Positions 1 to 46,760 of a stretch of 46,760 nt of DNA are shown piece by piece. The position numbers were made by a program, and so were the translations under genes. A model generated the notes under the pieces. The model worked only from the letters and a program-made list of their open reading frames with translations. It was not told the DNA's origin and searched no databases. Source of the stretch: Gammaproteobacteria bacterium. Its GTDB lineage: Bacteria > Pseudomonadota > Gammaproteobacteria > Steroidobacterales > Steroidobacteraceae. The stretch lies in the NCBI GenBank assembly GCA_020851435.1, contig JADZCS010000232.1, forward strand, positions 1-46,760. Reading direction: 5' to 3'. The first letter of the stretch is position 1, and each line of letters starts with the position of its first letter.

Positions 1-1
1 C

Positions 2-406
2 GGCACAGGTCGTAACGCCTCGGTCGGCACTGGCAAGAACAAGGGCAGTGCGGATGCCTCGGTCGGCACTGGCAGCAATGCCTCGGTTGGCACGGGTCGC
101 AACGCCTCGGTCGGCACAGGTCGTAACGCCTCGGTAGGCACTGGCAAGAACAAGGGCAGTGCGGACGCCTCGGTCGGCACTGGCAGCAATGCCTCGGTTG
201 GCACGGGTCGCAACGCGTCGGTCGGCACAGGTCGTAACGCCTCGGTAGGCACTGGCAAGAACAAGGGCAGTGCGGATGCCTCGGTCGGCACTGGCAGCAA
301 TGCCTCGGTTGGCACGGGTCGCAACGCCTCGGTTGGCACGGGTCGCAACGCCTCGGTCGGCACAGGTCGTAACGCCTCGGTCGGCACAGGTCGTAACGCC
401 TCGGTT
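2..406 (+). repeat. In-frame tandem repeat, 24-nt unit with 111-nt higher-order period
   Basis: The basic unit is 24 nt and encodes GTGRNASV. A 39-nt variant encodes GTGKNKGSADASV. The order R-unit, 39-nt K-unit, S-unit, R-unit gives a 111-nt super-repeat seen three times (2-112, 113-223, 224-334), followed by three more 24-nt units to 406. Copies are almost identical at DNA level, differing mainly at third codon positions (cgt/cgc, gtc/gtt/gta, gat/gac), so the array has expanded recently. Every unit is a multiple of three, so copy-number change keeps the reading frame. Confidence 0.93.
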
Positions 407-424
407 GGCACCGGCCGCCCCTAA
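2..424 (+). CDS. C-terminal part of a Gly/Asn/Ser/Val tandem-repeat protein (5' truncated by window edge)
   Basis: An open frame enters from the left edge and stops at TAA 422-424, giving 140 visible residues. All but the last three residues are GTG[R/K/S]N-type octapeptides or the 13-residue GTGKNKGSADASV variant, and it ends GTGRP. No domain outside the repeats is visible, so the family cannot be named. The Gly-x-Gly and Asn-Ala-Ser-Val rhythm resembles repeats of secreted or surface proteins, such as beta-solenoids or YadA-like heads, but that is inference only. No hydrophobic C-terminal anchor or aromatic outer-membrane end is seen. A strong rho-independent terminator follows 30 bp downstream, so this is the last gene of its transcript. 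Confidence 0.7.
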   Translation, partial: GTGRNASVGTGKNKGSADASVGTGSNASVGTGRNASVGTGRNASVGTGKNKGSADASVGTGSNASVGTGRNASVGTGRNASVGTGKNKGSADASVGTGSNASVGTGRNASVGTGRNASVGTGRNASVGTGRNASVGTGRP

Positions 425-454
425 CGTCATATTCATCCCATTTTCCTGATCAGT

Positions 455-485
455 GAGGCGGCCTTTTGGCCGCCTCTCTTTTTTT
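455..485 (+). terminator. Rho-independent terminator after the repeat-protein gene
   Basis: A perfect 9-bp stem GAGGCGGCC/GGCCGCCTC with a TTTT loop is followed by TCTTTTTTT. It lies 30 bp after the TAA of the repeat protein and before the oligopeptide-binding protein gene. Confidence 0.92.
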
Positions 486-537
486 CCCTGAGGACTACGG
501 TACGCTGCGACTTGTGCTGAGTGGAGTCGCTTATCTC

Positions 538-2187
538 ATGCGTTTGCACAGAAACTCCGCAGTCCGTTTCGCTCTGGCCGCGGCGGTGCTCCTGGCTGCC
601 GGGCTGCTGCTTTCGGCGTGTGGCCAGCGGAACCAGGACCAGCCGCAGAGCGGGGGCGTGGCCAGCGATGGGAACACCGGCCCCCGCGTTCTGCGTCGAG
701 GCCTCGGAGGCGAACCCGGCGCCCTGGACCCGCAGATTGCGGACGACACCTTCGCGTTTGAGGTATTGCGGGATCTCTACGAGGGCTTGACCGTGAGCGC
801 GCCCTCTGGGGAGGTGCAAGGGGGCGCGGCGGAGGCGTGGTCGGTCGAGGACAAGGGTACTCGGTACGTGTTCCGGCTGCGCGCAGGCCTGACCTGGTCC
901 AACGGCGATCCTGTTACCGCAGGTCATTTCGTCCTGGGACTGCGTCGCGCGGTGGACCCGGCGACAGCGTCACCTGGCGCCGACCTGCTGCGTGTCATTT
1001 CACAGGCATCCGAGGTTATCGAGGGCAAGCGGCCGCCAACTGATCTCGGCGTGAAGGCACTGGACGATCGCACGCTGGAAATCAGATTGGTGCGCCCGGC
1101 GCCATACCTGCCGGATATCCTGACCAACTCGGTTGCCATGCCTGTGCATCCCCGCGTAGCTGCGGCGGCCGTGCCGGGCACTGCGCTGACCAACGGCGCG
1201 TATGTACTGGTGGAAGCTTCACCCGGTTCCGTCATCATCCTGCGGCGTAACCCGCGCTACTGGAATTCCGCCGCGGTCACTTTCGACGAAGTCCGCTATT
1301 TCCCGCTGGCGGATGAATCAGTGGAGTTCAACCGCTTTCGTGCCGGCGAGATCGACGTCACCAACAACGTGCCGACCGCGCGCTTCCAGGAACTGCAGCG
1401 TGACCCGGCGGCGGGGCTGCAGGTCCGGCCCAACCTGGCGACGTTCTTCTTCGGCTTCAATGCCGAGCAGGGGCCGCTGAAGGGGCGTCCGCAGCTTCGT
1501 GAGGCCCTGTCGCTTGCGATCGACCGTGAGGCCATCACGCAGCTGGTGACGCGTGCCGGCCAGTCGCCGGCATACTCGCTGGTCCCACCGGGCGTGTGGA
1601 ACTACTCGTCGCCGACGCTGGCCTGGAGCAGCCAGGGACGTGAAGCGCGTGTGGCGCGGGCCCGCGAACTCTACGCTACGTCTGGCTATTCGCCCGACAA
1701 GCCCTTGCGCCTGAGAGTGGTCTACAACCAGAACGAGCTGATCAAGTCGGTTACGCTCGCAACGGCCGCGATGTGGAAGGAGGCCCTCGGGGTCGAGTGC
1801 GAGCTCATCCAGCTCGAACACCGTGTTTACCTCCAGACCCGCGACGATCGCAGTCAGTGGGATGTGATTCGCCTGGGCTGGTCGGCCGATTTCAACGATG
1901 CCTCGAGCTTCCTCGATACGCTGCTGTCGCATGGCGTGCAGAACCACGGTGCATGGTCGAACGCCGAGTACGACCGGCTGATTGCGCTTGCCCATGCAGA
2001 GCCGGACGTGGCGCTTCGTCGGGATTTGTTGCAGCGCGCCGAGGGTATCGCCATGGCGGACTATGCGGTTGCCCCGGTGTACTACTACGTGACGAGGCGC
2101 CTGGTCCGTCCTGACATAGACGCTGGCGAGCTGAATCCGTTGAATCGCAACTACTCGCGCAATTTCCGCTACGCACGGAAGCCGTGA
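538..2187 (+). CDS. Peptide ABC transporter substrate-binding lipoprotein (SBP family 5, OppA-like)
   Basis: A 549-residue solute-binding protein of the OppA/DppA type that would present oligopeptides to an ABC permease in the periplasm. The start at ATG 538 is chosen because it gives a clean lipoprotein signal: basic N-terminus, hydrophobic stretch, lipobox LSAC with Cys28. An in-frame ATG at 466 lies inside the upstream terminator and would add non-signal residues. The mature protein shows family-5 hallmarks: LRRGLGGEPGALDPQ near the N-terminus, RDLYEGL, the YVFRLRAGLTWSNGDPVTA block, and a C-terminal QRAEGIAMADYAVAPVYYY segment. No permease or ATPase genes are adjacent, so it is an orphan binding protein in this window and its ligand cannot be assigned. 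Confidence 0.88.
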   Translation: MRLHRNSAVRFALAAAVLLAAGLLLSACGQRNQDQPQSGGVASDGNTGPRVLRRGLGGEPGALDPQIADDTFAFEVLRDLYEGLTVSAPSGEVQGGAAEAWSVEDKGTRYVFRLRAGLTWSNGDPVTAGHFVLGLRRAVDPATASPGADLLRVISQASEVIEGKRPPTDLGVKALDDRTLEIRLVRPAPYLPDILTNSVAMPVHPRVAAAAVPGTALTNGAYVLVEASPGSVIILRRNPRYWNSAAVTFDEVRYFPLADESVEFNRFRAGEIDVTNNVPTARFQELQRDPAAGLQVRPNLATFFFGFNAEQGPLKGRPQLREALSLAIDREAITQLVTRAGQSPAYSLVPPGVWNYSSPTLAWSSQGREARVARARELYATSGYSPDKPLRLRVVYNQNELIKSVTLATAAMWKEALGVECELIQLEHRVYLQTRDDRSQWDVIRLGWSADFNDASSFLDTLLSHGVQNHGAWSNAEYDRLIALAHAEPDVALRRDLLQRAEGIAMADYAVAPVYYYVTRRLVRPDIDAGELNPLNRNYSRNFRYARKP

Positions 2188-2203
2188 CGCAAATTGTCGA
2201 AAC

Positions 2204-2241
2204 AAAAAAACCGGCCGGACGCCAACGGCATCCGGCCGGTT
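2204..2241 (-). terminator. Rho-independent terminator of the yciB-yciI-bolA-ppiC operon
   Basis: Inverted repeat AACCGGCCGGA/TCCGGCCGGTT with an 11-nt loop. Read on the minus strand it is followed by a T-run (the A-tract at 2204-2210), directly downstream of the PpiC-type gene. The oligopeptide-binding gene ends convergently 16 bp away and may also use the hairpin. Confidence 0.85.
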
Positions 2242-2260
2242 CCTGTTGCGGTGACGCTGC

Positions 2261-3130
2261 TTACTTGAGCGTGCGCTCGACCTTCATCTGTGCAGCCAGC
2301 GTGTCCAGGTGGGCCTGCAGCTTCTTCTGCATGACGATCTGGCCAACCTGCTGCTTGACGGCGTCAAACGGCGGCGCCTCCAGCGGACGGGTGTCCTCGA
2401 GCTTGATGATGTGGAAGCCGAACTCGCTCTTCACGGGCACCAGCGTGTACTTGCCCTTTTCAAGCTTCTCGACGGCATCGGCGAAAGGCTTGACCATGCG
2501 GCTCGGCGGGAACCAGCCCAGGTCGCCACCCTGATCCTTGGAGGAATCCACCGAGTTCTTGGCGGCGAGTTCCTCGAACTTGGCGCCCTTGCCCAGCTGG
2601 GCGATCAGGTCCTTCGCGAAGTCCTCGGTGGCCACCAGGATGTGCCGCGCGTGGTATTCGGTCTTCGGCATCTTGGCGACCTGTTCTTCGTACTCCTTGC
2701 GGATCTCTTCCTCGGTGGGCTCCTTGCCCGCCAGGAACTGCTGCGCAACGAGGTCGGCCAGGCCACTGCGTGACATCAGCTCGGACCTCGCGGCGACTTC
2801 GCCCTGCTTGTCCAGTCCCTGGTCGGCGGCGGTCTTGGCGGCCACGTACAGGCGCACGAGGTCGTCCAGCATTTCCTTGCGCTGTTCCGGCGTCAGCGCG
2901 TCCGGCGTGGACCGGCCCTGGGTGCGGGTCTTCACCCACAGGTCCCAGACGGCCGGGCTGATGGGCGTGCCGGCGACGACGGCCACGGGGGCCGCGGCAG
3001 GCGCTGCGGCAGGCGCTGCGGCGGCATCGGCCTTCGGCGCAGGGGCGGCCGCGGCGTCTTCCTTCTTCGTGCAGCCCGCAAACAACGCGATGGCCGAAAC
3101 GGCTGCGACGACAGTCCTCGAAAGCTTCAT
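2261..3130 (-). CDS. Parvulin-type (PpiC) peptidyl-prolyl cis-trans isomerase lipoprotein
   Basis: A 289-residue periplasmic PPIase. The chosen ATG at 3130 has a GAGGA Shine-Dalgarno sequence and opens a lipoprotein signal ending LFAGC (Cys20). It is followed by an Ala/Pro-rich linker (about 25-50), a helical N-terminal region (55-150), then the rotamase domain at about 159-247. Rotamase landmarks are YHARHILV, FEELAAKNS, GGDLGWF and FGFHIIKLE. The layout resembles PrsA/SurA-like chaperones, with an N-terminal chaperone region plus one parvulin domain, anchored by lipid. It is the last gene of the minus-strand run yciB, yciI, bolA, ppiC, and a terminator follows. Likely role: folding of exported proteins. 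The substrate cannot be inferred. Confidence 0.88.
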   Translation of the reverse strand: MKLSRTVVAAVSAIALFAGCTKKEDAAAAPAPKADAAAAPAAAPAAAPVAVVAGTPISPAVWDLWVKTRTQGRSTPDALTPEQRKEMLDDLVRLYVAAKTAADQGLDKQGEVAARSELMSRSGLADLVAQQFLAGKEPTEEEIRKEYEEQVAKMPKTEYHARHILVATEDFAKDLIAQLGKGAKFEELAAKNSVDSSKDQGGDLGWFPPSRMVKPFADAVEKLEKGKYTLVPVKSEFGFHIIKLEDTRPLEAPPFDAVKQQVGQIVMQKKLQAHLDTLAAQMKVERTLK

Positions 3131-3152
3131 GGTGATCCTCGGTGGGGCGTGG

Positions 3153-3431
3153 TTACGACACGGACGCCGATTCTGGCGCCTGTGCAACGATGCTGAGAGC
3201 ATGGATTTCCGCAGGCATCAGGGATGCAACTGCCTGGTAGACCAGCCGGTGCCGCTCGCGAACGGGCAGCCCGGCAAAACGATCAGACACGATGCGCACT
3301 GAATAGTGCCCCGCGCCGCCCGCGGCACCCGCGTGCCCGGCGTGGGCAGCGCTGTCGTCCGTGACGACCAGTTCGACAGGGTGGAGCGAGGCCTGCAGCA
3401 GGGCTTCGATGCGGGCGCGGCGGTCGCTCAT
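3153..3431 (-). CDS. BolA family protein
   Basis: A 92-residue BolA/IbaG-like protein with the class-II KH-like fold expected from [47 protein letters not shown] and [12 protein letters not shown]. The conserved FxGxxxxxRHRxVY signature, with the RHR His implicated in Fe-S ligation with monothiol glutaredoxins, is present. A Gly/Ala/His insert ([13 protein letters not shown]) lengthens the usual loop between the first strand and the signature. The start overlaps the stop of the YciI-like gene by 4 bp, which indicates translational coupling. The small set of signature residues does not decide between bolA and ibaG. Confidence 0.87.
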
Positions 3432-3727
3432 GGCGCGGTCCGCACGAACGGCCTGACTTCGTGCCGCGCAAAGACGCCGTCGGTCACGTAGGGATCTGCG
3501 GCGATCCATTCCTCGGCGGCCTTCAGCGACGCGAACTCGGCCACGATCAGGCTGCCGGTGAAACCCGCGGGTCCCGGGTCAGGCGACGGTACAGCGGGCA
3601 TCGGACCGGCGATCACGAGCCGCCCTTCATCGATGAGCACCCGGATGCGCTCGAGGTGGGCAGGACGCGCCGCGCGCCGCCGCTCGAGGCTGTCGGGACT
3701 GTCGTGACCCAGGATCACGAAGAGCAT
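3428..3727 (-). CDS. YciI family protein
   Basis: A 99-residue YciI/YCII-domain protein of the dimeric alpha-beta ferredoxin-like fold. Visible landmarks are [17 protein letters not shown] at the N-terminus, [22 protein letters not shown] with the conserved His and Gly-Pro, and the [25 protein letters not shown]-terminal block. The His and Asp of these blocks form the presumed active pocket in the family. Biochemical function is generally unknown. The ATG overlaps the yciB stop by one base (TAATG arrangement) and its TGA overlaps the bolA ATG, so the three genes form one coupled unit as in other gammaproteobacteria. Confidence 0.88.
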
Positions 3728-4287
3728 TACTGCGCACCCCCGTTCGCCGGGCGGCTGCGTGCGGCGACCCAGAAGCCCTGCGCGATCGCGAAGGCGAAGG
3801 TCAGGCCCAGCATGCCCCACAGCTTGAAGTTGACCCAGACGGGTTCGGGGAACGTCTTGAAGACGATCAGGTTGAGCAGGCCCATCGAGATGAAGAATCC
3901 GCCCCATACGCGGTTGAGCTGCTGCCAGAGGCCCGGCTCGAGGTCGAGCTGGCCCGAGTCGGCCTCCATGAGCCGGCGCACCAGGGGCTTGCCGCCGAAG
4001 GGCTTGAGCTCGCTCGCCAGGAAGGCGAGGCCGAACGCCCAGTTGAGCACGGTGGGCTTCCACATGATGAAGGCCGAGTCGTGGAGCAGCAGCGTGATGC
4101 CGCCGAATACGACGACCAGCACGGCCGACAGCGCCTGCATGGGGCGCAGGCGGCGGGTAATGATCCACGTCAACGCCACGATGACGGGGGCGGCCACCAT
4201 GATCACCTGCGTCGCGACGTAGATGTCCGCAACCTTGTAGGCGATGAAAAAGGCGATGACGGGCAGGAAGTCGAGCAGCAGATGCAT
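3727..4287 (-). CDS. yciB: Inner-membrane-spanning protein YciB (intracellular septation protein A)
   Basis: A 186-residue polytopic membrane protein of the YciB/IspA family, matching the family's usual length of about 180. The start at ATG 4287 gives the typical N-terminus [18 protein letters not shown]. It has five hydrophobic segments and the conserved [25 protein letters not shown] and [16 protein letters not shown] blocks. YciB is involved in envelope integrity and cell division in enterobacteria. It heads the minus-strand operon and faces yciO across an 83-bp divergent intergenic region. Confidence 0.93.
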
Positions 4288-4307
4288 CGTGGCGACCCTG
4301 TGGGGGC

Positions 4308-4327
4308 GGGTATGATAGCGGATACCC
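4308..4327. promoter_or_regulatory. Inverted repeat with overlapping -10-like elements between yciB and yciO
   Basis: GGGTAT-N8-ATACCC is a perfect 6-bp inverted repeat centred in the divergent intergenic region. It contains TATGAT (4311-4316) reading toward yciO and TATCAT (complement of 4312-4317) reading toward yciB. No good -35 is seen for either. It could be an operator or only a promoter core. Confidence 0.3.
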
Positions 4328-4370
4328 CCTGAAATGCCCCAAACAAACTGCTGACGGGCCCCGTTTCCGC

Positions 4371-4991
4371 ATGAGCGAACTGTTCGAACTTCACCCACAG
4401 AACCCGCAGGTCCGGCTGATCCGGAAGGCTGTCGATCACCTGAACGAAGGCGGCGTCATCGTCTACCCGACGGACTCCTGTTACGCCCTTGGCTGTCGCA
4501 TCGGCGACAAGGACGCCCAGGAGCGCATGCAGCGGATCCGGCAGACGGACAAACACCATTTCTTCACGCTGGTGTGCCGTGACCTCTCCGAGATCGCCCG
4601 GTACGCCCGGGTCGACAACTGGCAGTACCGCCTGCTCAAGGCCAACACGCCCGGTCCCTACACCTTCCTGCTCGAGGCCACCCGGGAGGTGCCGCGCCGG
4701 CTCATGAACCCCAAGCGCCGAACAGTCGGCATCCGGGTTCCCCTGCACCCGGTCGTCCAGATGCTCCTCCAGGAGCTCGGCGAGCCCATCATGAGCACGA
4801 CCCTGCTGCTGCCCGGGCAGGAGCACCCGATGACGGATGCCCACGAGATCCACGACCGCCTGGAGCACCTGGTCGAAGCGGTGCTCGACGGTGGCAACTG
4901 CGGGCTGGAGCCCACGACGGTCGTCGACTTGGCGGGCGAGGGCCCGAAGGTCCTTCGCCAGGGCAAGGGCGACCCCGCTCCCTTCCTGTGA
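4371..4991 (+). CDS. yciO: Sua5/YciO/YrdC family protein, YciO type
   Basis: A 206-residue protein, the same length as E. coli YciO. It has the YrdC/Sua5 dsRNA-binding-like fold used by threonylcarbamoyl-AMP synthases (TsaC/Sua5). Landmarks are [81 protein letters not shown] and PTTVVDL. The KHHFFTLVC block and the Pro-Gly-Pro-Tyr-Thr-Phe motif fit the YciO branch better than TsaC. Activity on threonine/ATP/bicarbonate is plausible but not certain for this branch. It is transcribed divergently from yciB. Confidence 0.9.
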
Positions 4992-5098
4992 CCGGCGGCC
5001 AGGCCCGGGTCTGCGTATAATCCGCAGCAGCTTCTCAACGCGCTCATCGAACGGGGGCAGGTGCGTGCTTTCGCGCCGAGTCTTCCCTAAGAAAATCA

Positions 5099-5761
5099 AT
5101 GGACTTATCGTCGATTATTACAGTAGTTTCTATTGCCGCGATTCCGCTCGTGCTGGCGATCACCCTGCATGAAGTCGCGCACGGCTGGGTCGCCAAGCTG
5201 CACGGCGACCGGACCGCCGAATCCCAGGGCCGGTTGACCCTGAACCCCTTGAGCCACGTGGACCTGGTCGGGACCCTGCTCATGCCGGCCCTGCAGTTGC
5301 TGTTCTTCAAGACGGTGCTGTTCGGCTGGGCCAAGCCGGTGCCGGTGGCGCAGGGGCGCCTGCGCAACCCGCGGCGTGACATGGTCCGGGTCGCCCTGGC
5401 CGGCCCGCTCGCCAACATCCTGATGGCGGTGTGCTGGGCCGCGATCCTCGCCATCGTCGCCCGGCTCGGTGTGCCCGATGGCTCTCCGGCCGAGTGGCTG
5501 GTCGAGATGTCGATGTACGGCGTGACCATCAACGCCCTGCTGGCAGCCTTCAACCTGCTGCCCCTGCCGCCGCTGGACGGGGGGCGGGTGCTGGTCAACG
5601 CCTTGCCGAGGGGCCCGTTCACGCGGTTCTTGGAGAGCCTGGAGCCCTGGGGCCTGGTCATCGTCATGGTCCTGCTGGTCACCAACGTGGCGTGGATGGT
5701 CGTGGGGCCCTTGAAGGCGCTGCTCGAGACTGGCATCTACGCCCTCGTCGGATTGAATTGA
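5099..5761 (+). CDS. Site-2 protease family (M50) membrane metalloprotease
   Basis: A 220-residue polytopic zinc protease. The HExxH motif (HEVAH, residues 24-28) lies in the first hydrophobic segment, and the third zinc ligand sits in NLLPLPPLDGGR (Asp160), both diagnostic of M50. The protein is short and lacks PDZ and CBS domains, so it belongs to the minimal Rip-like group rather than RseP. The ribosome-binding site is weak (TAAGAAA). It lies 31 bp before trpS, an association common in proteobacteria, and is probably cotranscribed with it. The substrate is unknown. Confidence 0.9.
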   Translation: MDLSSIITVVSIAAIPLVLAITLHEVAHGWVAKLHGDRTAESQGRLTLNPLSHVDLVGTLLMPALQLLFFKTVLFGWAKPVPVAQGRLRNPRRDMVRVALAGPLANILMAVCWAAILAIVARLGVPDGSPAEWLVEMSMYGVTINALLAAFNLLPLPPLDGGRVLVNALPRGPFTRFLESLEPWGLVIVMVLLVTNVAWMVVGPLKALLETGIYALVGLN

Positions 5762-5792
5762 TCGATATTCCCCACCGGGGACGGAGTCGGAC

Positions 5793-7010
5793 TTGAACGC
5801 TTCCATGACCACCAACCGCCGGGTCCTTTCGGGTATGCGGCCCACGGGCCAGCTGCACCTGGGCAACTACCACGGCGCGCTGCGCAACTGGGTCGACCTG
5901 CAGTACCAGTACGAGTGCTTCTTCTTCGTGGCGGACTGGCACGCGCTGACGACCGGTTACGAGGACACCTCGAAGCTGGAAGAGCACGTCTGGCAGATGG
6001 TGATCGACTGGCTGGGCGCCGGACTCAACCCGAGCGCCTGCACGATGTTCATCCAGTCGCACGTTCCGGAGCACGCCGAGCTGCACCTGCTGCTGTCGAT
6101 GATCACGCCGCTCGGCTGGCTCGAGCGCGTGCCGACGTACAAGGACCAGGTGGAGCAGCTTCGCGACCGCGACCTCTCGACCTACGGGTTCCTGGGCTAT
6201 CCGCTGCTGCAGAGCGCGGACATCCTCATCTACCGGCCCCAGTACGTGCCGGTGGGCGAGGACCAGGTGGCTCACGTCGAGATCACGCGCGAGGTGGCGC
6301 GCCGCTTCAACCACATCTATGGCCGTGAGCCCGAGTTCGAGCAGAAGGCCACCAAGGCCGTGAAGCAGCTGGGTTCCAAGAACGGCGAGCTGTACGGCCA
6401 GCTGCGTCGCAAGTACCAGGAGCAGGGCGACGGCGAGGCGCTGGCCCGCGCGCGAGCGCTCATCGAGGGCAACGCGCGGCTGACCATCGCCGACCGCGAG
6501 CGACTGCTGGGTTTCCTCGAAGGCACGGGTCGCAGCATCCTGCCCGAGCCCCAGGTATTGCTGACCTCCACGCCCAAGGTGCCCGGGCTCGACGGCCGCA
6601 AGATGTCGAAGTCCTACGGCAACACGATCGGCCTGCGCGAGGACACCGACTCGGTCGCGAAGAAGCTCAAGACCATGCAGACCGACCCGGCCCGCGCCCG
6701 GCGCACGGATCCGGGCGACCCCGAGAAGTGCCCGGTCTGGGATCTGCACAAGGTGTATTCCGACGAGCCGACCCAGCAATGGGTCCAGGTCGGCTGTCGC
6801 TCGGCCGGCATCGGTTGCCTGGAATGCAAGAAGCCGCTCATCGACAAGGTCGTCGCTGAGATCGGCACGATCCGCAAGCGCGCCCAGGAGTTCGAGGAGA
6901 GTCCAGAGATCGTGCGCGGCATCATCGCCGAGGGCACCGAGCGCGCCCGCGAAAGCGCCCGCGCGACGATGATCGAGGTTCGCGAGGCTGTGGGCCTCCA
7001 GTATCGCTGA
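5793..7010 (+). CDS. trpS: Tryptophan--tRNA ligase
   Basis: Class-I synthetase charging tRNA-Trp in the cytoplasm. The HIGH-type motif is HLGN (residues 22-25) and KMSKS is at 270-274. The TTG start at 5793 has GGAG six bases upstream; the alternative ATG at 5805 would leave 18 bases, so TTG is preferred. At 405 residues it is longer than the E. coli enzyme (334). About 65 extra residues (roughly 182-248: KATKAVKQLG, RRKYQEQGDGEALARAR, RLLGFLEG) are inserted before KMSKS, as in the long TrpRS form of several proteobacteria. The C-terminal CRSAGIGCLECKK block is also typical of that form. It leads the trpS-scpA-scpB-rluB run. Confidence 0.96.
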   Translation: MNASMTTNRRVLSGMRPTGQLHLGNYHGALRNWVDLQYQYECFFFVADWHALTTGYEDTSKLEEHVWQMVIDWLGAGLNPSACTMFIQSHVPEHAELHLLLSMITPLGWLERVPTYKDQVEQLRDRDLSTYGFLGYPLLQSADILIYRPQYVPVGEDQVAHVEITREVARRFNHIYGREPEFEQKATKAVKQLGSKNGELYGQLRRKYQEQGDGEALARARALIEGNARLTIADRERLLGFLEGTGRSILPEPQVLLTSTPKVPGLDGRKMSKSYGNTIGLREDTDSVAKKLKTMQTDPARARRTDPGDPEKCPVWDLHKVYSDEPTQQWVQVGCRSAGIGCLECKKPLIDKVVAEIGTIRKRAQEFEESPEIVRGIIAEGTERARESARATMIEVREAVGLQYR

Positions 7011-7018
7011 GGACAGGC

Positions 7019-7960
7019 ATGACTGTTTCAGACACCCCAGATGACGGACTGACCGACGCCGAGGTGCAGGCGCTGGTGCCGCTCGACGTCGCGCCGCAGC
7101 AGGAAGAGATGCCGTTCGCGATCGTGGACGGCGAGCCGGTGACGGTGATGCCCCGCGACCTGTACATCCCGCCGCAGGCACTGGAAGTATTCCTCGAGGC
7201 TTTCGAGGGGCCGCTGGACCTGCTGCTGTACCTGATCCGCCGGCAGAACCTCGACATTCTCGACATTCCGATCGCCGAGATCACCCGCCAGTACATGGAA
7301 TACATCCAGCTCATGGCGGAGCTGAACCTCGAGCTGGCGGGCGAGTACATGCTGATGGCCGCCATGCTGGCGGAGATCAAGTCGCGCATGCTCCTGCCGC
7401 GCCCGCAGTCGACCGAGGACGACGAGGAAAGCGATCCGCGCGCCGAACTCGTGCGCAGGCTGCAGGAATACGAGCGCTTCAAGCGTGCCGCCGAGGACGT
7501 GGACCATCTGAACCGCCTCGAGCGCGACGTGTTCCAGGCCACCGCCGAAGTGGTGGATCGCAAGGTCGTCAAGCTGCTGCCCGACGTCACGCTCCAGGAA
7601 ATGCTCATCGCGTTCAAGGACGTCGTGCAGCGGGCATCCATGTTCGCGCACCACCAGGTCGGCCGCGAGCGGCTGTCGGTGCGGCAGCGCATGTCCGACG
7701 TGCTCGCCTCGCTCGAGGGCGTGGAGTTCGTCGATTTCGTGAGCCTGTTCCGGCCGGAAGAAGGCCGCATGGGCATCACCGTGACCTTCATCGCGCTGCT
7801 CGAGCTGGTGCGCGAGGGCCTGATCGAGGTGGTACAGGCGGAGGCCTATGCGCCGCTCCATGCGCGACGCATGCTCACGCCGCGCGCGCCCAGCAATGAC
7901 AACGAACGTGACATCGACCAGGACTACGGCGGCGGCGGCAGTGCCGGCGCCGGGTTCTGA
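7019..7960 (+). CDS. scpA: Segregation and condensation protein A
   Basis: A 313-residue kleisin subunit of the SMC-ScpAB complex in chromosome organisation. The signature FEGPLDLLLYLIRRQNLDILDIPIAEITRQYMEY begins near residue 61, followed by LAGEYMLMAAMLAEIKSRMLLP and a C-terminal winged-helix region (about 205-285). An N-terminal extension of about 50 residues precedes the kleisin core. The ATG follows the trpS stop by 8 bp. Together with scpB this suggests an SMC-ScpAB system. The smc gene is not in the window. Confidence 0.94.
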   Translation: MTVSDTPDDGLTDAEVQALVPLDVAPQQEEMPFAIVDGEPVTVMPRDLYIPPQALEVFLEAFEGPLDLLLYLIRRQNLDILDIPIAEITRQYMEYIQLMAELNLELAGEYMLMAAMLAEIKSRMLLPRPQSTEDDEESDPRAELVRRLQEYERFKRAAEDVDHLNRLERDVFQATAEVVDRKVVKLLPDVTLQEMLIAFKDVVQRASMFAHHQVGRERLSVRQRMSDVLASLEGVEFVDFVSLFRPEEGRMGITVTFIALLELVREGLIEVVQAEAYAPLHARRMLTPRAPSNDNERDIDQDYGGGGSAGAGF

Positions 7961-7973
7961 GACCGGAAGCCCC

Positions 7974-8783
7974 ATGGAACTGCAAAACATCAAGAACGTC
8001 GTCGAGGCAGCGCTGTTGGCCGCAGGCCGTCCGCTGCAGGTCGAACACATCCGCGAGCTGTTCGACGAATACGAGCGCCCCGAGGCCGACCTGGTCAGCG
8101 AAGCGCTGGCGCAGATCGCCGCCGAGTGCGAGACCCGCCCCGTCGAGCTGCGCGAGGTCGCGAGCGGGTGGCGCCTGCAGGTCAGGGCGGACTACGCCGG
8201 GCCGGTCTCCCGCTTGTGGCAGGAACGTCCGGCCAAGTACTCGCGCGCGCTGCTCGAGACCCTCGCGCTCATCGCGTATCGCCAGCCCATCACGCGAGCC
8301 GAGATCGAGGATGTCCGCGGCGTCGCGGTCAATCCCAACATCATCAAGACCATCACCGAGCGCGGCTGGATCCGCAGCGTGGGGCACCGCGAGGTGCCCG
8401 GGCGGCCCGAGCTGCTGGGCACGACGCGCGAGTTCCTCGACTACTTCGGCCTGAAGAGCCTCGACGAATTGCCGACGCTCGCCGCGCTCAAGGACATGGA
8501 CAACCTCGGCGTGCAGCTGGAGTTCCCGGAAACGGCCGCCAAGCTGCCCGGCATGCCGGTCAGCGAGGAAATGGCCGGGCAGATCGAGCAGACCCTGGCC
8601 GCGGTCGACGCCGAGGCTCGCGGCGACGAGGACTTCATCCCCGATTCGGCGGTCGAGACCGGCGAGCTGACTGCCGAGGCCCTGTTCTCGGTGGAAGTGG
8701 TCCAGGAAGTATTGATCGTCGAGGAATACCCCGAGCCGGCTCCGGCCGCCAATGACGAAGACGGAACCTCGCGTGCCGACTGA
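7974..8783 (+). CDS. scpB: Segregation and condensation protein B
   Basis: A 269-residue ScpB, the winged-helix dimer partner of ScpA. ATG 7974 is chosen because it has GGAAG five bases upstream and gives the usual N-terminus MELQNIKNVVEAALLAAGRPLQVEHI; an upstream in-frame start at 7848 would lie within scpA. Landmarks are YSRALLETLALIAYRQPITRAEIEDVRGVAVNPNIIKTITERGWIRSVGHREVPGRPELLGTT. The acidic C-terminal tail (about 200-269) is variable in the family. Thirteen bases separate it from scpA, and rluB follows after 24. Confidence 0.95.
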   Translation: MELQNIKNVVEAALLAAGRPLQVEHIRELFDEYERPEADLVSEALAQIAAECETRPVELREVASGWRLQVRADYAGPVSRLWQERPAKYSRALLETLALIAYRQPITRAEIEDVRGVAVNPNIIKTITERGWIRSVGHREVPGRPELLGTTREFLDYFGLKSLDELPTLAALKDMDNLGVQLEFPETAAKLPGMPVSEEMAGQIEQTLAAVDAEARGDEDFIPDSAVETGELTAEALFSVEVVQEVLIVEEYPEPAPAANDEDGTSRAD

Positions 8784-8807
8784 CCGGCGCGCGCAGCGGA
8801 GAATCGA

Positions 8808-9731
8808 TTGAGCGAACGCATCCAGAAGGCTCTTGCCGCTTCAGGCATCGTTTCCCGACGCCTCGCGGAGACCTGGATTGCGGCCGGGCGGGTCACCGTA
8901 AACGGTTACCTCGCGACGCTCGGCCAGGCCATCGGTCCCCGCGACCGGGTCGCCATCGATGGTCGAGCCGTGCGGATCGACTGGCGCGAGGATCGCATCG
9001 CGCGCGGCGTGGTGTATCACCGCGCACCGGGCGAGGGAATCAAGGAAGCGACCGACGCGGGCGACGAGAGCGTATTCGAGCGCCTGCCGAAGGTGCATGG
9101 CGGCCGCTGGATCGCGGTGAGTGCGATGGCGCTGGGTGAAGGCGGGCTCGAGCTGTTCCTGAGCGACGGGGCGCTGGTCGCCGCGCTCAACAAGCGGTCG
9201 GAAGAAATCCCGGTCGAATACTCGCTGCGCCTGCGCGGCGCCTTCGACGAAACGCGCATCGAGGAGATCCTGCACGTCGCCGCCGAGGACACCGAGGCGC
9301 GCGGCACCATCGACCTGCTGGAACCCGCGGGAGGCGAGGGCGCCAACCGCTGGGCACGCATGGTCTGCCGCGGACTTCGGCCGCGCGACTTGAAGCGCAT
9401 CTTCGAACGCTGCGGCATCGAGCTGAACCGCACGCTGCGCACGCGCTTCGGGCCCATCTCCATGGAGCGCGCGTTGATGCGCGGCAGGAGCCGCGAGCTG
9501 ACGGCGGCGGAGCTGCAGGCGCTCGGCGAACTTGCCGGGCTGCTGAAGCCGGTGCCCAAGCCCGAGCCCAGGCCCGCCTCAGGCAAGCGCACCCCGCGCG
9601 CAGGCCGACCGGGTCGGGATGATGAATCCCAGGCACCGCGTGCCGAGAGGCCGCGCTCCGACCGGCCCAGGGCGCCGAAGAAGGCGGGCAAGCCGCCCGC
9701 GCAGCCGGACGATCCGCGGTTCCGGCGCTGA
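8808..9731 (+). CDS. RluB-family pseudouridine synthase homologue with degenerate catalytic motif
   Basis: A 307-residue homologue of RluB, the 23S rRNA pseudouridine synthase. TTG 8808 is preceded by GGAG at 6-nt spacing. The N-terminal S4 RNA-binding domain (1-60: MSERIQKALAASGIVSRR, WIAAGRVTVNG) is well kept. In the catalytic domain the expected RWIAVGRLDxNTSGLLLF block reads RWIAVSAMALGEGGLELF (100-117). The catalytic Asp position is therefore Ala108, and the Gly-Arg-Leu before it is Ser-Ala-Met. The family's KPxGxxxTxxDPEGRPTVF block is also lost (YHRAPGEGIKEATDAGDESVF). Downstream structure (YSLRLRG, RTLRTRFGPI) remains. The tail is Arg/Pro/Lys-rich. The frame is intact and codon use is normal, so it is probably expressed, but activity as a pseudouridine synthase is doubtful. 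Confidence 0.85.
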   Translation: MSERIQKALAASGIVSRRLAETWIAAGRVTVNGYLATLGQAIGPRDRVAIDGRAVRIDWREDRIARGVVYHRAPGEGIKEATDAGDESVFERLPKVHGGRWIAVSAMALGEGGLELFLSDGALVAALNKRSEEIPVEYSLRLRGAFDETRIEEILHVAAEDTEARGTIDLLEPAGGEGANRWARMVCRGLRPRDLKRIFERCGIELNRTLRTRFGPISMERALMRGRSRELTAAELQALGELAGLLKPVPKPEPRPASGKRTPRAGRPGRDDESQAPRAERPRSDRPRAPKKAGKPPAQPDDPRFRR

Positions 9732-9732
9732 G

Positions 9733-10494
9733 TCAGCGCTGGCAGTCGAACGCGTTGCCCGATATGCCGCGGCTGTCGGGCCCCAGCAGGTACAGGTAGG
9801 GGGCCGTGACCGCCTCGGGCTCCGGCAGCAGCTTGCGGTCCTCGGCGGGGTAGGCCTGCAGCCGCATGTAGGTGTTGACCGCGCCCGGGTTGAGGCTGTT
9901 GGCCCGGATGCTGGTGGTGTCCTGCAGTTCGTGTGCGAGCACCTGCATGAGCCCCTCGACGCCGAATTTCGATACCGCGTAGGCGCCCCAGTAGGCGCGC
10001 CCCTTGCGGCCAACACTGGACGAGGTGAACACCACCGACGCGTCGGGCGAGGCCCGCAGCAGCGGCAGGCAGGCCTGCGTCAGCACGAAGGCGGCGGTGA
10101 GGTTGACGTGCAGCACCTTGCACCAGGTGGGCACGTCGTAATGGTCGATGGGGCTGCGCGCGCCCAGGATGCCGGCGAGATGGGCGAGTCCGTCGAGGCG
10201 TCCGAACTCCTTGAGCAGGGCCGCGTGCAGCGCGTCGTATTCCGCTGCCGTCGCGGTTTCGAGGTTGAGCGGCAGCAGCGCGGGGCGCGGCCCGCCGGCG
10301 GCGACGATGGCGTCGTAGGTCGCTTCGAGCTTGCGCTGCGTCTTGCCCAGCAGCGCAACGGTGGCGCCCTGTCGCGCCAGCGCCATCGATACCGCGCGAC
10401 CTATGCCGGCGCCGGCGCCGGTGACCAGGATGACGCGGCCCGCATGGGAGCCGGGTGCTGCGACATAGTCGCGTGGGTCGATGTTGTCAGTCAT
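9733..10494 (-). CDS. yciK: YciK-type short-chain dehydrogenase/reductase
   Basis: A 253-residue Rossmann oxidoreductase. The nucleotide-binding motif is VTGAGAGIGRA, and catalytic residues appear as FTSSSVG (Ser) and YWGAYAVSKFG (Tyr-x-x-x-Lys). HLAGILG replaces the usual NNAG. The specific combination DYVAAPGSHAGRVILVTG at the N-terminus and RANSLNPGAVNTYMRLQAYPAED near the C-terminus matches YciK, whose substrate is not firmly known. The ATG at 10494 is chosen over an upstream start because MTDNIDPRDY is the normal beginning. It lies downstream of the ubiG group, as yciK does in pseudomonads, and is convergent with the RluB homologue. Confidence 0.86.
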   Translation of the reverse strand: MTDNIDPRDYVAAPGSHAGRVILVTGAGAGIGRAVSMALARQGATVALLGKTQRKLEATYDAIVAAGGPRPALLPLNLETATAAEYDALHAALLKEFGRLDGLAHLAGILGARSPIDHYDVPTWCKVLHVNLTAAFVLTQACLPLLRASPDASVVFTSSSVGRKGRAYWGAYAVSKFGVEGLMQVLAHELQDTTSIRANSLNPGAVNTYMRLQAYPAEDRKLLPEPEAVTAPYLYLLGPDSRGISGNAFDCQR

Positions 10495-10520
10495 GTGTCT
10501 GTCGTCCGGAATCGGGATGT

Positions 10521-11354
10521 TCAGGCTCGGGCAGCGCGCCACGCGCACAGCGGGCGGCGCCAGTATGGCAAGTCGAGGCGTTGGCGCCCCACGTCGAAGT
10601 CATGCCGCTCGATCTCGTCGAGCAGCGCGAGATGCAGGCTGGCGAGCACACGCTGGCCACGGATCGCCTCTGGCGGCAGTCCCTGGGCCAGCGTGTCGAG
10701 GGCCTGGTGCTGTGTGCGCGCGCGCCCGGCCAGTTCGGCGAGAACTGCCCGCGCAGCGGGTCCCAGGTCACGTGACTGCATTCCGTCCGGGGCGAGGCCA
10801 TGCCGTTCCAGCAGGTCCAGCGGAATGAACAGCCGGCCGTGCCAGGCCTCGAGCCCGAGGTCGCGGATGACCTCGACCAGCCGGACGACGCGGCCGACTC
10901 CGGTCGCCCAGGGGCGTAGTGCGTCCGCCTCGACCTGTGGCGCAGCGAGCGCCGCAGCCATCCAGTGCAGGGCGCCGGCGGAACGGAACAGGTAAGCGTC
11001 GAGCTCGGCATCGCTTGCATACGTCAGGCCGGCCATTTCGAGGTCGGCACCCGACATGATCTCGTGAAGCAGGCCGAAGTCCGCGCCCTCGTCGAGGCGC
11101 CGCAGGGCCTGCGTGATCGGGTGTTGCGGATGCCCTCCGCGCAGCCGGTCGATCTCGGCCCGCCACCACTGCAGGCGCGTGTGCGCGACAGCGTGGTCCT
11201 GGCGCGGTGCGGTGGCGTCGCGCAGTTCGGATTCGAGTTCGAACATCGCGGCGAGCGCCTCGCGCGCGCGGGGCGCAGAGAACAGCAGCGCGTACCAGCG
11301 TAGCGAGCCGGACGGCGTGGCAACGGAGGTCTCGACAGGACGTGCCAGGCTCAT
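10521..11354 (-). CDS. Squalene/phytoene synthase-like protein (non-canonical aspartate motifs)
   Basis: A 277-residue all-helical protein of the trans-isoprenyl squalene/phytoene synthase fold. Evidence is RWYALLFSAPRAREALAAMFELESELRD, RLQWWRAEIDRL, and VGRVVRLVEVIRDLGLEAWHGRLFIPLDLL, which aligns with the family's second Asp motif region. The first DxxxD is not present (ELESELRD), and the second reads D-x-x-x-E (DLGLE). This pattern resembles NDUFAF6-like members rather than proven carotenoid or hopanoid enzymes. It overlaps the ubiG stop by 4 bp, so it is translationally coupled to ubiG. It sits where mupP occurs between ubiG and yciK in Pseudomonas. Function uncertain. Confidence 0.72.
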   Translation of the reverse strand: MSLARPVETSVATPSGSLRWYALLFSAPRAREALAAMFELESELRDATAPRQDHAVAHTRLQWWRAEIDRLRGGHPQHPITQALRRLDEGADFGLLHEIMSGADLEMAGLTYASDAELDAYLFRSAGALHWMAAALAAPQVEADALRPWATGVGRVVRLVEVIRDLGLEAWHGRLFIPLDLLERHGLAPDGMQSRDLGPAARAVLAELAGRARTQHQALDTLAQGLPPEAIRGQRVLASLHLALLDEIERHDFDVGRQRLDLPYWRRPLCAWRAARA

Positions 11355-12070
11355 GCGTCGCCGGCAACCGGGCGCGTGAAGCTCGCGAGGTAGTTGACCG
11401 CCGTGTTGCCCGTCAGGCTTGCGCGGCGGCGGAAGGGGTCGTAGTCCATGCCGGTCAGGCTCTGCAGCTCGAGGCCAGCCGCGCGGGCCCAGCGCATGAG
11501 TTCCGAGGGACGTATGAATCGCGCGTATTCGTGCGTGCCGCGCGGCAACAGCTTGAGCACGTATTCGGCCCCGACGATGGCCATGGCAAAGGCTTTCGGC
11601 GTGCGGTTGAGCGTGGAGAACACGACGGTGCCGCCCGGACGCACCAGGCGCGCCGCGGCGGCGACGATGCTCGAGGGGGTCGGGACGTGCTCGAGCATCT
11701 CGAGGCAGGTCACCACGTCGAAGGCGGCGGGCAGCCGCTCGGCCGCGGCTTCGGCGGCCTCCAGCCGATAGTCGACGCTGATGCCGGCCTCGAGCGCGTG
11801 GAGTTTTGCGATCTGCAGCGGGCCTTCGGCGAGGTCGATGCCCGTCACCTGCGCACCGCGAGCGGCCATGCCCTCGGCGAGCAGGCCGCCGCCGCAGCCG
11901 ATGTCGATGATGCGCCTGCCGGCGAGCCCGGCACGCGCCTCGATGAAATCGAGACGCAGCGGGTTGAGATCGTGCAGCGGGCGAAACTCACCCGCCGGGT
12001 CCCACCAGCGCTGGGCCATGGCCTCGAACTTGGCGAGTTCGGCGGGATCGACGTTGGTCTGGACGCTCAT
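11351..12070 (-). CDS. ubiG: Ubiquinone biosynthesis O-methyltransferase
   Basis: A 239-residue class-I SAM methyltransferase that performs the two O-methylations in ubiquinone synthesis. Diagnostic sequences are FEAMAQRWWDPAGEFRPLHDLNPLRLDFI near the N-terminus, the SAM motif IDIGCGGGLLAEGMA, TCLEMLEHVPTP, STLNRTPKAFAMAIVGAEYVL, and a C-terminal TAVNYLASF. Length equals the usual 232-245. It lies 3 bp after mtaD and overlaps the isoprenoid-synthase-like gene by 4 bp, so mtaD, ubiG and the next gene form one operon. Confidence 0.96.
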   Translation of the reverse strand: MSVQTNVDPAELAKFEAMAQRWWDPAGEFRPLHDLNPLRLDFIEARAGLAGRRIIDIGCGGGLLAEGMAARGAQVTGIDLAEGPLQIAKLHALEAGISVDYRLEAAEAAAERLPAAFDVVTCLEMLEHVPTPSSIVAAAARLVRPGGTVVFSTLNRTPKAFAMAIVGAEYVLKLLPRGTHEYARFIRPSELMRWARAAGLELQSLTGMDYDPFRRRASLTGNTAVNYLASFTRPVAGDA

Positions 12071-12073
12071 GAT

Positions 12074-13417
12074 TCAGTTTCCCGGCAAGGAGTTCCGGGC
12101 AGCCAACACGCGTGACTGCCACCGGTTCGTGCGTGCCCGCAGGCTCGCGGTATCGATTCGCAGCAGCGTCGCGTCTTCGACCAGCTGCCGCCCTGCGACC
12201 CACACGTCGCTGACGTCGGCGCGGGATGCTGAATGCAGCAGGCTCTCGAGCACGTCGATCACAGGCTGTACCGACACTTTCCCCAGGTCGACGCAGCAGA
12301 GATCTGCCCACTTTCCGGGGACCAGGCTGCCGATGCCGGCATCGAGTCCCATGGCGCGGGCCCCGCCCAGCGTGGCCATTTCCAGTGCTTCGGCGGCCCC
12401 GACGGCTGCCGCATCGCCGGTCGCGCCGGCCGCCAGCAGGGCTGCCAACCGCGCTTCGGAGAGCATGTCCAGACGGTCGTTGCTCGCCGAGCCGTCGCTG
12501 CCGAGTGCAACGTTGAGGCCTGCCGCCCGCATCGCCGCCACGGGCGCAATGCCGCTGGCCAGCTTCAGGTTGGACGTGGGGCAGTGGACCACGCTCGCAC
12601 CGACGTCGGCGAAGCGCCCGATGCCGGCCTCGTCCAGGTGCACGCAGTGCACGGCGACGAGCAGGTTGTTGACGAGCCCGGCCCTTTCGAGGCGGTCGAC
12701 GGGGTCGATGCCGTGCCGCGACCGTTCGCGTGCCGCGTCATCAGCCGACTCCAGCAGGTGAATCATCACGGGGGCGTCGAGCTGGTCGGCGAGCGTGCGC
12801 ACGCGGGCGAGCGTGGCGTCGGTCGAAAGGGCCGGGGAATGCAGCGCGAAGAAGGTATGGACCAGCGGATGGCCTCGATATTCGTCGGCGAGCCGCAGGC
12901 CCTTGTCGAGGTACTCGTCGATCGTCGCGGCCCAGACCGTCGGCACGTCCAGCACCGGCACCGCGACGGCCGCGCGCATGCCCAGGTCCGAGGCCAGCTG
13001 TGCAACCACTTCCGGGAAGAAATACATGTCGGCGAAACACGTGGTTCCGCCCAGCAGCATTTCGGCGATCGCCTGCTCGGTGCCGTCGCGCACGAAGTCG
13101 GCATCGACCAGCCGGGACTCCAGCGGCCAGACAACTTGCCTGAGCCAGGGCTCGAGTGGACGGCCTGCGGCCGCGCCGCGCAGCAGCGTCATGGCAGCGT
13201 GCGCGTGGGCGTTCACGAAGCCTGGCAGCACGGCGTGCGCGGGTCGCTCGAGCACCTGTCGCGCAGGAATGGCCGAGGCCTGCTCGCGGGGCAGGATGGC
13301 CTCGATCCGGCCGGCCTGCACCACGATGCTGTGGTCCTCCAGGACGGCCCCGCGGGGCTCGATCGGCACCACCCAGCGGGCGTGGATCAGCAGGTCGCGC
13401 GGAGTGGAGGAGGGCAT
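12074..13417 (-). CDS. mtaD: TRZ/ATZ family amidohydrolase, MtaD-type (5-methylthioadenosine/S-adenosylhomocysteine deaminase)
   Basis: A 447-residue metal-dependent deaminase of the amidohydrolase superfamily. Metal-binding HAHAAM (His71, His73) is followed by TLLRG; VHCVHLDE and GSDGSASNDRLDML carry further ligands and the catalytic Asp. EMLLGGTTCFADMYFF is typical of MtaD. It would deaminate MTA/SAH to the inosyl forms, linking to methyl-transfer by-products of UbiG. ATG 13417 gives the normal N-terminus (PRDLLIHARWVVPIEPRGAVLEDHSIVV). It is divergent from gyrA with a 109-bp intergenic region, an order shared with Pseudomonas. Confidence 0.9.
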   Translation of the reverse strand: MPSSTPRDLLIHARWVVPIEPRGAVLEDHSIVVQAGRIEAILPREQASAIPARQVLERPAHAVLPGFVNAHAHAAMTLLRGAAAGRPLEPWLRQVVWPLESRLVDADFVRDGTEQAIAEMLLGGTTCFADMYFFPEVVAQLASDLGMRAAVAVPVLDVPTVWAATIDEYLDKGLRLADEYRGHPLVHTFFALHSPALSTDATLARVRTLADQLDAPVMIHLLESADDAARERSRHGIDPVDRLERAGLVNNLLVAVHCVHLDEAGIGRFADVGASVVHCPTSNLKLASGIAPVAAMRAAGLNVALGSDGSASNDRLDMLSEARLAALLAAGATGDAAAVGAAEALEMATLGGARAMGLDAGIGSLVPGKWADLCCVDLGKVSVQPVIDVLESLLHSASRADVSDVWVAGRQLVEDATLLRIDTASLRARTNRWQSRVLAARNSLPGN

Positions 13418-13459
13418 CCGGGGATCCGGTCGGCTGGCGGGTGCCCAGTATAGCGCAAG

Positions 13460-13475
13460 CCCATGAAAACATGGG
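13460..13475. promoter_or_regulatory. Perfect palindrome in the mtaD/gyrA divergent region
   Basis: CCCATG-AAAA-CATGGG, a 6-bp inverted repeat with a 4-nt centre. It lies between AGTATA (13447-13452, TATACT -10 reading toward mtaD) and TACGAT (13496-13501, possible -10 reading toward gyrA). No convincing -35 hexamers were found for either direction. It may be an operator acting on both genes or an early hairpin. Confidence 0.3.
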
Positions 13476-13526
13476 TTGTAACGCCTGTCCTGTGCTACGA
13501 TTTCCGCTTTGCACAAAGCCAGCCGC

Positions 13527-16085
<2,559 letters not shown>

Positions 16086-16133
16086 TCCGGGCGACCGATT
16101 CGATAGCGACTGAACAACAGGAATATTCCCGCC

Positions 16134-17213
16134 ATGCGCGTCTTCAACTTTGCCGCCGGCCCGGCCATGTTGCCCACCGAAGTGCTCGAGCAGGTCGGCG
16201 AGGAACTCCTCGACTGGCACGGCGGCGGCATGTCGGTCATGGAGATCAGCCATCGCAGCAAGGCGTTCGTCGGGCTCGCGCAGGAGGCCGAGAGCGACCT
16301 GCGCGAACTGATGGGTATCCCGTCCAGTTACCGCGTGCTGTTCCTGCAGGGCGGCGCCTCGGGCCAGTTTTCTTTCATCCCGATGAACATCGCCACTGCC
16401 GACTCGACTGCGGACTACGTCAACACCGGCGTCTGGTCCAAGAAGGCGATCGGCGAGGCCAAGCGCTACCTGAAGGTCAACGTCGCGGCCGACTGTGCTG
16501 CGTCCAACTACACGACCACCCCGACCCAGGACGAGCTCAAGCTCACGCCGGGCGCGGCGTATGTGCACTACACGCCGAACGAGACCATCGGCGGCGTCGA
16601 GTTCCCGTACGTTCCCGCAACGGGCGACGTGCCGCTCGTGGCCGACATGTCCTCCACGATCCTCTCGCGCCCGGTCGACGTCCCGGCTTTCGGCCTCATC
16701 TACGCCGGCGCGCAGAAGAACATCGGCCCGTCCGGCCTGACCGTCGTCATCGTGCGCGACGACCTCGTCGGCAAGGCGCGTCCCGGCACGCCCCAGGTGT
16801 TCGACTACAAGGCCATGGCCGACGACGGCTCCATGCTCAATACGCCGCCGACCTTCGGCTGGTATATCGCGGGACTCGTGTTCAAGTGGCTCAAGCGTAA
16901 CGGTGGCCTCGCGGCGATGGCCGAGCGCAACCGCGCCAAGGCATCGCTGCTGTATTCCGCCATCGACGCTTCCGGCTTCTATGCCAACCCGGTCGCGCCC
17001 GTGGCGCGATCGTGGATGAACGTGCCGTTCACGCTGTCCCGTCCGGAGCTCGACAAGACCTTCCTGGCGGAGGCCGCCAAGGCCGGCCTGACCAACCTCG
17101 AGGGTCACCGGTCGGTGGGCGGCATGCGCGCGAGCATCTACAACGCGATGCCGCTCGCAGGCGTGCAGGCCCTGGTCGATTTCATGGGCGATTTCGCTCG
17201 CCGCAACGGCTGA
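16134..17213 (+). CDS. serC: Phosphoserine aminotransferase
   Basis: A 359-residue class-V aminotransferase converting 3-phosphohydroxypyruvate to phosphoserine, and also acting in pyridoxine synthesis. Diagnostic blocks are FNFAAGPAMLPTEVLEQ, HGGGMSVMEISHRSK, LFLQGGASGQFS, the PLP lysine in YAGAQKNIGPSGLT, TPPTFGWYIAGLVFKWL, and the C-terminal EGHRSVGGMRASIYNAMP. It starts 48 bp after gyrA and is followed after 6 bp by serA, so two consecutive serine-pathway steps are encoded side by side. Confidence 0.98.
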   Translation: MRVFNFAAGPAMLPTEVLEQVGEELLDWHGGGMSVMEISHRSKAFVGLAQEAESDLRELMGIPSSYRVLFLQGGASGQFSFIPMNIATADSTADYVNTGVWSKKAIGEAKRYLKVNVAADCAASNYTTTPTQDELKLTPGAAYVHYTPNETIGGVEFPYVPATGDVPLVADMSSTILSRPVDVPAFGLIYAGAQKNIGPSGLTVVIVRDDLVGKARPGTPQVFDYKAMADDGSMLNTPPTFGWYIAGLVFKWLKRNGGLAAMAERNRAKASLLYSAIDASGFYANPVAPVARSWMNVPFTLSRPELDKTFLAEAAKAGLTNLEGHRSVGGMRASIYNAMPLAGVQALVDFMGDFARRNG

Positions 17214-17219
17214 GCGCCC

Positions 17220-18389
17220 ATGACGTTCAGGGTCCTGACGCTCAACAGCATCGCCGTGCGCGGCCTCGATCGGCTGCCACGCGACCGCTACGAAGTCGCG
17301 TCCGAGATCGGGCACCCGCAGGCCGTGCTGCTGCGTTCCGCTGACATGCACGCGATGGACATCCCCGACAGCGTGCTCGCGGTGGCGCGGGCAGGGGCGG
17401 GCACCAACAACGTGCCGGTCGCGCTCCTGTCCAGGCGCGGCGTGCCTGTGTTCAACGCGCCTGGCGCCAATGCCAACGCCGTCAAGGAACTGGTGCTGAC
17501 GGGCCTGCTGCTGGCCTCGCGCAACGTCTGCCAGGCCTGGGAGTTCGTGCGTTCGCTGAAGGGCGACGACCACGAGCTGGAACTCGCGGTCGAACAGGGC
17601 AAGAAGCGCTTCGTCGGAAACGAGTTGCCGGGTCGCACCCTCGGCGTGGTGGGCCTCGGTGCCATCGGCGTCGAGGTCGCGAATTCCGCCCACCTGCTGG
17701 GCATGAAGGTCCTGGGCTACGACCCGCAGATCACCGTGCAGCGCGCCTGGCAGCTTTCGTCGGGCGTTGAGCAGGCGCTGTCGCTGGACGACCTGTTCGC
17801 ACGCGCCGACTACATCACGCTGCACGTTCCGCTGATGGATGCCACGCGCGGGCTCGTCAACGCCGCGCGCCTGCGGCTGATGCGCGAAGGCGCCACCGTG
17901 CTCAACTTCGCGCGCGGTCCGATCGTCGACGAGCAGGCCGTGCTCCAGGCCCTCGATTCGGGGCGGCTCGCTGCCTATGTGTGCGACTTCCCTACGGTCG
18001 CCTGCAAGGACCATCCGAAGGTGGTGGCGCTGCCGCACCTCGGGGCTTCGACGCTCGAGGCCGAGGAGAACTGCGCGGTGATGGTCGCCGACACGCTGCG
18101 TGACTTCCTCGAGAACGGCAACGTGCGGAACTCGGTCAACTTCCCGGAAGCAGTTCTGCCGCGCATCCCCGGAACCCAGCGCATCGCGATCGCCAACAGC
18201 AACGTGCCCAACATGGTGGGCCAGATTTCCACCTGCCTGGCAGCGGCCGGCCTCAACATCGCCGACCTGCTCAACAAGTCGCGTGGCGAACTGGCCTACA
18301 CGCTCATCGACACCGACTCGCCGGTCCCGGCCGACGTCATCGATCGCCTTCGTGACATCGCCGGCGTCCTGTCGGCGCGACTCCTCTGA
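17220..18389 (+). CDS. serA: D-3-phosphoglycerate dehydrogenase with C-terminal ACT domain
   Basis: A 389-residue 2-hydroxyacid dehydrogenase making 3-phosphohydroxypyruvate, the substrate of the adjacent SerC. The NAD-binding motif is LGVVGLGAIGVEVA. Catalytic residues sit in NFARGPIVDE (Arg) and ALPHLGAST (His). A single ACT domain lies at about 320-389 (IAIANSNVPNMVGQISTCLAAAGLNIADL), consistent with serine feedback control. The length is shorter than E. coli SerA (410), matching the short serC-linked type. The short gaps (6 bp from serC, 8 bp to pheA) indicate one transcript. Confidence 0.94.
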   Translation: MTFRVLTLNSIAVRGLDRLPRDRYEVASEIGHPQAVLLRSADMHAMDIPDSVLAVARAGAGTNNVPVALLSRRGVPVFNAPGANANAVKELVLTGLLLASRNVCQAWEFVRSLKGDDHELELAVEQGKKRFVGNELPGRTLGVVGLGAIGVEVANSAHLLGMKVLGYDPQITVQRAWQLSSGVEQALSLDDLFARADYITLHVPLMDATRGLVNAARLRLMREGATVLNFARGPIVDEQAVLQALDSGRLAAYVCDFPTVACKDHPKVVALPHLGASTLEAEENCAVMVADTLRDFLENGNVRNSVNFPEAVLPRIPGTQRIAIANSNVPNMVGQISTCLAAAGLNIADLLNKSRGELAYTLIDTDSPVPADVIDRLRDIAGVLSARLL

Positions 18390-18397
18390 GGAAGCCC

Positions 18398-19540
18398 ATG
18401 CCCCGCAAGCGCAAAGCTGGCAACGAAAACCAGGCCCTGCCGATGAATGCGGCAGGCAAGGTCGACCTCGTCGCCCTGCGCAAGCAGATCGATGCGATCG
18501 ACGAGCAGATCCACGCGCTGATCAACGAACGCGCGTCCTGGGCGCAGAAAGTCGGGTTCTCGAAGAGCTCTGAGGGCGGAGCAGCGAGCTTCTACCGGCC
18601 CGAGCGCGAGGCTGAGGTGCTGCGCAAGGCGCTGGAGCGCAACCAGGGCCCGCTGTCGAACGAGGAGATCCTCAGGCTGTTCCGCGAGATCATGTCGGCG
18701 TGCCTGGCCCAGCAGGAGCCGCTCAAGGTCGCTTTCCTGGGTCCCGAGGGCACGTTCACCCAGCAGGCGGTGCTCAAACACTTCGGCCACTCTGTCCGTT
18801 CGCTCGCCCTGCCGTCGATCGACGAGGCGTTCCACGAGGTCGAGTCCGGCGCTGCCGATTTCGGCGTGGTGCCGATCGAGAACTCCACCGAGGGCACGGT
18901 CAACTACACGCTGGACCGTTTCCTGGTGTCGCCGCTGTCGATCTGCGGCGAGGTCGAGCTGCGCATCCACCAGCACGTCATGGGCCGCATGAAGTCGCTC
19001 AAGGGCGTCAGGCGGCTGTGCTCGCACCAGCAGTCGCTGGCGCAGTGCAAGCAGTGGCTGGACGAGCACCTGCCGGATATCGAACGCATCCCGGTTTCCT
19101 CGAATGCCGAGGCAGCGCGACGCGCGCGCGACGAGGCGGGCACGGCGGCGGTCGCCGGCCTCGCGGCCGCGGAGGTCTATGGGCTCGATGTCCTGGCCAC
19201 GGAGATCGAGGACCAGGCCGACAACACGACGCGCTTCCTCGTGATCGGCAGCAGGGAATTCGGCCCGAGCGGTAAGGACAAGACGACCCTGCTCGTGTCC
19301 GCCGGCAAGACCGGCTCCTACGGCACCCTCTACACGCTGCTCGAGCCGCTGGCCAGGAACCAGGTCAACATGACCCGCATCGAGTCGCGGCCGTCACGCC
19401 GCGGCAAGTGGGACTACGTGTTCTTCATCGACATCGAGGGCCATGTCAGCGACCCCAGCGTCGCGTTGGCGCTCGCCGAGCTCAAGAAGCGCGCCTCGCT
19501 GTTCCGCGTGCTGGGCTCGTATCCGCGCGCCGTCCTCTAG
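18398..19540 (+). CDS. pheA: Bifunctional chorismate mutase/prephenate dehydratase (P-protein)
   Basis: A 380-residue P-protein converting chorismate to phenylpyruvate. It has an AroQ chorismate mutase domain at about 23-105 (LVALRKQIDAIDEQIHALINERASWAQ), a prephenate dehydratase domain at 108-285 (VAFLGPEGTFTQQAVLKHFG, PIENSTEGTVNYTLD, and the catalytic Thr-Arg-Phe in DNTTRFLVI), and a C-terminal ACT domain (GTLYTLLEPLARNQVNMTRIESRPS) for phenylalanine feedback. GAGGAAG overlapping the serA stop supplies the ribosome-binding site. Both enzymatic domains look complete. Confidence 0.97.
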   Translation: MPRKRKAGNENQALPMNAAGKVDLVALRKQIDAIDEQIHALINERASWAQKVGFSKSSEGGAASFYRPEREAEVLRKALERNQGPLSNEEILRLFREIMSACLAQQEPLKVAFLGPEGTFTQQAVLKHFGHSVRSLALPSIDEAFHEVESGAADFGVVPIENSTEGTVNYTLDRFLVSPLSICGEVELRIHQHVMGRMKSLKGVRRLCSHQQSLAQCKQWLDEHLPDIERIPVSSNAEAARRARDEAGTAAVAGLAAAEVYGLDVLATEIEDQADNTTRFLVIGSREFGPSGKDKTTLLVSAGKTGSYGTLYTLLEPLARNQVNMTRIESRPSRRGKWDYVFFIDIEGHVSDPSVALALAELKKRASLFRVLGSYPRAVL

Positions 19541-19552
19541 GAGCTTCGCCGC

Positions 19553-20851
19553 ATGCAGAACTGGGTAGCCCGGCCGGCCGCCGACGTCCGCGGCGAACTG
19601 TCCGTCCCGGGGGACAAGTCGGTTTCCCATCGCGCCATGATGCTCGGCGGTATCGCCGAGGGCGTCACGACAGTGTCAGGATTTCTCGACAGCGAGGACT
19701 GCCTCGCGACGCTCTCGGCCATGCGCCGCATGGGCGTGCGCATCGAGCGTCCCGCTCCGCACTTCGTGACGGTCGAGGGTGTCGGCCTGCGTGGCTTGCA
19801 GGGCGTCGGTTCGCCGCTGGACATGGGTAACGCCGGCACGGCGATGCGGCTGTCCACGGGCCTTCTGGCGGGGCAGGACTTCGATTCGGAGCTCGTGGGC
19901 GACAGTTCGCTGATGCGCCGCCCCATGGAACGCGTCGCCGCTCCCCTGCGACAGATGGGCGCGGTCATCGCGACGCTCGAGGGCCGGCCCCCCGTGCGCA
20001 TCACGGGCGGGCAACGACTGCATGGCATCGACTACGACCTCCAAGTCGCCTCGGCGCAGGTCAAGTCGGCCATCCTGCTCGCCGGCCTGTATGCCGAGGG
20101 CCGCACGGCGGTCACCGAGCATGCGGTCACGCGCGACCACACCGAGCGCATGCTCAGGGCCTTCGGCGTCGAGGTCCAGCAATCGGGATCGACCGTCGCG
20201 GTCGTGGGCGGCGCAAGCCTCAGCGGCTGTTCGATCATGGTGCCGGGCGACTTCTCGTCGTCGGCGTTCTTCCTGGTCGCCGGCGCACTCGCCGCGCGCG
20301 AACCCCTGCTGGTCCAGAACGTGGGCATGAACCCCACCCGTACCGGCCTGCTGGCGATCCTGCGCCTCATGGGCGCGGACATCCGCGAGCACAACGCGCG
20401 TGTCGCGGGCGGCGAGCCGGTGGCCGATCTCGAGGTCAGGGCGTCACGCCTGAAGGGCATCGAGGTTCCCCACGAGCTGGTGCCGCTGGCGATCGACGAA
20501 TTCCCCGTGCTGTTCATCGCCGCGGCGGGCGCCGAGGGCGTCACCCTCGTGACGGGCGCCGAGGAACTGCGGGTCAAGGAAAGCGACCGCATCGCGGTGA
20601 TGGCCGAAGGTCTCGCGGCGCTGGGCGCGAAAGCCGAGGCCCTGCCGGACGGCATGCGCATCGAAGGTGGCCGCCTGAAGGGTGGGACGATCGACAGCCA
20701 CGGCGACCATCGGATCGCGATGTCGTTCGCGGTGGCTTCGCTGCTCGCGGACGGCCCGATCCTGATCCGCGACGTTGCCAACGTCGCCACGTCGTTCCCG
20801 GGAGTCCTTGGCTGCGCCGCGGCCATCGGCCTTGCGGTCGGGCCGGAATGA
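19553..20851 (+). CDS. aroA: 3-phosphoshikimate 1-carboxyvinyltransferase (EPSP synthase)
   Basis: A 432-residue EPSP synthase of the shikimate pathway. Substrate-binding blocks are VPGDKSVSHRAMMLGGIAEG, MGNAGTAMRL, DSSLMRRPMERV, VASAQVKSAILLAGLYAEG, RVKESDRIAVMAEGL and DSHGDHRIAMSFAVA. The sequence NAGTAMR, where class-I E. coli-type enzymes read NAGTAMRPL, together with the MRLSTGLLAGQ continuation, suggests the class-II-like form. The ATG follows an AGGAG ribosome-binding site overlapping the pheA stop, and the 3' end overlaps cmk by 4 bp. Confidence 0.97.
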   Translation: MQNWVARPAADVRGELSVPGDKSVSHRAMMLGGIAEGVTTVSGFLDSEDCLATLSAMRRMGVRIERPAPHFVTVEGVGLRGLQGVGSPLDMGNAGTAMRLSTGLLAGQDFDSELVGDSSLMRRPMERVAAPLRQMGAVIATLEGRPPVRITGGQRLHGIDYDLQVASAQVKSAILLAGLYAEGRTAVTEHAVTRDHTERMLRAFGVEVQQSGSTVAVVGGASLSGCSIMVPGDFSSSAFFLVAGALAAREPLLVQNVGMNPTRTGLLAILRLMGADIREHNARVAGGEPVADLEVRASRLKGIEVPHELVPLAIDEFPVLFIAAAGAEGVTLVTGAEELRVKESDRIAVMAEGLAALGAKAEALPDGMRIEGGRLKGGTIDSHGDHRIAMSFAVASLLADGPILIRDVANVATSFPGVLGCAAAIGLAVGPE

Positions 20852-21534
20852 GCCTGCCTGTGGTCCCGGTCCTCGCCATCGACGGTCCCAGCGGGTCCGG
20901 CAAGGGCACGGTCAGTCGGCGGGTGGCCGATGCCCTGGGCTGGCACCTGCTGGACAGCGGCGCCCTGTACCGCCTGACGGCCCTGGCCGGCGCCCGGGCC
21001 GGGCTCGGGCAGGATGACCGCGAGGGACACGCGGCCGCAGCAGCGGCCATGCAGGTGCGATTCGGCATGGACGAAGCCGGCAACGAGCGGGTCTGGCTCG
21101 ATGGGGAGGTCGTGACGGACGCCATCCGGACGGAATCCGCCGGCGAAGCGGCCTCGCGGGTCGCCGCCTGGCCGGAAGTCCGGACCGCCCTGGTGGAGCG
21201 GCAGCGCCGCTTCGCCGAACCCCCGGGCCTGGTGGCCGACGGCCGCGACATGGGTTCGGTCATTTTCCCGTCGGCAGGGCTCAAGGTTTTCCTCACGGCG
21301 ACCCCGGAGGAGAGGGCCCGCAGGCGCTATAACCAGTTGAAAGACAAGGGCTTGAGTGTTAACCTCGCCGCCCTTTCGCTGGAGATCGCCGAGCGCGACC
21401 GGCGTGATGCCACCCGCGAAGTGGCACCGCTTCGGCCCTTTGGGGACTCGGTGATACTGGATTCGACGCAAGTGGGGATAAACGAAGTCGTGGCGCGCGT
21501 TCTGGCGCTGGCGCGCGAACGTTTCCCGGCTTGA
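20848..21534 (+). CDS. cmk: Cytidylate kinase
   Basis: A 228-residue CMP/dCMP kinase. The P-loop GPSGSGKGT is at residues 13-21, followed by LLDSGALYRLTALAG (nucleotide site), VADGRDMGSVIFPSAGLKVFLTATPEERARRRYNQL (lid region) and RDRRDATREVAPLRPFGDSVILDST. Its ATG overlaps the aroA TGA (ATGA), a clear sign of coupling. It precedes rpsA, an order conserved in gammaproteobacteria. Confidence 0.97.
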   Translation: MSLPVVPVLAIDGPSGSGKGTVSRRVADALGWHLLDSGALYRLTALAGARAGLGQDDREGHAAAAAAMQVRFGMDEAGNERVWLDGEVVTDAIRTESAGEAASRVAAWPEVRTALVERQRRFAEPPGLVADGRDMGSVIFPSAGLKVFLTATPEERARRRYNQLKDKGLSVNLAALSLEIAERDRRDATREVAPLRPFGDSVILDSTQVGINEVVARVLALARERFPA

Positions 21535-21545
21535 TGACGGTGTAA

Positions 21546-21660
21546 GCCGGCTACGGGGCCGGCAGGACGGCCACCCACGGACGGGTAGCCGATTTGGAAC
21601 GGACCCTCGGCGGCAGGATGCCACGAGGTACGCAACGCATCGGGCCACTGTGGCCCCGGA
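21546..21660 (+). promoter_or_regulatory. Structured leader upstream of rpsA (candidate S1 autoregulatory region)
   Basis: The 132-bp cmk-rpsA gap contains several inverted repeats: GCCGGC-N6-GCCGGC (21546-21563), GGCCG-N6-CGGCC (21557-21572, loop GCAGGA), a long-range CGGCTAC/GTAGCCG pair (21548-21554 with 21585-21591) that excludes the first hairpin, and GGGCCA-CTG-TGGCCC (21642-21656) just before the start. Only a weak GGA precedes the ATG. In E. coli the rpsA leader is a hairpin array without a strong Shine-Dalgarno sequence that S1 itself represses; the similarity here is architectural and inferred. Confidence 0.4.
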
Positions 21661-21666
21661 ACCAAC

Positions 21667-23337
<1,671 letters not shown>

Positions 23338-23346
23338 TGAGTGCAC

Positions 23347-23386
23347 GGCCGCGGCGCCCAGGCGGGCGCCGCGGCCTGCCTTTCCG
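23347..23386 (+). terminator. Strong GC hairpin between rpsA and ihfB (terminator or attenuator)
   Basis: A perfect 13-bp stem (23347-23359 with 23364-23376) closes a 4-nt AGGC loop and starts 9 bp after the rpsA stop. The tail is TGCCTTTCC, so the U-tract is poor. It may terminate partially or protect the rpsA 3' end while ihfB has its own promoter downstream (ATAATT near 23400). Confidence 0.6.
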
Positions 23387-23421
23387 GCCAGATCGACAAC
23401 ATAATTCGAAGTGGTCCAGGC

Positions 23422-23724
23422 ATGACGAAGTCCGAATTGATCGAGATCATCGCCGCCAAGCAGAAGCACCTGCCGGCGAAGGACGTCGAGCTGGCAGTCA
23501 AGCACGTGCTCGAGATCATGAGCGACGCGCTGGCCGGCGGCGAGCGTATCGAAATCCGCGGCTTCGGCAGTTTTTCCCTGCATTTCCGTCCGCCGCGCCA
23601 GGGGCGCAACCCAAAGACCGGCGAGGCCGTGGCGCTGTCCGGCAAGTACGTGCCGCACTTCAAGCCCGGCAAGGACCTGCGCGAGCGGGTCAACGAAAGC
23701 CAGGCTCACCCGATCCGCGACTGA
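23422..23724 (+). CDS. ihfB: Integration host factor subunit beta
   Basis: A 100-residue HU/IHF-family DNA-bending protein. The start at ATG 23422 gives the normal [33 protein letters not shown]. The DNA-binding beta arm is [52 protein letters not shown], with the intercalating Pro of GRNPKTG. Position after rpsA is the standard ihfB context. The partner ihfA is not in the window. Confidence 0.97.
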
Positions 23725-23761
23725 TGCCGCGGGTCCGTGACAGCGGACCTCGGCGCCTGCC

Positions 23762-24937
23762 GTGATCAACTCTCCCCTGACCCTGTTCCTGCTGCTGGCC
23801 GCTGCCGGCGGCATTGGCTTCTATGCGGCGCATCGACCGCGGCCTGGCGCAAGACGCCACTCACGGCTGCCCGAGGACTACCTGGCGGGCCTCAACTACC
23901 TGGCCAACGACCAGCCCGACCGCGCCGTCGACGCCTTCCTGCGCGCCGCTGAGCTCGATCGGGATACCGTGGAGACCCACTTCGCGCTCGGCAGCCTGTT
24001 CCGGCGCCGCGGCGAAGTGGATCGGGCGATCCGCATCCACCAAAACCTGACGTCCCGCGACAACCTGACGCCGGCGCAGCGCGAGCAGGCCGTCTACGCC
24101 CTGTCGCAGGACTACCTGCGCGCAGGGCTGCTCGACCGGGCCGAGAAGATCCTGGAGGAACTCGCGCGGGGTGGGGCCTACCGCCTCGCCGCCATGCGCC
24201 ACCTGATCCACATCCATGAGCTCAGCCGCGATTGGGCTAAGGCCATCGCGGTCCACGAGGAACTCGCGCGCATCGGCCGCCCGCCGCAGGAATGCGCGAT
24301 CGCCCACTACTGGTGTGAACTCGCGGAACTCTCCCGGGCGGCCGGCCGGACGGACGAGGCGCGCGAGCACCTGCGGCGCGCCCGCGCCACGCAGCGGCGG
24401 TTTCCGCGCGGACTGCTCGTGCGCACCGATATCGCGCTGGAGCAGGGCGATGCGGTCCTGGCGGGACGCCTGCTGCGGCGAGTGGTGGACCAGGACGCCG
24501 GCCTGATCAGCGAAGTGTTGCCGCGGGCACTCAGGGCCGTGCGTGCGGGCCAGGAAGGACTGGTGTCGGAACTCACTGCGGCCCGGCCGGACGCCGTCAC
24601 CGAGTTTGCCTGCGCAGCCATTCTCGCCGACGGCCTCGACGTGCCGGAACTCGCATCGGCCGTTCGCGAGTTCCTGCGCAAGGACGAGTCCCTGTCCGCG
24701 ATGGTCGTGGCGCTTGGACGCGACCCCGCCGCGCTGGACGACGGAACCCTGCGGGCCATGGCCGCGGTGTTGCGCAGGCTCGCGCAGTCGACGCCCCGGT
24801 TCCGCTGCACGCACTGCGGCTTCTCCAGCGTCGCGCACTTCTGGCAGTGCCCGGGCTGTAAGACCTGGGACAGCCAGCGTCCGTTGGCGCGCTTCGACCT
24901 GGCTGCCGGTCTCGGCGAGAAGGCGCCGCAGCACTGA
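23762..24937 (+). CDS. lapB: Lipopolysaccharide assembly protein LapB (YciM)
   Basis: A 391-residue inner-membrane TPR protein; E. coli LapB has 389. It regulates LPS synthesis by promoting FtsH-dependent LpxC turnover. The N-terminal anchor (residues 4-22) is followed by LPEDYLAGLNYLANDQPDRAVDAFLRAAELD and a series of TPRs. A C-terminal rubredoxin-like metal site is RCTHCGFSSVAHFWQCPGCKTW, with both CxxC pairs. The start is GTG 23762. The usual partner lapA, normally between ihfB and lapB, is absent: only 37 bp separate the two genes. Confidence 0.95.
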   Translation: MINSPLTLFLLLAAAGGIGFYAAHRPRPGARRHSRLPEDYLAGLNYLANDQPDRAVDAFLRAAELDRDTVETHFALGSLFRRRGEVDRAIRIHQNLTSRDNLTPAQREQAVYALSQDYLRAGLLDRAEKILEELARGGAYRLAAMRHLIHIHELSRDWAKAIAVHEELARIGRPPQECAIAHYWCELAELSRAAGRTDEAREHLRRARATQRRFPRGLLVRTDIALEQGDAVLAGRLLRRVVDQDAGLISEVLPRALRAVRAGQEGLVSELTAARPDAVTEFACAAILADGLDVPELASAVREFLRKDESLSAMVVALGRDPAALDDGTLRAMAAVLRRLAQSTPRFRCTHCGFSSVAHFWQCPGCKTWDSQRPLARFDLAAGLGEKAPQH

Positions 24938-25053
24938 GTCGAGCCGCGACTTTGACTGCATTCACGTCGATTTTTCGGGCACCTTCGGCGCGCGTACGCG
25001 CCTAGCCTTGGTTCACGCGGCGGTGGTCGCCGCGCATTCCAAGGAGACTTCCC

Positions 25054-25332
25054 GTGATTCACGAAACCCTTCGGGCGCTGCTCGTTTCAGCGCTGCTGCT
25101 CGGTCCCGCCATCGCGCTCGCCGGCCCCGTCAACGTCAACACGGCTGATGCCCGCACGCTCGCCGCCGAACTCGAGGGCATCGGCCCCTCGAAGGCCCAG
25201 GCCATCGTCGACTACCGCGCCAAGAACGGCCCGTTCAAGACCGTGGACGACCTGGGCAAGGTCAAGGGACTCAGCAAGAAACTGCTCGAGCGCAACAAGG
25301 CCAACCTGCGCTTCGACGCCAAGGCTGGCTGA
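25054..25332 (+). CDS. ComEA-like helix-hairpin-helix periplasmic protein
   Basis: A 92-residue small protein. GTG 25054 has AAGGAG seven bases upstream. A signal peptide (MIHETLRALLVSALLLGPAIALA) precedes VNVNTADARTLAAELEGIGPSKAQAIVDYRAKNGPFKTVDDLGKVKGLSKKLLERNKANL, the tandem helix-hairpin-helix unit found in ComEA and its short stand-alone homologues. Such proteins bind DNA non-specifically in the periplasm and can act in natural transformation; no other competence gene is present, so the role is inferred. Two hairpins (24987-25002 and 25017-25033) precede the gene. Confidence 0.9.
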   Translation: MIHETLRALLVSALLLGPAIALAGPVNVNTADARTLAAELEGIGPSKAQAIVDYRAKNGPFKTVDDLGKVKGLSKKLLERNKANLRFDAKAG

Positions 25333-25433
25333 GCCGCGCCATCCGGTAAACCGAGGGATCGGGCGGATACGATCGTGACCTGGCTTCGGTATGATCGAAC
25401 CAGCGTCCAGGTGCAGGGCGCCAAGGAGGCCTC

Positions 25434-26321
25434 GTGACGATCCAACCCCCGATCCGCTCGGCTGTATTCCCGGTCGCTGGCCGAGGCACGCGCTTCCTGC
25501 CCGCCACCAAGGCCAGCCCCAAGGAAATGCTGCCGATCGTCGACAAGCCGCTGATCCAGTACGCGGTGGAAGAGGCCCTGGCCGCGGGCGCGCGCAACCT
25601 GGTCTTCATCACCGGCAGTTCGAAGCGCGCGATCGAGGACCACTTCGACTTCGATCCCGAACTCGAGGCAGCGCTGGAGGCCCAGGGCAAGCACGAGCTG
25701 CTCGAGTCGCTGCGCAGCATCCTGCCGAGCTATGCGGCCTGCATCTATATCCGCCAGCCTGCGCCGCTGGGCCTGGGTCACGCCGTGCTGTGCGCGCGTC
25801 CCGCCGTCGGCAACGAGCCGTTCTTCGTGCACCTCGCCGACGACCTCATCGACGCTGAGGTTCCGGTGCTCAAGCAGATGGCGCAGGTGTATGCGGAGCG
25901 GGGCGGGAGCTGCATCGGCGTCGAGCCCGTGGCGCCCGACGAGACCGACAAGTACGGAATCGTCGCGACCGGCGGGGACGAGAGCCAGGTCGCCAGGATC
26001 ACGCGCATCGTCGAGAAGCCGAAGCCCGCGGATGCCCCGTCGAACCTCGCGGTCGTCGGGCGCTACCTGCTGAGCCCGTCGATTTTCGAGGACCTCGAGA
26101 AGATCGGGAGCGGGGCTGGCGGCGAAATCCAGCTCACCGACGGCATCGCCGCGTTGCTCGGGCGGGAACCGGTCTATGCCTGCCGATTCAAGGGCAAGCG
26201 CTACGACTGCGGCAACAAGCTGGGCTACCTGCAAGCGACCGTTGAGTACGCGCTCAAGCACCAGAGCCTGGGTGGGGCGTTCGAAGCCTACCTGAAGGGT
26301 CTCGTCGCCGCGCGAGGCTGA
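25434..26321 (+). CDS. galU: UTP--glucose-1-phosphate uridylyltransferase
   Basis: A 295-residue GalU making UDP-glucose. Nucleotide binding: [39 protein letters not shown]. Further motifs are [64 protein letters not shown] and [13 protein letters not shown]. The start is GTG 25434 with AAGGAGG upstream; a TATGAT (25390-25395) may be its -10. It converges on the polysaccharide operon with only 9 bp between stops, so UDP-glucose supply for that operon is plausible. UDP-glucose also serves LPS and other glycans, so the link is inference. Confidence 0.96.
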
Positions 26322-26330
26322 GGGCGCGGC

Positions 26331-27800
26331 CTAGGCTTCCGGGGCATCGGTCGCGGGCGGTTTCTTCTGCTTGAAGCCGCGGCGCTTCATGTCGCCCCAC
26401 TGGCGCCTGCGGCGCAGCGCCTGGAACAGTGCGTTCACCTTCACGAACGACAGGTACTGGCGGAAGCCGAAGTTCTCGAGGAAGCCATACGCCAGCAGCC
26501 GCAGCAGGTCCCGCCAGCGCGGATAGCGCCTGAACGAGATCTCCTCCAGCACCAGTGCACCCATCGACAACAGCGCACCCACCACGAAGGCGACGATCAG
26601 GAACAGGATCAGGTAGGTGCGGTCCAGGATCCCCAGGAACCAGGCCAGCGGCACCATGATGTAGCCCAGCACCTCGACCACCGGGGCGAGCAGCTCGAAG
26701 GCCACGTACCAGGGAATGCCGAACATGCCGACGGCGCCGTACTTCGGCCGGAACATCATGCCGCGGTTCATCCAGAGCGTCTGCAGCAGGCCGCGATGCC
26801 AGCGCTCGCGTTGCCGGGTCAGGACGCGCATCGACTCGGGAACCTCCGTCCAACACACCGGGTCCGGCACGAACACGATCCGGTACTTGCGGTCCTGGTC
26901 GCAAAGGTGGCGATGCAGCCTGACGACGAGTTCTGCGTCCTCGGTGTCGGTTGCACTCGAATAGCCGCCGACCTCGACGACCTCGCGCTTGCGGAACAGG
27001 CCGAACGCACCCGAGATGATCAGCAGCGCGCGGGCCGAGCTCCAGCCGGCCCTTCCGGCCAGGAAGGCACGCAGGTATTCCACGACCTGCATCACGGCGA
27101 TGCCGCTGCGGGGCAGGCGCGCCTCGACCACGTGGCCGTGCGACACCACGCAGCCGTTGGCGACGCGCACGATGCCGCCCGCCGCCACAGTCTCGTTGGG
27201 GAATTCGATGAAGGGCTTGACGAGCCTCAGCAGTGCCTCTTCCTCGATCAGCGAATCGGCATCGATCGAGCAGAACAGAGGGTAGCGGCTGGCGTTGAGG
27301 CCGGCGTTGAGCGCGTCCGCCTTGCCGCCGCGCAGCTTGTCGAGCACGGTCAGGTTGGCGTGCGTCATCGAGCGATAGATCGCGTTGATCGGGTTGCACT
27401 TGAGGCGCATGTGCAGCGGCGTGTCGGTGCGCCGCAGGTCGAAAGTCTGGACCAGGCGCTCGAGCGTGTCGTCCGTCGAGCCGTCGTTGATCACGATGAT
27501 CTCGAACTCGCCGTAATTGAGCGCCAGCAGGGAGCGAAGGCTCTCGACGATGGTCTTCGACTCGTTGAAGGCCGGCACGAGCAGGGAAATCGGCAGCGTC
27601 AGGTCCGATTGACGGATCTGGGAATAGTCGGAGACGAAGATGCGCCGGACGAAGCGCCACAGCGAGCGCAGGGACACCCAGAAGATGCTGAGGTAGCCCA
27701 GGTTGATCAGCGCGAAATAGACGATGATGAACTTGTTGAAGCCGATGACGAAGTCGGTCAGCACTGCGGTCATCGTGGCGTCGGCACCTGGCAGGCTCAT
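26331..27800 (-). CDS. Membrane glycosyltransferase family 2, processive (PgaC/cellulose-synthase-like)
   Basis: A 489-residue inner-membrane GT2. It has an N-terminal transmembrane segment (about 18-43) and a cytosolic GT-A domain with LLVPAFNESKTI, VINDGSTDDT, DxD in CSIDADS (Asp180, Asp182), TED (286-288) and the QxxRW motif as QRERW (330-334). Hydrophobic C-terminal segments follow at about 361-425 and 435-465. D-D-TED-QxxRW is the hallmark of processive beta-glycan synthases (PgaC, hyaluronan, cellulose). No PilZ domain is visible. It is the last gene of a four-gene unit and overlaps the HEAT-repeat gene by 4 bp. Polymer unknown; UDP-glucose or UDP-GlcNAc are reasonable donors. Confidence 0.88.
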   Translation of the reverse strand: MSLPGADATMTAVLTDFVIGFNKFIIVYFALINLGYLSIFWVSLRSLWRFVRRIFVSDYSQIRQSDLTLPISLLVPAFNESKTIVESLRSLLALNYGEFEIIVINDGSTDDTLERLVQTFDLRRTDTPLHMRLKCNPINAIYRSMTHANLTVLDKLRGGKADALNAGLNASRYPLFCSIDADSLIEEEALLRLVKPFIEFPNETVAAGGIVRVANGCVVSHGHVVEARLPRSGIAVMQVVEYLRAFLAGRAGWSSARALLIISGAFGLFRKREVVEVGGYSSATDTEDAELVVRLHRHLCDQDRKYRIVFVPDPVCWTEVPESMRVLTRQRERWHRGLLQTLWMNRGMMFRPKYGAVGMFGIPWYVAFELLAPVVEVLGYIMVPLAWFLGILDRTYLILFLIVAFVVGALLSMGALVLEEISFRRYPRWRDLLRLLAYGFLENFGFRQYLSFVKVNALFQALRRRRQWGDMKRRGFKQKKPPATDAPEA

Positions 27801-29035
27801 GTTGCTGCCTCGTCCGTCGCCGGTTCCGCCGTGATCAACTGGTCGATCGCCGTGCGCACGGTGGCATCCTGCTGCCGGTCACGGATATCCCGCAGGCGGT
27901 CGGCGCTCTGGCGGGACGCCAGCGATCGCACGAGTCCTTCCGCCGTGCTGCGCTCGGCGGAGTCCGATGACGCCAGTGCTGCCAGGCGGCGATCCAGTTC
28001 GCCTGACGACTCCAGCATCGACAGGGCCTGGTCGCGGGCGAAGCGGTCCGGGTCGCCCAGCAGGGCGACCAGGGCATCCAGCCCGGGCGTGCCCAGCTTG
28101 CGCAGTGCATCGGCTGCGTTCGAGCGCACCCACCACTCGCGGTCCTCGAGCGCCTTGGTGAGCTGCGGAATGGCCGAGATCGCCGCCAGGTCACCGAGGG
28201 ACTTCGCGGCCATGGCCCTCACGGGCCACTCGGGATCGGCGAGTGAAGCCACGAGTTCGGCTACCGCGTCCGCGGCCTTCAGGCGGCCGATCCCGGCGGC
28301 AGCGCGTGCGCGGATGTCGCGGTCCTCGTCGTTCAGGCAGTTCACCAGGAACGGCGTCTGCTCAGGCGTGCCGAGGCGTGCGACCAGGTCGAGGGTCGCG
28401 AGCCTCGATCCCCGTCCCATGGCTGGGAATGCCGCGAGGATCTCGAGCAGCACTCCGGTGCCCATGTCGGCGAGGATGTCGGAGATGCGGATGACCGACC
28501 AGCGGCTGTCGTCGGTGAGGGCGCGGATGAGCGCCTGGCGCGCCTGATCGCCGCCGAGTGCACCCAGGGCTTTCGCGGCCCGCATGCGCACGTCGAAGAT
28601 CTTGTCGTTGAGTGCGTTGACGAGGGCAGGCGCGGTGTCCGGGTCCCGCAGCACGCCCAGGGCCTCGGCCGCGCGGCCGCGCTTCCAGCTGCTGCGGTTG
28701 CCCAGTTGCCGGGTCCAGTCGTCGACGACGCCATTCCGGCGCAACCATTCGGTGATGCGCGCCCGTGCGCGTGCGTCGCCATCCGGCAGAAGGGCCAGGC
28801 AGACCTCGACGAACAGCCGGCGGTCGATGCGGCTGCCGAGGTGCTCGAGCGCCGGGGGCACGCGCTCGGGATCGCTGTCCAGCCAGGTCTCTGCAGCAGC
28901 GACGAGCACTGCACGGCGACGGCCTTCGTAGCTGATCGAGAGATCCGACAGATATCGCCGAACGACGACATACACCATGAGCCCGCACAGCAGCAGGATC
29001 AGGAGCATGATCGCGAGGGCGACGGCGGCTCTCAT
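27797..29035 (-). CDS. Membrane-anchored HEAT-repeat protein of the polysaccharide operon
   Basis: A 412-residue protein with one N-terminal transmembrane segment (about 4-26) followed by Arg-rich RRYL and GRRR, so by the positive-inside rule the rest is probably cytoplasmic. From about 110 onward it is built of HEAT/PBS-lyase-like helical repeats: KRGRAAEALGVLRDPDTAPALVNALND, VRMRAAKALGALGGDQARQALIRAL, IRARAAAGIGRLKAADAVAELVASLAD, VRAMAAKSLGDLAAISAIPQLTKALED, VRSNAADALRKLGTPGLDALVALLGD. No catalytic motif is seen. Four-bp overlaps on both sides couple it to the barrel protein and the glycosyltransferase, so a scaffold or regulator of the synthase is likely. No homologue is part of the classical Pga, Bcs, Alg or Pel machineries. 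Confidence 0.85.
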   Translation of the reverse strand: MRAAVALAIMLLILLLCGLMVYVVVRRYLSDLSISYEGRRRAVLVAAAETWLDSDPERVPPALEHLGSRIDRRLFVEVCLALLPDGDARARARITEWLRRNGVVDDWTRQLGNRSSWKRGRAAEALGVLRDPDTAPALVNALNDKIFDVRMRAAKALGALGGDQARQALIRALTDDSRWSVIRISDILADMGTGVLLEILAAFPAMGRGSRLATLDLVARLGTPEQTPFLVNCLNDEDRDIRARAAAGIGRLKAADAVAELVASLADPEWPVRAMAAKSLGDLAAISAIPQLTKALEDREWWVRSNAADALRKLGTPGLDALVALLGDPDRFARDQALSMLESSGELDRRLAALASSDSAERSTAEGLVRSLASRQSADRLRDIRDRQQDATVRTAIDQLITAEPATDEAAT

Positions 29036-30618
29036 CCGGAGTTCTGCCCGAAGCGCCAGACCAGTCGTGCGCCGAAGCGCGTGTAGCGCCAGTTGTCACT
29101 GCCCTGGGAGGCGTACGAGCCACCCTCCGCAAAGCACTCCAGTCGTGCGGCGGCGGTGACCTGCCATCCGACGCGGGCGCTGAGCAGGTAATACGGATCC
29201 TGCGAGGTATGGGCGCCCATGAAGTCGAATGACTGCAGGCCCACCTCGAGGTTGACGTCGTAGTCGACCTTCTTGTCCGCGGACGCGGGCCCGAAAGCAT
29301 GCAGGGTGCCGCCCAGCGACACGAAGTTGGACGGATCGAAGTAACCGCCGTTCGTGTCCTTGCGCCAGTCGAGCCAGCGGGTGACGGCGCCGGCCTGGAA
29401 GGTGTGGGCGCCCGATTCCCAGCTGCGGTTTGCGGCCAGGTTGGCGCTGAGCCGCGTGTTGTCGTCCGAGGTGTCCCAGGCAGTCGCTTCCGCGAAGACG
29501 AACCAGTCGTCACCGACGCGGCCGCTCGCACCGGCGGAAAACGCATCCACGACGATGCGATTCTCGATCAGGGGCACGGAGTAGCGGTAGGGCTCGCGTC
29601 TCGCGCTGACCCAGCCGCCCCAGGTCTTGCCGGCCGGAAACCGGTAGGCGAGGCCCCAGTCAGTGACGTTGTAACTGCCGGTCGTCGGTCCCTCCAGCTG
29701 GTCCAGTCCGGCCATGACTTCGACCTGATGGCGGGCCCGCGGCGAGAAATCGGCGATGACCTGCGTCGACCTGATCGAGCCGCGCTGTCCGGCGGTATAG
29801 ACGTCGTAGTCGGCGTAGTTGAGGCGCAGGCCGACTCCGTAAGGCAGCTTGGTGCCGGCCTCGAGGTGATAGCCGCTGAAGAGGTTGCTGTCGGTGTCGT
29901 CCATCTGGTCCCAGCTGACCGACACGAAGGGAGCTGCGCTCGCGCGCGTCGCGCGCAGCAGCTCGTCGACGTCCCGGTCGTCCGGATGGGCGGCCTTGAG
30001 GCGACGGGCTGACGCGTTGGCGCTGCGCACGTCACCCTGCCAGAGGTCCAGGTAGGCGATGCCGATCTCTGCTTCGCGCGTGCCGACCCCGGCGCTAAGC
30101 ATGTCCTGATACCGCTTGCGTGCTTCGGCGAGGTCGCCGCTCCAGGCATAGCTCTGCGCGAGGCCCAGCATCGCAGCGGCGTTGCCGGGGTGGTCCGCAA
30201 GGATCGACTGGTAGGCCTTTCTCGCCGCCAGCAGCTCTCCCGATGCAGCCTGTGCACCGGCAAGGCCGAGGCGCGCATCCAGGAGCGCGGGTTCCAGCTG
30301 CAGCAACTGCTCGAAGGCGCGTACCGACTCGGGATGGCGGCCGGCCCAGGAGAGCACCTTGGCGCGTTCCAGCAGTGCGAAGCGGTTGGTCGGGTCCTCG
30401 GCCAGCGACTGGGCGTACAGCGCCAGCGCCTCGTCGTAGCGACCGGCCCAGGACAATTGCTGCGCGGACTCGTTGCGCTTCTGCAGCTCGTCAACGGTTG
30501 CGGGCGGCGTCCGGGCGGCGGGCAATTCCGCCGGGGGCGTCGCGGCCTCCGCAGTCGCCGACGCGAACGCGAGTGCGGCCAGGACGGAGGAGACCAGGAT
30601 CGGGCGCATCGTGTTCAT
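29032..30618 (-). CDS. TPR plus outer-membrane beta-barrel protein (YaiO/PgaA-like exporter)
   Basis: A 528-residue exported protein. The signal peptide ends near ATAEA (25). TPR units cover about 45-205 (LSWAGRYDEALALYAQSLAEDPTNRFALLERAKVLSWAGRHPESVRAFEQLL and following), and the C-terminal half (about 225-528) alternates aromatic/polar beta strands, for example GVGLRLNYADYDVY, HQVEVMAGLDQL, WGLAYRF, WFVFAEATAW and RFGARLVWRF. The periplasmic TPR plus barrel layout is that of PgaA, BcsC and YaiO, which pass nascent polysaccharide through the outer membrane. It overlaps its neighbours by 4 bp on each side. Confidence 0.86.
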   Translation of the reverse strand: MNTMRPILVSSVLAALAFASATAEAATPPAELPAARTPPATVDELQKRNESAQQLSWAGRYDEALALYAQSLAEDPTNRFALLERAKVLSWAGRHPESVRAFEQLLQLEPALLDARLGLAGAQAASGELLAARKAYQSILADHPGNAAAMLGLAQSYAWSGDLAEARKRYQDMLSAGVGTREAEIGIAYLDLWQGDVRSANASARRLKAAHPDDRDVDELLRATRASAAPFVSVSWDQMDDTDSNLFSGYHLEAGTKLPYGVGLRLNYADYDVYTAGQRGSIRSTQVIADFSPRARHQVEVMAGLDQLEGPTTGSYNVTDWGLAYRFPAGKTWGGWVSARREPYRYSVPLIENRIVVDAFSAGASGRVGDDWFVFAEATAWDTSDDNTRLSANLAANRSWESGAHTFQAGAVTRWLDWRKDTNGGYFDPSNFVSLGGTLHAFGPASADKKVDYDVNLEVGLQSFDFMGAHTSQDPYYLLSARVGWQVTAAARLECFAEGGSYASQGSDNWRYTRFGARLVWRFGQNSG

Positions 30619-33410
30619 TGGGCGGGAACGTCGTTGATGGCGGTCATTGCGTCGCGCAGTGCCTGCAGTCCGTGCTTGGGCTCGAGCACCACGGCAGGTT
30701 CCCCCCAGGGCTTCAGCTTCAGCGCGGCCGGCGGCAGCTGGTTTGTGCCGTCACCCAGCGCGGGGTTGGTGGCACAGACCGTCAGCCGTATGCGGTCGGT
30801 GGCCTGCATGCCGAACTGCGGCGCTGGCGCGGGGTTGTGCAGCACCTGGGTGGTGGAGGGATCGGCGAAATTGAGCAGGCCCCAGGGCAGCCGCAGCTCG
30901 ATGGTTCCATCGGCGCCGACGGCGACGTCGGTCCGCGTGTCGAATACCTGGGAAGCCGGATCGAGGGAGCCGAAGCGGAGTTGGCCCGGATGGACCTGCT
31001 CGGGCGCGAACCGCGTGCCGTCACGCCCGAAGCGTTCACGGTTGGTTTCGAGCGACGGGCGATCGAATCTTCCGGTCGGCTGCAGCGGTGACACCAGGAC
31101 CAGGGATGCATTCGACGACGCGGGATGGCGGACCTTGTACGGCGGCGTGACGAGCAACTCACTGGCCCCGGGGCCGCGCAGCACGACCGCGAATTCCATA
31201 CCGGTCCTGGCCTCGCAGGCAGCCGGCAGCGGCAGCTGCCTTTCCCCACGATCATCGGCATAGGTGTCCAGGCCGATGGAGAGGGCGAGCGCGTTCCAGT
31301 CGACGGGGCCGCGGCCCGCGGTCTGGATCAGCAGGTACACCCAGCCGGCGTCATAGGTGGCACGCAGCGATTGCAGGCTGTTCCAGCCCGTGCCCGCCGC
31401 GCGGGCCTTCGCGAGCACTGGCTGCTTCGACCATTCGGCTGCGCTGCCGTCCACGCGCACCGGTGCAACGGGGCGATTGGCGAACAGTCCGTAGGCCTGT
31501 TCGGGGCTCTCGGCGTTGAACCAGCGCGGGCGGTTGTCTTCGGGAATGGCAAACGGGTTGGTGGACCAGGTGCCCTTGAACCACTCGTCCATGAACTCGA
31601 ACACCACGCCGCCCGCCATGCGCTCCCGGCTGATCGATCTCAGCAACCTGGCCGTCTGGCGCATCGCTGTAGCCTCGTCCTGGCCGCCGTGGTGCAGGCC
31701 GTCGGGCTGCAGGTGCGCGATGCCCCGGCTGGTCGACATGCCGTACTCGGCCACGAGTACCGGCTGCCGGCCATGGTGTGCCTTGAGGTCGCGCAGGTAG
31801 CCCGCGTAGCGGTTGATGCCGTCCTCGTCCCTGACCCTGGCGTAGCCCGGGTCGAGGTTCATGAAGTACGGGAAATTCGGGTAGATGTGATAGGACGCAA
31901 ACACGCCGGCCGGGAATCGCTGCGTACCCGCCATCACGCTCGCATCCACGGTCACGCCGTCGTCGTCCCAGGCCGGTCCTGAATAGGTCGCCAGCGGATC
32001 GCCCTTGATCTTGTGGCGCAGGACATTTTCTTCGTCACGCGTCGCTTCGGTCGGGTGGACGAGAGGATCCAGCGTCGGCCAGTTCGCGAAGCTCAGCGGT
32101 CTCGCCGCCCCGTGGCGATGCGCCTCGTAGGCGGCGGTGTAGTCGAGCGTGCGGGCGATCCAGCATTCCATCGGCCGGGCCGCGGTGACCTTGACGAACT
32201 CACCGGCGTGACTGCAGGAACCCGGGCGCAGCGATTCGTAGGTCGCGACGGCGTACGGTTCCCACTCGCGGCCGACGATCCAGCCCAGCGTGTAGCTGGA
32301 CGCGTCGGTGTCATAGACGCCGCGGGCGTTGCCACGTTCCGGCGCGAAGATCAGGTCGCCGTGGACCGCGTCGACGACGCGCGCGATCTCCTTGTGGAAC
32401 GCCTCGAGATAGGCGGGGTCGTCGAAGTTGTCGTCCGCGGGGAGATCCGCCCACACACCCTGCAGCAGCCACAGGCGCCGGGCGCCGGGGGACTGGTTGT
32501 GCTTGACCAGCGCCTTGTAGAACGCCGGCGGCAGAAGGGTGTAGACGCGGATCGAGTTGGCGTCGAGCCCTGCGATGCGCGTGAGCCAGTCCGTCCACGT
32601 GGCTTCGTCCTCGGGGGCCTCGGACGCGAAAAAGCCAGGCCGGGCAGGCCCGAGGTTCACGCCCTTCACGAACTGCGGGGTCCACTTGCCGTCGGCACCC
32701 AGGATTTCCAGGTAGTCGTTGCCCGCCCGTGCGAAGTAGCGGGGCTCGGGCCCACCGGTATCCTTGCGCAGGCGCATCTCGCCGCTGCCGCCCGTCCGGC
32801 GCTCGGCGAGCGTCACGAGATACAGGCCGAAACGATCACCCGGGCGCTTGCGGGAGAACTTGCGGGCCACGTCGAGCGCCGGCTTTGCGGCCGGGTCGCC
32901 GATCGGCAGCCGCTGCAGCGCCTCCTTGAAGCCTTCCGCGGCGTCCGCGGACTCCGGCGCGTAGTCCAGCGCCAGCGTGAAGGAACGGACCGCGTCCCCA
33001 TTCTGCTTCTTGCGCATCGCCACGTAGCCCAGGCCGAGCGCAGCGTCGCTGGAGTGCCGGACCCGGCCCTGCGCGATCCGGAAGATGTCCTCGGCCTCGT
33101 CTACGCGGTCCGCGCGGTACGAGCACCAGCCGAGCGCCATCCACTCGTCGTGCTGCACCAGCTGTTTCTCGAGCCAGGCCTGGGTCGCGCGCCAGGTTCC
33201 GGCGAGTCCTGCTGCGCCGGCGACTTCGGTACGGCCGGCCTCGTACAGCGGGCGCAGGTCAGTCTCGACCTCGTTGCAGGAGGTCGCCGGTGCCTTGTCT
33301 CCGCCGCCGCTGCAACCAGCGACGATCCCCGCAACACCCAGCACGGCCGACGCAGCCAGTCTCGCTACAGTCGATCGGGCGGTTGGGTTCACGCGGTAGC
33401 CTGTCGCCAC
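30615..33410 (-). CDS. Multidomain lipoprotein: TPR, clan-A glycoside hydrolase-like TIM barrel, CBM9-like C-terminus
   Basis: A 931-residue envelope lipoprotein. The lipobox VAGC gives Cys33. TPR-like helices span 85-165 (YRADRVDEAEDIFRIAQGRV, SFTLALDYAPESADAAEGFKEAL). A TIM barrel spans about 225-640: FVKGVNLGPARPG, NSIRVYTLLPPAFYKALV, a candidate acid/base Glu384 in GREWEP, ASYHIYPNFPYF, and a candidate nucleophile Glu555 in VLVAEYG. The last 280 residues (VRVDGSAAEW, LRATYDAGWVYLLIQT, IELRLPWGLLNFADPS) look like a CBM9/DOMON sugar-binding domain. It heads the four-gene operon. By analogy with PgaB's hydrolase domain it could trim or process exported polymer. The GTG at 33410 has no good Shine-Dalgarno sequence; another GTG at 33392 is possible. 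Confidence 0.8.
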   Translation of the reverse strand: MATGYRVNPTARSTVARLAASAVLGVAGIVAGCSGGGDKAPATSCNEVETDLRPLYEAGRTEVAGAAGLAGTWRATQAWLEKQLVQHDEWMALGWCSYRADRVDEAEDIFRIAQGRVRHSSDAALGLGYVAMRKKQNGDAVRSFTLALDYAPESADAAEGFKEALQRLPIGDPAAKPALDVARKFSRKRPGDRFGLYLVTLAERRTGGSGEMRLRKDTGGPEPRYFARAGNDYLEILGADGKWTPQFVKGVNLGPARPGFFASEAPEDEATWTDWLTRIAGLDANSIRVYTLLPPAFYKALVKHNQSPGARRLWLLQGVWADLPADDNFDDPAYLEAFHKEIARVVDAVHGDLIFAPERGNARGVYDTDASSYTLGWIVGREWEPYAVATYESLRPGSCSHAGEFVKVTAARPMECWIARTLDYTAAYEAHRHGAARPLSFANWPTLDPLVHPTEATRDEENVLRHKIKGDPLATYSGPAWDDDGVTVDASVMAGTQRFPAGVFASYHIYPNFPYFMNLDPGYARVRDEDGINRYAGYLRDLKAHHGRQPVLVAEYGMSTSRGIAHLQPDGLHHGGQDEATAMRQTARLLRSISRERMAGGVVFEFMDEWFKGTWSTNPFAIPEDNRPRWFNAESPEQAYGLFANRPVAPVRVDGSAAEWSKQPVLAKARAAGTGWNSLQSLRATYDAGWVYLLIQTAGRGPVDWNALALSIGLDTYADDRGERQLPLPAACEARTGMEFAVVLRGPGASELLVTPPYKVRHPASSNASLVLVSPLQPTGRFDRPSLETNRERFGRDGTRFAPEQVHPGQLRFGSLDPASQVFDTRTDVAVGADGTIELRLPWGLLNFADPSTTQVLHNPAPAPQFGMQATDRIRLTVCATNPALGDGTNQLPPAALKLKPWGEPAVVLEPKHGLQALRDAMTAINDVPAQ

Positions 33411-33439
33411 GGTATTGGCCGGTGATTAAGTTAAACGGG

Positions 33440-33445
33440 AGTATA
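33440..33445 (-). promoter_or_regulatory. Candidate -10 element of the polysaccharide operon
   Basis: TATACT on the minus strand, 30 bp upstream of the GTG start of the lipoprotein. At 17-bp spacing the -35 reads ACTAAT, which is poor, so an activator may be needed. The surrounding 33421-33470 is markedly AT-richer than the neighbouring genes. Confidence 0.35.
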
Positions 33446-33620
33446 CGGAGTAGACACACCCAATTAGTTTGATGCGGTTCACAGAAACCGGGACCACAGG
33501 GCGTTACGGAGACGCAGAAGCAGCCAATCTGGAAGAACCCGTCCGATTACCGCGGACCCGGGGCTGGCGCGCCCGACTAGGCTTGGCTGGAACAATTCCT
33601 TGCCCCAGGCGGAGTGGGCC

Positions 33621-33986
33621 ATGCTCGTGAGTCTCGGCGTGCTGCTTGCGATCGGCTGGTGGCTGGCCCGGAGCCGGCGCCAGGAGTCGGACCCGGGGCT
33701 GCCCGCACCTGCCAGGAGCCCCTTCCATGCGGTCACGATTGCAGCAGGGCCGAGTGCCTGCGAGCGTGCCCGGGCGCTCGCCCGGCGCAATTGCGCGCTG
33801 TTGCCGGTGCAGGCTCCACGCTTGCCGCTCGTGGGCTGCGACCAGGATCAGTGTCGGTGCCGCTACGTGCACCACGCCGACCGCCGCCGTCGCGTGCGGC
33901 GGGCCATCGACCGTGGCTGGCCCAGCCGGGGACTCGGCGACGTCGACAGGCGGAATCGACCGGATCGTCGGCGCGACGACGAATGA
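33621..33986 (+). CDS. Small membrane-anchored Cys/His-rich protein of unknown function
   Basis: 121 residues. ATG 33621 has GGAG at 6-nt spacing; a TTG at 33600 is the alternative. An N-terminal hydrophobic segment (MLVSLGVLLAIGWWLA) is followed by a Pro-rich linker. A compact core follows: FHAVTIAAGPSACERARALARRNCALLP, APRLPLVGCDQDQCRCRYVHHADRR, with Cys47, Cys58, Cys73, Cys78, Cys80 and His84-His85 as possible metal ligands. It ends in a strongly basic Arg/Asp-rich tail. Similar 'C-x-C-x-Y-x-H-x-x-DRR' cores occur in unnamed proteobacterial proteins as far as I recall. It is divergent from the polysaccharide operon; no function is assigned. Confidence 0.65.
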   Translation: MLVSLGVLLAIGWWLARSRRQESDPGLPAPARSPFHAVTIAAGPSACERARALARRNCALLPVQAPRLPLVGCDQDQCRCRYVHHADRRRRVRRAIDRGWPSRGLGDVDRRNRPDRRRDDE

Positions 33987-34025
33987 GCGCAGCCACTGGC
34001 GGGAAACGCCGGCCGCTGACGCAGG

Positions 34026-35102
34026 CTAGTCGGCGACGAAGCCCTTCCAGGTGGCCATGTAGGCGATGAAAGGCCGACTCAGTCCCTCTGCGCGCAGATA
34101 GTCGCGCGTGACGGGCAGCGCGGTGGGCTCGAACTCCGGGTCGGCGGCGACGCGGCGCGGGAAATCGTGGTGGAGGATGGCGCTGCGACCGATGACGGCG
34201 AAATCAGCGCCCGCCTCGACGCAGCGCCTGGCCTCCGCCGCGTTCGTGATCTTGCCGGCGGCGCCGATGCGCACGTCGCCTCGCTCCAGGTCCGTGAACC
34301 ACGACAACAGGCTGCGGCCCTGGAATTCCTCCTGGTCGGGTTCCTTGAAGGCATCCCAGAGCGACAGGTCGAGGAAGTCGACGAGGCCGCTCGACATCAG
34401 TCGCTGCGCGACCTGCCGGACTTCCGCGAGCTGCATGCCGAAGCGTTCCGGGGATAGCCGCACGCCGACCATGAAGTCCGGCCGGCAGCGCGCGCGAATG
34501 CCGTCGAGGATGTCGAGCAGCAGGCGCGAGCGATTCTCCAGCGAGCCGCCGTAGCGATCCGTCCGGTGGTTGAATTCGGCGCTCAGGAACTGGCAGATCA
34601 CGTAGCCGTGCGCGCTGTGGAGTTCCACGCCATCGAAGCCGGCGCGCTCGGCGCGAATCGCTGCGAGGATGAAGTCCTCCGCTAGCTGCTCGACCTCGGC
34701 GAGCGTGAGCGCCCGCGCGCCGGTCTCGACGTCGTCGGACGGGCACACCGGCGGTCCCTCGATCAGGTTCCTGGGCGCGCGCATGCCAGCGTGGTGCAAC
34801 TGGACGACGGCAACGCTGCCCTCGGCCTTGATGGCTGAAGCCAGGCGCGTGAGGCCCGCGAGATGCTCGTCCGAAAAGACGCCGAGCTGCCCTGGAAATC
34901 CGCGGCCGTTCGCCTGCACGTGCGAGGCGCAGGTCATCGTGAGCCCGAACCCGCCCCTGGCACGCAGCGTCAGCCAGTGAAACTCCTCGTCCGACAGGCT
35001 GCCGTCGTCGTGGCTCTGGGAATTGGTCAGGGGCGCGAGCATGAAGCGGTTCTTCATCGCCGGGCCGCGGATGAAGCTGACGGAGTCGGAGAGGGAGTTC
35101 AT
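34026..35102 (-). CDS. NADH:flavin oxidoreductase, Old Yellow Enzyme family
   Basis: A 358-residue FMN-dependent TIM-barrel ene-reductase. Family landmarks are KNRFMLAPLTNSQSHDDGSLSDEEFHWLTLRARGGFGLTMT, VVQLHHAGMRA, the AAIRAERAGFDGVELHSAHGYVICQFLSAEFNHRTDRYGGSLENRSRLLLDIL block, VGVRLSPE, and the FMN-phosphate site AAGKITNAAEARRCVEAGADFAVIGRSAI. ATG 35102 is chosen because it begins at the conserved barrel; upstream sequence is the tRNA-Asn terminator, which leaves only 36 bp for a promoter. Reduces alpha,beta-unsaturated carbonyls in general; the natural substrate is not evident. Confidence 0.92.
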   Translation of the reverse strand: MNSLSDSVSFIRGPAMKNRFMLAPLTNSQSHDDGSLSDEEFHWLTLRARGGFGLTMTCASHVQANGRGFPGQLGVFSDEHLAGLTRLASAIKAEGSVAVVQLHHAGMRAPRNLIEGPPVCPSDDVETGARALTLAEVEQLAEDFILAAIRAERAGFDGVELHSAHGYVICQFLSAEFNHRTDRYGGSLENRSRLLLDILDGIRARCRPDFMVGVRLSPERFGMQLAEVRQVAQRLMSSGLVDFLDLSLWDAFKEPDQEEFQGRSLLSWFTDLERGDVRIGAAGKITNAAEARRCVEAGADFAVIGRSAILHHDFPRRVAADPEFEPTALPVTRDYLRAEGLSRPFIAYMATWKGFVAD

Positions 35103-35138
35103 GGCAGTTCCCCGCGGGATGCATGCGACGTGGAAATG

Positions 35139-35176
35139 AAAAAGGGCCTGGACGGACGACCGGCCAGGCCCTTTTT
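35139..35176 (-). terminator. Terminator downstream of tRNA-Asn
   Basis: A long inverted repeat AAAAAGGGCCTGG/CCAGGCCCTTTTT (35139-35151 with 35164-35176) around a 12-nt loop. It begins 5 bp after the CCA end of tRNA-Asn on the minus strand and ends in a T-run on both strands, so it is potentially bidirectional. Confidence 0.88.
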
Positions 35177-35180
35177 GAAT

Positions 35181-35256
35181 TGGCTCCCCGAGTTGGACTC
35201 GAACCAACGACCCACGGATTAACAGTCCGTTGCTCTACCGGCTGAGCTATCGGGGA
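35181..35256 (-). tRNA. tRNA-Asn (anticodon GTT)
   Basis: 76 nt with an encoded CCA end. Acceptor stem TCCCCGA/TCGGGGA, D arm GCTC...GAGC, anticodon stem ACGGA/TCCGT with loop CTGTTAA carrying GTT, and T arm GTTGG-TTCGAGT-CCAAC. All four stems pair fully. Confidence 0.98.
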
Positions 35257-35278
35257 AGGGTCATTTCGAAGGGCCGAG

Positions 35279-35307
35279 ATTCTGGCTTGGCACCCCCGCC
35301 AAGTCAA
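35279..35307 (-). promoter_or_regulatory. Promoter of tRNA-Asn
   Basis: TTGACT (complement of 35302-35307), a 17-bp spacer, then CAGAAT (complement of 35279-35284), followed by a GC-rich discriminator (CTCGGCCC) of the type common at stable-RNA promoters. The predicted start is about 15 bp before the tRNA 5' end. The -35 overlaps the stop codon of the aminotransferase gene. Confidence 0.6.
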
Positions 35308-36503
35308 GAAAAGCCGACTGCTTTCCGTATCCTCGCCAGGGCGTCGACAAGGGTAGGCTCCGCCGCGGCAAAGGACACGCGCACGTGCCCGGGGCATCCG
35401 AAGCCCGCGCCCGGCACTACGGCGACGCCGACGGACTCGAGCAGGTGGTCGGTAAACGCGAGGTCGTCGGCGCAACCGACGGCCGACATGGCGATGGTAA
35501 CGTCGGCGAACGCATAGAAAGTGCCCCAGCCCGGCAGGCAGTCGATGCCGGGGATTTCCCTGAGACCTGCGACCACGAGGTCGTGCCGGCGCCGGTATTC
35601 GCGATTCATCTCCGCCACGCAGTCCTGCGGGCCCTCGAGCGCGGCGATCGCCGCGTACTGGGAGATCGAACTGGCGTTGCCCGTGCTTTGGCCCTGGATC
35701 GTCGCCATGGCCGTGATCAGCGCCGCGGGGCCACCGCAGTAGCCCATGCGCCAGCCTGTCATGGCGTGGCTCTTCGACAGTCCGTTGATGGTCACCGTGC
35801 GGTCGTAGAGGGCAGGGCAGGCTGCTGCCAGGCTGCAGAACGGCTCCGGGCCCCACCAGATGTGCTCGTAGATGTCGTCGGTAGCGATCGTTACCTGCGG
35901 GTGGCGCAGCAGCACGTCGCCCAGCGCGGCGAGTTCGGCGCGGGTGTAGCCGGCGCCCGAGGGGTTGCAGGGGCTGTTGAGGAACAGCAGGCGCGTCCTC
36001 GTGGTGAGGGCCGCCTCGAGCTCGGCCGGGGTGATCTTGAAGCCGGCGGCCGCGGTGGTCGCCAGGATGACGGGCGTGGCCCCCGCCAGCAGGGTCATGT
36101 CCGGGTAGGACACCCAGTAAGGCGCCGGGATGACCGCCTCGTCGCCCGGCCCCAGCAGGGCCATGCACAGGTTGAACAGCACCTGCTTCGCGCCGTTGGA
36201 CACGAGCACCTGCTCGCGCGAGTATGCGAGCCCGTTGTCGCGGGCGAACTTGGCGACGATCGCGTCCCGGAGCGCCGGCACGCCCTCGACCGGGGTGTAG
36301 CGCGTCCTGCCCTGGCGGATGGCCTCGATGCCCGCAGCGGCCACGTGGGCGGGCGTGTCGAAGTCGGGCTCGCCCGCAGTCAGGCTCAGGATGTCCCGGC
36401 CCTGGGCCTTGAGGCGGGCAGCGCGGGCGGTGGCAGCCAGGGTGGCCGAGGGCTTGATCCGGCCCATGCGCTCGGCGAGGCTCGCTCCGGGGGATGTGGA
36501 CAC
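35304..36503 (-). CDS. Aspartate aminotransferase-like class I PLP enzyme
   Basis: A 399-residue class-I/II aminotransferase, AspC Ib-subgroup type. GTG 36503 has GGAG 5 nt upstream and gives the normal start MSTSPGASLAERMGRIKPSATLAATARAARLKAQG. Motifs are SLTAGEPDFDTPAHV, RTRYTPVEGVPALRDAIVAKF, LVSNGAKQVLFNL, FLNSPCNPSGAGYTR, the ATDDIYEHIWW Asp/Tyr pair, and the PLP lysine in GLSKSHAMTGWRMGY. Transaminates aspartate/2-oxoglutarate, and perhaps prephenate in this subgroup. It is divergent from uvrB across a palindrome-bearing 98-bp region. Confidence 0.92.
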   Translation of the reverse strand: MSTSPGASLAERMGRIKPSATLAATARAARLKAQGRDILSLTAGEPDFDTPAHVAAAGIEAIRQGRTRYTPVEGVPALRDAIVAKFARDNGLAYSREQVLVSNGAKQVLFNLCMALLGPGDEAVIPAPYWVSYPDMTLLAGATPVILATTAAAGFKITPAELEAALTTRTRLLFLNSPCNPSGAGYTRAELAALGDVLLRHPQVTIATDDIYEHIWWGPEPFCSLAAACPALYDRTVTINGLSKSHAMTGWRMGYCGGPAALITAMATIQGQSTGNASSISQYAAIAALEGPQDCVAEMNREYRRRHDLVVAGLREIPGIDCLPGWGTFYAFADVTIAMSAVGCADDLAFTDHLLESVGVAVVPGAGFGCPGHVRVSFAAAEPTLVDALARIRKAVGFS

Positions 36504-36537
36504 GCTGACTCCGGCGGTGGGAACCTCTCGGTTCGTG

Positions 36538-36561
36538 ACTTTTCCAACGTTACGGAAAAGT
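36538..36561. promoter_or_regulatory. 24-bp perfect inverted repeat between the aminotransferase and uvrB
   Basis: ACTTTTCC-N8-GGAAAAGT (N8 = AACGTTAC). The 8-8-8 geometry is that of a dimeric repressor operator, and it lies 40 bp before the uvrB ATG. uvrB is an SOS gene in many bacteria, but the half-sites do not match the CTGT-N8-ACAG LexA box, so the regulator is unknown. Confidence 0.45.
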
Positions 36562-36601
36562 GTTTTGCCTTGCAACATGGCGCCTTCGGGCGGACAGGCC
36601 G

Positions 36602-38656
<2,055 letters not shown>

Positions 38657-38840
38657 CAGGCCGACAGAAGGCACTTCACGAACGACGCGGTCAAGGGCTG
38701 GCGTCGCGCCCCGACCCGCAGCTCAGGCTACTTCGCGCCTAGCGTCGCGTTTGAGCCGGCCCTCGTGCGCCCGGAGGCGACGAACTGCACGGCTGCGTCG
38801 AGCCATGCGCATCAGGAAGATGGCCTCATCCGGCTGCTGG

Positions 38841-38990
38841 CAGCCAGGGCAGTTCGGGGTCGTAGCAGACACACTTCATCGCATGGCCCAGCATCGGCAC
38901 GCCAATTGCCACATGGAGCGCGCGCTTCTTGCCGAGGTGCGTGCCGAGCCTGGTGACGAACGCTATGACGCCGAACGCCGAAATGGCGCC
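38841..38990 (-). pseudogene. Fragment of an MFS sugar symporter (GPH-like)
   Basis: The minus strand encodes GAISAFGVIAFVTRLGTHLGKKRAL followed by IGVPMLGHAMKCVCYDPELPWL. This resembles the hydrophobic/basic-loop/hydrophobic pattern (TRLGKKRAL and a KWVCYDPELPWL-like stretch) of glycoside-pentoside-hexuronide symporters, which are normally about 450 residues. Only some 50 residues are recognisable and neither end continues as a transporter. The rest of 38657-39030 holds no gene I can support. This is a remnant of a sugar transporter from the neighbouring glucan locus. Confidence 0.5.
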
Positions 38991-39030
38991 GGCCCTCCCG
39001 ACGCATCCGGCATACTCCGGGCCGCGGACG

Positions 39031-39102
39031 GTGTCGCCAATCCTCCCGGAAACCAAGGACCGGTCGCTCGAGGAACTGGAGGCGGAGCTCGGCAACAGCT
39101 GA
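39031..39102 (+). pseudogene. C-terminal remnant of a sugar-porter MFS transporter
   Basis: The plus frame reads VSPILPETKDRSLEELEAELGNS then stop. PETKGRSLEE is the hallmark ending of MFS sugar porters (XylE/GLUT type). The body of the transporter is missing upstream. It lies 43 bp before the GH17 gene, so an intact transporter probably once preceded GH17 in the same operon. Confidence 0.55.
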
Positions 39103-39145
39103 CATGGCCGGCCAGCCGTTCCGCGTTCGGCCTTGGGGAAACGTG

Positions 39146-40177
39146 ATGAATCTAGGCGGACTCCTTGCAGTCATCGTTCTCGCCGCCAGCGCAGGTTGCA
39201 GCCGGGCGGATGGGCCGGCGTTGCCCGTTGTGACCCACCACTCCATGAAGCAGGCGCCCGCCGCCTTGCTGGCCGGAGAGGCGGTCGCCGTGAGCTACTC
39301 GGGGTTCCGGCAGGGCCAGCATCCGGATCGCGGCGACGGAGCGATCAACCCAAGCGATCAGGAAGTGCTCGAGGATCTCGAGATCCTCGTGCGGCACGGC
39401 TTCAGGCTGATTCGGGTGTATGACTCCGGCGACAATACGCGGACGGCGCTCGAGCTGATCCGCAAGCGCGATCTGCCGATGAAGGTCCTGCTGGGAATCT
39501 GGCTCGACGCCGAGATCAGCAATCACGAAGGCTGTCCGTGGCTCGAGGAGCCCATTCCAGCGGCGAAGCTGGCGGCCAACGTCGTGAAGAACAGCGCCGA
39601 GATCGAGCGCGGCATTGAGCTCGCACGGCGCTACGGTGACATCGTGGTTGCCGTCAACGTCGGCAACGAAGCGCTGGTCGACTGGAACGACCACATGGTC
39701 CCGCTGGAGAAGGTCATCGCTTACGTCCGCCGCGTGAAGGCGGCAGTCGATCAGCCGGTGACCGTGGCCGACAATTATCTCTGGTGGGCACGGTACGGCG
39801 CGCCGCTCGCCGCGGAAGTCGACTTCCTTGGGGTACACATCTATCCCGTCTGGGAAGGCAAGACGATCGATGAGGCGCGCGCGTTCACTGTGCAGAACAT
39901 CGCAGCGGTGCGCGCAGCGCTGCCGGGCAAGCCAATCGCGGTCCTGGAGGCGGGGTGGCCGACGGTCGCCAGCGAGTTCGGCGATGCCGCCAGCCAGCAC
40001 AACCAGGCGCGCCATTACGGCGAACTGCGGCAGTGGGCCGCGGAGACCAACACGACGGTGTTCGTGTTCGAGGCCTTCGACGAGCCCTGGAAAGGGAACC
40101 CGGACGATCCACTCGGTGCAGAGAAGCACTGGGGCCTGTTCAACGTTGATCGCACTGCCAAGGCAGCGATCAAATGA
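39146..40177 (+). CDS. GH17 family lipoprotein (putative beta-1,3-glucan-active enzyme)
   Basis: A 343-residue exported TIM-barrel glycosidase. ATG 39146 has GGGGA 6 nt upstream and opens a lipoprotein signal ending SAGC (Cys18). The barrel starts at AVSYSGFRQGQHPDRGDGAINPSDQEVLEDLEIL; strand motifs include FRLIRVYDSGDNTRTALELI. The catalytic acid/base is Glu175 in NVGNEAL and the nucleophile Glu268 in VLEAGWPT, both in GH17 positions (the family has VGNE and ETGWP). VHIYPVWEGK and FVFEAFDEPWKG also fit. Probable action on beta-1,3-glucan oligomers at the envelope. It is one of the intact genes of the island. Confidence 0.85.
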   Translation: MNLGGLLAVIVLAASAGCSRADGPALPVVTHHSMKQAPAALLAGEAVAVSYSGFRQGQHPDRGDGAINPSDQEVLEDLEILVRHGFRLIRVYDSGDNTRTALELIRKRDLPMKVLLGIWLDAEISNHEGCPWLEEPIPAAKLAANVVKNSAEIERGIELARRYGDIVVAVNVGNEALVDWNDHMVPLEKVIAYVRRVKAAVDQPVTVADNYLWWARYGAPLAAEVDFLGVHIYPVWEGKTIDEARAFTVQNIAAVRAALPGKPIAVLEAGWPTVASEFGDAASQHNQARHYGELRQWAAETNTTVFVFEAFDEPWKGNPDDPLGAEKHWGLFNVDRTAKAAIK

Positions 40178-40243
40178 CGGTGACCAGGTCCCCGAACAAA
40201 TTCGCCGGGCAGGCCCTGAGTTAAGGATCTTCGCAGCCGCGCG

Positions 40244-40615
40244 TCAGCCGGGCGCCGGTCCGGTGGACTCCCGGATCTTGATCATAGCCTGAACGACTTC
40301 GGTTCCCTGCAGCGATGCAACCCCCTGGCCGTCGCCGATCAGCACCATCGCTGCGTGCTCGGCCATGCTCGACAGCGGTTGCCGGATGGTCGTGAGCGTC
40401 GGGCACAGCTGGCGAGCGAGTGAGATGTCGTCGCAGCCCGCAATGGACAGCTGTCCGGATACATCGACTCCGAGCAGCTTGGCCCCATTGGTCACGTCAC
40501 GAGCGTTGGGTTTCCGGTTGACGACGCGAGAGACCGTCTTGATCGATACTCCGGCGAGCGCTGCAACGTCGCCTATGGTCGCTCCTGGCGTCTGGTTTGG
40601 TTCTTCTGGCCGCAT
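40244..40615 (-). pseudogene. LacI-family regulator with large internal deletion
   Basis: 123 residues only; LacI regulators are about 330-350. Residues 1-40 are a normal helix-turn-helix (TIGDVAALAGVSIKTVSRVVNRKPN). After a short join the sequence jumps to the last part of the effector domain (LGVDVSGQLSIAGCDDISLARQLCPTLTTIRQPLSSMAEHAAMVLI), which ends normally. About 200 residues, including most of the sugar-binding domain, are missing, yet the frame is open. The DNA-binding helix could still be made, but a regulator that senses sugar cannot. It sits between GH17 and the large GH-like gene, so it probably once controlled this locus. Confidence 0.75.
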
Positions 40616-40666
40616 GGACCCTGGGCGCGATTCCCGCGACAGGTGCAGGCAAAGTGGACTGCGCGG

Positions 40667-43600
40667 TCAAACTCCCAGCAGGGCTTCCCTGGGCAAATCC
40701 AGCGAAATCTGCCGAATGCAGCCGCTGCGCCGGAACAGCTCCGAACTCAATTGCGCCGGCAGCGACAGCTGCGGCAACGTCTGAATGATGCCGTCCTCCA
40801 GCGCAATTTCCAACGTTGGACGCCCTTCGCTGCACAAACGATAGACGACCGGGACCTGGCACCAGGTGAAGACCAGCCCCGACGCCGGGACCGTCAGTTC
40901 CTGCCACTGGCCGTGGACGTCGAGGAATCGGAACGGGCGAGGCTCCGGCGCAAATTCGCGCGCGCGCAGCAGCCCGGGCTCGAAGCGTACTTCGCCATCC
41001 GCGACCCGCAGGCCCAACTCGCCAAAGCGGGTAAGCACTTCTTCCTTGACCTGTCCGGTCATTCCGGGCTGCTGGGCGCCCCCATGTCCGGGTGTATGTG
41101 AATAGGGGTCCGTAGGGAAGGCGCCAAACTCCGCCGGCGTCTTGTTGAAGCCAATGCCTTCGCGTACCCGGTAGTACAGCGCGCCGAGGCGCTGGCAGAC
41201 CTCTGCGCCTGCATTGCCGTCGCGCGCTGCGAAGAAATTCTCCTGCATCGCGAGCAGCAGCTTCGACACCATGTGCCAGTAGATGCAGCCGAGACCCTCG
41301 AAGCCGAACATGCTGCCGGAGCGACCGGTAAATTCGCGGTGCCTGAATACCCTTTCATAGAGGGCGCGCAGCGGCCCACGCGAGGCCTCGAGGTCGTCGC
41401 CGTAGAGTCCGGACAAGGCATCGAGCCGCGCATCCAGATCGCCCACGTTGGTGAAGTCGGCATTGAAGCGATAGCCGCCGTCGGCGTCCTGCGAGACGAT
41501 CCGGTCATCCTTGGCCGCGATCATGCGCCGCAGCAGGGCGAGTCCCTCGAATGCGTCGGGCGGGATGCGGTTCTTCTCGAGAAAGCCTGGTAGCGGACGG
41601 TCGGCATACAGCATGAAGGAGCGCTGATCGGCCCGGTAGATGTCGCTGCCGAACAAGGTCTCCGCCAGCGCGGCGGCTTCCTGCGGCGCGATCGCGCCTG
41701 AGCTGAGAGCGGCGACCTGCCCCTCGAGCATGAGATACAGTGGGTCGACGCCGACCTGGCCCCCCTTCAGGTCCAGCAGGTTGTAGGCATTGTAGGTTCC
41801 ATCCTCGCAACGGTTGCTGCGGATGCTGTGGTCGATCGCGGCGAGGGTGTCGTCGAGCAGGGCCATGACCTGCCCGAGCGGTCGGTCCACTTTCCCGGAA
41901 AACGGCTGGTCGCGGTAGACGGAGTGCCGGTAGCGGCTCGCCGCCAGGCCCAGTTCCTGCATCGAGTGCCAGCGCTGATCCGGGCCGATCGGCTCGTTCC
42001 CCAGCAACGGGCGGATGTGTGCGAGCGCGGCGGATGTGTCGGCCAGCCATTCGCCGACTTCCGCCGACAACGCGACAGGCCCGGGTTCCTCGGCCAGCAG
42101 CTCCTGCAGGAAGCGCACGTATCGGCGCATGTAGTACAGCGTGACCATCGAGACACCGTGGCCGACCAGTGCGTTGTTCGCGTCGTTCCACTCGGGTCGC
42201 TGCGTGTTGAGCCAGATCCCGCCGTCGACGACCAGGTTGCCGAGCTTGGCAAGCAGGGGCAAGAGCAGCTTTTCCAGCAGATTGACCTGGTAGACCTCGC
42301 CGTCGCCATCGAGAACCAGCTTCCCGTCCGCGCCCATGACTTCCACCCTGTCCGCGATCCGCGCGGCGAGGGCCGAGTCATAGTCCACTGTTCTCTTCGG
42401 GTCCGCGACGATCTCGGCGAAGCACCTGATTCGATAGGGGACGTTGGCATAGCTGAATATGGGGTGGTGCAGGAGCTCACGGAGGCGGCCCGGATGAAAT
42501 CGCCTTGAGTGTTCCAGGAATTTCAGCAGGTAGACGATCTGGTGGTCGCCCCAGTAGCCGATGTGACTCCACGGGTTGCCCGGGTCCTCGACCTCCCAGT
42601 CGATACCCTCGCGCGTGATGCGATACGGATTGTATCCATCGACTGTCGAAGCATTGACGAACTTGGTAACGACGTACTCGATGAACTCCGGGTAGCTGAA
42701 TGTCAGCGCCTCCCAGTTCTGGAAGATGTCCCGCCAGTTGCCTTCATAGGACAGCAACGGTTCGCCGCGAGCGTCCTTCAGCCTGATCGCAAACATGTTC
42801 CATGGGCGACTCGGATCGCCGTGACGGCGACCGAAGGTGATCGGAAGGTACTCGCAGCAGAGCCTTTCCAGCTGCGGGTCGCCGGTGCTTCTCACGGCAT
42901 ACAGCAGGTCTGCGATCGTCAGTGTCGCGTGGAGGCCGGCAAGCAGCGTGCCGTGACGCTCGTAGACGCCCGCATTGAAGTGGCGAACACTGCTGGCGAA
43001 ATCTGCGGCCGGCACCCTGTACTGGTCGCAGAAGATCCCGCCGCGAAGGACATTGAACAGCACATTGGCGTAGTGATGCGCCGTCACGGGCTCCTCGGCA
43101 GCGGATTGAAACCCGTCAGCGGCGGCGATGATGCGCGCCAGTTCATCGCAGCCCGAGTCGACGGAACGCGCCACGACCTCGGCCGCAGCGGCCGGATCCG
43201 CGAGCTGCCGGATGATGTCGAGGACCTGTCCCTGGGTTCGTCCGACATCGGCCACGATCTGCCAGCGCTGCGACTCGCGGCGCGGCAGCACGAGGCTGAC
43301 ACCGAGGAAATAGGCGCCGCGGATGCCACGCTTCCGGTCTTCCTGCACCACGGGCTTGCCGAGCCGGAAATCGTTGAGTTGCAGCGACGAGAGCAGCAAC
43401 GTTGGTGAGTCCAGGCCGAGGCCGTAGACGACATTGGCTCTCAGGGATTCAGACGGTTCGGCGCGGTCCGAGATCCTGGAGTAGAGCGCGTACATCGCGA
43501 GCCCGGTATCCGCGTCGAGTTCGGTCCACTTGTACGCGTCCACGAGGTTGCTCGAGTTCGTCTGGACGAGCAGCGGCGTGCCAGCGGGAAGGATGTTCTG

Positions 43601-44137
43601 CAGTCCATCGACCAGCTCGAGCCGCAACGTATCGTCCCCGAGATTCTGCAGCTCGCACAGGCGCACGAAACCATGCCGGTCGCTCGTGGCCCACGTGTAG
43701 CGGAAGGCCAGGCCCAGGTCATGGTTCACTTCCTCGAAGCGGAGCTTGTTGCCCAGTACGCTCTTGTAGAGATTGCGGCTGGTCGCGAAGCGTCCATCGT
43801 GTTCCCGGTTGAACGGCTCCCAGATTACGTGCCGGCCGTGCAGACCGACCCGCACGATCGTCCTGCAGCCAGTGTGCGGATTGCACTCGTGAATCCTGTC
43901 GACGGGAAGGTAAGGAAACAACGCAGTTTCCGGCGAAACGCGTCCGGCGGTCAGTCCTCCGGATGAAGAGACGAAGAGCCAGTGGTCGGCGCTCGAAATG
44001 ACGCTGACAAAGAACGGCGGCATCTGGTCGACATTGCGAATGACGTAGTACCGCTCGCCGTCGACGTCGACGAATCCTCCGGCGACCGCGTCCTGGCCCG
44101 TCATGCCGGTCGCATCGCCCGGTGCGTTCGGCCTCAT
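40667..44137 (-). CDS. Very large GH94/clan GH-Q-like protein (putative glycoside phosphorylase or hydrolase)
   Basis: 1156 residues, no signal peptide, so cytoplasmic. The N-terminus is a beta-sandwich-like region (GFVDVDGERYYVIRNVDQMPPFFVSVIS, HWLFVSSSGGLTAGR, TALFPYLPVDRIHE, IWEPFNREHDGRFATSRNLYKSVLGNKLRFEEVNHDLGL). The middle is an (alpha/alpha)-barrel-like part with EGNWRDIFQNWEAL (465-478), VDGYNPYRITREGIDWEVEDPGNPWSHIGYWGDHQIVYLLKF and PEWNDANNALVGH (648-660), which recalls the DWND region of cellobiose phosphorylases. This is the type often labelled 'cellobiose phosphorylase'-like, but its activity is not established and it does not match what I recall of GH149/GH161. The ATG overlaps the CBM9 chimera stop by 4 bp. 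Glucan context suggests intracellular beta-glucoside breakdown. Confidence 0.6.
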   Translation of the reverse strand: MRPNAPGDATGMTGQDAVAGGFVDVDGERYYVIRNVDQMPPFFVSVISSADHWLFVSSSGGLTAGRVSPETALFPYLPVDRIHECNPHTGCRTIVRVGLHGRHVIWEPFNREHDGRFATSRNLYKSVLGNKLRFEEVNHDLGLAFRYTWATSDRHGFVRLCELQNLGDDTLRLELVDGLQNILPAGTPLLVQTNSSNLVDAYKWTELDADTGLAMYALYSRISDRAEPSESLRANVVYGLGLDSPTLLLSSLQLNDFRLGKPVVQEDRKRGIRGAYFLGVSLVLPRRESQRWQIVADVGRTQGQVLDIIRQLADPAAAAEVVARSVDSGCDELARIIAAADGFQSAAEEPVTAHHYANVLFNVLRGGIFCDQYRVPAADFASSVRHFNAGVYERHGTLLAGLHATLTIADLLYAVRSTGDPQLERLCCEYLPITFGRRHGDPSRPWNMFAIRLKDARGEPLLSYEGNWRDIFQNWEALTFSYPEFIEYVVTKFVNASTVDGYNPYRITREGIDWEVEDPGNPWSHIGYWGDHQIVYLLKFLEHSRRFHPGRLRELLHHPIFSYANVPYRIRCFAEIVADPKRTVDYDSALAARIADRVEVMGADGKLVLDGDGEVYQVNLLEKLLLPLLAKLGNLVVDGGIWLNTQRPEWNDANNALVGHGVSMVTLYYMRRYVRFLQELLAEEPGPVALSAEVGEWLADTSAALAHIRPLLGNEPIGPDQRWHSMQELGLAASRYRHSVYRDQPFSGKVDRPLGQVMALLDDTLAAIDHSIRSNRCEDGTYNAYNLLDLKGGQVGVDPLYLMLEGQVAALSSGAIAPQEAAALAETLFGSDIYRADQRSFMLYADRPLPGFLEKNRIPPDAFEGLALLRRMIAAKDDRIVSQDADGGYRFNADFTNVGDLDARLDALSGLYGDDLEASRGPLRALYERVFRHREFTGRSGSMFGFEGLGCIYWHMVSKLLLAMQENFFAARDGNAGAEVCQRLGALYYRVREGIGFNKTPAEFGAFPTDPYSHTPGHGGAQQPGMTGQVKEEVLTRFGELGLRVADGEVRFEPGLLRAREFAPEPRPFRFLDVHGQWQELTVPASGLVFTWCQVPVVYRLCSEGRPTLEIALEDGIIQTLPQLSLPAQLSSELFRRSGCIRQISLDLPREALLGV

Positions 44138-44766
44138 CGCAGCACCTCCAGCACGAGCTTGCCGACGAAGTTCTCGCGAAACTCGCTGCCGTCGTTATCG
44201 CAGTAAGCCAGCATCAGCCCGATGACCTTCCCGGCGACAGGCGCCACCGGCGTATTCCCCAGGGAACCGTCCTCCTGGTACCGCTCCGGGTAGACCCCTA
44301 TGGCGAGTTCCCAGACGATCCCGTCAGTGCGCTGTTGCCAGCGGCTCTCGACATGTTCCGACAAGTCGAGCCGCCGCCTGTCGGTCCCTATGTCGACGGC
44401 CTGACTGTCGAGTGAAACATGGTACGCGAAGGCATTGTGGTTGTACTGGTGATCGCCGCCCGAGAAATCCTCGTCGATGAAGATCTCGAGAGTGTCGTCG
44501 TCATCGTCGAGTCGCAACTCCGAATGGCCGGCCAGCCCGACGGCGATCCGGCCGTTCCAGGGCCGGGTCCAGTGGTCGGGACTCTTCATTCCCGTGAGCC
44601 CGCAGAGACCGCCCACCGTCGCCCCATTGCAGTCGGTATCCCAGCCCGCGGCTACGGCGTCGCCGATGGCTGCCGAATAGTCGCCAGGGCACGAGCACAG
44701 CGCCGACGCGACCAGGGCGAGGTTATTATTGATCGCATGCACGGGCGAGAGGTCTGCATACCGCTG
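44134..44766 (-). pseudogene. Chimera of ADP-ribosylglycohydrolase C-terminus and CBM9-like domain
   Basis: The frame joins two unrelated gene pieces. About 44766-44520 encodes HQRYADLSPVHAINNNLALV, then DYSAAIGDAVAAGWDTDCNGATVGG, SPDHWTRPWNGRIAVGLAG. VHxINN, GWDTDCNGAT and DRIxxGLAG are C-terminal hallmarks of ADP-ribosylglycohydrolases, whose N-terminal two thirds are missing. From about 44520 to 44134 the protein continues LEIFIDEDFSGGDHQYNHNAFAYHVS and GKVIGLMLAYCDNDGSEFRENFVGKLV, the end of a CBM9-type carbohydrate-binding domain. The frame runs on past 44766 only as antisense of a halogenase fragment, so no natural start is visible. An internal deletion between neighbouring genes explains it best. 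Confidence 0.7.
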
Positions 44767-45093
44767 GTGAAGGCGGAGATCGAGTGCATACGCGACTTCA
44801 TCATCCTGCACTGCCATGTGACGCGGCGGGCCGATTCGGCGTACTGGAACGCATGTCGCGAGATGGAGATCCCCGAGACCCTGGCCCACAAGCTGAGGCT
44901 GTTCGAGTCCAGCGGCAGGATCTTTCGCGACAACAACGAATTGTTTTCAGAGCCGTCCCGGACCGCGGTCATGGTGGGGCAGGGCATCGTACCGAACACC
45001 TATCACCCGTTTGTCGACAACCTCAGTGATGCCGAACTGCAGGACCTGCTGGTCGGGGTCCGGGTAGGGATAGCACGGCTGGTTGCGCGACAG
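44767..45093 (+). pseudogene. C-terminal fragment of a flavin-dependent tryptophan halogenase
   Basis: The plus strand reads VKAEIECIRDFIILHCHVTRRADSAYW, CREMEIPETLAHKLRLFESSGRIF, and VGQGIVPNTYHPFVDNLSDAEL. These are the conserved C-terminal blocks of tryptophan-halogenase-family proteins (EIExIRDFxILHY, DSxFW, CRxMxIPxxLxxKxxLF, GQGxxPxxYHP). The N-terminal FAD-binding portion is absent; sequence before 44767 belongs to the opposite-strand ADP-ribosylglycohydrolase piece, so the junction is sharp. Such halogenase-like genes accompany TonB receptors in carbohydrate loci of Xanthomonadaceae and Caulobacteraceae. No promoter or start is left. Confidence 0.7.
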
Positions 45094-45139
45094 CGTTGCA
45101 TCGCGCCTACATGGATCTGCATTGCCCAGCCGCCAGCGG

Positions 45140-46138
45140 TTACCAGGCATAGGCCTCAGGCGCTGCGCCGCCGGGGCCAGGAAAGATCTCGTCCAGCCGC
45201 TTGAGAACGTCGGCGCCCAACACTATGGTGGTGGCGTGCACTGCGCTTTCCAGCTGTTCCACGGTGCGCGGGCCGATGATCGGCGCGGTGACCGCCGGGT
45301 TGTGGAGCAGCCACGCCAGCGCCACGGCGCCGGGCTCCTCGCCCAGCTCCCTGCAGAGTGCCTCGTACTGCTCGAGCCTGGAGCGGTTCGCGGCCACTTC
45401 CGCGGCGAATTTTTCGTCCTTGCGCCGTCCGGTTCGTGCCATGTCCAGCGCGCCGCCCAGGAGGCCACCGGCCAGCGGGCTCCAGGGGATCAAGCCCAAG
45501 CCGTAATGGCGACAGGCGGGAATCACCTCGAGCTCGATCGTGCGCTTATTCAGGTTGTAGATGCTCTGCTCGCTCACAAGGCCGGTCATGCCACGCCTGG
45601 ACGCTTCCTGGCAGGCCGTGGCAATGTCCCAGCCGGCGAAGTTGCTCGAGCCCACGTAGACCACCTTGCCCTGCTGCACCAGGCTGCTGAAGCCCTGCCA
45701 CGCTTCGTCCCATGGGCACGAGCGATCGACGTGGTGCATCTGGTAAAGGTCGATCCAATCGGCCTGCAGCCGCCGCAGGCTGCCCTCGCAGTGCTTCTTG
45801 ATCTTGATGGCCGAGAGGCTGCGGCCATCGGCATTGGGCTCGGGTCGGTTGCCCTTTCGCGTCACCGGGTTGTAGACCTTGGTGGCGAGGATCACGGCGT
45901 CGCGGCGGCCACCGCCTTGGGCCAACCAGCGACCGATGATCTCCTCGGTCAAGCCATGCTGCACGGTCCAGCCGTAGACATCGGCGGTGTCGAAGAAGTT
46001 GATGCCCAGCTCGAGGGCACGATCCATGATCTTGAAGCTGTCCGCTTCGCTGGTGACCCAGCCGAAGTTCATGGTGCCCAGGCAGAGGTTGCTCACCAGG
46101 GCGCCGTGGGCACCGAGACGCTTGTGTTGGACGGACAT
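45140..46138 (-). CDS. Aldo/keto reductase
   Basis: A 332-residue NAD(P)H-dependent (alpha/beta)8 oxidoreductase. The catalytic tetrad is visible in FFDTADVYGW (Asp, Tyr), ILATKVYNP (Lys) and LYQMHHVDRSCPWDEAW (His). The cofactor-binding end is NPAVTAPIIGPRTVEQLESAV. ATG 46138 with AAGGA upstream gives MSVQHKRLGAHGALVSNLCLGTMNFG. The asymmetric-loop sequence EADSFKIMDRALELGINFFDTADVYG is typical of the YhdN/IolS-type group, often in sugar loci. It is intact, the rightmost complete gene of the island, and oriented toward the halogenase remnant. Confidence 0.92.
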   Translation of the reverse strand: MSVQHKRLGAHGALVSNLCLGTMNFGWVTSEADSFKIMDRALELGINFFDTADVYGWTVQHGLTEEIIGRWLAQGGGRRDAVILATKVYNPVTRKGNRPEPNADGRSLSAIKIKKHCEGSLRRLQADWIDLYQMHHVDRSCPWDEAWQGFSSLVQQGKVVYVGSSNFAGWDIATACQEASRRGMTGLVSEQSIYNLNKRTIELEVIPACRHYGLGLIPWSPLAGGLLGGALDMARTGRRKDEKFAAEVAANRSRLEQYEALCRELGEEPGAVALAWLLHNPAVTAPIIGPRTVEQLESAVHATTIVLGADVLKRLDEIFPGPGGAAPEAYAW

Positions 46139-46359
46139 GCGTATGTTTCCTTGCTGTGTGCGCGACGTGTTCCGCATTGTACGAGCCGTCTGCCTCGCGC
46201 GGCGATCGCGGGCTTCGACCGTTGGCGCGTCCTGCCGTTGGACGATGTGACACGTCAGAAGGTTGTTAATTAATCATTATTAAACAGGTTGTTACGATAT
46301 ATTATTCACCTTAAGTCTCCATACTGCGGACGTGTGAGTCTTGCTGCCGCGTGCTAGAG
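46139..46359. other. Gene-free stretch with a strongly AT-rich core
   Basis: No gene is supported here. About 46253-46318 is strikingly AT-rich against the GC-rich window: it holds TTAATTAATCATTATTAAA, two copies of GGTTGTTA (46261 and 46288) and ATATATTATT. It may contain the aldo/keto reductase promoter region or be foreign DNA at the island edge. No inverted terminal repeats or transposase pieces were seen. Confidence 0.5.
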
Positions 46360-46482
46360 GGCGGGGTCCATTCGCGGGTGGTGCTGATGGAGCAGATCAA
46401 CCTGCACTTTACCGGCGTTTTTCACGCGATCACCGCGGCGCACAACCTGTTGGAGGCGATGATCGACAACCATGTGCACTAG
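46360..46482 (+). pseudogene. Fragment of formate--tetrahydrofolate ligase
   Basis: In frame from 46360: [40 protein letters not shown] then TAG. The family reads GGGYxQVxPMExINLHFTGDFHAIxxAxNLLAAxxDNHxxQG, so about 40 residues of the folate enzyme (normally about 555) are recognisable. The stop TAG falls where the family has CAG (Gln), a simple nonsense change. D-to-V in HFTGVFHA also damages a conserved position. Nothing of the rest of the gene is present on either side; the uvrB-tail copy begins 22 bp later. Confidence 0.75.
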
Positions 46483-46504
46483 GGCGTCGCGCTGGGGCTG
46501 GAAC

Positions 46505-46642
46505 GGCGGTGAGCGCATCGCCGTGCCGTCGCGCAGGGGCCGGGTGACGCTGGCGCAGGCGGTCAAGCAGATCAAAAAACTCGGAGCCGAGATGATGCGC
46601 CTGGCACGCAACCTGGAGTTTGAGCAGGCAGCGAAGCTGCGC
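46505..46642 (+). repeat. Second, diverged copy of the uvrB 3' end
   Basis: Encodes [46 protein letters not shown] in frame 2, matching uvrB 38456-38593 without gaps and with about 14 substitutions, several of them non-synonymous (P to S, S to R, P to L, E to A, E to G). There is no start, helicase core or proper C-terminus; after AAKLR it diverges into LEEGRAF. It ends one base before the -35 of the tRNA-Val promoter. It is a non-functional uvrB tail and the right copy of an 8,049-bp-spaced direct repeat. Confidence 0.93.
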
Positions 46643-46643
46643 C

Positions 46644-46671
46644 TTGAAGAAGGCCGGGCATTCCGTTATCT
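46644..46671 (+). promoter_or_regulatory. Promoter of tRNA-Val
   Basis: TTGAAG (46644-46649), a 16-bp spacer, TTATCT (46666-46671), then a GC-rich discriminator (TTGCGCCCC). The tRNA begins 14 bp after the -10, fitting a very short leader. Confidence 0.6.
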
Positions 46672-46685
46672 TTGCGCCCCCTTTC

Positions 46686-46760
46686 GGGCGCGTAGCTCAG
46701 CGGTAGAGCACTTCCTTGACATGGAAGGGGTCACAGGTTCGATCCCTGTCGCGCCCACCA
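46686..46760 (+). tRNA. tRNA-Val (anticodon GAC)
   Basis: 75 nt with encoded CCA at the last base of the window. Acceptor GGGCGCG/CGCGCCC, D arm GCTC...GAGC, anticodon stem CTTCC/GGAAG with loop TTGACAT (GAC), T arm ACAGG-TTCGATC-CCTGT. All stems pair. Confidence 0.97.

Follow-up and report, generated by a model that had tools for sequence, protein, structure and literature searches.

The question raised by this locus is whether four overlapping genes encode a known synthase-dependent exopolysaccharide system, or a system of a new type. Such systems have been defined by four parts, namely an inner-membrane synthase, a c-di-GMP-binding domain or co-polymerase, a periplasmic modifying enzyme, and a TPR region with an outer-membrane pore, and five systems are listed under this definition (PMC7112194). 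The stretch of DNA analysed here (hereafter the window) is one entire contig of 46,760 bases, belonging to a 3.27-Mb draft genome; neighbouring genes such as lapB point to a proteobacterium. A preliminary description of this DNA had read four minus-strand genes with 4-bp overlaps as a new synthase-dependent exopolysaccharide system, following the logic of the Pga and cellulose systems but with a different hydrolase and a HEAT-repeat protein without counterpart. Gene order, co-conservation, gene fusions, the fold of the glycosidase and its conserved putative active sites were computed here. On the strength of sequence and structural models, I consider it likely that the operon encodes a synthase-dependent exopolysaccharide machine of a type not characterised before, in which a HEAT-repeat protein is a co-subunit.

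The coordinates given earlier for the four minus-strand ORFs are exact (Table 1), and all three junctions read ATGA, giving the 4-bp overlaps. A second genome of the same order (G045, locus L009) carries all four genes in the same gene order, with identities to the window proteins of 56, 48, 52 and 70% in operon order, and ATGA overlaps at two of the three junctions. Since this relative keeps them, the four ORFs are real coding genes. A scan for promoters and terminators gave nothing above chance. Among 59 genomes of the order, G045 is the one other genome with the full four-gene set, and in 369 genomes drawn from the class the only match at 1e-20 was the window's own genome, which makes the system very rare among related genomes. 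In a tree of the GT2 proteins, those of the window and G045 cluster with that of an Acidobacteriota MAG (L011; SH-aLRT 99), where the gene order is GH, TPR-barrel, receiver protein, HEAT and GT2. This grouping of sequences fits horizontal acquisition, but is no proof of it.

Table 1. Positions of the operon genes and of features within their products, in window coordinates.
Feature	Position	Strand	Remark
Secreted lipoprotein glycosidase (GH), 931 aa; TPR, clan GH-A-like TIM barrel and C-terminal beta-sandwich	30615..33410	-	
Lipobox V-A-G-C, Cys33	33312..33323	-	read from sequence
TIM-barrel part of GH, about residues 226-645	31476..32735	-	AlphaFold model; best solved structure GH157, Z 33.3
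Glu382, putative acid/base after beta-4 (GREWEP)	32265..32267	-	Glu in 44/47 relatives
Glu555, putative nucleophile on beta-7 (AEYG)	31746..31748	-	Glu in 45/47 and Asp in 2/47 relatives
C-terminal beta-sandwich of GH, about residues 665-915	30666..31418	-	AlphaFold model
TPR and outer-membrane beta-barrel protein, 528 aa, predicted exporter	29032..30618	-	
HEAT-repeat protein, 412 aa; one N-terminal TM helix, repeats predicted cytoplasmic	27797..29035	-	
Predicted TM helix of HEAT protein, residues 7-25, then positive charges	28961..29017	-	
GT2 polysaccharide synthase, 489 aa; TM helices on both sides of catalytic domain	26331..27800	-	
DAD (DxD) motif, residues 180-182	27255..27263	-	
TED motif, residues 286-288	26937..26945	-	E-D invariant in five relatives
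QRERW (QxxRW) motif, residues 330-334	26799..26813	-	

The assignments made previously for three of the products hold. All three motifs reported for the GT2 are present, and it is predicted to be a processive-type, inner-membrane polysaccharide synthase; no PilZ domain was found in it with Pfam. In the TPR-barrel protein the TPR is certain (Pfam TPR_19, 3.9e-16), and the outer-membrane barrel is predicted from weak Pfam matches, to OMP_b-brl in the C-terminal region of the window protein (0.0045) and to PgaA_barrel in that of G045, together with the C-termini of relatives. Outer-membrane barrels often end in F, L or W, and many relatives align across the barrel half and possess one of these as C-terminal residue. 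The HEAT protein shows one N-terminal TM helix and a match to Pfam HEAT_2 at 9e-35, consistent with a membrane anchor, and its repeats are predicted to be cytoplasmic because arginines follow the helix (positive-inside rule).

For the GH, the lipoprotein character, TPR and TIM barrel that had been described were all recovered, with a lipobox at Cys33 and the TPR at the N-terminus, but not the CBM9-like part: with a threshold of E 0.05, Pfam matched CBM9 in none of the 47 family members, so that a CBM9 identity for the C-terminal region is not supported; in the model this region is a beta-sandwich. The GH of G045 has LQGC at the position matching the lipobox. No Pfam glycosidase family matched the GH above chance, and a sequence-profile search against solved structures gave nothing beyond the TPR. 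An AlphaFold model was obtained from an alignment of 47 sequences, with a mean pLDDT of 91.3. A fold search with it identified as top match among solved structures the endo-beta-1,3-glucanase GH157 (LaGH157; Z 33.3, rmsd 2.5 over 317 residues, 16% identity), followed by GH2 enzymes (beta-glucuronidases, Z 26-28). The placement of Glu382 after beta-4 and Glu555 on beta-7 is the clan GH-A arrangement. The model thus indicates a clan GH-A-like glycosidase that falls in no Pfam family, and in which both putative catalytic glutamates are kept. It differs from LaGH157 in sequence, at 16% identity, and in possessing the additional TPR and beta-sandwich.

Two further observations concern members of this GH family. 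In the Planococcus GH (L008:7821-9890) the alignment indicates that both putative catalytic glutamates are lost, and this protein may be a pseudoenzyme. In Paenibacillus cellulosilyticus (L007:11827-17140) two GH paralogues lie in tandem, the second of which has a long N-terminal extension resembling the GHs of roughly 1080 aa found in Bacillus; no Pfam family was found in one example of the latter (L083).

In order to determine whether the genes travel together, as the preliminary description had proposed to check, genome contigs were scanned with the GH alignment. Of the 547 relatives recovered, the analysis retained the 80 best matches; these are the closest to this GH and not a random sample. 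They belong to Bacillota (43), Gemmatimonadota (16), Acidobacteriota (9), Spirochaetota (7), Deinococcota (3), Nitrospirota (1) and Calditrichota (1). A GT2 gene is found in 62 of the 80 loci, accompanied by a separate HEAT gene in 46 and present as a HEAT-GT2 fusion in 13; no HEAT was found in the other three, two of which start at a contig edge. The 18 loci without a nearby GT2 correspond to contig ends, Thermus and many Gemmatimonadota. Fifteen of these 18 genomes carry a GT2 elsewhere, and HEAT adjoins 15 of 16 such distant copies, the sixteenth beginning 43 bases from a contig end. Examples of the GH-HEAT-GT2 core come from Acidobacteriota, Gemmatimonadota, Nitrospirota, Spirochaetota, Bacillota and Deinococcota, and the three parts occur together across at least seven bacterial phyla, lying next to one another in the majority of the 80 loci. 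The core is present, without the barrel, on annotated plasmids of Deinococcus radiophilus and Planococcus maritimus, and P. cellulosilyticus possesses HEAT and GT2 with its two GH genes.

An independent test used an even draw of 151 genomes from the class to which Bacillus pinisoli belongs, with cut-offs of my choosing (1e-40 for GH, 1e-100 for GT2, and 1e-10 for HEAT, with one query). GH was found in 32 and GT2 in 35 of these genomes: 31 have both, one has GH only, four have GT2 only and 115 have neither (Fisher 1e-26, a value that ignores shared ancestry). HEAT was detected in 23, every one with GT2, and its coordinates adjoin those of a GT2. GH and GT2 co-occur even where separate contigs or long distances divide them (G437, G476, G580, G573). 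The genes are thus strongly co-conserved in both the 80 loci and the 151 genomes. The unit is not the four genes originally proposed, but a three-gene core of GH, HEAT and GT2, to which the TPR-barrel is added in some diderm phyla. Among the best 80 loci, 24 of the 27 that come from Acidobacteriota, Gemmatimonadota, Nitrospirota and Calditrichota have the TPR-barrel, and all 53 that come from Bacillota, Spirochaetota and Deinococcota lack it; because of this distribution I regard it as an add-on, as in Pga versus Ica.

The HEAT protein is a near-constant partner of the GT2. In the 13 fusions (seven in Spirochaetota, six in Bacillota) it is joined to the GT2 N-terminus, giving proteins of about 1000 aa with the layout TM-HEAT-TM-TM-GT2-TM. 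A model of one such fusion has a clear helical HEAT solenoid, with pLDDT of about 80-88, and a poorly modelled GT2 part (30-60), and for this reason no docking of HEAT on GT2 was read from it. In the last repeats, residues 300-311 of the window protein (EWWVRSNAADAL) form an EWWVRxNAAxAL motif that is strongly kept across distant loci; it is a possible contact site for the GT2.

I then considered the genes that surround the core. In 45 loci the gene immediately upstream of HEAT or GT2 does not belong to the core and codes for 250 aa or more, and 42 of these genes were scanned (leaving out L029, L065 and L087). All 42 encode a receiver (REC) domain and 38 a GGDEF domain, while many Bacilli also have a receiver and a histidine kinase downstream of the core. 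Genes of c-di-GMP and phosphorelay signalling lie beside the core in Bacillota and Spirochaetota, which is beyond what the window alone could show: no GGDEF or PilZ gene was found next to the operon in the window, in a genome that has 16 GGDEF domains. The HEAT protein is a candidate c-di-GMP receptor or adaptor. In 12 of the 42 upstream genes, an ODP domain of the diiron oxygen-sensor type is fused to GGDEF and receiver, for example ahead of a HEAT-GT2 fusion (L045:1994-3778), and oxygen control of matrix synthesis is possible in these cases.

Other neighbours are more local. The preliminary description had suggested that the convergent galU may supply UDP-glucose; this is not borne out, as no ORF in any of the fetched loci matched the window GalU in blastp at 1e-15, and its adjacency is for that reason taken as a local accident, not a part of the system. 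In the window, a GH17-family lipoprotein (39104-40177, plus strand) is encoded downstream of uvrB, 5.7 kb upstream of the operon, and is possibly linked to glucan metabolism. Further along, a frame of 1156 aa (40667-44137, minus strand) has no Pfam match, and overlaps by 4 bp a frame (44134-44889) with matches to CBM9_1 and ADP-ribosylglycohydrolase; the former looks like a large uncharacterised carbohydrate enzyme.

Family profiles of the operon proteins were compared with E. coli proteins. The GT2 profile matched PgaC with 116.8 bits, YaiP with 47.4, BcsA with 22.4 and NfrB with 12.9, making PgaC the nearest E. coli synthase, at 27% identity. The GH profile matched neither PgaB nor BcsZ, and the HEAT profile matched nothing. 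The TPR-barrel profile matched BcsC and PgaA, and NfrA weakly; local blastp matches to BcsC lie in its TPR part. Within the logic shared with Pga and cellulose synthesis, only the GT2 therefore resembles a specific component, PgaC, and the different hydrolase and the HEAT protein without counterpart are confirmed.

Set against the four-part definition (PMC7112194), the GT2, with its motifs and flanking TM helices, is the predicted synthase, the lipoprotein with its modelled TIM barrel the putative modifying enzyme, and the TPR-barrel protein the predicted export part; for the c-di-GMP part no PilZ domain was found, and the GGDEF domains seen upstream in most scanned relatives are not found in the window. 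The operon is not orthologous to any of the E. coli Pga, Bcs, Nfr and Yai loci, which together with the co-conservation supports its reading as a new system, with an exopolysaccharide as the probable product. It resembles Pga/Ica in its PgaC-type membrane GT2, its glycosidase lipoprotein located outside the cytoplasm, the restriction of the TPR-barrel exporter to diderms, and c-di-GMP genes nearby in relatives. In contrast, its GH is of another family and has no deacetylase domain, and a HEAT partner is found instead of PgaD. Membership was rejected, as the GT2 scores 135.6 bits against a cut-off of 422.3 for TIGR03937 (PgaC/IcaA), no Pfam deacetylase was found in the window GH, and the profiles gave no significant match to PgaB or PgaD. 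With Bcs it shares a GT2 synthase, a glycanase and a TPR-barrel exporter, but its GT2 has no PilZ and resembles BcsA only weakly, no BcsB match was found, and the GH is unrelated in sequence to BcsZ; the GT2 scores 42.4 bits against the CelA cut-off of 699.1, and membership was likewise rejected. Orthology to Nfr or Yai was discarded, since YaiP and NfrB match at a general GT2 level only, YaiO is unmatched and NfrA is weak.

Pel synthesis depends on PelF (a GT4), PelG and PelD as synthase and membrane proteins, whereas the synthase here is a GT2. The two are alike in having a core common to monoderms and diderms, and an exporter in diderms only. They also share a neighbour: the P. maritimus core is preceded by genes for a polyphosphate-polymerase-domain (PPP) protein, DUF4956 and CotH (L008:4940-7796), and the CotH/PPP/DUF4956 cassette is an accessory group beside Gram-positive Pel loci (PMC7112168). 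The sfz stalk cluster of Zetaproteobacteria is likewise a proposed polysaccharide synthesis cluster with a GT2, but includes a BcsB-like protein and has its GT2 joined to a domain resembling EpsE of type II secretion, with no HEAT described (PMC8250860), and identity with it was ruled out by gene content. Identity with the Romboutsia mixed-linkage glucan synthase was also rejected, as that enzyme has a PilZ domain and HEAT repeats are not mentioned for it. A search of openly available journal papers found no published description of a HEAT-linked exopolysaccharide system, which is weak evidence of absence. The new element relative to known synthase-dependent machines is the HEAT protein, and the system is apparently undescribed.

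Which polymer would be made is less clear, as the clues conflict: a beta-glucan and a hexosamine polymer are both candidates, and different members of the system may make different polymers. A version of the preferred explanation that names the polymer has the machine exporting a beta-1,3- or mixed-linkage beta-glucan, with the GH acting on the product as endo-beta-glucanase or transglycosylase. The GH157 fold match, the GH17 lipoprotein of the window and a GH16 gene upstream of a regulator-GT2-GH set in four Acetobacterium loci all point to this. I put it forward only tentatively, as the identity to GH157 is 16%, clan GH-A includes many specificities and GH2 beta-glucuronidases also score well, GH16 and galU neighbours are not general among the loci, and the GT2 is nearer to PgaC than to BcsA. 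That last observation argues for a diverged Pga/Ica system producing a hexosamine polymer, in which the GT2 would be a PgaC relative, the GH would take the role of the PgaB hydrolase and HEAT would replace PgaD. In agreement with this, the Calditrichota GH bears a polysaccharide deacetylase domain, and in Paenibacillus doosanensis a GlmS-type gene (GATase and SIS; L087:2390-4243) is located directly upstream of HEAT. The GT2 score far under the PgaC/IcaA cut-off, the lack of deacetylase and PgaD in the window, and the GH profile without PgaB match nevertheless make this reading rather unlikely.

It is improbable that the polymer is kept in the periplasm or cell envelope, in the manner of osmoregulated glucans or a wall-linked glycan. 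The Bacillota, Spirochaetota and Deinococcota loci without an outer-membrane exporter would agree with such retention, but not the TPR-barrel frequency in the four other diderm phyla, nor its fusion to the GH into a single protein in one locus (L023), and neighbours with receiver and GGDEF domains typically go with secreted matrix polymers. That the locus serves polysaccharide degradation or glycan modification, with the GT2 incidental, I find very hard to credit: it would suit the GH, a secreted lipoprotein whose putative catalytic residues are conserved, but the genomic linkage of this protein to GT2 is tight even in split loci, HEAT-GT2 fusions exist, and no uptake genes recur near the core among the neighbour clusters.

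For the preferred reading, that of an exopolysaccharide machine with a HEAT co-subunit, the following model for polymerisation, export and regulation is suggested by the sequences and models. The GT2 would polymerise a nucleotide sugar at the inner membrane, the chain being fed through its own TM channel. HEAT, anchored by one helix and predicted to face the cytoplasm, probably scaffolds or gates the GT2, and perhaps relays a c-di-GMP or phosphorelay signal. Outside the inner membrane the lipoprotein glycosidase would trim or remodel the chain, and in diderms such as the window host the TPR-barrel would pass it across the outer membrane.

Machines have been assigned to only about five of the synthase-dependent matrix polysaccharides (PMC7112194). 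On balance, I lean towards the view that an unrecognised and widespread machine stands beside these five. It would be characterised by a constant HEAT co-subunit and a GH of clan GH-A that falls in no Pfam family; it is found in both monoderms and diderms, the TPR-barrel being confined to some of the latter, and is often wired to receiver-GGDEF proteins, with HEAT as a potential c-di-GMP or phosphorelay gate of the synthase. It would add a new kind of synthase partner, the HEAT solenoid, and a new glycosidase family. The machine is found in hundreds of genomes, in Bacillota, Gemmatimonadota, Acidobacteriota, Spirochaetota and Thermus/Deinococcus, and its culturable and harmless hosts Priestia, Neobacillus, Acetobacterium and Thermus make the system directly testable. 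It could account for matrix formation in soil, thermophilic and anaerobic bacteria.
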